40,338 nt of DNA. It comes from an uncultured Bdellovibrionales bacterium (GTDB taxonomy: Bacteria; Bdellovibrionota; Bdellovibrionia; Bdellovibrionales; UBA1609). Location: the NCBI GenBank assembly GCA_903833275.1, contig CAILEP010000032.1, positions 1 through 40,338 of the forward strand, read 5' to 3'. Positions 1 through 40,338 of the stretch are shown here, in pieces. The notes beneath the pieces were generated by a model, which saw nothing but the letters and a program-made list of their open reading frames with translations, had not been told where the DNA came from and ran no database searches. The translations under genes and the position numbers were made by a program. Every line of letters begins with the position of its first letter. The stretch's first letter is position 1.

Positions 1-1
1 C

Positions 2-181
2 AAAGACGCAGCACCCGGTGGCCCCATTCGCGGGCTCGCTTCGAAATCAGCCGATATCGGGCCAGCCCACGAAGATATTTTCGAAAAAATCTCAAACCGC
101 TTTTACGTAGTTTGTCTACGGGACGGATTATACGATTGCGACACACTCAAGAAAATGAAACGAGCAGTTGGCGGTAATTGA
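2..181 (+). pseudogene. 3' end of an unknown reading frame, cut by a mini IS91 element
   Basis: The frame is open from the window edge to a TGA at 179-181. Only the first 40 or so codons (2-121) look like host sequence; they include a stretch reading GLASKSADIGPAHEDIFEK. From base 122 on, the frame runs into the left terminus of a short IS91 derivative, and the last 19 codons are a by-product of that repeat, because the same 61 bases occur at 1951-2011 behind a different upstream sequence. I do not recognise the family. The true gene may have continued past the insertion; whether the fragment at 212-424 is its other half cannot be decided here. Confidence 0.3.
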
Positions 182-224
182 GCCTGGCAAAAGACTAGAA
201 ATGGGCTTTAAACCGCCTATACGC
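122..224 (+). mobile_element. Mini IS91-family derivative, copy A (103 bp, both termini kept)
   Basis: Bases 122-182 are identical to 1951-2011, and bases 183-224 match the last 42 bases of copy B (2277-2318) and copy C (to 5463) with a few differences. The element therefore keeps a left end starting GACGGATTATACG and a right end finishing GGCTTTAAACCGCCTATACGC, and has lost everything between them, including the transposase. No target-site duplication is visible, as expected for rolling-circle IS91 elements. It cannot move by itself. Which end is oriIS and which terIS is not shown by the sequence; in IS91 itself oriIS lies downstream of the transposase, which would be the right end here. Confidence 0.7.
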
Positions 225-424
225 TTATTAAACCAAAAGAACTCACCCTACTTTGCGAAAATGCCAATTTGTTTGTTCAGGCAATGGTTGGTATAAAACC
301 AGTTTTTTCTACCATACCTTATAGCAATTTGCTCACTGGGGTAGTGCCGCGAGGTTTTAAATTCGAGTTGACTAAATCTCTCGCGCTTTCGCACATGGGT
401 TTTGCAGTTAAAGGGGAGCGGTGA
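212..424 (+). pseudogene. C-terminal fragment of an unknown protein abutting the IS end
   Basis: The frame opens after a TAA at 209-211 and runs to TGA at 422-424, about 70 codons. All but the first four codons lie beyond the IS right terminus at 224. It reads like real protein (for example SHMGFAVKGER at the end) but has no convincing start: only internal TTG and ATG codons without a ribosome binding site. It is more AT-rich than the fragment at 2-121. I do not recognise the family. It is probably the surviving 3' part of a gene broken by the insertion. Confidence 0.3.
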
Positions 425-460
425 ATGCGCGGGCCGTCCGGGCCGGCGTCCCGTGACTAA

Positions 461-1228
461 CTATGGAAATTTTGTCAAATCGGGGAGTGTTGAACCTAAT
501 TCCTGATCACCATCTTCTGCTTCCCAAAAAAAGGGTTCGCTTCTACTAAATAATGTCCAATGCAGCCCATCGTAATGATATCTCGAGTAGTAAGTGGCAA
601 ACTCTTCGAAAGACCCATCGGGGCGACAGTGTACGACTAGAATATCATTATTTAAATTATTCGGGTCGAAGTTCCATGCTGATTTTAAACTTCTCATAAG
701 AGAAATCTGAACGGTTTTGTGTGATTTTTTGTCAAAGGCCTTCGCCCAGGCAATAGAGTGTGCGTCTAACTCTAATATTTGTGTAATGGGCCCATTATAT
801 GATCCAAATTCGATGCCAAAATCTTGGGTGACCAAAAATACCCGTTTACTAGCATTGCCAATATTTTTTTCTTTGATGTTAGCGTAGGTTTTTTCGAGAG
901 GTAAAAGCTGAACAGTGTGATGGGCCTTCGAGTGTTCATAAGAAACTAGAGCAACTAAGGCCGGTTTCACGGGCAGATTCAAGAATTTCAGTGAACGAGT
1001 GGGATTTTGATCCGGGTCATGCTCCCGTAATAATTTAATGTCAGAATTGGTCAGTCGCTTGTCTCGCCATATCTCTAGGGCGCCGTCAATCCCGTCGATT
1101 TTTTTTGTTAGCAGTATTTTTTGATGAACTACAAAGCCAGGGTGGGTTGGGTATGCAGCCGCGGCCTCAGCACAATGAAATGAAATTATTATTATGAAGA
1201 AAAAAAGCGTTTTTTTCAAAAGATTCAT
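461..1228 (-). CDS. Secreted protein of unknown function
   Basis: A protein of 255 residues from the ATG at 1226-1228. This start is chosen because it puts a classical signal peptide at the N-terminus: two lysines at residues 5-6, a core of Phe, Ile and Leu, and a small-residue Ala-rich cleavage region near residue 25. The open frame extends upstream to about 1312, but that extension overlaps the DUF2442 gene and lacks signal character. No good Shine-Dalgarno sequence precedes the ATG. The mature part has no recognised domain; it is mixed alpha/beta in appearance with many aromatic residues toward the C-terminus (about residues 215-240) and one Cys. It lies in an IS-rich region and may be accessory cargo. 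Periplasmic or outer-surface location is inferred from the signal peptide only. Confidence 0.6.
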   Translation of the reverse strand: MNLLKKTLFFFIIIISFHCAEAAAAYPTHPGFVVHQKILLTKKIDGIDGALEIWRDKRLTNSDIKLLREHDPDQNPTRSLKFLNLPVKPALVALVSYEHSKAHHTVQLLPLEKTYANIKEKNIGNASKRVFLVTQDFGIEFGSYNGPITQILELDAHSIAWAKAFDKKSHKTVQISLMRSLKSAWNFDPNNLNNDILVVHCRPDGSFEEFATYYSRYHYDGLHWTLFSRSEPFFWEAEDGDQELGSTLPDLTKFP

Positions 1229-1304
1229 CTGGAGCCGTCTTTGTTCCAATATGTGACCTGTTGTTTTCCTGTTTGTTTCGCTTTGGCAAACATCGGCAAG
1301 GCCC

Positions 1305-1553
1305 TCAAGCACTCAATAGATAATCTGCACTCAAATCGGCACCGCATTCCCACTGAACGCCGCCAACAATATTGACTGTCACTTTTTTAAATTCGTCTTT
1401 ATCGCGGAGTTTGGTAAATACTGGAGGTGGGTTCTTTAACAGTAAAGATAGATCGACTTTTTTGTTCTTCCCATTAGTGAATTGAATATTCAACAAAAAA
1501 TCAGATTCGGCCATGACAGATTCGACTTCAATCATTTCAGCGCCTTCGATCAT
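1305..1553 (-). CDS. DUF2442 family protein
   Basis: A protein of 82 residues. The family pattern is visible: an N-terminal beta strand, an FTNG turn, a VDLSLLL segment, a central FTKL followed by a charged stretch (RDKDEF), then V-GG-VQWECGADLSADYL at the end, matching the usual W-x-(D/G)-GADLS ending of DUF2442. The ATG at 1553 lies 2 bases after the stop of the broken DUF4160 frame, suggesting translational coupling; the next ATG, at 1535, has AAGG eight bases upstream and is also possible. DUF2442 genes are commonly found after DUF4160 genes, in pairs that are suspected toxin-antitoxin modules without firm biochemical proof. Here the partner is a pseudogene while this gene remains open. 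A second, intact pair is at 27270-27816. Confidence 0.75.
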   Translation of the reverse strand: MIEGAEMIEVESVMAESDFLLNIQFTNGKNKKVDLSLLLKNPPPVFTKLRDKDEFKKVTVNIVGGVQWECGADLSADYLLSA

Positions 1554-1555
1554 AT

Positions 1556-1748
1556 TTACTCCAGTGGCGATACGGGATATACGGGTTTGCCAGCTTTTGC
1601 TAAATCCCAATCCGCCATCAATTCTGTATTTCGAATCTTAATCCATTCGCAGATCAAATGATTGATAGACAGCGTGTGTATGTGGCGGATTATGATCTAA
1701 AAACTGAATGTAGACTGTAATGCCATAAAAATAACAAATTTGAGGCAT
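1556..1748 (-). pseudogene. Broken DUF4160 gene (internal deletion and frameshift)
   Basis: On the minus strand an ATG at 1748, preceded by GGGAGAT, starts a typical DUF4160 N-terminus: MPQICYFYGITVYI, then DHNPPHTHA, the family's conserved HxPPHxH-like motif. The frame meets TAA at 1638-1640 after 36 codons. In another frame, just after this point, the family's C-terminus follows: EWIKIRNTELMADWDLAKAG and then KPVYPVSPLE, ending with TAA at 1556-1558. Roughly 25-30 codons of the centre are missing and the two parts are out of frame. The downstream DUF2442 gene starts 2 bases later. The family assignment rests on my reading of both ends. Confidence 0.75.
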
Positions 1749-1803
1749 TTAAAATCTCCCAGGGCTAAGGAAGTCTCTTCGAGCACCTAATCAATTCACT
1801 GTA

Positions 1804-1923
1804 ATGGAAAAAAAGAAATTCTGCAAATTGTGGCATTGCCAGAGGGGGATTGCTTGGTGCGGGGATTGCTCGGGCCATCCTGGCCCTCGCGCAGAGGATT
1901 TTGAGCTCTGGATAAGCCTCTAG
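1804..1923 (+). pseudogene. Small Cys-rich fragment resembling DUF3795
   Basis: A 39-codon frame starts with MEKKKFCKLWHCQRG and contains a CGDC motif; the pattern C-x4-C-x6-C-x2-C (Cys at residues 7, 12, 19 and 22) followed by a GHPGP turn and a FELW segment resembles the last third of DUF3795 zinc-ribbon-like proteins, in which the final Cys pair sits in a C-x-x-C-x-x-x-P-C context. The last Cys is Pro here. The upstream half of the family is absent and there is no clear ribosome binding site. It ends 28 bases before the left end of IS copy B, so I read it as a remnant. A stem of GGGCCA/TGGCCC (about 1873-1887) lies inside it. Confidence 0.3.
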
Positions 1924-1950
1924 CTCATAAATAACCACAGAAGAGAGTTC

Positions 1951-2318
1951 GACGGATTATACGATTGCGACACACTCAAGAAAATGAAACGAGCAGTTGG
2001 CGGTAATTGAGATCGCATCGGGTATGTATCGCCCGCTCCACATACATGGCCGTCATCGTCCGAGATTTCGGCACGTGTTCGTCCGGCTGTCCGCTGACAT
2101 TTCAAGAGCAGGTGGTGCAAGACGCCGGCTCGGGGGCCACCAGCCTCCGATCAATACGACATGCAAACACAAGAATTTTTCGAAAATTAGCTCAGCTGGC
2201 AAACGCAAATTCAGCCACAAAGGTTTGATCCAGACGCCGTTAGGTGAGGAATTCAATTGAAAGTACACGGCTGGTACCTGGCAAATGGCAAGAAATGGGC
2301 TTTAAACCGCCTATACGC
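1951..2318 (+). mobile_element. IS91-family derivative, copy B (368 bp, internally deleted, both termini kept)
   Basis: The left 61 bases equal copy A. Bases 2123-2318 match 5266-5463 of copy C at about 97 percent, with single-base indels. Between them (about 2046-2122) is a frame beginning MAVIVRDFG and continuing to PLTFQEQVVQDA; this resembles the N-terminal segment of IS91-type transposases (an R-x-FG turn followed by LTxxQ). It is then joined out of frame to the last 22 or so codons of the transposase (the same bases encode PARGPPASDQYD in copy C). Copy B is therefore a transposase gene that lost its whole middle. Its right end touches the SNF2 fragment exactly at 2318/2319. Confidence 0.75.
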
Positions 2319-2709
2319 TGCCGTTTTGCTGATGACGCTTAAGGCAGGTGGGGTCGGCCTCAATCTCACCAAAGCCAGTTATGTCTTTCACCTCGAACCG
2401 TGGTGGAACCCCGCCGTCGAAAATCAGGCCACCGATCACGTTCATCGAATTGGCCAAAAACGTGCGGTGCAAGTTTATCGATATATTATGCATGAATCTG
2501 TCGAAGAGAAAATCGAGCGTTTAAAGCTGCAAAAGCAGCAGCGCTTTGATGCCATGTTCACCGAAGATGAAGTGATTGCGGCCGGTGATTCGCAGATCGC
2601 ACTGGCCGCCGATGCGAAGGGCGCCCGCGATGTTAGCCCCACGGCTGAGATTGCCCGCGCTGGCGGTAGCCATCTTAGCCAAAGTGATTTTCAGTTTTTG
2701 CTGTCGTAA
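2319..2709 (+). pseudogene. SNF2-family helicase, C-terminal remnant
   Basis: About 129 codons from the end of a SNF2/RapA-like ATPase. Visible are helicase motif V ([11 protein letters not shown]), the block [15 protein letters not shown], motif VI ([18 protein letters not shown]) and the tail [20 protein letters not shown], all standard for the end of the second RecA domain. The N-terminal Walker A, DExx box and most of the second domain are absent from the window, so the gene is cut at the IS right terminus. The frame continues upstream into the IS to a TTG at 2257 that has AGGA seven bases before it, so a 150-residue hybrid could be translated; it would have no ATPase activity. It ends 15 bases from the convergent gene at 2725. 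Confidence 0.85.
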
Positions 2710-2724
2710 GAGTGAATTTAAATT

Positions 2725-3393
2725 CTATAACAGAGTTTCAAAGTTCTTCTTCGTTGCCCAAGCTGAACCGAAAGATGAATAAGATAGTTTTGCAAGTTTA
2801 GAAGGGGTCAGTTCACTGAATTTCTCGAGCAAAGCCCATTGATCGGCCTTATAGCTAGGCCCAATTATTATTCGGTAGCGATAGTTTGAATTGATTTTTG
2901 CTAGCCGTGACGGCTCAAGAATGTCGCGAGGCCTGTTTCTCAAAACATTGCCAGGGGCGCGAAGACATGAGCCCTTAAATCTTGGGTCTTCGCCATGTCG
3001 TCCGACCTGAAAATCCATCCCGACGTCTAACAAATCTAGCTGCTTACCTTTATAGAGACGTCTTAGTTTCATAAAGCGGGGGTCGGTTAATATGTTTTTT
3101 GCCGTGGCACTCCAAAAGCAAACGAGTATCTTGTCTTTCTGAAGAGAGCGAATCATTTTTGTTAATCGATCAGCATTAATGGCCGCATGGTGAATTTCGA
3201 GCCAGTTGACTAAAAGTGAAAGGGTTCGCAAATCACCTTGAAGACCTTCAATTGAAGCGGCAATAAGTGTGTTTTCAATATTTGGATTTTCAGAGCCTTC
3301 AGCCGTAATTAAAAAGCCTATTGCCGCCATGTCTTTTGACAGCTCATCTTTTGTTGCAAATTGCGACGGCAGATTTTCTCTTTTAAAACTCAT
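2725..3393 (-). CDS. Unknown protein, second gene of the nucleotidyltransferase operon
   Basis: A protein of 222 residues beginning MSFKRENLPSQF. The ATG at 3393 is chosen because it overlaps the end of the nucleotidyltransferase gene by 11 bases and has GAAGG at a normal distance; the frame is open further upstream but that would run deep into its neighbour. No signal peptide or membrane segment. The first 100 residues look helical (LSLLVNWLEIHHAAI, a lysine-rich KMIRSLQKDK) and are followed by ILVCFWSAT; the second half is basic, with RFMKLRRLYKGKQLDLLD, several Arg-Pro and Arg-Asn turns, and YRYRIIIGPSYKADQW. I do not recognise the family. Tight coupling to a nucleotidyltransferase-fold gene suggests a partner in a toxin-antitoxin-like or defence pair, but the sequence does not show which partner is toxic. 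Confidence 0.75.
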   Translation of the reverse strand: MSFKRENLPSQFATKDELSKDMAAIGFLITAEGSENPNIENTLIAASIEGLQGDLRTLSLLVNWLEIHHAAINADRLTKMIRSLQKDKILVCFWSATAKNILTDPRFMKLRRLYKGKQLDLLDVGMDFQVGRHGEDPRFKGSCLRAPGNVLRNRPRDILEPSRLAKINSNYRYRIIIGPSYKADQWALLEKFSELTPSKLAKLSYSSFGSAWATKKNFETLL

Positions 3394-3928
3394 AGCCAAG
3401 CACCTTCGCAACTTCGGTAAAAATATTTTCAACATGCTTCGGCCAATTTGGGTTGGCGTCTTGATTTTGTACCCACTCAATCGAATCTTTTAGCTCTAAA
3501 AGCGTGGGTTTTAAGGCAACACAATCGGCGAGGTCATCTTGCCGATCAGCCTGGGCGTAGAGTTTGGTTTTAAGTAGATCAGCCCTCGCCAGCCCTTTAA
3601 AAATAATCGCCTTGCCGGTGAAAACTGGCACAAGTCGACTCTCCCATTTTTTCGGAAGATTTCGTTTAAGGGTTGCCGGGCCATTATTAAACCAGTGTTT
3701 TGTTATGTCGACGTTGCCAATAGACCGCTGTTCATTTGCGAACGCAATCGACGCGCTTAAAATTTCGTCTGGTATTTGTGGGTCAAGCACATCACAATCT
3801 CTTGTTAGTCTTGAAACTACCCCAAGCAAATTGAGTGCGGCCCCGCCAATCACGACACCCTCAAAATGAAGCCCGCGTATTGCTAGATAAGCATCGAAGC
3901 TTGAAATAATCTTGTTTATGGGCAGCAT
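3383..3928 (-). CDS. Nucleotidyltransferase-fold protein (DUF6036/AbiEii-like), first gene of a two-gene operon
   Basis: A protein of 181 residues. The nucleotidyltransferase signature is near the N-terminus: VVIGGAALNLLG, then SRLTRDCDVLD, corresponding to the GG(S/A)-x-(n)-DxD core, with Asp-Cys-Asp as the likely metal site. Farther on, a conserved-looking LARADLLKTKLYAQADRQDD helix is typical of DUF6036-type proteins. The ATG at 3928 is preferred over the one at 3952, because it has GGAG nine bases upstream and because the predicted transcript starts near 3951, which would leave the earlier ATG out. Proteins with this fold act as toxins or antitoxins in several systems (AbiE, MenT, MNT-HEPN); the role here is inferred. 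The following gene overlaps by 11 bases. Confidence 0.75.
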   Translation of the reverse strand: MLPINKIISSFDAYLAIRGLHFEGVVIGGAALNLLGVVSRLTRDCDVLDPQIPDEILSASIAFANEQRSIGNVDITKHWFNNGPATLKRNLPKKWESRLVPVFTGKAIIFKGLARADLLKTKLYAQADRQDDLADCVALKPTLLELKDSIEWVQNQDANPNWPKHVENIFTEVAKVLGYEF

Positions 3929-3944
3929 GTTTGGGTGCTCCTTC

Positions 3945-3986
3945 GGTATCATTTAAAATGATACCAATTTTTTAGTTATTTGTCAA
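3945..3986 (-). promoter_or_regulatory. Sigma70-type promoter with a 21-bp palindromic operator
   Basis: Read on the minus strand, TTGACA (3981-3986) and TATCAT (3958-3963) are separated by exactly 17 bases. The -10 box lies inside a perfect palindrome at 3945-3965, GGTATCATTT-T-AAATGATACC on the minus strand. The expected transcription start (about 3951) is also inside it, and the chosen start codon follows at 3928. A protein bound to this palindrome would block RNA polymerase, so autorepression of the downstream operon is a reasonable inference. Confidence 0.75.
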
Positions 3987-4037
3987 AAAGGGTCAGGGCG
4001 GTGCAAGTTATTGAATATACGTCGGTAATTATATTTC

Positions 4038-4613
4038 TCATTTTGGGGCAGCCCTCGGGTCGATGTTGCTCACTGGCCCCTCATCATTCTCTTCTTTCAA
4101 ATACGGAATATAGTTTTCTCTCCAAACTCCGCTTTTTGTTTTCATATTGAATAAGGTCCAGAGTGACACGGTCGGGTCGCCTGTATTGGCAATAAATGTC
4201 GGCAGCAGGGCCGCGTAAAGGCAAATACCTTTTTGATTTTGAATAAGACTCTGCCATTCTGACAGAATCTCTTGGGTCTCATCTGATGATTCAAAGTCAT
4301 AATCAAATTGGTGATAATGCCCAGCCAATTCAACCCCAACACTTGGCACGTCATAGTCAGTCGCTGAGTCGCAACCCTCTGGCCGACAGTATTTGATGGT
4401 TTGAAGTCGAATGTCTTCTGTCGAGAAACATTGCCATTCGCTATAAACCGCCCAAGGTGATTCGTCACCGATGGCAGACGATAGAGATGGCCCCATCTCT
4501 TCTGCCAACTTAATGTCGTATTGATCGATAATACCAAGAGTAGGGTCTCGGTACATTGATAGATTGCAAAAACTGGCGGCAATCAAAAGTGTTCCAAAAA
4601 TAATTTTCTTCAT
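4038..4613 (-). CDS. Secreted protein of unknown function
   Basis: A protein of 191 residues from the ATG at 4613 (a GTG directly before it, at 4616, is an equally placed alternative; GAGG lies 6 and 9 bases upstream of the two). The N-terminus, MKKIIFGTLLIAASF, is a signal peptide; a Cys follows at about residue 16, but the residue before it is Phe, so a lipobox is doubtful. The mature part is acidic and contains at least four Cys residues, three of them between about residues 60 and 80 (in QCFST, KYCRPEGCDS) and one near residue 131 (KGICLY), which could form disulfides in the periplasm. The C-terminus is acidic and Pro-rich. No family recognised. It stands alone between the nucleotidyltransferase operon and IS copy C. 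Confidence 0.6.
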   Translation of the reverse strand: MKKIIFGTLLIAASFCNLSMYRDPTLGIIDQYDIKLAEEMGPSLSSAIGDESPWAVYSEWQCFSTEDIRLQTIKYCRPEGCDSATDYDVPSVGVELAGHYHQFDYDFESSDETQEILSEWQSLIQNQKGICLYAALLPTFIANTGDPTVSLWTLFNMKTKSGVWRENYIPYLKEENDEGPVSNIDPRAAPK

Positions 4614-4847
4614 CACATTTTACCTCGGTGCATTTTGTTACTCTATAGAATGCTCAGGGGCTCACCGGATCTAAAGTGAAAAATAATTAAATGTGATTTC
4701 CGGACGTTATTGCCAATCTGAGATTGATTGGCCCTACTTAGCGATTCGATGTAATGGGGCCTACGGATGCAGAAGAGAGTCGTATTATTTCAAACTTGAA
4801 CTATCAATCTGTCGGCTCATCTTTTCAAGATTTCTTCTTAGCAAATG

Positions 4848-5333
4848 CTCGTCTACAGATTCAAGAAACCTTGCGGCGACGGCACGGCCGCCATCAAGAT
4901 GAAGCCACTCGAGATGATGGAGCGGCTCGCAGCCCTTGTGCCCCGGCCACGCGTGCACCTAACAAGATTTCACGGAGTGGTCGGGCCGCACTACAAATAC
5001 CGCAAACTTATTGTGCCGAAGAAAAAAGTGGAACTTTCTCTCGTGGCCGGCGCCGATGCCGCGCACCCCGCCGATTCAGATAAGCCACCGGCATCATTCA
5101 AGCGCATCGCCTGGGCACAACTGCTGAAGCGTGTATTCAACATCGACGTCACTGTCTGCTCACACTGTAAAGGCAAGGTCAAAATCATTGCCGCGATTGA
5201 AGACCCCAAGGTAATCAAAAAAATTCTCAATCATATGGGCTTGCCCTCTTCAGCGCCGAGGCTTGCGCCGGCTCGGGGGCCACCAGCCTCCGATCAATAC
5301 GACATGCAAACACAAGAATTTTTCGAAAATTAG
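4848..5333 (+). pseudogene. IS91-family transposase, C-terminal fragment
   Basis: About 161 codons remain. The family's typical end is present: LVYRFKKPCGDGTAAI, then ALVPRPRVHLTRFHGVVGPH, then WAQLLKRVFNIDVTVCSHC with the Cys pair C-x-x-C, then IIAAIEDPKVIKKILNHMGL and a Pro-rich tail PARGPPASDQYD. The N-terminal part with the zinc-binding Cys residues and the catalytic tyrosines of the Y2 rolling-circle domain is missing, so the protein cannot be active. The left boundary is about 4848, where recognisable transposase sequence begins abruptly behind unrelated DNA. The last 22 codons are repeated in copy B. Confidence 0.85.
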
Positions 5334-5463
5334 CTCAGCTGGCAAACGCAAATTCAGCCACAAAAGGTTTGATCCCGACGCCGTTAGGTGAGGAATTCAA
5401 TTGAAAGTACACGGCTGGTACCTGGGCAAAAGGCAAGAAATGGGCTTTAAACCGCCTATACGC
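4848..5463 (+). mobile_element. IS91-family element, copy C (left-truncated, right end intact)
   Basis: The copy holds the transposase remnant plus 130 bases of non-coding right end, finishing at 5463 with the same CCGCCTATACGC terminus as copies A and B. Bases 5266-5463 are the 198-bp repeat shared with 2123-2318. The three right ends are followed by different bases (TTAT, TGCC, GAAG), so the shared sequence really stops here. The left terminus seen in copies A and B is missing. Confidence 0.8.
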
Positions 5464-5471
5464 GAAGAAAG

Positions 5472-5513
5472 ATCGCCGCCACTGTCTAAAGCTTAAACAG
5501 TGACGGCGATTTT
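5472..5513 (+). terminator. Hairpin terminator next to the IS right end
   Basis: ATCGCCGCCACTGT (5472-5485) pairs with ACAGTGACGGCGAT (5497-5510) with one mismatch, and TTT follows. The stem begins nine bases after the IS terminus. The T-run is short, so efficiency is uncertain. It would stop transcription coming rightward out of the IS before the outer-membrane protein gene. Confidence 0.5.
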
Positions 5514-5634
5514 GGGCTCGGGGCAAAATTGAAAGTTTATGGCCGCCTTCCGGTTGGTCTGAATTGATTTGGAGCCCTATTTGGCCCTAAAAAACGCGCC
5601 AGATCTGGCATTAAATTTGTATCTAGTTGAGTCC

Positions 5635-6705
5635 GTGCAAAACAAATCTAAATTTAATTTACCGGCTCTGTTCGTTTTAGTCGCCCTCTTTAGTGGGTCG
5701 GCATTTGCTGACGACGGCTCTGAGTTTTATCTGATGGCGACTCCGGGTATAAGATTGGCAACTGAACAGCACGCCAAGGATGAAAACGGTCAGATGCTTC
5801 AAGACCACCATTTTAATGAGGGCGGGTTTAAGCCTTGGGTCATGGGTTTTCAGCAGGACTTGGGTAAAATCGGCAAGAATAGCTCTTACGGGCTTGATGT
5901 TTGCTACTTGCAAGAGGGCCACCTTAAAAATAATCATCGCGATGGGTTTTGCGGGCTCGGCTATTATAAGTGGGTCGAAGAGAACGGCGGGCTTAAACTC
6001 ATGATCGGTTTGGGCCCTTACGCGGGTTTTAATTCGACCAATCGAAATCAAATTCAAAGAGACAGCAAGCGTATCGGTCTGGCTGCGACGTTTGGTTTAG
6101 AAAAAGAACTGAGCGCACGCCTGGGGGTTAATGTTCGCGTTGAGTTTATGCGCACTGATATTTCAGATTCTTTTGACGGCACGATTATGTTTGTGGGCCT
6201 TTCGAAAAATCTAAACTTTCCGATCACAGGTTACGATGGGTCGACTGAAAAATCTTTTAGTCGCGCTTGGGATGAGAGATTTGGGCGTTGGTCGGCGGCC
6301 TTTGGCGCCACCCAAATAAATGTGCCAGGGCATAATGTGAGCCAAAATTCTTTTGAAATTGAGAGAACCCACTCGCTCATTGATAAGCGCCCAGGCCCCA
6401 TATACTCACTGGTTTTTAAACGTGAGGGCGACACCACGCTCACCAATCGAACAGGAGTGGCGGTGCAGGTCGGTTATGAGGTTCGAGACAGCAACGGTTT
6501 TGTAGCGGGCGGAGAAGTCGGGCCCTACCTCGAGCATGACACAGATTCAAAGCGCACCAGACTCGATGCGCTCAGCCGCGTTTATCTCGGCCGCCAGATG
6601 AATAATATTCTCGTCTCATTGGTTTTTGAGCGCGTGGCTGAGTTTACGACCCAGGCTCGCGATGCAGATACCTTCATGATCGACGTCGGCGTTCAAACCA
6701 ACTAA
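5635..6705 (+). CDS. Predicted outer-membrane or periplasmic beta-rich protein
   Basis: A protein of 356 residues from a GTG at 5635, chosen because it gives a clean signal peptide (two Lys near the start, LPALFVLVALFSGSAFA, cleavage before DDGSEF). An in-frame TTG at 5569 would add 22 residues of poor signal character. The mature part is built of short alternating strands with Gly and aromatic residues, such as GLGYYKW, MIGLGPYAGF, AATFGLEKEL and VQVGYEV, and it ends in a strand-like TFMIDVGVQTN; this is the look of a beta-barrel. There seem to be two halves: about 25-190 (like PagP or OmpA-type barrels) and 200-356. I cannot name the family. It is read toward, and ends 70 bases from, the ABC ATPase gene; the gap between them (6706-6774) contains short GC-rich inverted repeats. 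Confidence 0.65.
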   Translation: MQNKSKFNLPALFVLVALFSGSAFADDGSEFYLMATPGIRLATEQHAKDENGQMLQDHHFNEGGFKPWVMGFQQDLGKIGKNSSYGLDVCYLQEGHLKNNHRDGFCGLGYYKWVEENGGLKLMIGLGPYAGFNSTNRNQIQRDSKRIGLAATFGLEKELSARLGVNVRVEFMRTDISDSFDGTIMFVGLSKNLNFPITGYDGSTEKSFSRAWDERFGRWSAAFGATQINVPGHNVSQNSFEIERTHSLIDKRPGPIYSLVFKREGDTTLTNRTGVAVQVGYEVRDSNGFVAGGEVGPYLEHDTDSKRTRLDALSRVYLGRQMNNILVSLVFERVAEFTTQARDADTFMIDVGVQTN

Positions 6706-6774
6706 AAAATGCTGCGGTGTCCACCAAAGTCGAGTGGGACAGCGCCACCGGCGCGTGGGGCCCACCGACGGCCG

Positions 6775-8097
6775 TTATTGCTGAACTTCTTGGCCGACAT
6801 CGAGATAGATCGTTTTGGTGTCATCGTTGTAACCGAAATATTCTGCGAAACGACCCCAGCCGATTAAAGAGGCGACGATATGCTCGGCGTTTTCAGTTGG
6901 CAGCAAGGCTTGAATTTGCGCAGTGAGATCGGCAACCGGTAGGCGCACGATTCCGCTTTCTTTCAAGAGATCAGTGGCGATTTTCACAATGTTGAGGCGA
7001 CCGAGGGCTTGGTGCATCATGCGCTTTCGCATATTGATGTCGGCGGTGGCAAATTCGATACCGTCTGGGGTTAAAATCACGCGCTGCTTCGGAGTATCAA
7101 CCAAATCAAGAAGTTCGGCGGCTTTAACGAGGTAAAGGGTGTGACCGAAATCATAACCAAGCTCTTCTGATAAACTGAAGAGATCAACGCGATCTTCGTG
7201 CGAGTGAATCAATTCAACCAGACCCACCACTTCGATCATCGGTACGTTTGGCAAAATTTCAGGTCGTAACTTCGCTTCACTTGGGCGCGCGGGTACAGTC
7301 TCTTCGGGCACGTCAGGCATATAGCTTTCTGTAATCGAGCTATGAATGCGCGTTACGAGTTCTTTAAAATTCGGCGCCTCTTCGTTGCGCGGGTAGGGGA
7401 TGGCATTGAGAAATTCAGCGCGAATATGCCCGGGGTTTGAGCCAAGCACCAAAATTCGATCAGCCATAGTAACGGCCTCTTGAATATTGTGAGTCACCAG
7501 AAGCATCGAGCGAATTGAAGTTTTGCGACTGACATAAATACGTAAAATTTCTTGGCGCAAAGTTTCTGAAGTTAAAACATCAAGAGCGCTGAAGGGTTCG
7601 TCGAGAAAAAGAATGGGCCGTTGCATGGCCATGGCTCTAGCCAGGCCCACGCGTTGTTTCATCCCGCCCGAGAGCTCGCGCGGGTAGGCTTCTTCGAAGC
7701 CCTCAAGACCAACCACATCTATGGCGCGCTTAACGCGTTCGTGCTGGTCGTCCTCGTTGAGATTTAAAGGGTTGAGTGCGAGAGCAATATTACGATAGAC
7801 GCTTTCCCAAGGCAGAAGGGCGAAGGCTTGAAATACCATGGCCACGTCGCGGTTTACGGCTTCGAGCTTTTGGCCTCGAGCGAGCACATCGCCGCTGGTC
7901 GCCTCATAGAGGCCGCACATCAAACGCAAGCAAGTCGATTTGCCCGAGCCAGAGGGGCCGAGGAGTGCCAGCACTTCGCCTTCGCGCAACGTCAGGTCAA
8001 TTTTTGATAATGCGGAGAACTCACGGCCCGACTCGAGCGTAAATGTTTTTGTGACACCTTTTAGTTCTATGAGAGCTGGGCCCATGGGCGCCTCCAT
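6775..8097 (-). CDS. ABC transporter ATPase with C-terminal AAA-associated domain (NitT/TauT type)
   Basis: A protein of 440 residues. Residues 1-250 are an ABC ATPase: Walker A GPSGSGKST with Lys53, the Q-loop in VFQAFALLPWESV, the signature LSGGMKQR, Walker B ILFLDEPFSALD and the switch His in LLVTHN. This resembles nitrate, sulfonate and taurine importers. The last 180 residues are the extra winged-helix-like domain often annotated as 'AAA-associated' in such ATPases (about residues 285-420, with LVELIHSHEDRVDLFSLSEE and LLKESGIVRLP). It follows the permease gene with a 23-base gap and forms the end of a minus-strand operon with a HAD phosphatase. There is no substrate-binding protein nearby, so the substrate and even the direction of transport are open. 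An internal ATG at residue 5 is an alternative start. Confidence 0.9.
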   Translation of the reverse strand: MEAPMGPALIELKGVTKTFTLESGREFSALSKIDLTLREGEVLALLGPSGSGKSTCLRLMCGLYEATSGDVLARGQKLEAVNRDVAMVFQAFALLPWESVYRNIALALNPLNLNEDDQHERVKRAIDVVGLEGFEEAYPRELSGGMKQRVGLARAMAMQRPILFLDEPFSALDVLTSETLRQEILRIYVSRKTSIRSMLLVTHNIQEAVTMADRILVLGSNPGHIRAEFLNAIPYPRNEEAPNFKELVTRIHSSITESYMPDVPEETVPARPSEAKLRPEILPNVPMIEVVGLVELIHSHEDRVDLFSLSEELGYDFGHTLYLVKAAELLDLVDTPKQRVILTPDGIEFATADINMRKRMMHQALGRLNIVKIATDLLKESGIVRLPVADLTAQIQALLPTENAEHIVASLIGWGRFAEYFGYNDDTKTIYLDVGQEVQQ

Positions 8098-8120
8098 ATA
8101 GCTGGCAAATTAGCAATCGA

Positions 8121-9839
8121 CTAAAAATCCAAACGAAATCGTTTTTGCGAAACGCGATAAATGCGGTCCCAAAAATAGCGATTTAACAATACAACGAAAA
8201 TGACCATTACCACGAGACAGGCCGAGAGCATGGCGAAGTCGCCCTTTGAGGCCGAACGACTGATCAAGGCCCCTAGCCCACGTGTTTCAAGCGTTGAGCC
8301 TTGGTAGTTGATATACTCGGCAACGATACTGGCGTTCCAGGCGCCACCGGCCGCGGTGACCCAACCGGTTACAAGGGCTGGGAACACACTCGGAATATAC
8401 AAATAGCGCCAAAGATCGCGCTGCGAGCTGCCCATCAATGTCATCGAATCGTAAATTTCTCGCGAAATTCGCAGTCCGCCGGCGAGAGTGTTGAAGAGAA
8501 TGTACCACTGCACTCCGAGTAACATGAGCACCATTGAGCCTACCGAAAAATCGATATGGGCTTTGAAAGTGAGGCCCAAAACAAGCGGGTAAAGCATAGG
8601 CGCCGGAAACGAGGCAAGAAGCTGGGCAATCGGCTGCGCGATTCGCAAGCGAATTTCTTTACGCGAGAGCCAGACACCAGCCGGTAGAGCCCAAAGAGTT
8701 GAAAGCATAACCGCTGCGGCAACTCGACTGAAGGTAAGCAGAGTATCGATGACAATCTCGCCCCAGTTGGCAAAAGTCAGCACGCTTAGACTGTTGATGA
8801 GGCCAACGCCGCCCCATATAACCGCAGTGAGTAGGACGACAGCGAGGGGCCAGCGCAGCCACTTCGACAATACGGCGAACTGAAAAGTCGGGACGGGTAT
8901 TTTGATTTCGAGTCTTTTCGAATCTGTTTTGAGCAGCGCGCGACGGCTGAGTTTGACGAAAAAATTTCTCATAAATCGCAAGAACAGCGAATTGTTATAA
9001 ACGAAGTTGATCAATTGATCTTCGCCGCCGGTCAGAGTTTGTTCGAGGCGAAAGCGATGCACCCATGCGAGCGCCGGGCGCCAAATGACGAGATCCATTG
9101 TGACGATGATGATGGCCATGGCGCCGACACCCCAGAGCATGGCGCGGGTGTCGCCGCGCTCAATCGCGACGGCCATGTATGCGCCGACGCCTGGTAGGCG
9201 GTACTCTTGATTGCCGAGTGTGAAGGCTTCGCAGACAGTTAAAAAGAACCAGCCGCCGGCCATTGACATGATGCTGTTCCAGACAAGGTTAACGGCTGAA
9301 AATGGCAACTCGATACGCATGAGCTTAGTCGAATCAGAAAGGCACATCACGGCCGCCGCCTCTTGTAAGTCACCCGGCACTGATTTGAGCGACGAATAGA
9401 AGGCGAAAGTCATATTCCAAACTTGCCCGGTAAAGATCATGAGAATAGCGGCGAGTTCGAGCCCCACGTTTGAGTGCGGAAAGATCGCGACCAATCCGAG
9501 CACCAAGCCGGGCAAGAACCCGAGCACCGGGATGCTCTGTAAAATATCAAGTAAAGGGATGATCACTTTCTCAGCTGCTGCCGATTTGGCGGCCCAATAG
9601 CCAACAGCAACAGTGAAAACAAGAGACACTAGGTAAGCCCCGAGCCCGCGCATTGCCGAAAACAGCGCATAAAGAGGCAAAGAGCCCGAATGCAATTCGA
9701 TTTGGTAAGATGGGTTGAAGGTGGCGTGCCATTGGCCAGCAAATAAAATCAAGCCGTATATAAGTGTGCCTAGGCCAAGCCCGATAATAATATCAAGAAT
9801 AAAGAGATGCCGTATAACGACTGGTGATCGATGTAGCAT
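8121..9839 (-). CDS. ABC transporter permease with two fused membrane domains
   Basis: A protein of 572 residues containing two binding-protein-dependent permease domains in tandem. The first has membrane segments from about residue 12 to 270, with LLDILQSIPVLGFLPGLVLG and an EAA-type loop (EAAAVMCLSDSTKLMRIELP); a linker of about 70 residues follows; the second begins near residue 340 and has an EAA-type loop, DSMTLMGSSQRDLWRYLYIP. Such fused permeases occur with NitT/TauT-like ATPases and would make the whole channel from one chain. The ATPase gene follows after 23 bases and the HAD gene precedes it by 52 bases, so the three are probably co-transcribed. The substrate cannot be told from the sequence. 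Confidence 0.9.
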   Translation of the reverse strand: MLHRSPVVIRHLFILDIIIGLGLGTLIYGLILFAGQWHATFNPSYQIELHSGSLPLYALFSAMRGLGAYLVSLVFTVAVGYWAAKSAAAEKVIIPLLDILQSIPVLGFLPGLVLGLVAIFPHSNVGLELAAILMIFTGQVWNMTFAFYSSLKSVPGDLQEAAAVMCLSDSTKLMRIELPFSAVNLVWNSIMSMAGGWFFLTVCEAFTLGNQEYRLPGVGAYMAVAIERGDTRAMLWGVGAMAIIIVTMDLVIWRPALAWVHRFRLEQTLTGGEDQLINFVYNNSLFLRFMRNFFVKLSRRALLKTDSKRLEIKIPVPTFQFAVLSKWLRWPLAVVLLTAVIWGGVGLINSLSVLTFANWGEIVIDTLLTFSRVAAAVMLSTLWALPAGVWLSRKEIRLRIAQPIAQLLASFPAPMLYPLVLGLTFKAHIDFSVGSMVLMLLGVQWYILFNTLAGGLRISREIYDSMTLMGSSQRDLWRYLYIPSVFPALVTGWVTAAGGAWNASIVAEYINYQGSTLETRGLGALISRSASKGDFAMLSACLVVMVIFVVLLNRYFWDRIYRVSQKRFRLDF

Positions 9840-9891
9840 ATAAGGGCTCGAATTAAGTAATTAAAAGGGCTTAAACTCTTCTACTCTGTAT

Positions 9892-10671
9892 TTAAGATTT
9901 TGCAAGAATGCGATCGGCGATTTCAGAAAAACCATCACCGCCATTAAGGCTGCCGACGTATTTTGGTAAATGCTGCATCGATTTCGCAAATCGGCGAACA
10001 TTGGCGACCGCAAACGCGTTATCGAAGAATTGAAACATCGGTTCGTCATTGGGTGAATCGCCAACAAACGCCGAAATTTGGTTCATTTTTATGGCGTCGA
10101 TTTGAAACTCACGTTCGCAAAAAATCTGGCACATTTTAAGTTTATCGTATTCGCCAAACCAGCCATTAACGTGGATTGAGCTCACCTTGGCTTGTGCCCC
10201 GTGCTTTGTGAAAATGCTGACAATTTTTTCAACTTCAATCGCGGGGAGTGGCTCGACGTCTTCGCAATAATCTATGGCGAGATCAAGTTGGCGACAGAAC
10301 TGGTCACTGGCCACCCGCGCACTCGGTACCGCTGCTAAAATTTCGGTGCGAATCTTATCTAAGCGCTTTTGATTGTCGATTCGAGTAGAGGCCGCGAAAA
10401 AATAATGGCGATTCATAGTGCGATTGTTGTAACGAAAATAGAAGCCGCCGTTTTCGCCGATGACCCCGGCTACGGGCCATTGTCTTGCGATCAGTTCGCA
10501 CCACCCAGCCGGTCGACCAGTTACGGGCACCACGGCGATACCACTTTGGTGCAGCCGCCAAAGGGCTTGAAACGCCAGCGAAGTGAGTTGGCCATTTTCA
10601 GTCAGCGTGTCGTCGATGTCGGTGAAAACAAAGCGCAAACCTGGGTTTTTAAATGCATCGAGAGTTTTCAT
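9892..10671 (-). CDS. HAD-family phosphatase (Cof / mannosyl-3-phosphoglycerate phosphatase type)
   Basis: A protein of 259 residues. Motif I is TDIDDTLTE (nucleophile and acid/base Asp), motif II is VVPVTGRPAGW, the Lys of motif III lies before MCQIF, and motif IV is FVGDSPNDEPMF. The cap domain (about residues 80-195) and overall length fit HAD subclass IIB, which contains sugar phosphatases such as mannosyl-3-phosphoglycerate and sucrose-phosphate phosphatase. The substrate is not shown. An in-frame ATG twelve bases upstream (10683) exists; 10671 is preferred because AAGGAT lies just before it. The gene heads an operon with an ABC permease and ATPase, so it may process the transported solute, but that is only context. 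Confidence 0.85.
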   Translation of the reverse strand: MKTLDAFKNPGLRFVFTDIDDTLTENGQLTSLAFQALWRLHQSGIAVVPVTGRPAGWCELIARQWPVAGVIGENGGFYFRYNNRTMNRHYFFAASTRIDNQKRLDKIRTEILAAVPSARVASDQFCRQLDLAIDYCEDVEPLPAIEVEKIVSIFTKHGAQAKVSSIHVNGWFGEYDKLKMCQIFCEREFQIDAIKMNQISAFVGDSPNDEPMFQFFDNAFAVANVRRFAKSMQHLPKYVGSLNGGDGFSEIADRILAKS

Positions 10672-10810
10672 TTGATCCTTCATCTATACCTATTGCTAAG
10701 TCTGTAATGATAAAAATATTTAGGCCTAAAAAGTACACATGGGGCGCCGAGTTATGTAGTCGCGTAGAAAAAACTTAAATTGAGTGGCAGTATGGTTCTC
10801 GTTAGCCGCA

Positions 10811-10858
10811 TACAATATATAGATAGAAAATAGAGTTACAATATACAGATAGAAAATA
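10811..10858 (+). repeat. 22-bp tandem direct repeat upstream of topA
   Basis: The sequence TACAATATATAGATAGAAAATA at 10811-10832 recurs at 10837-10858 with one difference (ATATACAG), a period of 26 bases. Each copy starts with TACAAT, a fair -10 box, so the duplication may have doubled a promoter element or an activator site. The rest of the 195-base gap between the HAD gene and topA shows no good -35 box at the right distance. Confidence 0.8.
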
Positions 10859-10878
10859 TCCAAAGAAGAAAATAAACG

Positions 10879-13620
10879 ATGGCAAAAAAAACAGCGACAA
10901 AATCACCAACTAAATCAGCTTCGGCAAAAGTAGCGCCGAAAGTGACGCCAAAGACGGTGGCTAAGGCCGTACCGACAAAAGAGGCCGTAACGGCTGCGCC
11001 CAAAAAGGCCAAAAAAGAGGCGGTCAAAAAATCCTCAACTGAAACCCGCAGACTGGTGATCGTTGAGTCACCGACAAAGGCCAAAACCATTCGCAAGTTT
11101 TTGGGGCGAGACTATATCGTCGAATCTTGCATGGGCCACGTACGCGATTTGCCACAGTCGGCAAAAGACATCCCTGAGAAATTTAAAAAACAAAAGTGGG
11201 CGAATCTTGGCGTTAATGTCGATGACCACTTTGACCCGATTTATTGCATCCCTAAAAATAAAACCAAAATTGTCAGCGATCTGCGCGACAAAATTAGCGA
11301 TGCCACTGAGCTTATACTCGCGACGGACGAAGACCGCGAAGGTGAAAGCATCAGCTGGCACTTGGTGAATGTTCTGAAGCCAAAAGTGCCGATTAAGCGC
11401 ATGGTTTTTCATGAAATTACCAAAGAAGCCATTCAGGGCGCCCTCAACGATTGTCGCGAGATTGACATGAATCTGGTGCGTGCCCAAGAGGCGCGCCGCA
11501 TTCTTGATCGCCTCGTCGGCTACACAATTTCACCGTTTCTCTGGAAGAAAGTGGCCTATGGCCTTTCAGCCGGGCGCGTGCAATCGGTGGCCGTGCGTCT
11601 TGTTTCAGAGCGAGAGCACGAGCGTATTCGTTTTAAAAAATCTAAATATTGGGATGTTACGGCTGATAACGAAAAGGCCGGCACCGGCTTTGCCACGAGA
11701 ATTGTTTCTTACACTGGTAAGCGCATTGCGAGCGGCAAAGATTTCGATAGCACCACCGGTAAACTTTTAAAAGATAAGTCGGCAGATATCCTCGCTCTCG
11801 ACGAAAATCAGGCCGATAAAATTCGCAAAGAAGTTGAGAAAAAAGACTGGGTCGTGACCGAGGTTGAAGAGCGCCCGGTTTCTCGAAAGCCAGCCCCGCC
11901 TTTTATCACTTCGACATTGCAGCAAGAAGCCAACCGCAAGCTGGGTTTAGGTTCTCGCGAAACCATGCAGGTCGCGCAGAAGCTTTACGAAAAAGGTATG
12001 ATCACCTACATGCGTACGGATTCTATGTTTTTGTCAGAGCAGGCCATACAAGCCGCGCGCAAAGAAATTGTTAAACTTTACGGCAAAGAATATCTGCCTA
12101 AAGAATTTCGCGACTACGGTAAGAAAAAAGTGAAAGGCGCACAAGAGGCGCACGAAGCGATTCGCCCCGCCGGGACAGAATTTGCTCTACCAGAAGAGGC
12201 TGAGCTTTCGGGTATCGAACTTAAGCTTTACGAATTGATCTGGAAGCGCACGATGGCCTGCCAGATGGTGAACTCAGAGCACAAGCAAGTGACGGCTCGA
12301 ATTCAAGCGGGTGATGCTATTTTCGGAGCCTCAGGCATGACCATCGAATTCGCCGGTTTTTTAAAGGCCTACGTTGAAGGCAGTGACGACCCTGATTTAG
12401 AGCTTGAAAACAACGAAGTGCGCCTGCCCGAACTTAAGAAGAACGACAAAATCAAAGTGGTTTTAATTAAGTCAAATGAGCATGAAACTAAACCGCCAGC
12501 GCGTTTTACTGAAGCTTCGCTGATTCAAACGCTCGAGCGCGAAGGGGTCGGCCGCCCATCAACTTACGCTTCGATTATTGGCACCATTCAAGATCGTGGT
12601 TACGTAAAAAAAGTCGGTAATGCGTTGATCCCGACCTTTACGGCACTGGTTGTTTCGAAACTTTTGAGCGAGCATTTGCCTGATTATGTCGAGACCAGCT
12701 TTACTTCGGCGATGGAGCAAGCGCTCGATGACATTGCCGCCGGCGACCTCGATCAAGAAAAGTATCTCACCTCGGTTTATTTTGGTGAGAAAGGTTTGAA
12801 GAGACAGGTTGAGAAACGCGAAAAAGAAGTCAAAGAAGAGAACTCGCGCAGTATTCAGCTTGAAGGCCTCAAAAATTTAGATTTTCGTGTCGGCCGCTAC
12901 GGCGCGTACGTTTGCAGGCCAACCGAAGTCACTGGCGAAGAAGTTTGTGCGTCGATACCCGAAAATCAATTTCCGGGTGATATGACGACTGAAATTGCCA
13001 ATAAATTGATTGATCAAAAAATTAACGGCGCTGATTCGATCGGCAAAGACCCAGTTTCGGGCGAGCCCATTTATGTTTTGTCGGGTCGTTATGGCCCCTA
13101 TGTACAATTGGGCGAAGGCGATGCCGCCAATAAAGAAATTAAACCCAAGCGTATGGCTTTACCGCAGGGTCTTGAACCTGAAAAAGTAACACTTGAGCAG
13201 GCGCTTTGGCTGCTGACCCTGCCGAGAAAATTAGGCACTCACCCAGACTTGAAAAAAGAAATCAAATTGGGTCTCGGTCGTTTTGGCCCCTACGTTGTTT
13301 GTGACGGGGACTATCGCTCAATACCGCGAACTGAAGATTTATTTAGTGTTGGCCTGCCACGTGCTCTCGAACTTTTTGCCCAACCCAAAAAAGGTCGCGG
13401 ACGCTCGGTGCCGTTGAAAGAATTGGGCCCGCATCCAGATTCTAAAGTTTTGGTGCAGGTCTTAAACGGTAAATATGGGCCGTACATCAAATGTGGCGAA
13501 GTGAATGTGTCGTTACCTGAGGGTGTGAAGCCCGAAGACGTCACTATGCAATCCGCCATGGAGCTTATCGCTAAAAAGGGCAAGCCCGAGAAAACTTCGC
13601 GTCGTCGCGCTAGCGCATAA
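10879..13620 (+). CDS. topA: DNA topoisomerase I (type IA)
   Basis: A protein of 913 residues that relaxes negatively supercoiled DNA by cutting one strand. It starts with a 58-residue Lys/Ala/Thr-rich tail, followed by the Toprim domain (VIVESPTKAKTI, Glu63; TDEDREGESI metal site), and the central domain with the active-site tyrosine Tyr377 in MITYMRTDS. The C-terminus lacks the Cys4 zinc fingers of E. coli TopA and instead has four modules of the Toprim C-terminal repeat type: GRYGAYVCRP, GRYGPYVQLG, GRFGPYVVCDG and GKYGPYIKCG. This layout is found in alpha- and deltaproteobacteria and other groups. The ATG has GAAG upstream. A repeated AT-rich box precedes the gene, and a palindromic tandem repeat covers its stop codon. 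Confidence 0.97.
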   Translation: MAKKTATKSPTKSASAKVAPKVTPKTVAKAVPTKEAVTAAPKKAKKEAVKKSSTETRRLVIVESPTKAKTIRKFLGRDYIVESCMGHVRDLPQSAKDIPEKFKKQKWANLGVNVDDHFDPIYCIPKNKTKIVSDLRDKISDATELILATDEDREGESISWHLVNVLKPKVPIKRMVFHEITKEAIQGALNDCREIDMNLVRAQEARRILDRLVGYTISPFLWKKVAYGLSAGRVQSVAVRLVSEREHERIRFKKSKYWDVTADNEKAGTGFATRIVSYTGKRIASGKDFDSTTGKLLKDKSADILALDENQADKIRKEVEKKDWVVTEVEERPVSRKPAPPFITSTLQQEANRKLGLGSRETMQVAQKLYEKGMITYMRTDSMFLSEQAIQAARKEIVKLYGKEYLPKEFRDYGKKKVKGAQEAHEAIRPAGTEFALPEEAELSGIELKLYELIWKRTMACQMVNSEHKQVTARIQAGDAIFGASGMTIEFAGFLKAYVEGSDDPDLELENNEVRLPELKKNDKIKVVLIKSNEHETKPPARFTEASLIQTLEREGVGRPSTYASIIGTIQDRGYVKKVGNALIPTFTALVVSKLLSEHLPDYVETSFTSAMEQALDDIAAGDLDQEKYLTSVYFGEKGLKRQVEKREKEVKEENSRSIQLEGLKNLDFRVGRYGAYVCRPTEVTGEEVCASIPENQFPGDMTTEIANKLIDQKINGADSIGKDPVSGEPIYVLSGRYGPYVQLGEGDAANKEIKPKRMALPQGLEPEKVTLEQALWLLTLPRKLGTHPDLKKEIKLGLGRFGPYVVCDGDYRSIPRTEDLFSVGLPRALELFAQPKKGRGRSVPLKELGPHPDSKVLVQVLNGKYGPYIKCGEVNVSLPEGVKPEDVTMQSAMELIAKKGKPEKTSRRRASA

Positions 13621-13665
13621 AAATAGACGCGCTAGCGCATAAAAATAGACGCGCCAGCGCATAAA
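13606..13665 (+). repeat. 22-bp tandem repeat with a perfect 10-bp palindrome, over the topA stop codon
   Basis: The unit CGCGCTAGCGCATAAAAATAGA occurs at 13606-13627 and 13628-13649, and in part, with one change, at 13650-13665. Each full unit contains the palindrome GCGCTAGCGC followed by an A-rich stretch; the first unit supplies the last codons and the TAA of topA. It lies between topA and the convergent secreted-protein gene, ending at the base before that gene's stop codon. The small hairpins may protect the mRNA ends, but the pattern looks more like replication slippage. Confidence 0.85.
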
Positions 13666-14127
13666 TTAGTTTCCGGTTTTGGCTGGGGCGGCGGGCGCTG
13701 TGCCAGCATCGGCCGGTGCGGTGCCTTTATCTGTCGGCGGCATTGGCGGGTGCATTCCGCCTGACATCCCACCATGCATCGGCGCTTTGAAGCCTTTGCC
13801 TTCCATACATTCGTGCACAACTCCGAATTGTTCGGGCTTGGCTTTTTCGCCTTCTTTAATTTTTGCCGTTTTCATGCAATCCATAAAGGCAGCTTCACGA
13901 GCAGGGTCGGGTTTCGGTAGTGCAATGCCCTTACTTTCGAGGCACTTGCGCATCGCCACGTGCTGCTCGCTCGTTGGGGTAACGCCTCTTTTGAGGCCAT
14001 TGGTTTTAGCACAGTCTTCCATTGCGGCATGATTTTTTTGCATTGAGTCTTCAGCGTGGGCTGAGAAACCCAAAATAACGATGGCGGTCGTGAGGGCGAT
14101 TTTTAAAAAAACAATTGTGGATTTCAT
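13666..14127 (-). CDS. Secreted protein with two Cys-pair repeats
   Basis: A protein of 153 residues with a signal peptide ending at Ala25 (SAHA before EDSM). The mature part has two copies of a 45-residue repeat, each with two cysteines 23 positions apart: Cys39/Cys62 and Cys84/Cys107. The pattern is DC-x-KT-x3-K-x-G-x5-(S/P)EQ-x6-C-(L/M)E-x-KG. Disulfides within each repeat, making a small helical hairpin, are likely. The last 40 residues are a low-complexity tail rich in Met, Gly, Pro and Ala (HGGMSGGMHPPMPP), which could bind metal. GGAG lies 11 bases before the ATG, a little far. Family not recognised; periplasmic location inferred. It is convergent with topA. Confidence 0.75.
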   Translation of the reverse strand: MKSTIVFLKIALTTAIVILGFSAHAEDSMQKNHAAMEDCAKTNGLKRGVTPTSEQHVAMRKCLESKGIALPKPDPAREAAFMDCMKTAKIKEGEKAKPEQFGVVHECMEGKGFKAPMHGGMSGGMHPPMPPTDKGTAPADAGTAPAAPAKTGN

Positions 14128-14203
14128 TGTGACGAATGCTCCTTTTAGAATTAGTTTTCTAGCAGAGTTATCGTTTCACAAAAGCCTAAATTGGCCAAAT
14201 TAT

Positions 14204-14731
14204 TTAATTGGGGTTGCCGATAACCATACGATCATGAGTGAGCACTTTTTCATCGACCCGAGCGGGGCGGCCGTTGCCAGACCATTTCGCGTGCGTATAG
14301 GTGCCAACGTTCATTTTTTTAGAGTCTAGGATGACATCAATGAGAGCGTTGCATTTGACCTTCGCAGCTTGAAACGCAAGGCGCAAAATGGCTTCGTCAT
14401 AATCGGGGCAATCGACCACGCGCACAATTTCTTCACGACGTTTAATGAGGCGGGTTTCTTTGCTGTGCTTTTTGAAAAAGACCGAAACTTTTTTAGCCTC
14501 TGCAAGAGTGGTTTCGTATTCATTCACCTCGGCCGCGATATGATTTTCGAAGCAAACCGAACAAAAAACGCCGTCGGTGTATTGGCTTCTGATCTTGGCC
14601 AAGCGCTCGGGGGCGTAGGTGAAACTATCAACATCGATAAATTGCGCGCAGTGCTTGCACACAGGCGAGTGGCAGGCGCTACAAACGAGGCTGGGCTTCG
14701 ATTTTTGGCATACTGAGCAGATGATTTTCAT
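14204..14731 (-). CDS. Zinc-finger protein with FYVE-like Cys spacing and YbjQ-like C-terminus
   Basis: A protein of 175 residues. The N-terminal 60 residues carry four CxxC pairs: Cys5/8, 17/20, 25/28 and 57/60. The arrangement C-x2-C-x8-C-x2-C-x4-C-x2-C-x28-C-x2-C is that of cross-brace double-zinc folds such as FYVE or RING, and FCSVCFENHI resembles the end of a FYVE domain. The lipid-binding basic RHHC motif of eukaryotic FYVE domains is missing. After a helical Lys/Glu-rich linker (65-105), the last 65 residues have the pattern AFQAAKVKCNALIDV and later a W-x-G-x-G-x-PA turn, resembling YbjQ-type (UPF0145) proteins. No signal peptide. It is read in the same direction as RNase HI, 36 bases after it. 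Function unknown; binding to protein or nucleic acid is inferred only from the zinc fold. Confidence 0.75.
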   Translation of the reverse strand: MKIICSVCQKSKPSLVCSACHSPVCKHCAQFIDVDSFTYAPERLAKIRSQYTDGVFCSVCFENHIAAEVNEYETTLAEAKKVSVFFKKHSKETRLIKRREEIVRVVDCPDYDEAILRLAFQAAKVKCNALIDVILDSKKMNVGTYTHAKWSGNGRPARVDEKVLTHDRMVIGNPN

Positions 14732-14767
14732 GTCCGCGTTTATAGCACAGAGTCAGCGCTTAGGGTG

Positions 14768-15529
14768 TTAACTTTTGATCGGAGTCGTGGCCGGAAGGCC
14801 CCAGGTTTGTAAAATTTGCGCTTCTTCAGCTTGAGACATGGCCTTTTTAAACTTAGCGCCCGAACGGCCCTTAACAAGGCGCTCGCAAGACGGCCAATCG
14901 CTATGCCGCCGAACTTCACCGTTGCAGTAGCTTAAATACGAAAAGGCGACCTTTTTCTCTTCGCGCGGGCGCATCTCAGGCAGGCTTGAATCTTCGGGTA
15001 GGTCGTAAACGGCTATGTGATATTTCAAAATGGGCCCGGAGTATAAATCGATATATTTATTTTTCGAAAAGGCCACGGCAATTTCATCGCAGCGTTCGTT
15101 ACCAGGGGTCCCGACATGCCCACGCGAATAGTGCCAGTGCACTTTGCCCAGTTTCTTTTCTTTCGACGTGCGCTCAGAGACATAATGAAGAAGATCGAGC
15201 CAAAGATCGCGATTTAAAACGTCGTTGCCTTCGCCGTTCTTCCAGCCCTTTTTAATCCACGCCCAGATCCATTGCGTGATGCCGCGAATGACGTAGGTCG
15301 AATCTGTGAAAAAATGTATCTCTCCTGGAGTGTCCTTGAGGTATCGCAAGGCTGCGATAGAGCCCGCGAGCTCCATCCGATTATTTGTGGTCGCAGAATC
15401 AGCTGCGCCCAGTTCTTTGACCTTCCCTTCTGGGGATACAATGACCGCGCCCCAGCCCCCGGGGCCCGGGTTGCCTGAGCAGGCACCGTCTGAAAAGACG
15501 AGAAACGATTTGGGGTCAAATTTGGTCAT
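14768..15529 (-). CDS. rnhA: Ribonuclease HI with an additional C-terminal domain
   Basis: A protein of 253 residues; E. coli RNase HI has 155. Residues 8-155 are the catalytic domain, which cleaves the RNA strand of RNA-DNA hybrids: Asp14 (FSDGACSGNPGPGG), Glu53 (NNRMELAG), Asp76 (FTDSTYV) and His138/Asp148 (RGHVGTPGNERCDE). The last part, about residues 193-245, reads FSYLSYCNGEVRRHSDWPSC and then KGRSGAKFKKAMSQAEEAQIL. This is the layout of the viroplasmin / hybrid-binding domain of eukaryotic RNase H1 (W-x-x-C, then V-x-G-x-x-G-A-x-F-K, then an A-E-A helix), which is normally N-terminal. It shares the 15530-15653 gap with the divergent HAD-like gene and precedes the zinc-finger gene. Confidence 0.93.
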   Translation of the reverse strand: MTKFDPKSFLVFSDGACSGNPGPGGWGAVIVSPEGKVKELGAADSATTNNRMELAGSIAALRYLKDTPGEIHFFTDSTYVIRGITQWIWAWIKKGWKNGEGNDVLNRDLWLDLLHYVSERTSKEKKLGKVHWHYSRGHVGTPGNERCDEIAVAFSKNKYIDLYSGPILKYHIAVYDLPEDSSLPEMRPREEKKVAFSYLSYCNGEVRRHSDWPSCERLVKGRSGAKFKKAMSQAEEAQILQTWGLPATTPIKS

Positions 15530-15593
15530 TCATTTTCTTACGTCAGATTGAACCGCCGGTCAAAAAAGCCATTGCGGTCGGCCCCTTAACGCA

Positions 15594-15627
15594 GGCCATT
15601 GAAATGGCCGGTGATTTCCGGTATAAC
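15594..15627 (+). promoter_or_regulatory. Promoter with overlapping palindrome for the HAD-like gene
   Basis: TTGAAA (15599-15604) and TATAAC (15622-15627) are separated by 17 bases, and the predicted start of transcription is about 20 bases before the ATG at 15654. The -35 box sits in the middle of a perfect inverted repeat, GGCCATT-GA-AATGGCC (15594-15609). A regulator bound there could control this gene and perhaps the divergent rnhA. Confidence 0.6.
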
Positions 15628-15653
15628 AGGCCCAGCTCGATTTTCGAGAAGTC

Positions 15654-16589
15654 ATGGACGCAAAGGGGTCGCGGTTGCTCGATATTTTTCGCCGGTCAAA
15701 TTTACGCCAAACTCCAGTTTATAAACTGCAGAAAACGCAGCTTGAGCTGGGTATCCCGCGACAACACGAGACTGATCGCAACTTTCAAAAGGGCGGCCGA
15801 AGTTTTTATTTTTTTGATTTCGACGACAACATTGCCGTCCTTACCACTCCAACATACATATTTCACAAAACAAGCGGTAAAGAGCTTCGATTGACGAGCC
15901 GTGAATTCGGCGAACACAGTGGGCAAATTGGTAAGTCAGGCGTCTTTAAAGATTATGAATTAAAGATCGATGATGAGACCGGAAGCTTTCGCTGTTTTCG
16001 TGACCGCGACATCCCGCTGCTTCATAAACTTTTTGGCCGCAAACAGATCTTTATTCAAGATCTGGTCTATGCCTTGGGTTTGCCCGAATATCACTGGCAA
16101 GGCCCGAGCTGGAACTGTTTTTATCACGCCGTATTTAATCGTCGCCCCTTAGCTCTTATCACGGCGCGTGGGCACGACCCCGAAACTATCAAATCGGGTA
16201 TACGTATGATGGTTAATGAGGGCTTTATACCGCACGAGCCAAATTATTTGGGTCTCTACCCGGTCAATTTTCGCGAAACCCGCTCCCAGCTCGGCAAAGG
16301 TCTAGATATATCTGTGGCAGAAATGAAACAGGCCGCCATTCGCGACTCAGTCGAAAGCGCCTTTAAATTGTATGGGTTCAACCCCCATCACCGCTTTGGC
16401 ATGTCTGACGATGACCCACATAATGTGGCGTTAATCGTGAGCGAAATGAAGAGGCTCAAACAGAGCTATCCTGAAAATTCATTTTTTGTCTTTAACACGA
16501 ACAAAGGCCAGTTTATTCGGCGCGAAGTGTTTGTCGACCACACCGAAGACAAAATCATCACCGAGCAGCAGCAGCTTTCGCTGCTCTAA
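15654..16589 (+). CDS. HAD-like hydrolase of unknown substrate
   Basis: A protein of 311 residues. HAD motifs are visible: motif I FFDFDDNIAVL (Asp55/Asp57), motif II LITARGHDPETI and motif IV GMSDDDPHNV. Motif III lysine is not certain. Between motifs I and II there is a long insert (about residues 65-165) containing REFGEHSGQIGKSG and an aromatic stretch LPEYHWQGPSWNCFYHAVF, probably a cap that defines the substrate. The N-terminal 48 residues are basic and not part of the fold. No signal peptide, so it is cytoplasmic. GAGAAG precedes the ATG. The gene is divergent from rnhA and stands alone before the protease gene. I do not recognise the subfamily. Confidence 0.75.
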   Translation: MDAKGSRLLDIFRRSNLRQTPVYKLQKTQLELGIPRQHETDRNFQKGGRSFYFFDFDDNIAVLTTPTYIFHKTSGKELRLTSREFGEHSGQIGKSGVFKDYELKIDDETGSFRCFRDRDIPLLHKLFGRKQIFIQDLVYALGLPEYHWQGPSWNCFYHAVFNRRPLALITARGHDPETIKSGIRMMVNEGFIPHEPNYLGLYPVNFRETRSQLGKGLDISVAEMKQAAIRDSVESAFKLYGFNPHHRFGMSDDDPHNVALIVSEMKRLKQSYPENSFFVFNTNKGQFIRREVFVDHTEDKIITEQQQLSLL

Positions 16590-16648
16590 ACACTTGTGTA
16601 ACGACCGCTCTCACCTTAAAATTTAACTTCACAACGAGAGAGGTCTAC

Positions 16649-18721
16649 ATGGGCTACATTTCTAAAAGTCTCACGCGCGTTATTTTCGCCTTAGTGCTTT
16701 CAGCCATTAGTGGCCAGGCGTGGGCTATCGATTTGGCCTGCAGCCATGTCGTGCAAATTCAAATGCGATTTCTTCAGCGGCACGTGAATCACGCCGATCT
16801 GAATAAAAATCTAGAACATCGCACCGTCGATCAATTTATTAAGCATCTGGATGGCTCGAAAATTTATTTTCTACAATCCGACATCGACAAAATTAATAAA
16901 GACATGTCGGGGATTTTTGAAAAAACCAAACAGGCGCAGTGCGAACCCATCACTGACACCTACGCGCTTTTAAAATCTCGCATGCGTGAGAGTGTGACCT
17001 TTGCAAAAGGCTATCTGACCAAAGATTTTAAATTTGACCCAAAAACGAAACTTGTAACTGACCCCTTGAAGCGCAAATTTGCCAAAGATAAAAAAGAAGT
17101 CGAAGAGTACATGAAGAAGTACATTCAGCTGCAAGTGGCAAATTACATGGCAACTGACGTAAAAGAAGAAGAGGCTCGCCAAAAAGTCTTAAAAAATTAC
17201 GATCGAGCCGCAAAACGAATCGACGAAGACAAGCCGGGCGATGTTTTGGCTAATTATCTCGACGCTTTTGCCCTGGCGCTTGACCCGCACTCGACCTATT
17301 GGTCACCCGACGCTTACGAAGAATTCGAAATTTCGATTCGCCTATCTCTCGAAGGTATCGGTGCGACTCTCAGTTCAAAAGATGGCTTTACGGTTATTGA
17401 ACAACTTTTGCCAGGTGGCGCGGCTGAGAAGTCAGGTCTTTTGAAGGCGAAAGATATGATCGTGGCAGTGGCCCAAGGCGATGGCGGCACCTTTGAAGAT
17501 GTAATGGATCAAGAGCTGCGCGATGTAGTTAAAAAAATTCGCGGCAAAAAAGGCACCAAAGTTCGCTTGCAGATTTTGCGTAAAGAAGAAACTGGCCCGA
17601 AGAAATTTGAAGTTGGTTTGTTGCGCGATAAAATCAGTATTGAAGATGAGGCCGCCTCGATTCAGTACGTTGAGCGCGAATCGAACGGTAAAAAAGTGAA
17701 AATTGGCCTTCTTGATTTACCAACTTTCTATGCCGACAGCCGGGAGGGCGAACGCTCTTCAGCAGCCGATATGAAAAGACTTTTGCGCGAAGCGCGCGAC
17801 GCCAAGGCCGATGCGGTTATGCTCGATCTTTCATCGAACGGCGGTGGTTCGTTACAAGACGCCGTTGAAATTGCTGGTCAGTTTTTTCGCGAGGGCAATG
17901 TCGTGAAACAATCGAGCCGTGACCCGATGAACCCTGAAATTGTTTTGGCAGATAAAGACCCGTTGGTTGATTGGGCGGGGCCGCTTGTGGTTCTCACCAG
18001 CCGCGTAACGGCTTCGGCTTCTGAGATCGTGTCGGGTACATTGCAAGATTACCATCGCGCGGTTATTTTAGGCGCTGATCATACATTTGGTAAGGGCACA
18101 GTGCAGGCCGTTGAACCATTGCCGCTTAAGTTGGGCGCGATTAAGACCACAATTGGTCTCTATTATATTCCGAGTGGGCGTTCGACACAGCACGAAGGCG
18201 TTAAGGGCGATATCACTCTGCCCAGTGCCTTGTCGATAGAAGAGCTGGGTGAGAAAAATTTAGACTATTCGTTGCCACCACGAAAAATAAAGCCATTTTT
18301 ATCAGCCGAAGCCTACGTGCCAAGCGGTCGTGGTGCGTGGCAGATGATCGACGACAAAATTAAGTCAACATTACGAGCCGCGAGCGAAAAGCGCGTGGCT
18401 AAAGACCCCGAATTTAAAAAAGTTAAGGACGAAATTGCGAAATCTCTTAAGCGTAAATTAGGCGAAGTGGTCGTGAGCGACTTTTTGAAAGATAAAGAAG
18501 ATGCCAATAAAGAATATAAAAAGGATGAGGGTAAGAACTACGCTGAAACCCAACAGGCCAAGAAAGATCGCTATATAAAGCGTGCCGACATCCAAGAGGC
18601 GCTCAATGTGGCCACGGACCTGGCGATTCTTGAAGGCGCTGGGGTTGCCGTGGCTAATAATGCTGCCAAAGACGCTTCCAAATCTGAAAAAGCTCAGGTA
18701 AACCCTGAAAAGCACAATTAA
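16649..18721 (+). CDS. C-terminal processing (tail-specific) protease, S41 family
   Basis: A protein of 690 residues, the size of E. coli Prc (Tsp). A signal peptide (RVIFALVLSAISGQAWA) directs it to the periplasm. The N-terminal helical region to about residue 220 is followed by a PDZ domain (about 230-320, with LEGIGATLSSKDGFTVIEQL and a GGAAEKSGLLKAKD loop) and the S41 domain: LDLSSNGGGSL, the catalytic serine Ser458 in TASASEIVSG and the general base Lys482 in FGKGTVQ, a 24-residue spacing close to that in Prc. The C-terminal 130 residues are highly charged and helical, like the Prc C-terminal domain. Such proteases trim C-termini of envelope proteins and can control peptidoglycan hydrolases. 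An AGAGAGG box precedes the start. Confidence 0.95.
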   Translation: MGYISKSLTRVIFALVLSAISGQAWAIDLACSHVVQIQMRFLQRHVNHADLNKNLEHRTVDQFIKHLDGSKIYFLQSDIDKINKDMSGIFEKTKQAQCEPITDTYALLKSRMRESVTFAKGYLTKDFKFDPKTKLVTDPLKRKFAKDKKEVEEYMKKYIQLQVANYMATDVKEEEARQKVLKNYDRAAKRIDEDKPGDVLANYLDAFALALDPHSTYWSPDAYEEFEISIRLSLEGIGATLSSKDGFTVIEQLLPGGAAEKSGLLKAKDMIVAVAQGDGGTFEDVMDQELRDVVKKIRGKKGTKVRLQILRKEETGPKKFEVGLLRDKISIEDEAASIQYVERESNGKKVKIGLLDLPTFYADSREGERSSAADMKRLLREARDAKADAVMLDLSSNGGGSLQDAVEIAGQFFREGNVVKQSSRDPMNPEIVLADKDPLVDWAGPLVVLTSRVTASASEIVSGTLQDYHRAVILGADHTFGKGTVQAVEPLPLKLGAIKTTIGLYYIPSGRSTQHEGVKGDITLPSALSIEELGEKNLDYSLPPRKIKPFLSAEAYVPSGRGAWQMIDDKIKSTLRAASEKRVAKDPEFKKVKDEIAKSLKRKLGEVVVSDFLKDKEDANKEYKKDEGKNYAETQQAKKDRYIKRADIQEALNVATDLAILEGAGVAVANNAAKDASKSEKAQVNPEKHN

Positions 18722-18767
18722 GTTGGATAATTAATCAGCCAAAATAACCGTCATAAAGCAAAGCGAT

Positions 18768-19811
18768 ATGTCTGTAACAAAAAAAACGCTTAAGGCCCCT
18801 GCAAAGGGCCTTCCCCTGCCTAAAGAGCTTCTGCTTCAGATGCTCGATTTGATGATTAAGTCGCGCGTTCTCGAAGAACGCTTGATCAAAATCTATAAGG
18901 CTGGCGAGTCGTATTTTTGGATTGGCGGCCCCGGTGAAGAAGCTTGGGGAGTGCCACTCGGCCTTCTCGTCAACAAAGGTCGCGGTCACAAGCACGATTA
19001 TTTGCATTTACATTACCGCTGTTCGCCAACGCTTGTTGCGATGGGCATGCCGATGATCGACTCGGTTCGTATAATGATGAATCGCGCCACCGATACATCA
19101 ACCGGCGGCAAGAATTTCTCCAATCATTTTTGTTATCCTGAATGGAATGTAACGCCTGTTTCTTCGCCCATAGAAGTGCAATACCAAATGGCGATTGGCA
19201 CGGCCTGGGCTCAACGCCGAGAGAATAAGGCCAATACAAAAACCAAAGGTGTCACAATTGTAACCGGTGGTGATGCGGGCTCAGCTGAGGGTGATTTTGC
19301 CTCGTGTTTGGTTTGGTCATCGCGCAAAGGTTACGAACTGCCGATCTTGATCACAGTGCAAAATAATAAATGGGGCATTTCGACGGCCTACGAAGGGCAG
19401 CACGGCGAAAAGAGTGTGGCTGATCGTGGCAAAGCGTTCAACATGCGCACCGAAGTTATTAACGGCAATGATCCGATCGAAACCTATATTAAATTAAAAG
19501 AAATTCTTGAATACATTCGTCGCGAAGGTAAGCCCGTTCTACTTGAGGCCACCACCTCACGTTTGTATGGCCACTCGTCGGCATCTGGTGCAAGCCCGAT
19601 ACCTGAGGTTGATTGCAATCGCGAGTTCAGCATGCGGCTGATGGAGTGGGGCCTGATTACCGAAAAAGAAATCGCCGCGATCACCGAGCGCTACGAGACC
19701 GAAGCACGAGAGGCGCAAGAGCTGGCGCGCACCGAGCCCGTTCCGCAACCTGAAGATATTTGGAAGCACATTTACGCCAACAACGAAAACGCCGATTGGA
19801 GAAAATTCTAA
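18768..19811 (+). CDS. 2-oxoacid dehydrogenase E1 component, alpha subunit
   Basis: A protein of 347 residues in the thiamine-diphosphate-dependent E1 alpha family (pyruvate or branched-chain 2-oxoacid dehydrogenase). It has the substrate-entry segment GPGEEAWGVPLG, the HLHYRCSPTLVAMG block, and the ThDP motif reading TGGDAGSAEGDF with the Asn pair in VQNNKWGIST 25 residues on; the usual third residue Gly of GDG is Ala here. The gene overlaps the beta-subunit gene by one base (TAATG), so the two are translated together. No E2 or E3 gene lies in the window, so the substrate (pyruvate or branched-chain 2-oxoacid) stays open. It follows the protease gene by 46 bases. Confidence 0.9.
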   Translation: MSVTKKTLKAPAKGLPLPKELLLQMLDLMIKSRVLEERLIKIYKAGESYFWIGGPGEEAWGVPLGLLVNKGRGHKHDYLHLHYRCSPTLVAMGMPMIDSVRIMMNRATDTSTGGKNFSNHFCYPEWNVTPVSSPIEVQYQMAIGTAWAQRRENKANTKTKGVTIVTGGDAGSAEGDFASCLVWSSRKGYELPILITVQNNKWGISTAYEGQHGEKSVADRGKAFNMRTEVINGNDPIETYIKLKEILEYIRREGKPVLLEATTSRLYGHSSASGASPIPEVDCNREFSMRLMEWGLITEKEIAAITERYETEAREAQELARTEPVPQPEDIWKHIYANNENADWRKF

Positions 19812-20869
19812 TGGCGAATATGGCACAAGCCGTTCGAATGGCACTGCATGTGGGCGAAGAGCACCTGGGCGTCAAAGATATTTTTGGCCAAGACGTTGGC
19901 GCGCCCCTCGGCGGTGTTTTTACCGCCACACAAGGTTTGAAAACAGCGTGGAATACTCCGCTGGATGAGCGAGGCATAATCGGTTGTGCAATGGGCATCG
20001 CCATGACCGGCGACCGCTGCGTGGCTGAAATTCAATTTTGCGATTATATTTTTAATACCGTCGACCTTTTGAAAATAGCCGGCAACACTTTGTGGGTAAG
20101 CCACGGCAATTATAATATGCCGCTGGTGGTGAAGACCCCTGTTGGCGCAGGTATTCGTGGGTCGGTTTATCATTCTCACAGTTTCGATGCCTGGGCGACT
20201 CGACTGCCAGGATGGAAGGTTGTGATGCCATCGAACCCACTCGATGCCTACGGGTTGATGCTCTCGGCAATTGAAGACCCGAACCCGGTTTTATTTTTAG
20301 AGCCGAAGGCGCTTTTGCGAGTGCGCGGCGAAGAACTTCTACCGGGCGAGCCCAGTGATGAGCGCGAATTGAAAGCCATGATTGACGCGCCACTCGGCGA
20401 TCGCAGTAAATGGAAGCCCCGTTGGCCCAAGCTTGACGAAACTTTTAGAGTGCCGATTGGCAAAGCCAAGATCACTCGCGAAGGTGATCGTGCAACAGTT
20501 GTAAGTTACGGTCGGATGTTGACCCTTTGCAATCGTGCGGCTGACGAGTTGAAGGCCGAGGGGTGCGCTGTTGAAGTTATCGATTTGCGTTCGCTTTACC
20601 CCTATGATTGGCAGACGGTGCGAGCTTCGATTTTAAAAACGAAACGTGTTCTTTTCGTCAATGAAGACACCGAGGTTACTAATTTTGGTGAGCATCTTTC
20701 GTATCGTGTAACCCAAGAACTTTTTTACGACATTCTGGCTCGGCCGCGCTTACTCGCTGGCAAAAATGTACCAGGGGTCGGTTTGCATCCAAATTACGAA
20801 GACAGTTCGGTCCCTCAGTACAAAGAAATCGTAGAAGAAATTCGAGCACTCATAGCTGAAGTGCCCTAG
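19811..20869 (+). CDS. 2-oxoacid dehydrogenase E1 component, beta subunit
   Basis: A protein of 352 residues. It is the transketolase-type partner of the alpha subunit: FGQDVGAPLGGVF, then GIIGCAMGIAMTGDR, EIQFCDYIFNTVDLL, and VKTPVGAGIRGSVYHSHSFD; the C-terminal domain begins with TVVSYGRMLTLCNRAADEL and contains VIDLRSLYPYDWQTV and RVLFVNEDTEVTNFGEH. The ATG at 19811 is used; upstream codons in the same frame belong to the alpha gene. Together alpha2beta2 would decarboxylate a 2-oxoacid and pass the acyl group to an E2 lipoyl protein encoded elsewhere. cutA follows after 7 bases. Confidence 0.92.
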   Translation: MANMAQAVRMALHVGEEHLGVKDIFGQDVGAPLGGVFTATQGLKTAWNTPLDERGIIGCAMGIAMTGDRCVAEIQFCDYIFNTVDLLKIAGNTLWVSHGNYNMPLVVKTPVGAGIRGSVYHSHSFDAWATRLPGWKVVMPSNPLDAYGLMLSAIEDPNPVLFLEPKALLRVRGEELLPGEPSDERELKAMIDAPLGDRSKWKPRWPKLDETFRVPIGKAKITREGDRATVVSYGRMLTLCNRAADELKAEGCAVEVIDLRSLYPYDWQTVRASILKTKRVLFVNEDTEVTNFGEHLSYRVTQELFYDILARPRLLAGKNVPGVGLHPNYEDSSVPQYKEIVEEIRALIAEVP

Positions 20870-20876
20870 GCATTAA

Positions 20877-21209
20877 ATGGCGCGTTCCAAATTTATTTTC
20901 GTCTATATCACGTGCCCGAAAAAAGCCGTCGCCGAAAAAATCGCCAAAGAGGCCGTTCAAAGAAAACTTGCTGCCTGCGCCAACATTTTACCGAATATGC
21001 AAAGTGTCTACCGCTGGCAGGGGCGAGTGGTGCTAGACAAAGAGATCGTATTGATTTTGAAAACGCGCAACTCGCTGTTCAAGGGCCTTGAGAGCTTGGT
21101 AAAGCGAATGCATCCATATGAGTGCCCCTGTATAGTGGCCTTATCGGTAACCAAGGGCAGTCGTGAATATTTGGGCTGGCTCGAGGCTCAAGTTTTTGAC
21201 CAGAGCTAA
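20877..21209 (+). CDS. cutA: CutA-like divalent-cation tolerance protein
   Basis: A protein of 110 residues, the family's usual size. The trimeric CutA fold is recognisable by its N-terminal strand (FVYITCPKKAVAEKIA), AACANILPNMQSVYRWQG, the EIVLILKTRN strand and the ending HPYECPCIVALSVTKGSREYLGWL. CutA was linked to copper tolerance in E. coli, but its molecular role is uncertain. The gene starts 7 bases after the E1 beta stop, so it is probably co-transcribed. Confidence 0.93.
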   Translation: MARSKFIFVYITCPKKAVAEKIAKEAVQRKLAACANILPNMQSVYRWQGRVVLDKEIVLILKTRNSLFKGLESLVKRMHPYECPCIVALSVTKGSREYLGWLEAQVFDQS

Positions 21210-21242
21210 ATTCGGCAATAGAATTCTAAGTTAGAGGTTTGA

Positions 21243-21734
21243 ATGGAATTTTGGCGTAAATGCAGTTCATGTAAAAACCCAATCGCCTTCGGTGCGCGCT
21301 ACTTTCAGTGCAGCGTTTCAACTTGCAATGGGCAACGAACGGGCTACGTCTTTTGTAGCGTGGCCTGTTTTGAGCGACATTTGCCAGGCGCGCGGCATAA
21401 AGATGCTGCGGCTGTAGAGGTGCATGCTCCAACTCAGGGGATGTCGCCAGCCGATTCTCAAGCCCCGCGACGAACAATCATTCAGCCGACCCCGGTCAGT
21501 GGTGGGGCTAAAAGCCCGGCAGCCCACTCGTCGCCTCAAGAGGTGCTGGTGATCGCCTCGCGAATCAAAGACTACATTCAGGCCCACGCGGACTATAATA
21601 CGTCAGGCGGGGTCATGGACGTGCTATCAGAGCACCTTCGAAACATCTGCGACCGAGGCATCGACAATGCTCGGGCCGATGGCCGCAAAACAGTCATGGA
21701 CCGTGACTTCAGTTTTCTTAAAAATTTACGGTAG
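21243..21734 (+). CDS. Zinc-finger protein with a C-terminal histone fold
   Basis: A protein of 163 residues. Residues 7-52 form a zinc finger: Cys7/Cys10, Cys23/Cys28, Cys38/Cys42 and His46/His52, a double-zinc pattern like ZZ or HIT fingers. A Pro/Ala/Ser-rich linker follows (53-98). The last 65 residues match a single histone fold: helix 1 (VLVIASRIKDYIQAH), helix 2 (GVMDVLSEHLRNICDRGIDN), then ARADGRKTVMDRDF, the loop 2 motif RKTV-x3-DF typical of archaeal and Bdellovibrio histones. DNA binding is inferred. I recall that histones fused to a ZZ-type finger have been described in bacteria, so the family may be known, but its function is not. It follows cutA by 33 bases. Confidence 0.8.
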   Translation: MEFWRKCSSCKNPIAFGARYFQCSVSTCNGQRTGYVFCSVACFERHLPGARHKDAAAVEVHAPTQGMSPADSQAPRRTIIQPTPVSGGAKSPAAHSSPQEVLVIASRIKDYIQAHADYNTSGGVMDVLSEHLRNICDRGIDNARADGRKTVMDRDFSFLKNLR

Positions 21735-21764
21735 AGTTAATTTTGTCGGGCCAAATAAAGGGGC

Positions 21765-21802
21765 AAACCTAATTTTGGCAGCTAAACCTAATTTTGGCAG
21801 CT
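21765..21802 (+). repeat. 19-bp perfect tandem duplication
   Basis: AAACCTAATTTTGGCAGCT occurs at 21765-21783 and again directly at 21784-21802. It covers the stop codon of the minus-strand gene at 21788, so the last codons of that gene and its stop are present twice, the second time after the true end. It looks like a recent slippage event. Confidence 0.95.
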
Positions 21803-22150
21803 AAACTGTAGAACCTTGTTGCCCAAAGTGTAGCTAAGGGTCGCGGGTAGGCCGCCACCGTTCATAACGTAAGTGCCGCTAATTTGGGTCGGGGTGCTAC
21901 GCGAACCGGTCAAAATCTGCAAATAGATAAAGCGCTCGGTTTTATGATAAGTGGCATCAAAAGAGTCAGCACCGCTGTGGGCAGAATAGTAAATATGATC
22001 GGCATCTTCTGAGGCCATTGGCACTTTAAGGTGAGATTGGTCGAGAATGGCTCGGCATGCGACATCGGCGTGAGCCACTGCAGCGAAAACCATTGAAGCT
22101 AGGGCCAGGCATAGTGATTTTGAAACGAAAGTGGCAGCTATTTTAACCAT
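21788..22150 (-). CDS. Small secreted protein of unknown function
   Basis: A protein of 120 residues with a signal peptide: MVKIAATFVSKSLCLALASMVFAAVAHA, then DVACRAIL. The ATG at 22150 has AAAGGG immediately before it, which is too close for a ribosome site, so an ATG at 22177 (nine codons earlier, after TAGAG) may be the real start. The mature part of about 92 residues has Cys near both ends (VACRA and QFSCQN), which could form a disulfide, and strand-like segments (FIYLQILTG, ISGTYVM, ATLSYTLG). No family recognised. It is convergent with the histone-fold gene and lies downstream of the small membrane protein gene, in the same direction. Confidence 0.6.
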   Translation of the reverse strand: MVKIAATFVSKSLCLALASMVFAAVAHADVACRAILDQSHLKVPMASEDADHIYYSAHSGADSFDATYHKTERFIYLQILTGSRSTPTQISGTYVMNGGGLPATLSYTLGNKVLQFSCQN

Positions 22151-22205
22151 CCCTTTGATCAAACACCACAAGGGCATCTCTAGCAAGGGTTTTGGTTGGG
22201 GTCCG

Positions 22206-22346
22206 TCAGGTGGTCATTCCAGCGAGAAGCTGTGCGGCAAAAAGCATCAGAACTGTTAAAACGATCAATACAAAGAAAACGTATCTGGTCGACATAAAAT
22301 TCATCATCGGCCTTCGGTGGTTTGCGGTGGTGACATTTAGTTTCAT
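22206..22346 (-). CDS. Small single-span membrane protein (46 residues)
   Basis: ATG at 22346, TGA at 22206-22208. A strong ribosome site, GGGAGGG, lies four bases before the ATG. The protein has a polar, basic N-terminus (MKLNVTTANHRRPMMNFMSTR), one hydrophobic segment of about 20 residues (YVFFVLIVLTVLMLFAAQLL) and a very short tail. Positive residues before the segment suggest the N-terminus stays in the cytoplasm. The longer reading frame to 22883 in the same phase is only the antisense of pyrE. The gene is divergent from pyrE, with 79 bases between the starts. Function unknown. Confidence 0.6.
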   Translation of the reverse strand: MKLNVTTANHRRPMMNFMSTRYVFFVLIVLTVLMLFAAQLLAGMTT

Positions 22347-22425
22347 TCGGCCCTCCCTACTGCTAGACACAGCATAATTCGTGCCATTAAATTGTTCGAG
22401 AACACTGCGTAGCAAAGAGGCGCCC

Positions 22426-22950
22426 ATGACAAGAAATGATTTAGCAGCTGCAATTTTTAAAAGCTCATACTTGCGAGGGGACTTCAAACTTCGCTCGGGG
22501 CAGAAATCAAACGAGTATTTCGACAAATACCGTTTCGAAGCCGACCCTGAAATTCTGGTTGAAATTGCGAAAAAAATGACACCGCTGGTGCCGAAAGGCA
22601 CGCAAGTTTTAGCCGGATTAGAAATGGGCGGGATACCAATAGCCACAGCACTCTCAATTGAAACAGGGTTGCCGGTGTGTTTCGTGCGCAAAGCGGCCAA
22701 AGAGTACGGCACGATGAAGCTCGCTGAGGGCACTGATATTGCCGGCAAAAAAGTTTGTATTATTGAAGATGTTATAACAACCGGCGGCCAAGTGATAGAG
22801 AGTGTAAAGGCTCTGAGACAGGGCAAAGCTGAAATCGCCAATGTCCTTTGCGTGATCGATCGCGAGCAGGGCGGGCGAGACAAACTTCAAGATGTTCAGC
22901 TTTGGTTACATCCACTTTTCTTAATGTCTGAGCTGAAGGCGTCGGTTTGA
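22426..22950 (+). CDS. pyrE: Orotate phosphoribosyltransferase
   Basis: A protein of 174 residues that makes orotidine 5'-phosphate from orotate and PRPP in pyrimidine synthesis. Signs of the family are FKLRSGQKSNEYFDKY near the start, GLEMGGIPIATALS, FVRKAAKEYGT in the catalytic loop, and the PRPP-binding motif VCIIEDVITTGGQ. The ATG at 22426 has GAGG five bases upstream and fits the family's usual N-terminus; an in-frame ATG at 22381 is rejected. Its TGA (22948-22950) overlaps the TTG start of nudC, so the two are coupled. Confidence 0.93.
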   Translation: MTRNDLAAAIFKSSYLRGDFKLRSGQKSNEYFDKYRFEADPEILVEIAKKMTPLVPKGTQVLAGLEMGGIPIATALSIETGLPVCFVRKAAKEYGTMKLAEGTDIAGKKVCIIEDVITTGGQVIESVKALRQGKAEIANVLCVIDREQGGRDKLQDVQLWLHPLFLMSELKASV

Positions 22951-23774
22951 CAGGATTTCAGCTTTTACCCATCGAGAAGTTTGCTTTATCAGAATACCCC
23001 GGGCACCGATTGGCACTGTTCTCAACCGGCCGCATAGTTATGGCCACTGGCCAAAAGTTGCCTCAATCTGCCGATATTAAAAGTGAAAATTTTGTGAATA
23101 GCGCAATTTCTCGCGTCAAGACTGTTGTGATTTCTCGCGACGTGATTTTTCTGTTTGTTGCAGATGAGGCCACCACCATGGTGGCCCTGCGAGACGCATT
23201 CGCAATGGTTTCTGAAGACGATTTTCAAGTCATGCTCGCTGGCATTCAACTCGCGCAGTGGTCAGAAACACATTTTTTCTGCCCCGGCTGTGCCGCGGCC
23301 CTTTCAATTTCGGCAACCGAGATGGCAAAAACCTGCGGCAATTGTCAGCGCAATTTTTACCCCCAATTGAGCCCTGCGGTGATCATGTTGGTGCATCGCC
23401 CGAAGAAGGCTTCTAAGTCGAATCAGCGCGAGATTTTACTCGCTCGCGGGCTTCCGCCTCGAAAATTTCATGGTTGCTTGGCGGGTTTTGTTGAACCCGG
23501 CGAAACCTTCGAGCAGACTGTAGCTCGAGAGGTCTTCGAAGAGGTGGGTATAAAAATTCACAATCTCAAATATTTCGGTAGTCAGCCATGGCCCTTTCCG
23601 AGCCAAGTGATGGTGGGTTTTCTCGCCGAGTGGAAGTCGGGTGATATCAAGATCGACCCGGCCGAAATCACCGAAGCAGGTTGGTATACGGCCGAGCATC
23701 TGCCCGAATTGCCAATTTCAAAAAGTATAGCTCGAAAAATGATCGATCATGTCGTCAACGGCGGGGCGGTTTAA
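22947..23774 (+). CDS. nudC: NADH pyrophosphatase (NudC-type Nudix hydrolase)
   Basis: A protein of 275 residues, from a TTG overlapping the pyrE stop. The order is as in E. coli NudC: an N-terminal domain, a zinc ribbon CPGC-x14-CGNC (from 23281), then the Nudix domain with a complete box, GFVEPGETFEQTVAREVFEE followed by VGI, and the NudC-specific SQPWPFPSQVM motif downstream of it. These enzymes split NAD(H) and remove NAD caps from RNA. The TAA at its end shares a base with the ATG of the next gene, so pyrE, nudC and the transporter form one coupled operon. Confidence 0.93.
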   Translation: MTGFQLLPIEKFALSEYPGHRLALFSTGRIVMATGQKLPQSADIKSENFVNSAISRVKTVVISRDVIFLFVADEATTMVALRDAFAMVSEDDFQVMLAGIQLAQWSETHFFCPGCAAALSISATEMAKTCGNCQRNFYPQLSPAVIMLVHRPKKASKSNQREILLARGLPPRKFHGCLAGFVEPGETFEQTVAREVFEEVGIKIHNLKYFGSQPWPFPSQVMVGFLAEWKSGDIKIDPAEITEAGWYTAEHLPELPISKSIARKMIDHVVNGGAV

Positions 23775-25105
23775 TGACTACGGCGGTGACAGATTCTAAA
23801 ACCCCATTGCCACTGTCTAAAAATTTTCGCGGGCTTTTTTGGACTCAATTTTTCGGTGCTCTCAACGATAACGTCTTTAAAAATGCTCTCGTCGTCTCAA
23901 TCGCCTTTAGCGAGGAGCGTATTTTCGGTCTTAACCCAGCCTCGATCGTGGCATTGGCTGGCGGGTTGTTTATTCTGCCGTTTTTTCTTTTTTCAGGGCT
24001 ATCAGGCCGGCTCTCAGACAAAGTCGATAAATCAAAAATTGCTCGACTGGTCAAATGGGTCGAGCTGACGATTATGAGCCTCGCCATTATTGGGTTTATG
24101 TATCACCTCTATGGCCTTCTTTTGTTTCTACTGATGATGATGGGGATGCACTCGACTTTTTTTGGGCCTATGAAGTATTCAATTATACCCGAGCTCGTAG
24201 CGCCTGAAGAGCTCGCCAGCGCCAATGGTTGGGTCGAATCGGCCACTTACGTTTCAATTTTGCTCGGCACGATTCTCGGCGGCGTTGCGGTCTCTTCAGA
24301 GCACGAAATGCTTTGGCTCGCCTTTCTCTTTTGGGGTGTATCAATTGCCGGCCTTCTCACAAGTTATTTAATACCCCACGTACGCGCCAATCGCCCTGAG
24401 CTTGAAATTGGCTACAATATTTTTTCTGATATTGCAGACTCTTGGCGAAAGGCCCGGCAGCACACTGTTGTTTTCCAGTCAGTTCTTGGCATTAGTTGGT
24501 TTTGGCTTTTCGGTTCAGTTTTACTTTCGGTGCTACCGGTTTATGTTCGTCAGCATATCAATGGCAACGAAGGTGTCTTTATCGCTTTTCTTTCGATTTT
24601 CACTCTTGGCATTGGGTTTGGCAGTTTTGTCGTAGTGATATTGTCGAAAAAGATCCCACCAATAGTTTTTGTGCCGGTCGGGATTCTAGGGGTGTCGGCC
24701 GCTTTGGTCGATTGGTCTTGGGTGACCCAAGCGTGGCCGGCTCACGCCGAAGGCTCGGTGCCTCTGTCATTTGAGCTTTTGTTGATGCAAAATGGTTCTT
24801 GGCGGATGATTGTCGATCTTTTCTTGATTGCCACAATGGGCGGTGTTTACACCTTGCCGCTTTACACCTGGATGCAACAATTTTCTCAAGCCGGTGAGCG
24901 CTCGCGTGTCGTCGCTGCCAACAATATTTTAAACGCGGCTTTTATGGTTGTAGGCTCGCTTGGCCTTATGCTACTTTATCATTTTCAGTTTAATTTTGTG
25001 CAGATCTTTTTACTCGTCGCCGCTCTCAATTTTCTTTGGGCCGTCGCCTATCATTTTACTCTTCGGCCACTATTTTTAGCGCGGCCCCTGCCGAAGGTAG
25101 ACTAG
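23774..25105 (+). CDS. MFS transporter similar to lysophospholipid transporter LplT
   Basis: A protein of 443 residues with about 12 membrane segments. The N-terminus, FRGLFWTQFFGALNDNVFKN, is the signature of the LplT group, which flips lysophospholipids across the inner membrane for re-acylation and is fused to or paired with an acyltransferase (Aas). Segments such as LSGRLSDKVDKS and FFGPMKYSIIPELV are the same group's conserved loops. No acyltransferase gene is next to it here. The ATG at 23774 is used, because it shares one base with the nudC stop and gives the family start. Its TAG at 25103-25105 directly abuts the stop of the CNNM gene on the other strand. Confidence 0.87.
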   Translation: MTTAVTDSKTPLPLSKNFRGLFWTQFFGALNDNVFKNALVVSIAFSEERIFGLNPASIVALAGGLFILPFFLFSGLSGRLSDKVDKSKIARLVKWVELTIMSLAIIGFMYHLYGLLLFLLMMMGMHSTFFGPMKYSIIPELVAPEELASANGWVESATYVSILLGTILGGVAVSSEHEMLWLAFLFWGVSIAGLLTSYLIPHVRANRPELEIGYNIFSDIADSWRKARQHTVVFQSVLGISWFWLFGSVLLSVLPVYVRQHINGNEGVFIAFLSIFTLGIGFGSFVVVILSKKIPPIVFVPVGILGVSAALVDWSWVTQAWPAHAEGSVPLSFELLLMQNGSWRMIVDLFLIATMGGVYTLPLYTWMQQFSQAGERSRVVAANNILNAAFMVVGSLGLMLLYHFQFNFVQIFLLVAALNFLWAVAYHFTLRPLFLARPLPKVD

Positions 25106-26143
25106 CTATTTCTTCATCAGCGCTTGTTTTTTCATTCGCCATTGTTCGAGCGCGTACTGGCGCATGTCAGTGACTGAATCGTATTCGTCTACGATTTCGA
25201 CCCCGAGCAGGGTTTCTATGGCATCTTCGAGGGTTACAAGACCCGACATGACGCCGTATTCGTTCACCACTAAAAACAAATGTTCGCGGCGTTTGATGAA
25301 CTCATCGAGCGCCATTGACACCGTGGTGTCTTCACCAACCGTGTGAATAGAAGTCATAATATCTTTAAGCGGCATGTTGTACATGTCGTGCGAAACGGCC
25401 TCCATCAATTTATATCGATGTAAGAGCCCTCGCACGTTGTCGACGTGGCCTTCATAGAGCGGGATTCTCGAAAAGCGCACGGGCTTATATTTATCCATAA
25501 CGGCGCCGACCGTGTCGTTCATATCAAAGGCATTCACCACCGAGCGCGGGGTCATGATTTCTGAAACCTTGATTTTATCGAGCATCAAAAGGTTCTTAAT
25601 AATTTTGCCTTCTTTTTGGTGGATCACGCCCTCGTCGGCACTGATTTCGGCGGCTTCGATCACCTCTTCGCGAGTGGTGCGGCGAATGCCCTTTTCGCTC
25701 AATAGCGAATTGAAAAAGCGCGCGAGATACACAATAGGCAAGGTCACATAAACAAGCCCAGTGATTAAATAAGCGGCCGCAGGGGCGAGTTGCTTCGAGT
25801 AAACCGCACCCATAGTTTTCGGTAGAATTTCAGCGAACACCAAAATAATAAATGTAAGTATCGCCGATGATACGGCAATTCGTTCGTCGCCCCAAATGTG
25901 GTGAATCTCTCGCCCGATCATCATCGAACCAACTGTGTTGGCGATGGTGTTAAAAGTCAGAATCGCGGCTAATGGCATATCGATATTAGTTTGCAATCGA
26001 TCGAGAAGGCGCCCCGACCTTCGGCCTTTTTTCTCGAGTAACGAAATGTACGCAGGGGTCACGGTTAGGATAGTGGCTTCGCTCATTGAACATATAAAAG
26101 AGGTCACAAGAGTTGCGACCACGTAGAGAATCAAATCGTTCAT
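25106..26143 (-). CDS. CNNM/CorC-like membrane protein with two CBS domains
   Basis: A protein of 345 residues. Residues 1-185 form the DUF21 (CNNM transmembrane) domain: MNDLILYVVATLVTSF, MSEATILTV, and the LAAILTFNTIANTVGSMMIG segment. A CBS pair follows (about 195-320) with SEIMTPRSVVNAFD, RFSRIPLYEGHVDNVRGLLH, and FLVVNEYGVMSGLVTLEDAI. The C-terminal CorC/HlyC domain of larger members is absent. CNNM proteins take part in Mg2+ export or Na+/Mg2+ exchange; the exact substrate here is an inference. It follows dcd after 10 bases, probably in one transcript. Confidence 0.9.
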   Translation of the reverse strand: MNDLILYVVATLVTSFICSMSEATILTVTPAYISLLEKKGRRSGRLLDRLQTNIDMPLAAILTFNTIANTVGSMMIGREIHHIWGDERIAVSSAILTFIILVFAEILPKTMGAVYSKQLAPAAAYLITGLVYVTLPIVYLARFFNSLLSEKGIRRTTREEVIEAAEISADEGVIHQKEGKIIKNLLMLDKIKVSEIMTPRSVVNAFDMNDTVGAVMDKYKPVRFSRIPLYEGHVDNVRGLLHRYKLMEAVSHDMYNMPLKDIMTSIHTVGEDTTVSMALDEFIKRREHLFLVVNEYGVMSGLVTLEDAIETLLGVEIVDEYDSVTDMRQYALEQWRMKKQALMKK

Positions 26144-26153
26144 CTGTTAGATA

Positions 26154-26690
26154 TTATAGAACTTCAGTGTCTTGGTAAACGCGACTACCGGTGGCCTTAC
26201 GTTGGCCTTGGTATTTGCCTCTATATGGATTGAGGGCGGCTTGATCCATCTGACAAAAGACCAGTTGGCATATGCGACGGCCTGCGTTCAGACGAATGGG
26301 CAGTGAGTTCGCGTTGTAAAGTTCAAGGGTAATTTGGCCTTTGAAGCCAGGGTCAACCCACCCTGCATTTTGAATAAAGAGACCGATGCGTCCAACCGAG
26401 CTGCGGCCTTCAACAAACGCAGTGAGGTTATCAGGCAGTTCGATGTACTCTTCAGTGGTGGCGAGCAGAAATGAATGCGGTGGGATTATAATTTCGTCGC
26501 CATCATACTCGCGGTAAAGAATTGGCGTATCGAGATCGATAATGTGCATCTGGCGATCTTCAACAATCAAAAAATGTCGGCCAAGATGACAATCGATTGA
26601 GGCGGGCTGAATCGACTTCGGCTTAAGGGGTTCAATCAATAGTTCGCCCCGCTCGGTCATTGCTTTTAATGTCTTATCCGAAAGAATCAC
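26154..26690 (-). CDS. dcd: dCTP deaminase
   Basis: A protein of 178 residues from a GTG at 26690, chosen because it gives the family's typical start (ILSDKTLKAMTERGEL) with a G-run nine bases upstream; the upstream open frame is unrelated. The dUTPase-like trimer fold is recognised by SIQPASIDCHLG, the FVEGRSSVGRIGLFIQNAGW active-site block with its Arg-Ser-Ser and the following FKGQITLELYN, and the end KATGSRVYQD. The enzyme makes dUTP (or dUMP in bifunctional forms) for thymidylate synthesis. The CNNM gene follows. Confidence 0.94.
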   Translation of the reverse strand: MILSDKTLKAMTERGELLIEPLKPKSIQPASIDCHLGRHFLIVEDRQMHIIDLDTPILYREYDGDEIIIPPHSFLLATTEEYIELPDNLTAFVEGRSSVGRIGLFIQNAGWVDPGFKGQITLELYNANSLPIRLNAGRRICQLVFCQMDQAALNPYRGKYQGQRKATGSRVYQDTEVL

Positions 26691-26781
26691 AAATACCCCC
26701 AAAACTTCGTTCACGCTGTTATAGGTTGAGTCATTTGACGCCGTCAACAAGCAGCCTGAAAAAGACCCTGGCCAAACACTT

Positions 26782-27036
26782 TTGACCGTGACCACCCAAG
26801 ACCCAAACGTGGGGTTTGGTTTCGGCGGCAGTATCTTTGATGCTACAGAGGTAACGCCTGGCTGGTTTATTATTTCAGAAGGCGACGACGGCCGCCGCAA
26901 TTTGTTTATTCAATCTTTTGAGGTAAGCGATACTTACAAATGTGCCGGCCACGGCGGAGACATCGCCGGGATATTAAGCGAAGTTTTTGATGCCGGGGCG
27001 ATCTCGTCTCGTGGCGTTCAGTGTTGTATTAAATAG
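26782..27036 (+). pseudogene. Open frame of unknown origin between dcd and the DUF4160 pair
   Basis: About 84 codons from a TTG at 26782; the frame is open back to 26725. It ends in a Cys-containing tail (TYKCAGHGGDIAGI and GVQCCIK) and has protein-like composition (NVGFGFGGSIFDA, GWFIISEGDDGRRN), but there is no ribosome site or ATG. It looks like the 3' part of a lost gene for a secreted protein, or chance. The rest of the 26691-27269 gap, about 580 bases in all, contains the dcd leader, a palindrome GGTGCCGGGCACC at about 27167-27179 and a hairpin at 27209-27234. Confidence 0.3.
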
Positions 27037-27208
27037 TAAGAAATCGCAATCGGTTCAATTTCGGCGCAAGATTAATGCGCCGAGACCCATTTCATTACGA
27101 TCAATTCGATCAAGTCAAAAATCTCCAACTTAGTCCGTCAAATGGATAGTTCATCCGACATTGTTCGGTGCCGGGCACCAAATTCGTTTCAATGCATTTA
27201 AAATAAGA

Positions 27209-27234
27209 ACCGGGTTTGCATTGCCAAACCCGGT
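27209..27234 (+). promoter_or_regulatory. Perfect 10-bp hairpin upstream of the DUF4160-DUF2442 operon
   Basis: ACCGGGTTTG (27209-27218) pairs exactly with CAAACCCGGT (27225-27234) around a six-base loop. No T-run follows, so it is not a standard terminator. It lies 36 bases before the DUF4160 start and could be an operator or an mRNA leader structure. Confidence 0.5.
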
Positions 27235-27269
27235 CGTGGAGCCCCCTTCTGCAAAGAGGAGGGTAACCA

Positions 27270-27587
27270 ATGAAGAAACACACAGCTGTTTTTTATTTCG
27301 AAAAAACGGCAAAAAACTTGATGGCGCCAGACGCGAGGCCAAGAGTGCCAACGATCTTCATAAAAAACGGTTTTAGATTCTTTTTTTATTCTCACGAGGG
27401 TCGAGAGCCTGCGCATATCCATGTAATCGGTCGAAATGGCGAAATGAAAGTCTGGCTAGATCCGATTGAAATTGCACGTGTTTATCGTCTCTCAGCAAAG
27501 GACCAAAGAGAGGTTTTGAATGTCGTTAGAGAAAATGCTATTCTGTTTTTAGAAAAGTGGAGAGTATGGCATGGGCCAAACAGCTAA
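27270..27587 (+). CDS. DUF4160 family protein
   Basis: A protein of 105 residues. The family core is RVPTIFIKNGFRFFFYSHEG followed by REPAHIHV, matching the conserved HxPPHxH-like motif, then GEMKVWLDPIEIARVYRLS and a C-terminal helix EVLNVVRENAILFLEKW. The N-terminal 20 residues (MKKHTAVFYFEKTAKNL) are unusual for the family, whose members normally begin close to the PTI motif; however GAGGAGGG lies before this ATG, so I keep it. A second ATG (MAPDARP, 27321) is possible. It overlaps the DUF2442 gene by 17 bases. The pair is a suspected toxin-antitoxin type module; the activity is not established. Confidence 0.85.
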   Translation: MKKHTAVFYFEKTAKNLMAPDARPRVPTIFIKNGFRFFFYSHEGREPAHIHVIGRNGEMKVWLDPIEIARVYRLSAKDQREVLNVVRENAILFLEKWRVWHGPNS

Positions 27588-27816
27588 AACGATCAAAACT
27601 GAAGAGCTTTCAATTTTAAAGGTGAGCATCAGTTCGGATAAAATTACGGCCAATATTAGTGATGGTCGAATAGTTTCCATACCTTTAAATTGGTTTCCGC
27701 GTCTCGAAGCGGCGACCTCCAAGCAGCTTCAGACATTTGAAATTTCGCCCTCGGGTTACGGCATTCATTGGCCAGAACTAGACGAAGATATAAGCATCAA
27801 GTCGTTTATTTCCTAA
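27571..27816 (+). CDS. DUF2442 family protein
   Basis: A protein of 81 residues, the usual size. The family pattern is a beta strand (ILKVSISSDKITANI), DGRIVSIPLNWFPRL, an ATSKQLQTFEI stretch, and the end SGYGIHWPELDEDISIKSFI, which carries the typical IHWP-x-LDEDIS motif. It starts inside the end of the DUF4160 gene and is probably translated by coupling. It belongs to a different DUF2442 branch from the copy at 1305-1553 (IHWPELDEDIS versus VQWECGADLS). Confidence 0.87.
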   Translation: MGQTAKTIKTEELSILKVSISSDKITANISDGRIVSIPLNWFPRLEAATSKQLQTFEISPSGYGIHWPELDEDISIKSFIS

Positions 27817-27949
27817 ACTCTTTTAAGATATAAAAGTAATTGAGTGAATTCGGCAGGCCCACCGAGTAGAAAATTCTTTGTGGGGCTAGACGAAAAGAAT
27901 CGAATAGGCAGAGGTGGTTTATAGGGGCTCACCATGTCTATAAATAGTT

Positions 27950-28714
27950 TCAATGCGCCTTCTTGGCGGCTCTCTGCGGAAAAATCAAAATGCAGGCGAT
28001 GATGAGCGCGAGTAATACAGCCGAAGCGGTATAGCGACTCAGCGCCAGCCCACCGTGGTCGATTGGCTTATCAAGAAAATCACCAACCACAGCTCCAAGT
28101 GGTCTTGTTAAGATAAAGGCCGCCCAGAATAACAATGTGCGAGATATTTTTGTCCAGAAATAAAACGCCGCAACTAGCGCCAGCAGAGCCCCAAATATAA
28201 TTGCGCTGCCGCCATATCCAAAGCCTGCCGAATCGGCCGTCCAGTCGCCAAGTGCTGTGCCCAGCGTTTGCGAAAACATAATTGTAACCCAATAGAACAT
28301 TTCAGTTTTTGGATTGCTAACGGTATCAACTGAAATAGAGCCGAGCGTTCGATACCAAATGGCAAGAGACGCCATCAGTAAAATCAACAGCACAGACGAG
28401 CCACCGGCGTATCCAATGCCAAGTGAGCGATCGGCGAAATCCGCCAAGGTTGTCCCGACAGTGGTTGTGGCAACGATGGTGACCCAATAAACAATTGGCC
28501 GAAATCGCCAGGTTTTGATTTGTACTGTGACAGCGATCAAAAAAATGACAGAAAATATTGCGGTCCCGACCAGGTAACCGAGGTCCATTGACATCGAAAC
28601 CGCGTCACCGCCCGTTTCGCCCAGGGTCGTCGCGGCAATCTTAATTATCCAAAAAATAAGAGTGAGTTCCGGAACTTTGCTCGAGCCATTTTCAGCCGTG
28701 GGGTTTGTCTTCAT
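27950..28714 (-). CDS. Multi-span membrane protein with four internal repeats (COG4705-like)
   Basis: A protein of 254 residues with about eight membrane segments, made of four units, each with a T-x-G-x-x-x-G-D motif at the start: TLGETGGDAVSM, TVGTTLADFADR, TLGTALGDWTAD and PLGAVVGDFLDK, each followed by a GLGYAGG-like turn or its equivalent. This matches uncharacterised membrane proteins in COG4705. Fourfold repeats with conserved Asp in the membrane suggest transport or ion binding, but no function is known to me. The start MKTNPTAENG lies 23 bases from the fusA terminator, so it is a separate transcript. Confidence 0.75.
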   Translation of the reverse strand: MKTNPTAENGSSKVPELTLIFWIIKIAATTLGETGGDAVSMSMDLGYLVGTAIFSVIFLIAVTVQIKTWRFRPIVYWVTIVATTTVGTTLADFADRSLGIGYAGGSSVLLILLMASLAIWYRTLGSISVDTVSNPKTEMFYWVTIMFSQTLGTALGDWTADSAGFGYGGSAIIFGALLALVAAFYFWTKISRTLLFWAAFILTRPLGAVVGDFLDKPIDHGGLALSRYTASAVLLALIIACILIFPQRAAKKAH

Positions 28715-28736
28715 TCTAGTGCCGCCCTAACATGAT

Positions 28737-28770
28737 AAAAAAACAGCCCAGAGTCGAAACCCTGAGCTGT
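28737..28770 (-). terminator. Intrinsic terminator of the EF-G gene, UUCG tetraloop
   Basis: On the minus strand ACAGCTCAGGGT-TTCG-ACTCTGGGCTGT is followed by six T. The 12-bp stem (two G-U pairs) with a UUCG loop and T-run is a textbook terminator. It lies 27 bases after the stop of the EF-G gene. Confidence 0.9.
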
Positions 28771-28797
28771 ATTGAAAACTGAAACTATTACTGCGCC

Positions 28798-30906
28798 TTA
28801 CTTTTGTTCAGCGGCTCTCTTCTCTTGATACTTCTTCGCCAATTCATCTTGAATGCTTCGTGGGCACGGTGAATAGCGCGAGAATTCCATCGTAAACTCG
28901 CCTTTACCCTGCGTCGCCGAACGAATCACAGTTGAATAACCAAACATCTCCGACAACGGGACTTCAGCGTTAATAACAACTAAGCCGCCATCCATCGTGC
29001 TTGTACCTTGAATGATACCGCGACGTTGGTTGATTTGACCCATAACCGTACCTTGAAATTCTTCAGGGCAAGTCACTTCAAGTTTCATGATCGGCTCAAG
29101 CGCTGTGGGCTGAGCTTTTTCATAACCTTGTCTAAAGGCCGCCATTGCGCAAATTCGAAATGCCATCTCGCTTGAATCGACATCATGGTAAGCGCCGTCT
29201 TGAAGTTTTACGCGTACGTTAACGATCGGAAAGCCGATCAATGGGCCTTTTGCCATTTGCTCTTGAAAGCCTTTGTCACAAGCCGGGATAAATTCTCTCG
29301 GGATGCGACCGCCAGCGATTTCATCGACAAATTCATAAGTCTGCTCTGAGTTTGGCGGCATCGGTTCAAGAAGACCGCAAACTTTAGCATATTGACCCGA
29401 ACCACCAGTCTGTTTTTTGTGGGTGTAATCAAAAGCAGCGCCTTGGCCGATTGTTTCACGATAGGCCACTTGCGGCGCACCGGCGATCACTTCGCATTTA
29501 AATTCGCGCTTCATGCGCTCCATGTAAACATCAAGGTGAAGTTCGCCCATGCCTGAAATAATAGTTTCAGCCGATTCTTCATCACGATGCACTCGAAAGG
29601 TCGGATCTTCTTTGCGAAATTTATTGAGAGCTTTGGTGAAATTGTCGGCGCCCAATTTGTCTTTCGGGCGAACGGCCAATGAAATCACCGCATTCGGTAC
29701 GAACATAGACGTCATCGTGACGTTCATTTCGCCGTCGGTGAATGTTGTGCCCGACTCGCAATCGATACCAAACATCGCGGCAATGTCACCGGCTTGTGAC
29801 GACTCAACGTCTGACATTTTGTCAGCATGCATTCGCACCAGGCGTGGCACTTTAATTTTCTTGCCCGAGGTCATGTTGGTGATGAAGTCACCTTTCTTAA
29901 CGGTGCCCTGATAGATACGCATGTAAGTCAGCTGACCGAATTGGGTCTCTTGCAATTTAAATGCGTAGCCCACGAACGGTTTTGTAGAGTCGCAAGGCAA
30001 TACGATTTTTTCTTCTTTTTTATCTTGATCAAGCGCTTCGTTCACAACTTCGAGTGGGTTTGGCAGATATTCTGTCACACCATTCAAAAGAAGCTGTACC
30101 GCTTTGTTTTTATAAGCAGAGCCCATAAACGTGGGTGTCATCATTAACGAAATGCAACCTTTGCGAATACCGCGTTTGATATCCTCTTCGGTCGGCTCTT
30201 CTTCCATCAAAAATTTTTCAGCTAAAACTTCGTCGAAATCAGCGGCTTTGCCGATCATTTCGTGGCGATGTTTTTTTGCGTCTTCAAGCATTTCTGGCGG
30301 GATAGCCGCTTCGCGAATGGTGGTGCCTGATTCGCCTTCAAAGTAGAATGCTTTCATTTTAACAAGATCGACCACGCCTTCGAATTTATCTTCAGCGCCG
30401 ATCGGGATCTGCATGAGCACAGCATTGTGATTTAATTTGTCGCGCAAAGTGCCGACCACGCGATAGGCGTTGGCGCCTGAGCGATCGAGTTTATTGATAA
30501 AGGCCAGGCGCGGGACTTTATATCGGCGCATCTGACGATCAACGGTGAACGACTGAGATTGAACGCCGGCGACTCCGCAAAGGACGAGTACAGCGCCGTC
30601 GAGAACACGCAGAGCGCGCTCAACTTCGATAGTGAAATCCACGTGCCCGGGGGTATCGATGATGTTAATTTCAGTGTCGCCCCAGCTGACGTTGGTGGCA
30701 GCAGATTGAATCGTGATCCCGCGCTCGCGCTCGAGCTCCATAGAATCCATCGTCGCACCGACGCCGTCTTTGCCTTTTACTTCGTGAATGGCGTGAATTC
30801 GGCCTGTGTAAAACAGGATTCGTTCGGTCAAAGTTGTTTTGCCCGAATCGATGTGAGCCGAAATACCGATGTTACGAACTTTTTCTAAAACCCATGTGTT
30901 GGCCAT
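28798..30906 (-). CDS. fusA: Translation elongation factor G, mitochondrial-like type (spdEFG1-like)
   Basis: A protein of 702 residues that drives translocation on the ribosome. The P-loop is AHIDSGKT (17-24), switch II contains DTPGHVDF, and NKLD gives guanine specificity; domains II to V follow, including the C-terminal [16 protein letters not shown]. The N-terminal region reads [20 protein letters not shown], as in the mitochondrial factor EFG1 (GFM1) and its bacterial relatives in spirochaetes, planctomycetes and deltaproteobacteria (the spdEFG group), not the usual EF-G pattern. It stands alone, not in a str operon with rpsL, rpsG and tuf. A ribosome site GGAAGG lies nine bases before the start. 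Whether it is the only EF-G in the genome is not shown. Confidence 0.95.
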
Positions 30907-31192
30907 AGCTTGATACCTTCCTCAAGTTTCGTCTTTTAACAGTTTTTTTGAACGTATTGAGATATCACGCGGGCCCGGCGCTGTCCAGTGTTGCGGCGCA
31001 ATATCTGTTCTATTGTATTGATTAAGAAATCATCGCCCAGGCACGGCAAGCCGACCTAGCGCAAATGACCACAATTGTTTCGGTTTAACCATTCGGGTAA
31101 AGTGCCGGCGTGGTATGGCCCCCGAAAGGCCTGCTGACCTCTAGGGTGGGCGTTATAATGGGGGTAAGCTTCCGAAAAACCGCCGGTTGCTG

Positions 31193-31939
31193 TTAATGGC
31201 GGTCGGCGTGGGGGCGGCGGCGATCAAAGTATAAGGTCGCACCAAACAAAAAACCGGTAATCAACAAAGGCAAAATAAAACCTCGATAACCCGATTTCAC
31301 GAACACCGCGCCGCCAATTAACGAACCCAGGCCAAAAAAGAAAATAATTCCGGCTCGCGCGAAGTTTGCGCGGTATTCATCGCCCATCTGGTGATCAATT
31401 TTTTTTCGATAGAGAACCCGAACCAGCCCGATACCCAGATCGGTTGTGATGCCGGTCAGGTGGGTGGTGCGAATAATTGATCTTGAAACAGTGGTGATCA
31501 TGCCATTTTGCATTCCACAAATAAGGCAAAGGATGCCGAGTAGAATGTAATCAGCAAACCCGGGTGGCCCACCAAAATCTCCAAAAAGCCCTTTGAACCC
31601 GCCCACCACAATCAGTAGTAAAAGAAAGAAAAGCACACCAAAAATAATGTAATATTTCGGTCGTTTATGAAGCTTCAGGCGAATATCCACAAGTAAGCCA
31701 CTCAAGATTGCGCCAATTAAAAAGAACAGGGGCACCATCAGCATGCCAAGCGCGCTCGCGTAGTTTTTTCTGTCCATTTCAATGCCGAAGTAAGTCGCAA
31801 ACCCTGTGATGTGCGATACAAATCGGCCACAGGCCAAGAAGCCACCGATATTTAAAGTGCCGGCTTGAAAGGCGAGGGCCATCCATATTGAAACATTGCT
31901 GCGGGTGAAGGTCGCGATCGATTCGTTTCCGTAAAGCAT
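31193..31939 (-). CDS. DUF1275 (YoaK-like) membrane protein
   Basis: A protein of 248 residues with about six membrane segments. The DUF1275 pattern is LAFQAGTLNIGGFLACGRFVS followed by HITGFATYFG near the start, and CGMQNGMITTVS and RTTHLTGITTDLG in the second half, the typical paired TG-containing blocks. The function of the family is unknown. The 286-base gap toward the EF-G gene (30907-31192) shows nothing clear apart from short GC-rich inverted repeats. The gene is divergent from recQ, with 70 bases between the starts. Confidence 0.87.
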   Translation of the reverse strand: MLYGNESIATFTRSNVSIWMALAFQAGTLNIGGFLACGRFVSHITGFATYFGIEMDRKNYASALGMLMVPLFFLIGAILSGLLVDIRLKLHKRPKYYIIFGVLFFLLLLIVVGGFKGLFGDFGGPPGFADYILLGILCLICGMQNGMITTVSRSIIRTTHLTGITTDLGIGLVRVLYRKKIDHQMGDEYRANFARAGIIFFFGLGSLIGGAVFVKSGYRGFILPLLITGFLFGATLYFDRRRPHADRH

Positions 31940-32009
31940 TGATAATTTATATCAACTGTAAAACGACATTGCAATGTTGGGGCATGCGTCACATGATTAA
32001 TGACCAACG

Positions 32010-33503
32010 ATGAACAAAGAAACGACAGAAGATATTCTTAAGCGTGTCTTCAAAATCTCGAGCTTTCGCCCTCTGCAAGCCGAAGTAATCGAACATGTGC
32101 TGGCTCATAAATCGGGCCTTGTTATTATGCCGACAGGCGCGGGCAAAAGTTTGACCTATCAGTTGCCGGCCGAAATGTTCGACGGAGTTACTCTTGTCAT
32201 ATCGCCACTGAAGGCCCTGATGAAAGATCAAGTCGATAAACTTCGTCAACTGGGTCTGCGCGCTCAGTACATCAATTCTGACGTTGACAAAAGTGATCGC
32301 GAAAAAAGGCAGCGGCAACTGGCCGAGGGTCAATTTAGGATATTTTATTGCACGCCCGAGCGCTTTCAAAAAGCTGAATTTATTGAAGCCATTTCAAAAC
32401 AAAAGATCAGCCTTCTGGTGGTAGACGAAGCTCACTGTATTTCGCAATGGGGGCACGATTTTCGGCCCGACTATGCCAAAGTCGGCGAGTTTCGAAAACG
32501 ATTAAATTCTCCGCCAGTGCTGGCATTGACAGCCACTGCCACGCCAGAAGTAAAGCGTGAAATTTGCCAGAAGCTAGAGATCGCTGACGATCAGATTTTC
32601 GCCTTGCCTATTTTTAGGCCGAATCTCGCCATCGAGGTCGATGATATTTACGGGGCAGAAGAGAAAATCAAACGACTTGGTGAAGCGCTCGAAAGTACAA
32701 AGGGCTCAAAGATCGTCTATTTTTCATTGATAAAAACGTTACATAATTTTTCAGCGGCGCTGCAGAAAATGAAAATTAAGCACGTCATTTATCACGGCGA
32801 ATTGCCGGTGCGGCAAAAATCAGATTCGCAAAACCGATTTTTGAGTGGGGAGTGTGAGACAATTTTGGCCACCCCGGCTTTCGGTTTGGGCATCGATAAA
32901 TCTGATGTCCGCGCCATTTTTCATGCCGAATTGCCGGGTTCAATTGAAGCCTATTTTCAAGAAATCGGCCGAGGTGGTCGCGATGGGCTTTCGGCGACCT
33001 GTCGATTGTTCTATGATCAAGAAGATTTGGCCATACAAATGGAATTTATTGATTGGTCAAACCCCGAGCTTTTATACGTCAAGAAAGTCGGGCAATTGAT
33101 AATCGATAATCAGGCTCGCTACCGTCAGGAGGGCGCCGATTTTTTGCGCGAAATAATGAGCTTTCATAATAAGCGCGATTACCGAGTTGAAACAGCCGTG
33201 AACTTACTTGCGGGTTGGGGTTTGCTTGACGACAAAGAAAGCTTAGCGCAGTTAGATGACCTTTTCGGCGCAGGGGTGAGAGATACTCGAAAAAAACGCC
33301 AACAAGAAAAGCTTCTGAAAATGGTTAATTTTATAAATACCAAGCAATGTCGACAGGTTTTTATATACAAATATTTTAATGAGAACGAGAGCGAAATAAA
33401 ATCGTGCGGAGTGTGCGACAATTGCCGGGCCTTGGGCTTAACGCCCGAGCCAACGGCGGCGTCCAATGCGGCGACCTCGGCGCGAAAGTCGGCGCGTTCA
33501 TGA
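32010..33503 (+). CDS. recQ: RecQ-family ATP-dependent DNA helicase (short form)
   Basis: A protein of 497 residues; E. coli RecQ has about 610. The Q-like motif FRPLQ is followed by Walker A MPTGAGKS (Lys46), the DEAH box [27 protein letters not shown], and the second RecA domain with [18 protein letters not shown] and [10 protein letters not shown]. The zinc-binding region has Cys at KQCRQVF and CGVCDNC (four in all). The protein ends 25 residues later, so the winged-helix part is reduced or missing and there is no HRDC domain. It would unwind DNA in repair. Its TGA overlaps the ATG of aat (ATGA), so the two are coupled. Confidence 0.93.
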
Positions 33504-34219
33504 CCACGGTTTCACCTCTGGCATTCGCCGCAAAAAGGCGGTATTTTCCAAACCCAGCTCAAGGCACCCTCGACGGGATAGTCGCCATGGGCGACGATCT
33601 AAATGCCGAAACTCTTTTAGAAGCTTATAGTTTTGGAATCTTTCCGTGGCCGCATCCTGAAATGCCGTGCTTGTGGTTTTGCCCCGACGAGCGCGGAGTG
33701 CTTGATTTCGATCATCTTTATTTCAATAGAAGCTTGCAAAAATTTTTGCGCCACACGGATCTTAAAGTTACATTCAATCAGCAATTTGAGGCCGTGATTC
33801 GCGAATGCGCGTCGTCGCCCCGGCCGGGCCAAACCAGCACCTGGATCACCGAACCAGTCGTACGGGCCTATTGCGATTTTCATCGAATGGGTTACGCCCA
33901 CAGCGTTGAGGTTTGGCGTGACCAAAAGCTCGTCGGCGGGGTCTACGGGGTTTACGTCGGTGGCTCGTTTAGCGGTGAAAGTATGTTTTATCGAGAGAGC
34001 AACGCCTCGAAATTAGCGCTTGTGACTTTGATTCAATCTTTAAAGGCGAGTGGGCTTAAGTGGCTCGACATTCAAATGGTGACGCCTCTTACGGAGCAGC
34101 TTGGCGGGATTTACGTTAAAAAGGCCGAATTTTTGCAACGGCTTGAAGAGGTTAAGAAATCCGCTCCGATAGTTTTGGAGCTCAATCCGATCGATCAGAC
34201 TCATTTCCAAAAATATTGA
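33500..34219 (+). CDS. aat: Leucyl/phenylalanyl-tRNA-protein transferase
   Basis: A protein of 239 residues that adds Leu or Phe to the N-terminus of proteins starting with Arg or Lys, marking them for ClpS/ClpAP degradation. Typical blocks are [63 protein letters not shown], and [20 protein letters not shown]. The ATG at 33500 overlaps the recQ stop; the upstream open frame lies inside recQ. Its last 38 bases overlap the 3' end of the PilZ gene on the other strand. Confidence 0.94.
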
Positions 34220-34805
34220 ACTGCTTAAAGCGTTGCCCCCAGGGGGCGCCTTTTTGCGAATCGTAATTCTCGTCAGGCTGAGAAAAGTGATAGAAGAACC
34301 AAACCATTCCGAAAACGCAGACGCCATAAAGTAGCAGTCGCCAAAATTGAGAGGCGACAAAATACGACATCTGCTTCATCTTCTCACGGCGTTGGGCCTG
34401 ATAAAACTCTTCAAACTTTTTGTCTAGGGCGTGGCGAATCGCTGCGGTGTGACCAGTCGGCAGGTCTTCAAAGTGCACGGCCACCATCACCTGGTTTGGC
34501 GCCGCGATTTGACTGCCCTTCATGAACCAGCGGTGAGGGGCATATTCTTCAACCCTCACGACTCGACCCCACCAGGCGACGCTTTGGCCGTCTTCAAGCG
34601 GAACTTCGACTTTAATCTTCTCTGAAATTTGGGGGGCGACCTCTCGGTCGGTCACGAAAGCCAGGCCGGTGGCCGAAATGTCGATAAACATCGTGGTGTG
34701 CGTATGACCATATTCATTTTCGTGGGCGTAGCGCAAATAGCGATTGTCGCTGGGTTGCAGCGTGTAGCGGGGCGCCCGATTAATGAATTTTCTCGCATCG
34801 CTCAT
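34182..34805 (-). CDS. PilZ-domain membrane protein
   Basis: A protein of 207 residues. Residues 10-130 have the PilZ pattern: an N-terminal RAPRYTLQPSDNR segment (the R-x3-R-like motif), then IDISATGLAFVTD (D-x-S-x-x-G), followed by strands with VPLEDGQSVAWWGRVVRVEE and MVAVHFEDLP. A single membrane helix follows (LLLYGVCVFGMVWFFYHF, about residues 158-175), with a short polar tail. PilZ domains bind cyclic di-GMP in many proteins; the first Arg motif is imperfect here, so binding is uncertain. The gene overlaps the 3' end of aat by 38 bases (convergent) and is divergent from the peptidase gene. Confidence 0.8.
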   Translation of the reverse strand: MSDARKFINRAPRYTLQPSDNRYLRYAHENEYGHTHTTMFIDISATGLAFVTDREVAPQISEKIKVEVPLEDGQSVAWWGRVVRVEEYAPHRWFMKGSQIAAPNQVMVAVHFEDLPTGHTAAIRHALDKKFEEFYQAQRREKMKQMSYFVASQFWRLLLYGVCVFGMVWFFYHFSQPDENYDSQKGAPWGQRFKQFNIFGNESDRSD

Positions 34806-34935
34806 AATATCTCTTTGCCTGTTACGTCTCTTTTCGGAACATCAAGCGAAGACCTTAATTTTTCAAGACCAGAGCGCGCCCTGGACTTCACAGATCCCAC
34901 TCTGTTCGGCATCATTTACTGTTTAAGGTGGAAGA

Positions 34936-35622
34936 ATGGCTCTCGACCAAAGTCACAAACGCCGGCTGGTGTTCTATTCAGGCGGCCAAGAGAAATCGAA
35001 TTCGCTCTTGCACGAAGCGTTGGCAAAATGGCCAGGGTTGCGGCCGAGGTCGATGACTTATTTGGCTTTTTCGCACGAAAATCACCAATTCTATTTTCGA
35101 AGAATTAAAAAGCGCTACCGTGCTTACGGTTTTAATCGCTTTCGCTGCTTTTCAGCCGACACTGATTTTTTGGCGCGCGAAATGCGCGAGGCTCTCAAGA
35201 GCGATGTCATATATCTCGCAGGTGGCAACACGTTCTATTTTCTAAAGCACCTGCGCGAAAGCGGCTTGCTCAAAGAGCTCAAGAAATTTTCAGACCGCGG
35301 CGGCATTCTCGCGGGCCTGAGTGCAGGTGCGATTATCATGACTCCGAATATTAATCTTGCCGGTTATCCGACCCATGATCGCGATTTGAATGAAGTGAAA
35401 TTGAAAAATTTACGTTCTTTAGGGCTAGTGAATTTCGAATTCTTGCCCCACTACTCCAACTCAAAAAAAACCAGTGATGCCCTAATACGTTACTCTAAAC
35501 GCATAGGTAGGCCAGTTTTCGCGTGCCCTGACGGCAGTGGAGTCGTTATAAACGGCCGCGAGATGAGTTTAATCGGCCAGATATTCATCTTTTTTAAAGG
35601 CCAAAAGCTTCGTCTGTCTTGA
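34936..35622 (+). CDS. Peptidase E-like (S51 family) protein
   Basis: A protein of 228 residues with the Ser nucleophile at Ser129 in AGLSAGAII, preceded by YLAGGNTFYFL, the two marks of the S51 fold (GGNT-x-x-L and GxSAGA). His in LPHYSNSKK and the region RPVFACPDGSGVVI complete the usual order. Peptidase E cleaves Asp-X dipeptides; related cyanophycinases share the fold, so the substrate is open. No signal peptide, so it is cytoplasmic. AGGTGG lies before the ATG. Confidence 0.85.
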   Translation: MALDQSHKRRLVFYSGGQEKSNSLLHEALAKWPGLRPRSMTYLAFSHENHQFYFRRIKKRYRAYGFNRFRCFSADTDFLAREMREALKSDVIYLAGGNTFYFLKHLRESGLLKELKKFSDRGGILAGLSAGAIIMTPNINLAGYPTHDRDLNEVKLKNLRSLGLVNFEFLPHYSNSKKTSDALIRYSKRIGRPVFACPDGSGVVINGREMSLIGQIFIFFKGQKLRLS

Positions 35623-35671
35623 TTTCGCATTCGCACGTCGCCTATACCCTTAGCAACAAGAGGGGTGGGAT

Positions 35672-36685
35672 GTGAGGGTAAGGGATCTATTCTTTCTGTC
35701 TATTGTAGGGGTTATTGGGTTTGGCTTTTCGCCGAGCTCGTGGGCGTTTCAGGCTAAACCATGTGTTCAGCTACTGAGCGCCGATTCGAAACAAGTTTCG
35801 GAGCAGTCACTTTCTGAATCGCCGCTGGGCGCGCAGATTTACAAAGAGTTGCGCCAGCTCGTAAGCGTGCATCCTGACACTTATGCGGTTTTGCGCAAGC
35901 AAGCGACCAAAGAGCATTTTAAATATAAAGATCTTTTGACCTACATCCGCGAAGACCGCGCGCGCGTGCTTGCGGGCTTGGCAATACTTGTCGCCAAAAG
36001 CGAAACCGACCCGGTGATTAAGAATATGGTCGCGCACACTATGTCGCTTATCGAAACTGACGAGCGCCGCGATGAAACCGATGATCAAAGTGTTCAGCGC
36101 TTGATGCTTATTTGTGGTACTGAGTGCGGCGCTGATATTTCGACCTGGTTTAAAAACGAAAACTTACGAAAAGAAATTGAAGGCTTTGCTCAGCAATATT
36201 ATGCCAAGAACTACAGCTTTATTTCAGAGTTGCTGACGGCACTTGAAGTGAAGGGTTTCGTCGGCATCGGCTTTCATTTGCGCGATCTTTTCTCGCCGGC
36301 CGATCAGAAAAAGCTATTGTCTGTTTTAAAGAGCAAGGGTCTTGAAAATTTGGCGAATCTTGAAATCGATGTGGGCGCCAAAGATAGTGCCAACAATTTA
36401 ATGACGTGGTTTGAAGTGAAGCACGTCAGCCGCCGTATCGAAGAGAAGGCGACTTGGTGGATGGACAAAATAAAAAATCGAATAAAAATGCTTCAAAAAT
36501 TTATCGACGTTGTTGAGAGCGACCCCGAGCTGAGCAAGGCATGGCCCTATAAGACTGATTTTCGATTTATAATTCGTGGCGCCGGCATTAGCGGTGAAGC
36601 TCGCGAATTCTTAATTACAAGCTCGGGCATTGTGGTTTATGATCGCGAATTGTCAGATTATAATAAAAGCTTCGGTAAAAAATAG
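35672..36685 (+). CDS. Secreted protein of unknown function
   Basis: A protein of 337 residues from a GTG at 35672 (AGGGGTGGGA upstream). A signal peptide (LFFLSIVGVIGFGFSPSSWA) is followed by a largely helical protein with Cys near the start of the mature part (KPCVQLL) and a Cys pair at about residue 150 (ICGTECGAD), perhaps a disulfide. Later parts read like long amphipathic helices (about 245-285, KATWWMDKIKNRIKMLQK). No family recognised. It lies between the peptidase and the methyltransferase genes, in the same direction. Confidence 0.65.
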   Translation: MRVRDLFFLSIVGVIGFGFSPSSWAFQAKPCVQLLSADSKQVSEQSLSESPLGAQIYKELRQLVSVHPDTYAVLRKQATKEHFKYKDLLTYIREDRARVLAGLAILVAKSETDPVIKNMVAHTMSLIETDERRDETDDQSVQRLMLICGTECGADISTWFKNENLRKEIEGFAQQYYAKNYSFISELLTALEVKGFVGIGFHLRDLFSPADQKKLLSVLKSKGLENLANLEIDVGAKDSANNLMTWFEVKHVSRRIEEKATWWMDKIKNRIKMLQKFIDVVESDPELSKAWPYKTDFRFIIRGAGISGEAREFLITSSGIVVYDRELSDYNKSFGKK

Positions 36686-36707
36686 CGGTCGTTATTGTTG
36701 GTGAATT

Positions 36708-37835
36708 TTGAATAAATTTTTTCTTGTTGTGCCGCCCGGCTTCGAAAAGCTGGCGGTAAGTGAGCTCAACGAAAAGCTTCCAGGTTTAGAAGTAACTTCG
36801 GTCGAAAAAGGCGGTTTGAACGTCGTTGCCCCGATGGCCGTGGCCCTTGCCTTTCACACGGTTTTAAAAATCCCGACGGCCGTCCGCCTGCGAATCGATG
36901 AGTTTAAAAGCCGTGATTTCCCTCGTCTTTTTAATAAAATCCAATCTATTCGCTGGAACCAATTTCTGGTCTCCGACAAATACGAACTCTCAGTTCAATG
37001 CTCAAAATCGCGGTTGTTAAATGAAAAAAGAGTCGAAACGGCTGTTCGCGACGGTATCACGCGTTTTTTTGCCAAGCAGCCACCCAAAAAGGTCAAAGAT
37101 GCGGCGGCGCTGACCATACACGTGCGATTTTTTGACGATCTTTGTTCGCTTTCGATTGATCTCAGCGGCGAACCGCTATTTAAGCGCGGTTATAAGAGCT
37201 TGGCGGGTATCGCGCCGATTCGAGAGAATCTGGCAGCCGCCCTTTTTTACTCGCTCTGGCGTGCCAGTGGTTCGAATCTTGAGACCCTTATCGACCCACT
37301 CTGTGGTACGGGCACCTTACTGTTAGAGGCCCAAATGTTTTTTCAATATGTGAAAGCGCGAACATTTGGCTACGAGGTGCGGGCCGACTGGTTGCCAGTT
37401 GAAGTTCAAACGCCCGAGCCAACCCCTGGCCCGCGGTGGTTCTATGGTTTTGATCGCGAACCCAAGGCGTTGCAAAGCGCGATGGAGTCTTTGGGCTCGA
37501 TCGCCGAAGTGGGCCGGGTCGATAAATCGAATTGGGTGTTAGCTCAACGAGATCTTTTTGAGGCGACCGACAGTTTTGAGGTCAAAGGTGATCGGCGCGC
37601 TTTAATTTGCAATCCGCCTTATGGTGAGCGAATTAAGATGCCGAAAAAGCCTGAGGTCTATTATTCTGAAATGCGCGAAGCCCTCGCCCGATTTTCAGCC
37701 AAAGCAATGGGTGTAATTGTGCCGAAGGCATTGGTTAAGCTTTGGCCTGAAGCCTTTTCTGGGTATTCGCTCTACGAGAAGCTGCCCTTTGAAAATGGCG
37801 GCATAGAGGTTGTCTTCTTGGTGTATCGTCGCTAA
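36708..37835 (+). CDS. THUMP-domain RNA methyltransferase (RlmL-like)
   Basis: A protein of 375 residues from a TTG at 36708 (no better start; a GTG seven bases earlier is closed by a stop). Residues 1-160 contain the THUMP domain with an N-terminal FFLVVPPGFEKLAVSEL, followed by LFKRGYKSLAGIAPIRENLA. The methyltransferase domain has LIDPLCGTGTLLLEA (SAM binding) and the catalytic NPPYGERI, the N-P-P-Y motif of N-methyltransferases acting on guanine. It matches the N-terminal half of E. coli RlmKL, which makes m2G2445 in 23S rRNA. The exact target base is inferred. The radical SAM gene follows after 12 bases. Confidence 0.87.
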   Translation: MNKFFLVVPPGFEKLAVSELNEKLPGLEVTSVEKGGLNVVAPMAVALAFHTVLKIPTAVRLRIDEFKSRDFPRLFNKIQSIRWNQFLVSDKYELSVQCSKSRLLNEKRVETAVRDGITRFFAKQPPKKVKDAAALTIHVRFFDDLCSLSIDLSGEPLFKRGYKSLAGIAPIRENLAAALFYSLWRASGSNLETLIDPLCGTGTLLLEAQMFFQYVKARTFGYEVRADWLPVEVQTPEPTPGPRWFYGFDREPKALQSAMESLGSIAEVGRVDKSNWVLAQRDLFEATDSFEVKGDRRALICNPPYGERIKMPKKPEVYYSEMREALARFSAKAMGVIVPKALVKLWPEAFSGYSLYEKLPFENGGIEVVFLVYRR

Positions 37836-37847
37836 AGCCTTCAGTAT

Positions 37848-38816
37848 ATGAAGTTTGACCGCGTTTATATCGAAATCAGTAACATCTGCAATTTGCAGTG
37901 CGACTTCTGCCCTGAAGTTTTACGCTCGAAAAACGTCATGAGTCTCGAGCTTTTTCGCCATATAATTGATCAAGTTAAAGATTTAACCAATGAAGTGACC
38001 TTTCATGTGATGGGCGAGCCGCTCAATCACCCGCATTTTGCCGAATTTGTTGATTATTGCGCAGAACGTTCGGTCGCTATTAATCTCACCACCAACGGAA
38101 CCCTTCTTGGTTCAGAGGCTCTACGCGCGACCCTCATGAAACCGGCGATTCGCCAAATTAATTTTTCGCTTCAGAGTTTGACCGCCCAAAGTAAAGCTCA
38201 GAGTGAGGGCGATTTGGTTCGCCTGCGCGATCGCTACCTCGGGCGTATTTTTGAGTTTACCCGCGCCGCTTTTGTTGCGCGCCCCGACCTTTATATAAAC
38301 TTTCGACTTTGGAACATGGGCACCGTCGAAGCCACCGCTAAAGAAAATTCTTTTTTTCTTGAGCCGATAGAGCGAGAGTTCAATTTCAAATTAACCTCGC
38401 CCGTCGATGTCGCATTTCGCAAATCGCGTTTTATTACCAACCGACTGTATATGCATTTCGATTCGCGTTTTGAGTGGCCAACGCTCGACGCCGGCGTTCG
38501 GCAAACGGTCGGCTTTTGCCAAGCGCTTAAAAATCACTTTGCCGTTCTTGCCGACGGTACTGTCGTGCCGTGTTGCCTCGATAAAGAAGCTAAGATCACT
38601 TTGGGTCGCCTGGGTGTTGATAATCAATGTGAACCCATCGATCAAATTTTGAAATCCAAACGCGCCCGTGATTTGCGATTGGGGTTTGATCGCGGTGAGG
38701 TTTGCGAAAATCTATGTCAACGTTGCCAATACATTGAACGGTTCGAAGGTAAGGCTCAGAAGCTGCGTGATCGCCACCAAGGGCATCAGCTCGGCCTGCC
38801 GAGCACACTACCTTGA
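37848..38816 (+). CDS. Radical SAM/SPASM-domain protein
   Basis: A protein of 322 residues. The radical SAM motif is CNLQCDFC (Cys14, 18 and 21), which binds a 4Fe-4S cluster and S-adenosylmethionine; the GEPLNHPHF block and LTTNGTLL follow as usual. The C-terminus has a SPASM-like Cys set: VGFCQALKNHFAVLADGTVV, then PCCLDKEA and VCENLCQRC, for extra clusters. These proteins often modify peptides or sugars. No precursor peptide gene is visible next to it, so the substrate is unknown. It follows the methyltransferase gene by 12 bases and may be co-transcribed; a role in RNA modification cannot be excluded. Confidence 0.85.
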   Translation: MKFDRVYIEISNICNLQCDFCPEVLRSKNVMSLELFRHIIDQVKDLTNEVTFHVMGEPLNHPHFAEFVDYCAERSVAINLTTNGTLLGSEALRATLMKPAIRQINFSLQSLTAQSKAQSEGDLVRLRDRYLGRIFEFTRAAFVARPDLYINFRLWNMGTVEATAKENSFFLEPIEREFNFKLTSPVDVAFRKSRFITNRLYMHFDSRFEWPTLDAGVRQTVGFCQALKNHFAVLADGTVVPCCLDKEAKITLGRLGVDNQCEPIDQILKSKRARDLRLGFDRGEVCENLCQRCQYIERFEGKAQKLRDRHQGHQLGLPSTLP

Positions 38817-38868
38817 CCGGCCAACATAAAGCCAACTAGAATCAAAGGGCTTCAAGAGGAGTTCATTT

Positions 38869-39507
38869 ATGAGTGAAAGTGCTTTCGCGCGTCACCGTCG
38901 TCAGAAAGTTATGCGATTGCTACAGCGGGCTCCGGCCCTCGCCATATTACTTACGGCCGTGATCGGCTGTGCGACCACCTCAAACGAAATTGATCTCAAA
39001 AAAATCGCTCAAAAAGAAAGAATTTATTTTGGCCGTGTATATGTGAACTTCAATGGCAACACGCACCCAAGATGTGAGCTCTATGTGAACTCCGATTTGG
39101 CACCTGTTCTTAAAATTGCTGACGATAATTTGGTATTTTACAAGACTGATCGCGAATCACTGCGGTTTAGTAAAATTGCCTGCTATCACGAAAGTTCGAT
39201 GTACTATGCGGCTTGGCATTTGCACGAATTGAACCTTTCTAAAATAGAAAAATCTGACAGCAATACCGCCGCGACTTATTTTGGCGATTTGCACCTCGAC
39301 TGGAAGATAGAAGAAAAAGACACCGTAACTTCCGCTGAGAGTGCGCCTTTTGAAGAGGTGACACCAAAGAGAGTCGGGCATGTCAAAGACAGCGGCGAGA
39401 TTAGGATATCCGTCGATTCAAAGTTCGAAGCGGCCAAGGGCGTTGTGAGTTCGCGCGCCCCAAGTCTAGTCCTGACTGAAAAATTGATTACTCCAGAAAA
39501 AAATTAG
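38869..39507 (+). CDS. Predicted lipoprotein of unknown function
   Basis: A protein of 212 residues. The hydrophobic segment ALAILLTAVIGC ends in a lipobox-like VIGC, with Cys34 as the lipid site; the n-region is long and basic (ARHRRQKVMRLLQR). If translation began at Met15, the signal would have the normal length, but GAGGAG lies before the first ATG. The mature part has two Cys (PRCELYV, IACYHES) and reads as a beta-rich domain of about 110 residues, followed by an acidic/Ser-rich low-complexity tail. No family recognised. Confidence 0.65.
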   Translation: MSESAFARHRRQKVMRLLQRAPALAILLTAVIGCATTSNEIDLKKIAQKERIYFGRVYVNFNGNTHPRCELYVNSDLAPVLKIADDNLVFYKTDRESLRFSKIACYHESSMYYAAWHLHELNLSKIEKSDSNTAATYFGDLHLDWKIEEKDTVTSAESAPFEEVTPKRVGHVKDSGEIRISVDSKFEAAKGVVSSRAPSLVLTEKLITPEKN

Positions 39508-39628
39508 AGCATCGCAGCGAAATCTAGTCGTTCGATGGGCTTGTTCGCCTAGAGCGAAAGGTCGATAGGGCCTTCAGTGCAATAAATGGGCATAGCTGCT
39601 TATTTTTGTCTGACGAGGGTGGTGCATC

Positions 39629-40338
39629 ATGAGTAAGATCAATTCGTTTAGAACATTTCTTATAACAGCCTCAGCGGCGTTTATACTAAGTGGCTGTGGC
39701 AACGTGCTCGAGTTGGCGAGAGGCGTGCTCTATCCGTTTCAGTCAACCAACAAGAGCGACGTTGTGCCCGCGACGGCCCCGGCTGGGTGGCAATCTGTCA
39801 GTTTTAAATATAAGGCAGAAGATGGCTCACCAGTGACAACTGAGGCTTGGTATTCGGGTGCAGCTGGTTGGGGCGCTCCAACGATCGTCTACTTTCATGG
39901 CAATGGTGAAAACCTTGAGAGTTTGAGAAAATATAATTTTTTAAACGTTGCGACTCAGCTTAAGGTTAACTTTGTGGCCATTGACTACCCATCGTATGGG
40001 CGCGCCGTCGGTGACACCAACGAATACAATTTCGTTACTGGTGGAGCAAAAGCAATTCAATGGGCGGCACAAGCATTCGGAACCGAACATTTGTTCGTTT
40101 GGGGTCGCTCGTTGGGGGCGTCGGTATCATTGCTTTCAGTGGTAAAGAACCAGATCGGCCTATCGGGTCTTATTTTGACGAGCCCCTGGACGAGTTTTTA
40201 TGAGGTCGCGCTCGACAAGACAAGTTTGGCTAAACAAATACCGGCGGATTGGCTTGCTAAAAATGCCTATAATACAAAGGCCAATGCGCCAACGGTTAGA
40301 ATCCCGACGTTGATATTGCATGGCATGAAGGACACGAC
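39629..40338 (+). CDS. Lipoprotein alpha/beta hydrolase (3' end outside the window)
   Basis: The frame is open from the ATG at 39629 to the window end, 236 codons. A lipoprotein signal is followed by LSGC (Cys23). The alpha/beta hydrolase fold is visible: IVYFHGNGENLESL (oxyanion loop), VAIDYPSYGRAVGD, the nucleophile elbow WGRSLGAS, then LILTSPWTSF, and PTLILHGMKD just before the edge, which should lead to the catalytic Asp and His. This resembles the BEM46/ABHD13-like group of lipid or peptide hydrolases. No standard ribosome site is present, only GAGGGTGG about eight bases upstream. It is read after another lipoprotein gene. Confidence 0.85.
   Translation, partial: MSKINSFRTFLITASAAFILSGCGNVLELARGVLYPFQSTNKSDVVPATAPAGWQSVSFKYKAEDGSPVTTEAWYSGAAGWGAPTIVYFHGNGENLESLRKYNFLNVATQLKVNFVAIDYPSYGRAVGDTNEYNFVTGGAKAIQWAAQAFGTEHLFVWGRSLGASVSLLSVVKNQIGLSGLILTSPWTSFYEVALDKTSLAKQIPADWLAKNAYNTKANAPTVRIPTLILHGMKDT

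Follow-up and report, generated by a model that had tools for sequence, protein, structure and literature searches.

The protein encoded at positions 21,243 to 21,734 of the window (the whole stretch of DNA that was analysed, 40,338 nucleotides from an uncultured Bdellovibrionales bacterium) is a ZZ histone, an already described kind of protein, and we propose, at a probability of about 0.5, that it works as an adaptor in which a scarce, DNA-binding histone dimer would be joined to fingers that dock a putative partner. ZZ histones are a published category with exactly this architecture of finger, linker and histone fold (PMC11390915); a sequence-only reading of the same DNA had described them as reported, with no assigned role, in agreement with that paper. 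We favour the adaptor because computation finds a histone fold that matches the bacterial histone HBb and keeps its DNA contacts, a conserved set of finger ligands, and genes that link finger and histone repeatedly, whether fused, nested or split, besides fingers that occur bare. New, in that we did not find them in the literature searched, are the finger's independence of the histone and the existence of split and nested genes. Histones have only recently become established in bacteria, and the branch that bears fingers is without an assigned function.

The gene and its parts are arranged as follows.

21,196 to 21,224, + strand: promoter-like match TTGACC-17-TAGAAT just 5' of the start, from a consensus scan (a weak match, with 2 in the region against 1.1 expected).
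21,243 to 21,734, + strand: ZZ histone gene, an open reading frame of 163 codons plus stop with an ATG start, to which 17 relatives align at full length.
21,243 to 21,425, + strand: N-terminal ZZ-like finger, residues 1-61, from alignments, a separate AlphaFold2 model (pLDDT 86) and ZZ domains as nearest folds.
21,426 to 21,536, + strand: low-confidence linker, residues 62-98, with pLDDT < 50 at residues 71-74 and 84-98.
21,468 to 21,482, + strand: basic-hydrophobic linker motif RRTII, residues 76-80, aligned as a variant of the family's RRII/RIIV.
21,537 to 21,731, + strand: histone fold, residues 99-163, with helices at 105-116, 122-145 and 153-162, from phmmer, AlphaFold2, Foldseek and VIA-align, with DNA-contact positions kept.

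A GAGGT stands 4 nt 5' of the ATG. Searches of Pfam and NCBIfam with the window protein gave sub-threshold matches only, and its homologue in Bdellovibrio bacteriovorus (genome G281) is 65% identical. The AlphaFold2 model of the full-length protein, built with the 17 homologues, has a mean pLDDT of 78; because its pTM is 0.40, the relative placement of finger and histone in it is not to be read.

The claim, made from the letters alone, that the C-terminal part carries a histone fold with an RKTV-x3-DF motif proved correct. Residues 99-156 match the HBb chains 8cmp and 8fvx in a phmmer search of solved structures (E 5-6e-12), and the motif occupies residues 148-156. The sequence-only reading had staked this claim on the predicted structure, and AlphaFold2 with the 17 relatives returns helix-loop-helix-loop-helix, with block-mean pLDDT of about 82-97 over the three histone helices and the short strands of the loops unassigned in the monomer model. 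HBb ranks first in Foldseek, and 8fvx ranks first in VIA-align (Z 8.1, 63 residues, 1.4 Å). Modelled helix 3 (153-162) is longer than the 3-4 residues of the truncated helix 3 in the alpha3 family; many homologues stop right after RDF, beyond which the window protein runs on, and the fold of this extension is predicted only. A weak Pfam match to DUF1931 was rejected as an identity, reflecting the common histone fold only. Our own alignments were used for histones because the Pfam histone model at E 0.001 detects neither histone of this genome. The other of these, a stand-alone protein for which a search had been suggested, is present on another contig (G000:C6:50720-50893); it has 64 residues, is of the HBb type and begins two residues before the histone fold, with no tail.

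The DNA contacts of HBb are T8, S9, K10, K12, T23, S24, A25, K52, T53 and R57 (PMC11317129). Across 105 aligned ZZ-fusion domains, S9, K/R10 and K/R12 occur in all, K/R52 in 103, T53 in 104, R/K57 in 103, and T23 and S24 in 96; the R51-D58 clamp is kept nearly universally, 104 of the domains have A or V at position 8, and position 25 is variable. The window protein has A, S, R, K, T, S, G, K, T and R at the ten positions, thereby keeping nine, counting the conservative changes K10R and A25G, with T8 replaced by A. Judged from these residues, the histone part likely binds DNA, at a strength relative to HBb that they cannot tell. The window has D and Q in place of the helix-1 lysines K13 and K16 of HBb, and the net charge of its histone part is 0 (family mean +1.2), against +3 for the HBb of the same genome. 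These changes, with the A or V at position 8, would suit a protein scaffold like the eukaryotic TAFs, in which DNA organisation would have been lost and both finger and dimer would bind proteins; since most direct phosphate contacts of HBb are kept in nearly all members, we regard such a scaffold as improbable.

Compared with known histones, the protein resembles HBb (Bd0055, the 'bacterial dimer' histone; 8fvx, 8cmp, 9ezz and 9f0e) in histone fold, RD clamp and most DNA contacts. HBb, however, is short, abundant and probably essential, whereas ZZ-type domains form a separate branch (100/100) with A/V for T8, R at position 36 and a finger attached. The face-to-face (FtF) histone HLp of Leptospira (9qt0) shares the fold at 33-34% identity and 1.3-1.4 Å, but its tetramer residues R49, N53 and R55 are N142, D146 and R148 in the window, which sets the window protein apart from the FtF class. 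Nothing basic distinguishes it from published ZZ histones, which likewise combine an N-terminal C4 plus C2H2 ligand set, a linker and a C-terminal histone fold related to HBb. The fourth C4 ligand lies 35 residues after the first in every sequence read (C42 in the window), whereas a figure legend in PMC11390915 gives C53 of D0LYE7 (C20 + 33), possibly a slip in the legend.

The Cys/His double-zinc finger that had been read at the N-terminus is borne out by its ligands, C7-x2-C10, C23-x4-C28, C38-x3-C42 and H46-x5-H52, all eight of which are invariant among the 17 full-length homologues, as are W4, K6, K11, I14, Y20, V25, S26, R32, F37, P48, A55 and A57. A wider set of 38 fingers keeps seven of these ligands without exception, and C38 at 90% or above. 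Taken with the HBb match and the 65% identity, such conservation goes well past what chance would give. By homology, the finger would bind zinc. Foldseek places its model closest to the ZZ domains of p62, BIG, KCMF1, HERC2 and PRT1 (best E 0.012, TM 0.53/0.62), and in VIA-align several ZZ domains score a Z of 4-5, as does a ribosomal protein, at 4.6. With the eukaryotic domains (p62, HERC2, BIG, KCMF1) it shares the eight-ligand order and may share the overall fold, and differs from them in its x4 and x3 ligand spacings and in the lack of a Pfam ZZ match, ZZ being absent among the 25 Pfam families listed for the 38 fingers (E up to 10) in searches whose HMMER filters drop weak matches. At the positions that we take, by ligand spacing, to be equivalent to the acidic-pocket residues of p62, the window finger has S8, G34 and V36. 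The finger can fairly be called 'ZZ-like', short of an established place in the eukaryotic ZZ family itself. Fingers of the MYND, HIT, FLZ, MYM and VATC types were rejected on sub-threshold matches only, though the FCSxxC-x3-H end resembles them. That the nearest folds are peptide-binding ZZ domains supports the adaptor; against it, the ZZ peptide pocket is reported not to be conserved in the bacterial finger (PMC11390915).

The charge of the finger bears on the main rival to the adaptor, a two-site DNA binder and minor nucleoid-associated protein, in which finger and histone would both bind DNA and the dimer would bridge or locally reshape it with no protein partner. Finger net charge is +5 in the window and +3.7 as a family mean, above that of the histone part in both cases, and three of the invariant residues, K6, K11 and R32, are basic; such a finger could itself bind DNA, which counts against the adaptor. 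The rival also draws on the basic, VILRR-like tail of the separate finger proteins, where the pattern [IV][ILV][RK][RK] is seen in 14 of 16 and would be expected in 0.4. The linkers of the fusions have a basic-hydrophobic pattern of their own, R-[IVLM]-[IVL], which 64 of 106 contain, when shuffling each linker gives an expectation of 5.1 (the window's RRTII, with an inserted T, is no exact match). Both patterns were picked after viewing the alignments, and kinship inflates the contrast between observed and expected. Charge alone is weak evidence, however, the nearest finger folds are protein-binding domains, and some bare fingers lack the basic tail and occur in genomes without a detected histone, where bridging would need something else. 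We consider a two-site binder possible, at odds of roughly one in four.

The distribution of the finger favours the adaptor. We read every finger locus in 291 genomes sampled from the window's phylum and sought a histone in the same frame. The sequence-only reading had proposed a search for homologues, which yielded, beyond the 17 full-length relatives, a finger in 138 of the 291 genomes: in 111 it is coupled to a histone (110 in one frame, plus G212, counted as a broken fusion), in 16 it is a separate protein of 105-130 residues without a histone but with the VILRR-like basic end motif, and in 11 it is bare, at about 70 residues. That the finger is so widely shared a part supports the adaptor model. 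A second finger match occurs in only one genome, as a fragment at a contig edge, and in G212 (locus L272) finger and histone lie in neighbouring frames, which is a broken gene or an assembly error. Surveyed genomes are related, so that these counts are not independent events, and many assemblies are incomplete, which makes absences less certain than presences. The loci of the separate fingers are listed here.

L177-L180, L187-L194, L197, L199, L226 and L158: VILRR-tailed finger proteins.
L174-L176 and L181-L186 (family f13), L049 (G044), L196 (G187), L105 and L125: bare finger proteins of about 70 residues.

All 16 genomes with tailed fingers have exactly one histone, which is necessarily a separate gene. 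Five of the bare-finger genomes have a histone; the other six, of genus g63, yielded none of any type, even with the Pfam models for histones and DUF1931, so the finger has a function there for which a histone is not required, a point that counts against the adaptor. Fusion genomes have another histone in 79 of 111 cases and none detected in 32. In a Myxococcota sample the finger occurs in 43 of 140 genomes, with 29 of the 30 loci read being fusions. Further fingers, bare or tailed, come from the genome collection, in Oligoflexia and in a Deferrisomatales MAG, the latter with no histone detected. A search that starts from histones misses part of this family.

These genome counts also bear on whether the finger might be a histone reader that binds the tail or body of HBb, the protein then capping or marking HBb-coated DNA. 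ZZ domains of HERC2, p300 and ZZZ3 do bind histone H3 tails (PMC11390915), and HBb is present in the window's genome; but that HBb has no tail to read, the 32 fusion genomes lack another detected histone and the six bare-finger genomes lack any, and the idea is judged unlikely in PMC11390915 too. We give it very little credence.

Nineteen stand-alone histones were read: ten belong to tailed-finger genomes (the remaining six such genomes entered the histone count only), three to f17 genomes where a fusion is present too, and six to genomes in which no finger was detected. All 19 have the ZZ-type A at position 8 and group with the fusions, on the ZZ side of the 100/100 branch that splits off HBb, in a tree of few columns whose inner forks are mostly weak and of which we lean only on that split. 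The ten from tailed-finger genomes are thus of the ZZ subtype, not HBb.

Genus g73 (family f21) shows the two forms nested in one gene, at the following loci.

L204, L205, L208, L212, L214, L216, L222 and L223: nested loci, compared with sister genomes that have the short histone only (L284-L287).

In all eight genomes an ATG survives in the fused frame, 7-8 residues ahead of the histone, where the stand-alone histones of the sister genomes start. For several pairs of a fused and an unfused gene the DNA can be aligned on either flank, so the two occupy one locus that either has or lacks the finger segment. The ribosome-binding match at the internal ATG is weak in most (AAGG), likewise in the unfused genes, and two products from one nested gene are a prediction. 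The window gene is without such a nested start, its nearest internal ATG lying 33 residues before the histone with no ribosome-binding match.

From these forms we put forward, more tentatively than the adaptor itself, that the finger is a bacterial family that works with the ZZ-subtype histone as a fusion, through an internal start or from separate genes, ZZ histones then being the fused form of a two-part adaptor complex. An internal-start locus could in that case yield both finger-histone and free histone, and where the genes are separate the finger would carry the VILRR-like tail. Genomes with a separate or bare finger and a matching separate histone allow a direct test of the finger's role and of the idea of one complex.

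As to how the adaptor would work, homology to HBb suggests that the histone part dimerises and makes HBb-like contacts with the DNA backbone, with no bulk packaging, which is disfavoured because the ZZ histone of B. bacteriovorus HD100 is low in expression, with no role assigned (PMC11390915). Each subunit would carry a ZZ-like two-zinc finger on a flexible linker, the finger would dock a candidate partner protein, peptide or other ligand, and the ZZ histone would place this partner on DNA or mark DNA for it. The earlier suggestion, that such a design could tether DNA or protein, or recognise either, at particular sites, is no more than plausible. Family data favour a partner-binding adaptor because the finger occurs as a separate gene and alone, with no conserved neighbour; site specificity found no support. 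A second histone is found in only half of ZZ-histone proteomes (PMC11390915). The longer second histone of B. bacteriovorus is Bd3044 (PMC10627809), and as this species has two histones we infer that the G281 homologue corresponds to Bd3044. A review states that its deletion is lethal (PMC11318664), whereas the deletion section of the primary paper covers only bd0055, and we do not rely on essentiality of Bd3044.

A tree built from 39 ZZ histones of the order puts the window protein in a supported branch with Bdellovibrio proteins (99/93 and 96/92) and apart from the protein of G001, a genome of its own genus. Forcing these two together costs 22.4 log-likelihood units (p-AU 0.009), for a pair picked after the identities had been seen, and vertical descent of the ZZ histone within the genus is disfavoured on this value. 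The separation would be accounted for by horizontal transfer or by an old pair of copies followed by loss. A phage origin was rejected, with no relative among viral contigs.

Around the gene, no neighbour is common across the genera compared, so we set aside genome neighbourhood as a clue to function; this, with no partner known, counts against the adaptor. A CutA1-family gene (20,877-21,209, Pfam E 7e-37) lies on the same + strand and ends 33 bp upstream of the ZZ histone, and co-transcription is possible; other genera did not show this pairing, and the best cutA matches in nine relatives reach 33-47% identity only. A 132-residue open reading frame on the - strand (21,788-22,186), with no Pfam match at E 0.01, converges on the ZZ histone. 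Directly 3' of the ZZ histone gene is a 19-bp perfect tandem repeat of 2.2 copies (21,765-21,806), AAACCTAATTTTGGCAGCT, and elsewhere in the window (13,606-13,665) a 22-bp tandem repeat, CGCGCTAGCGCATAAAAATAGA, runs for 2.7 copies at 97% match.
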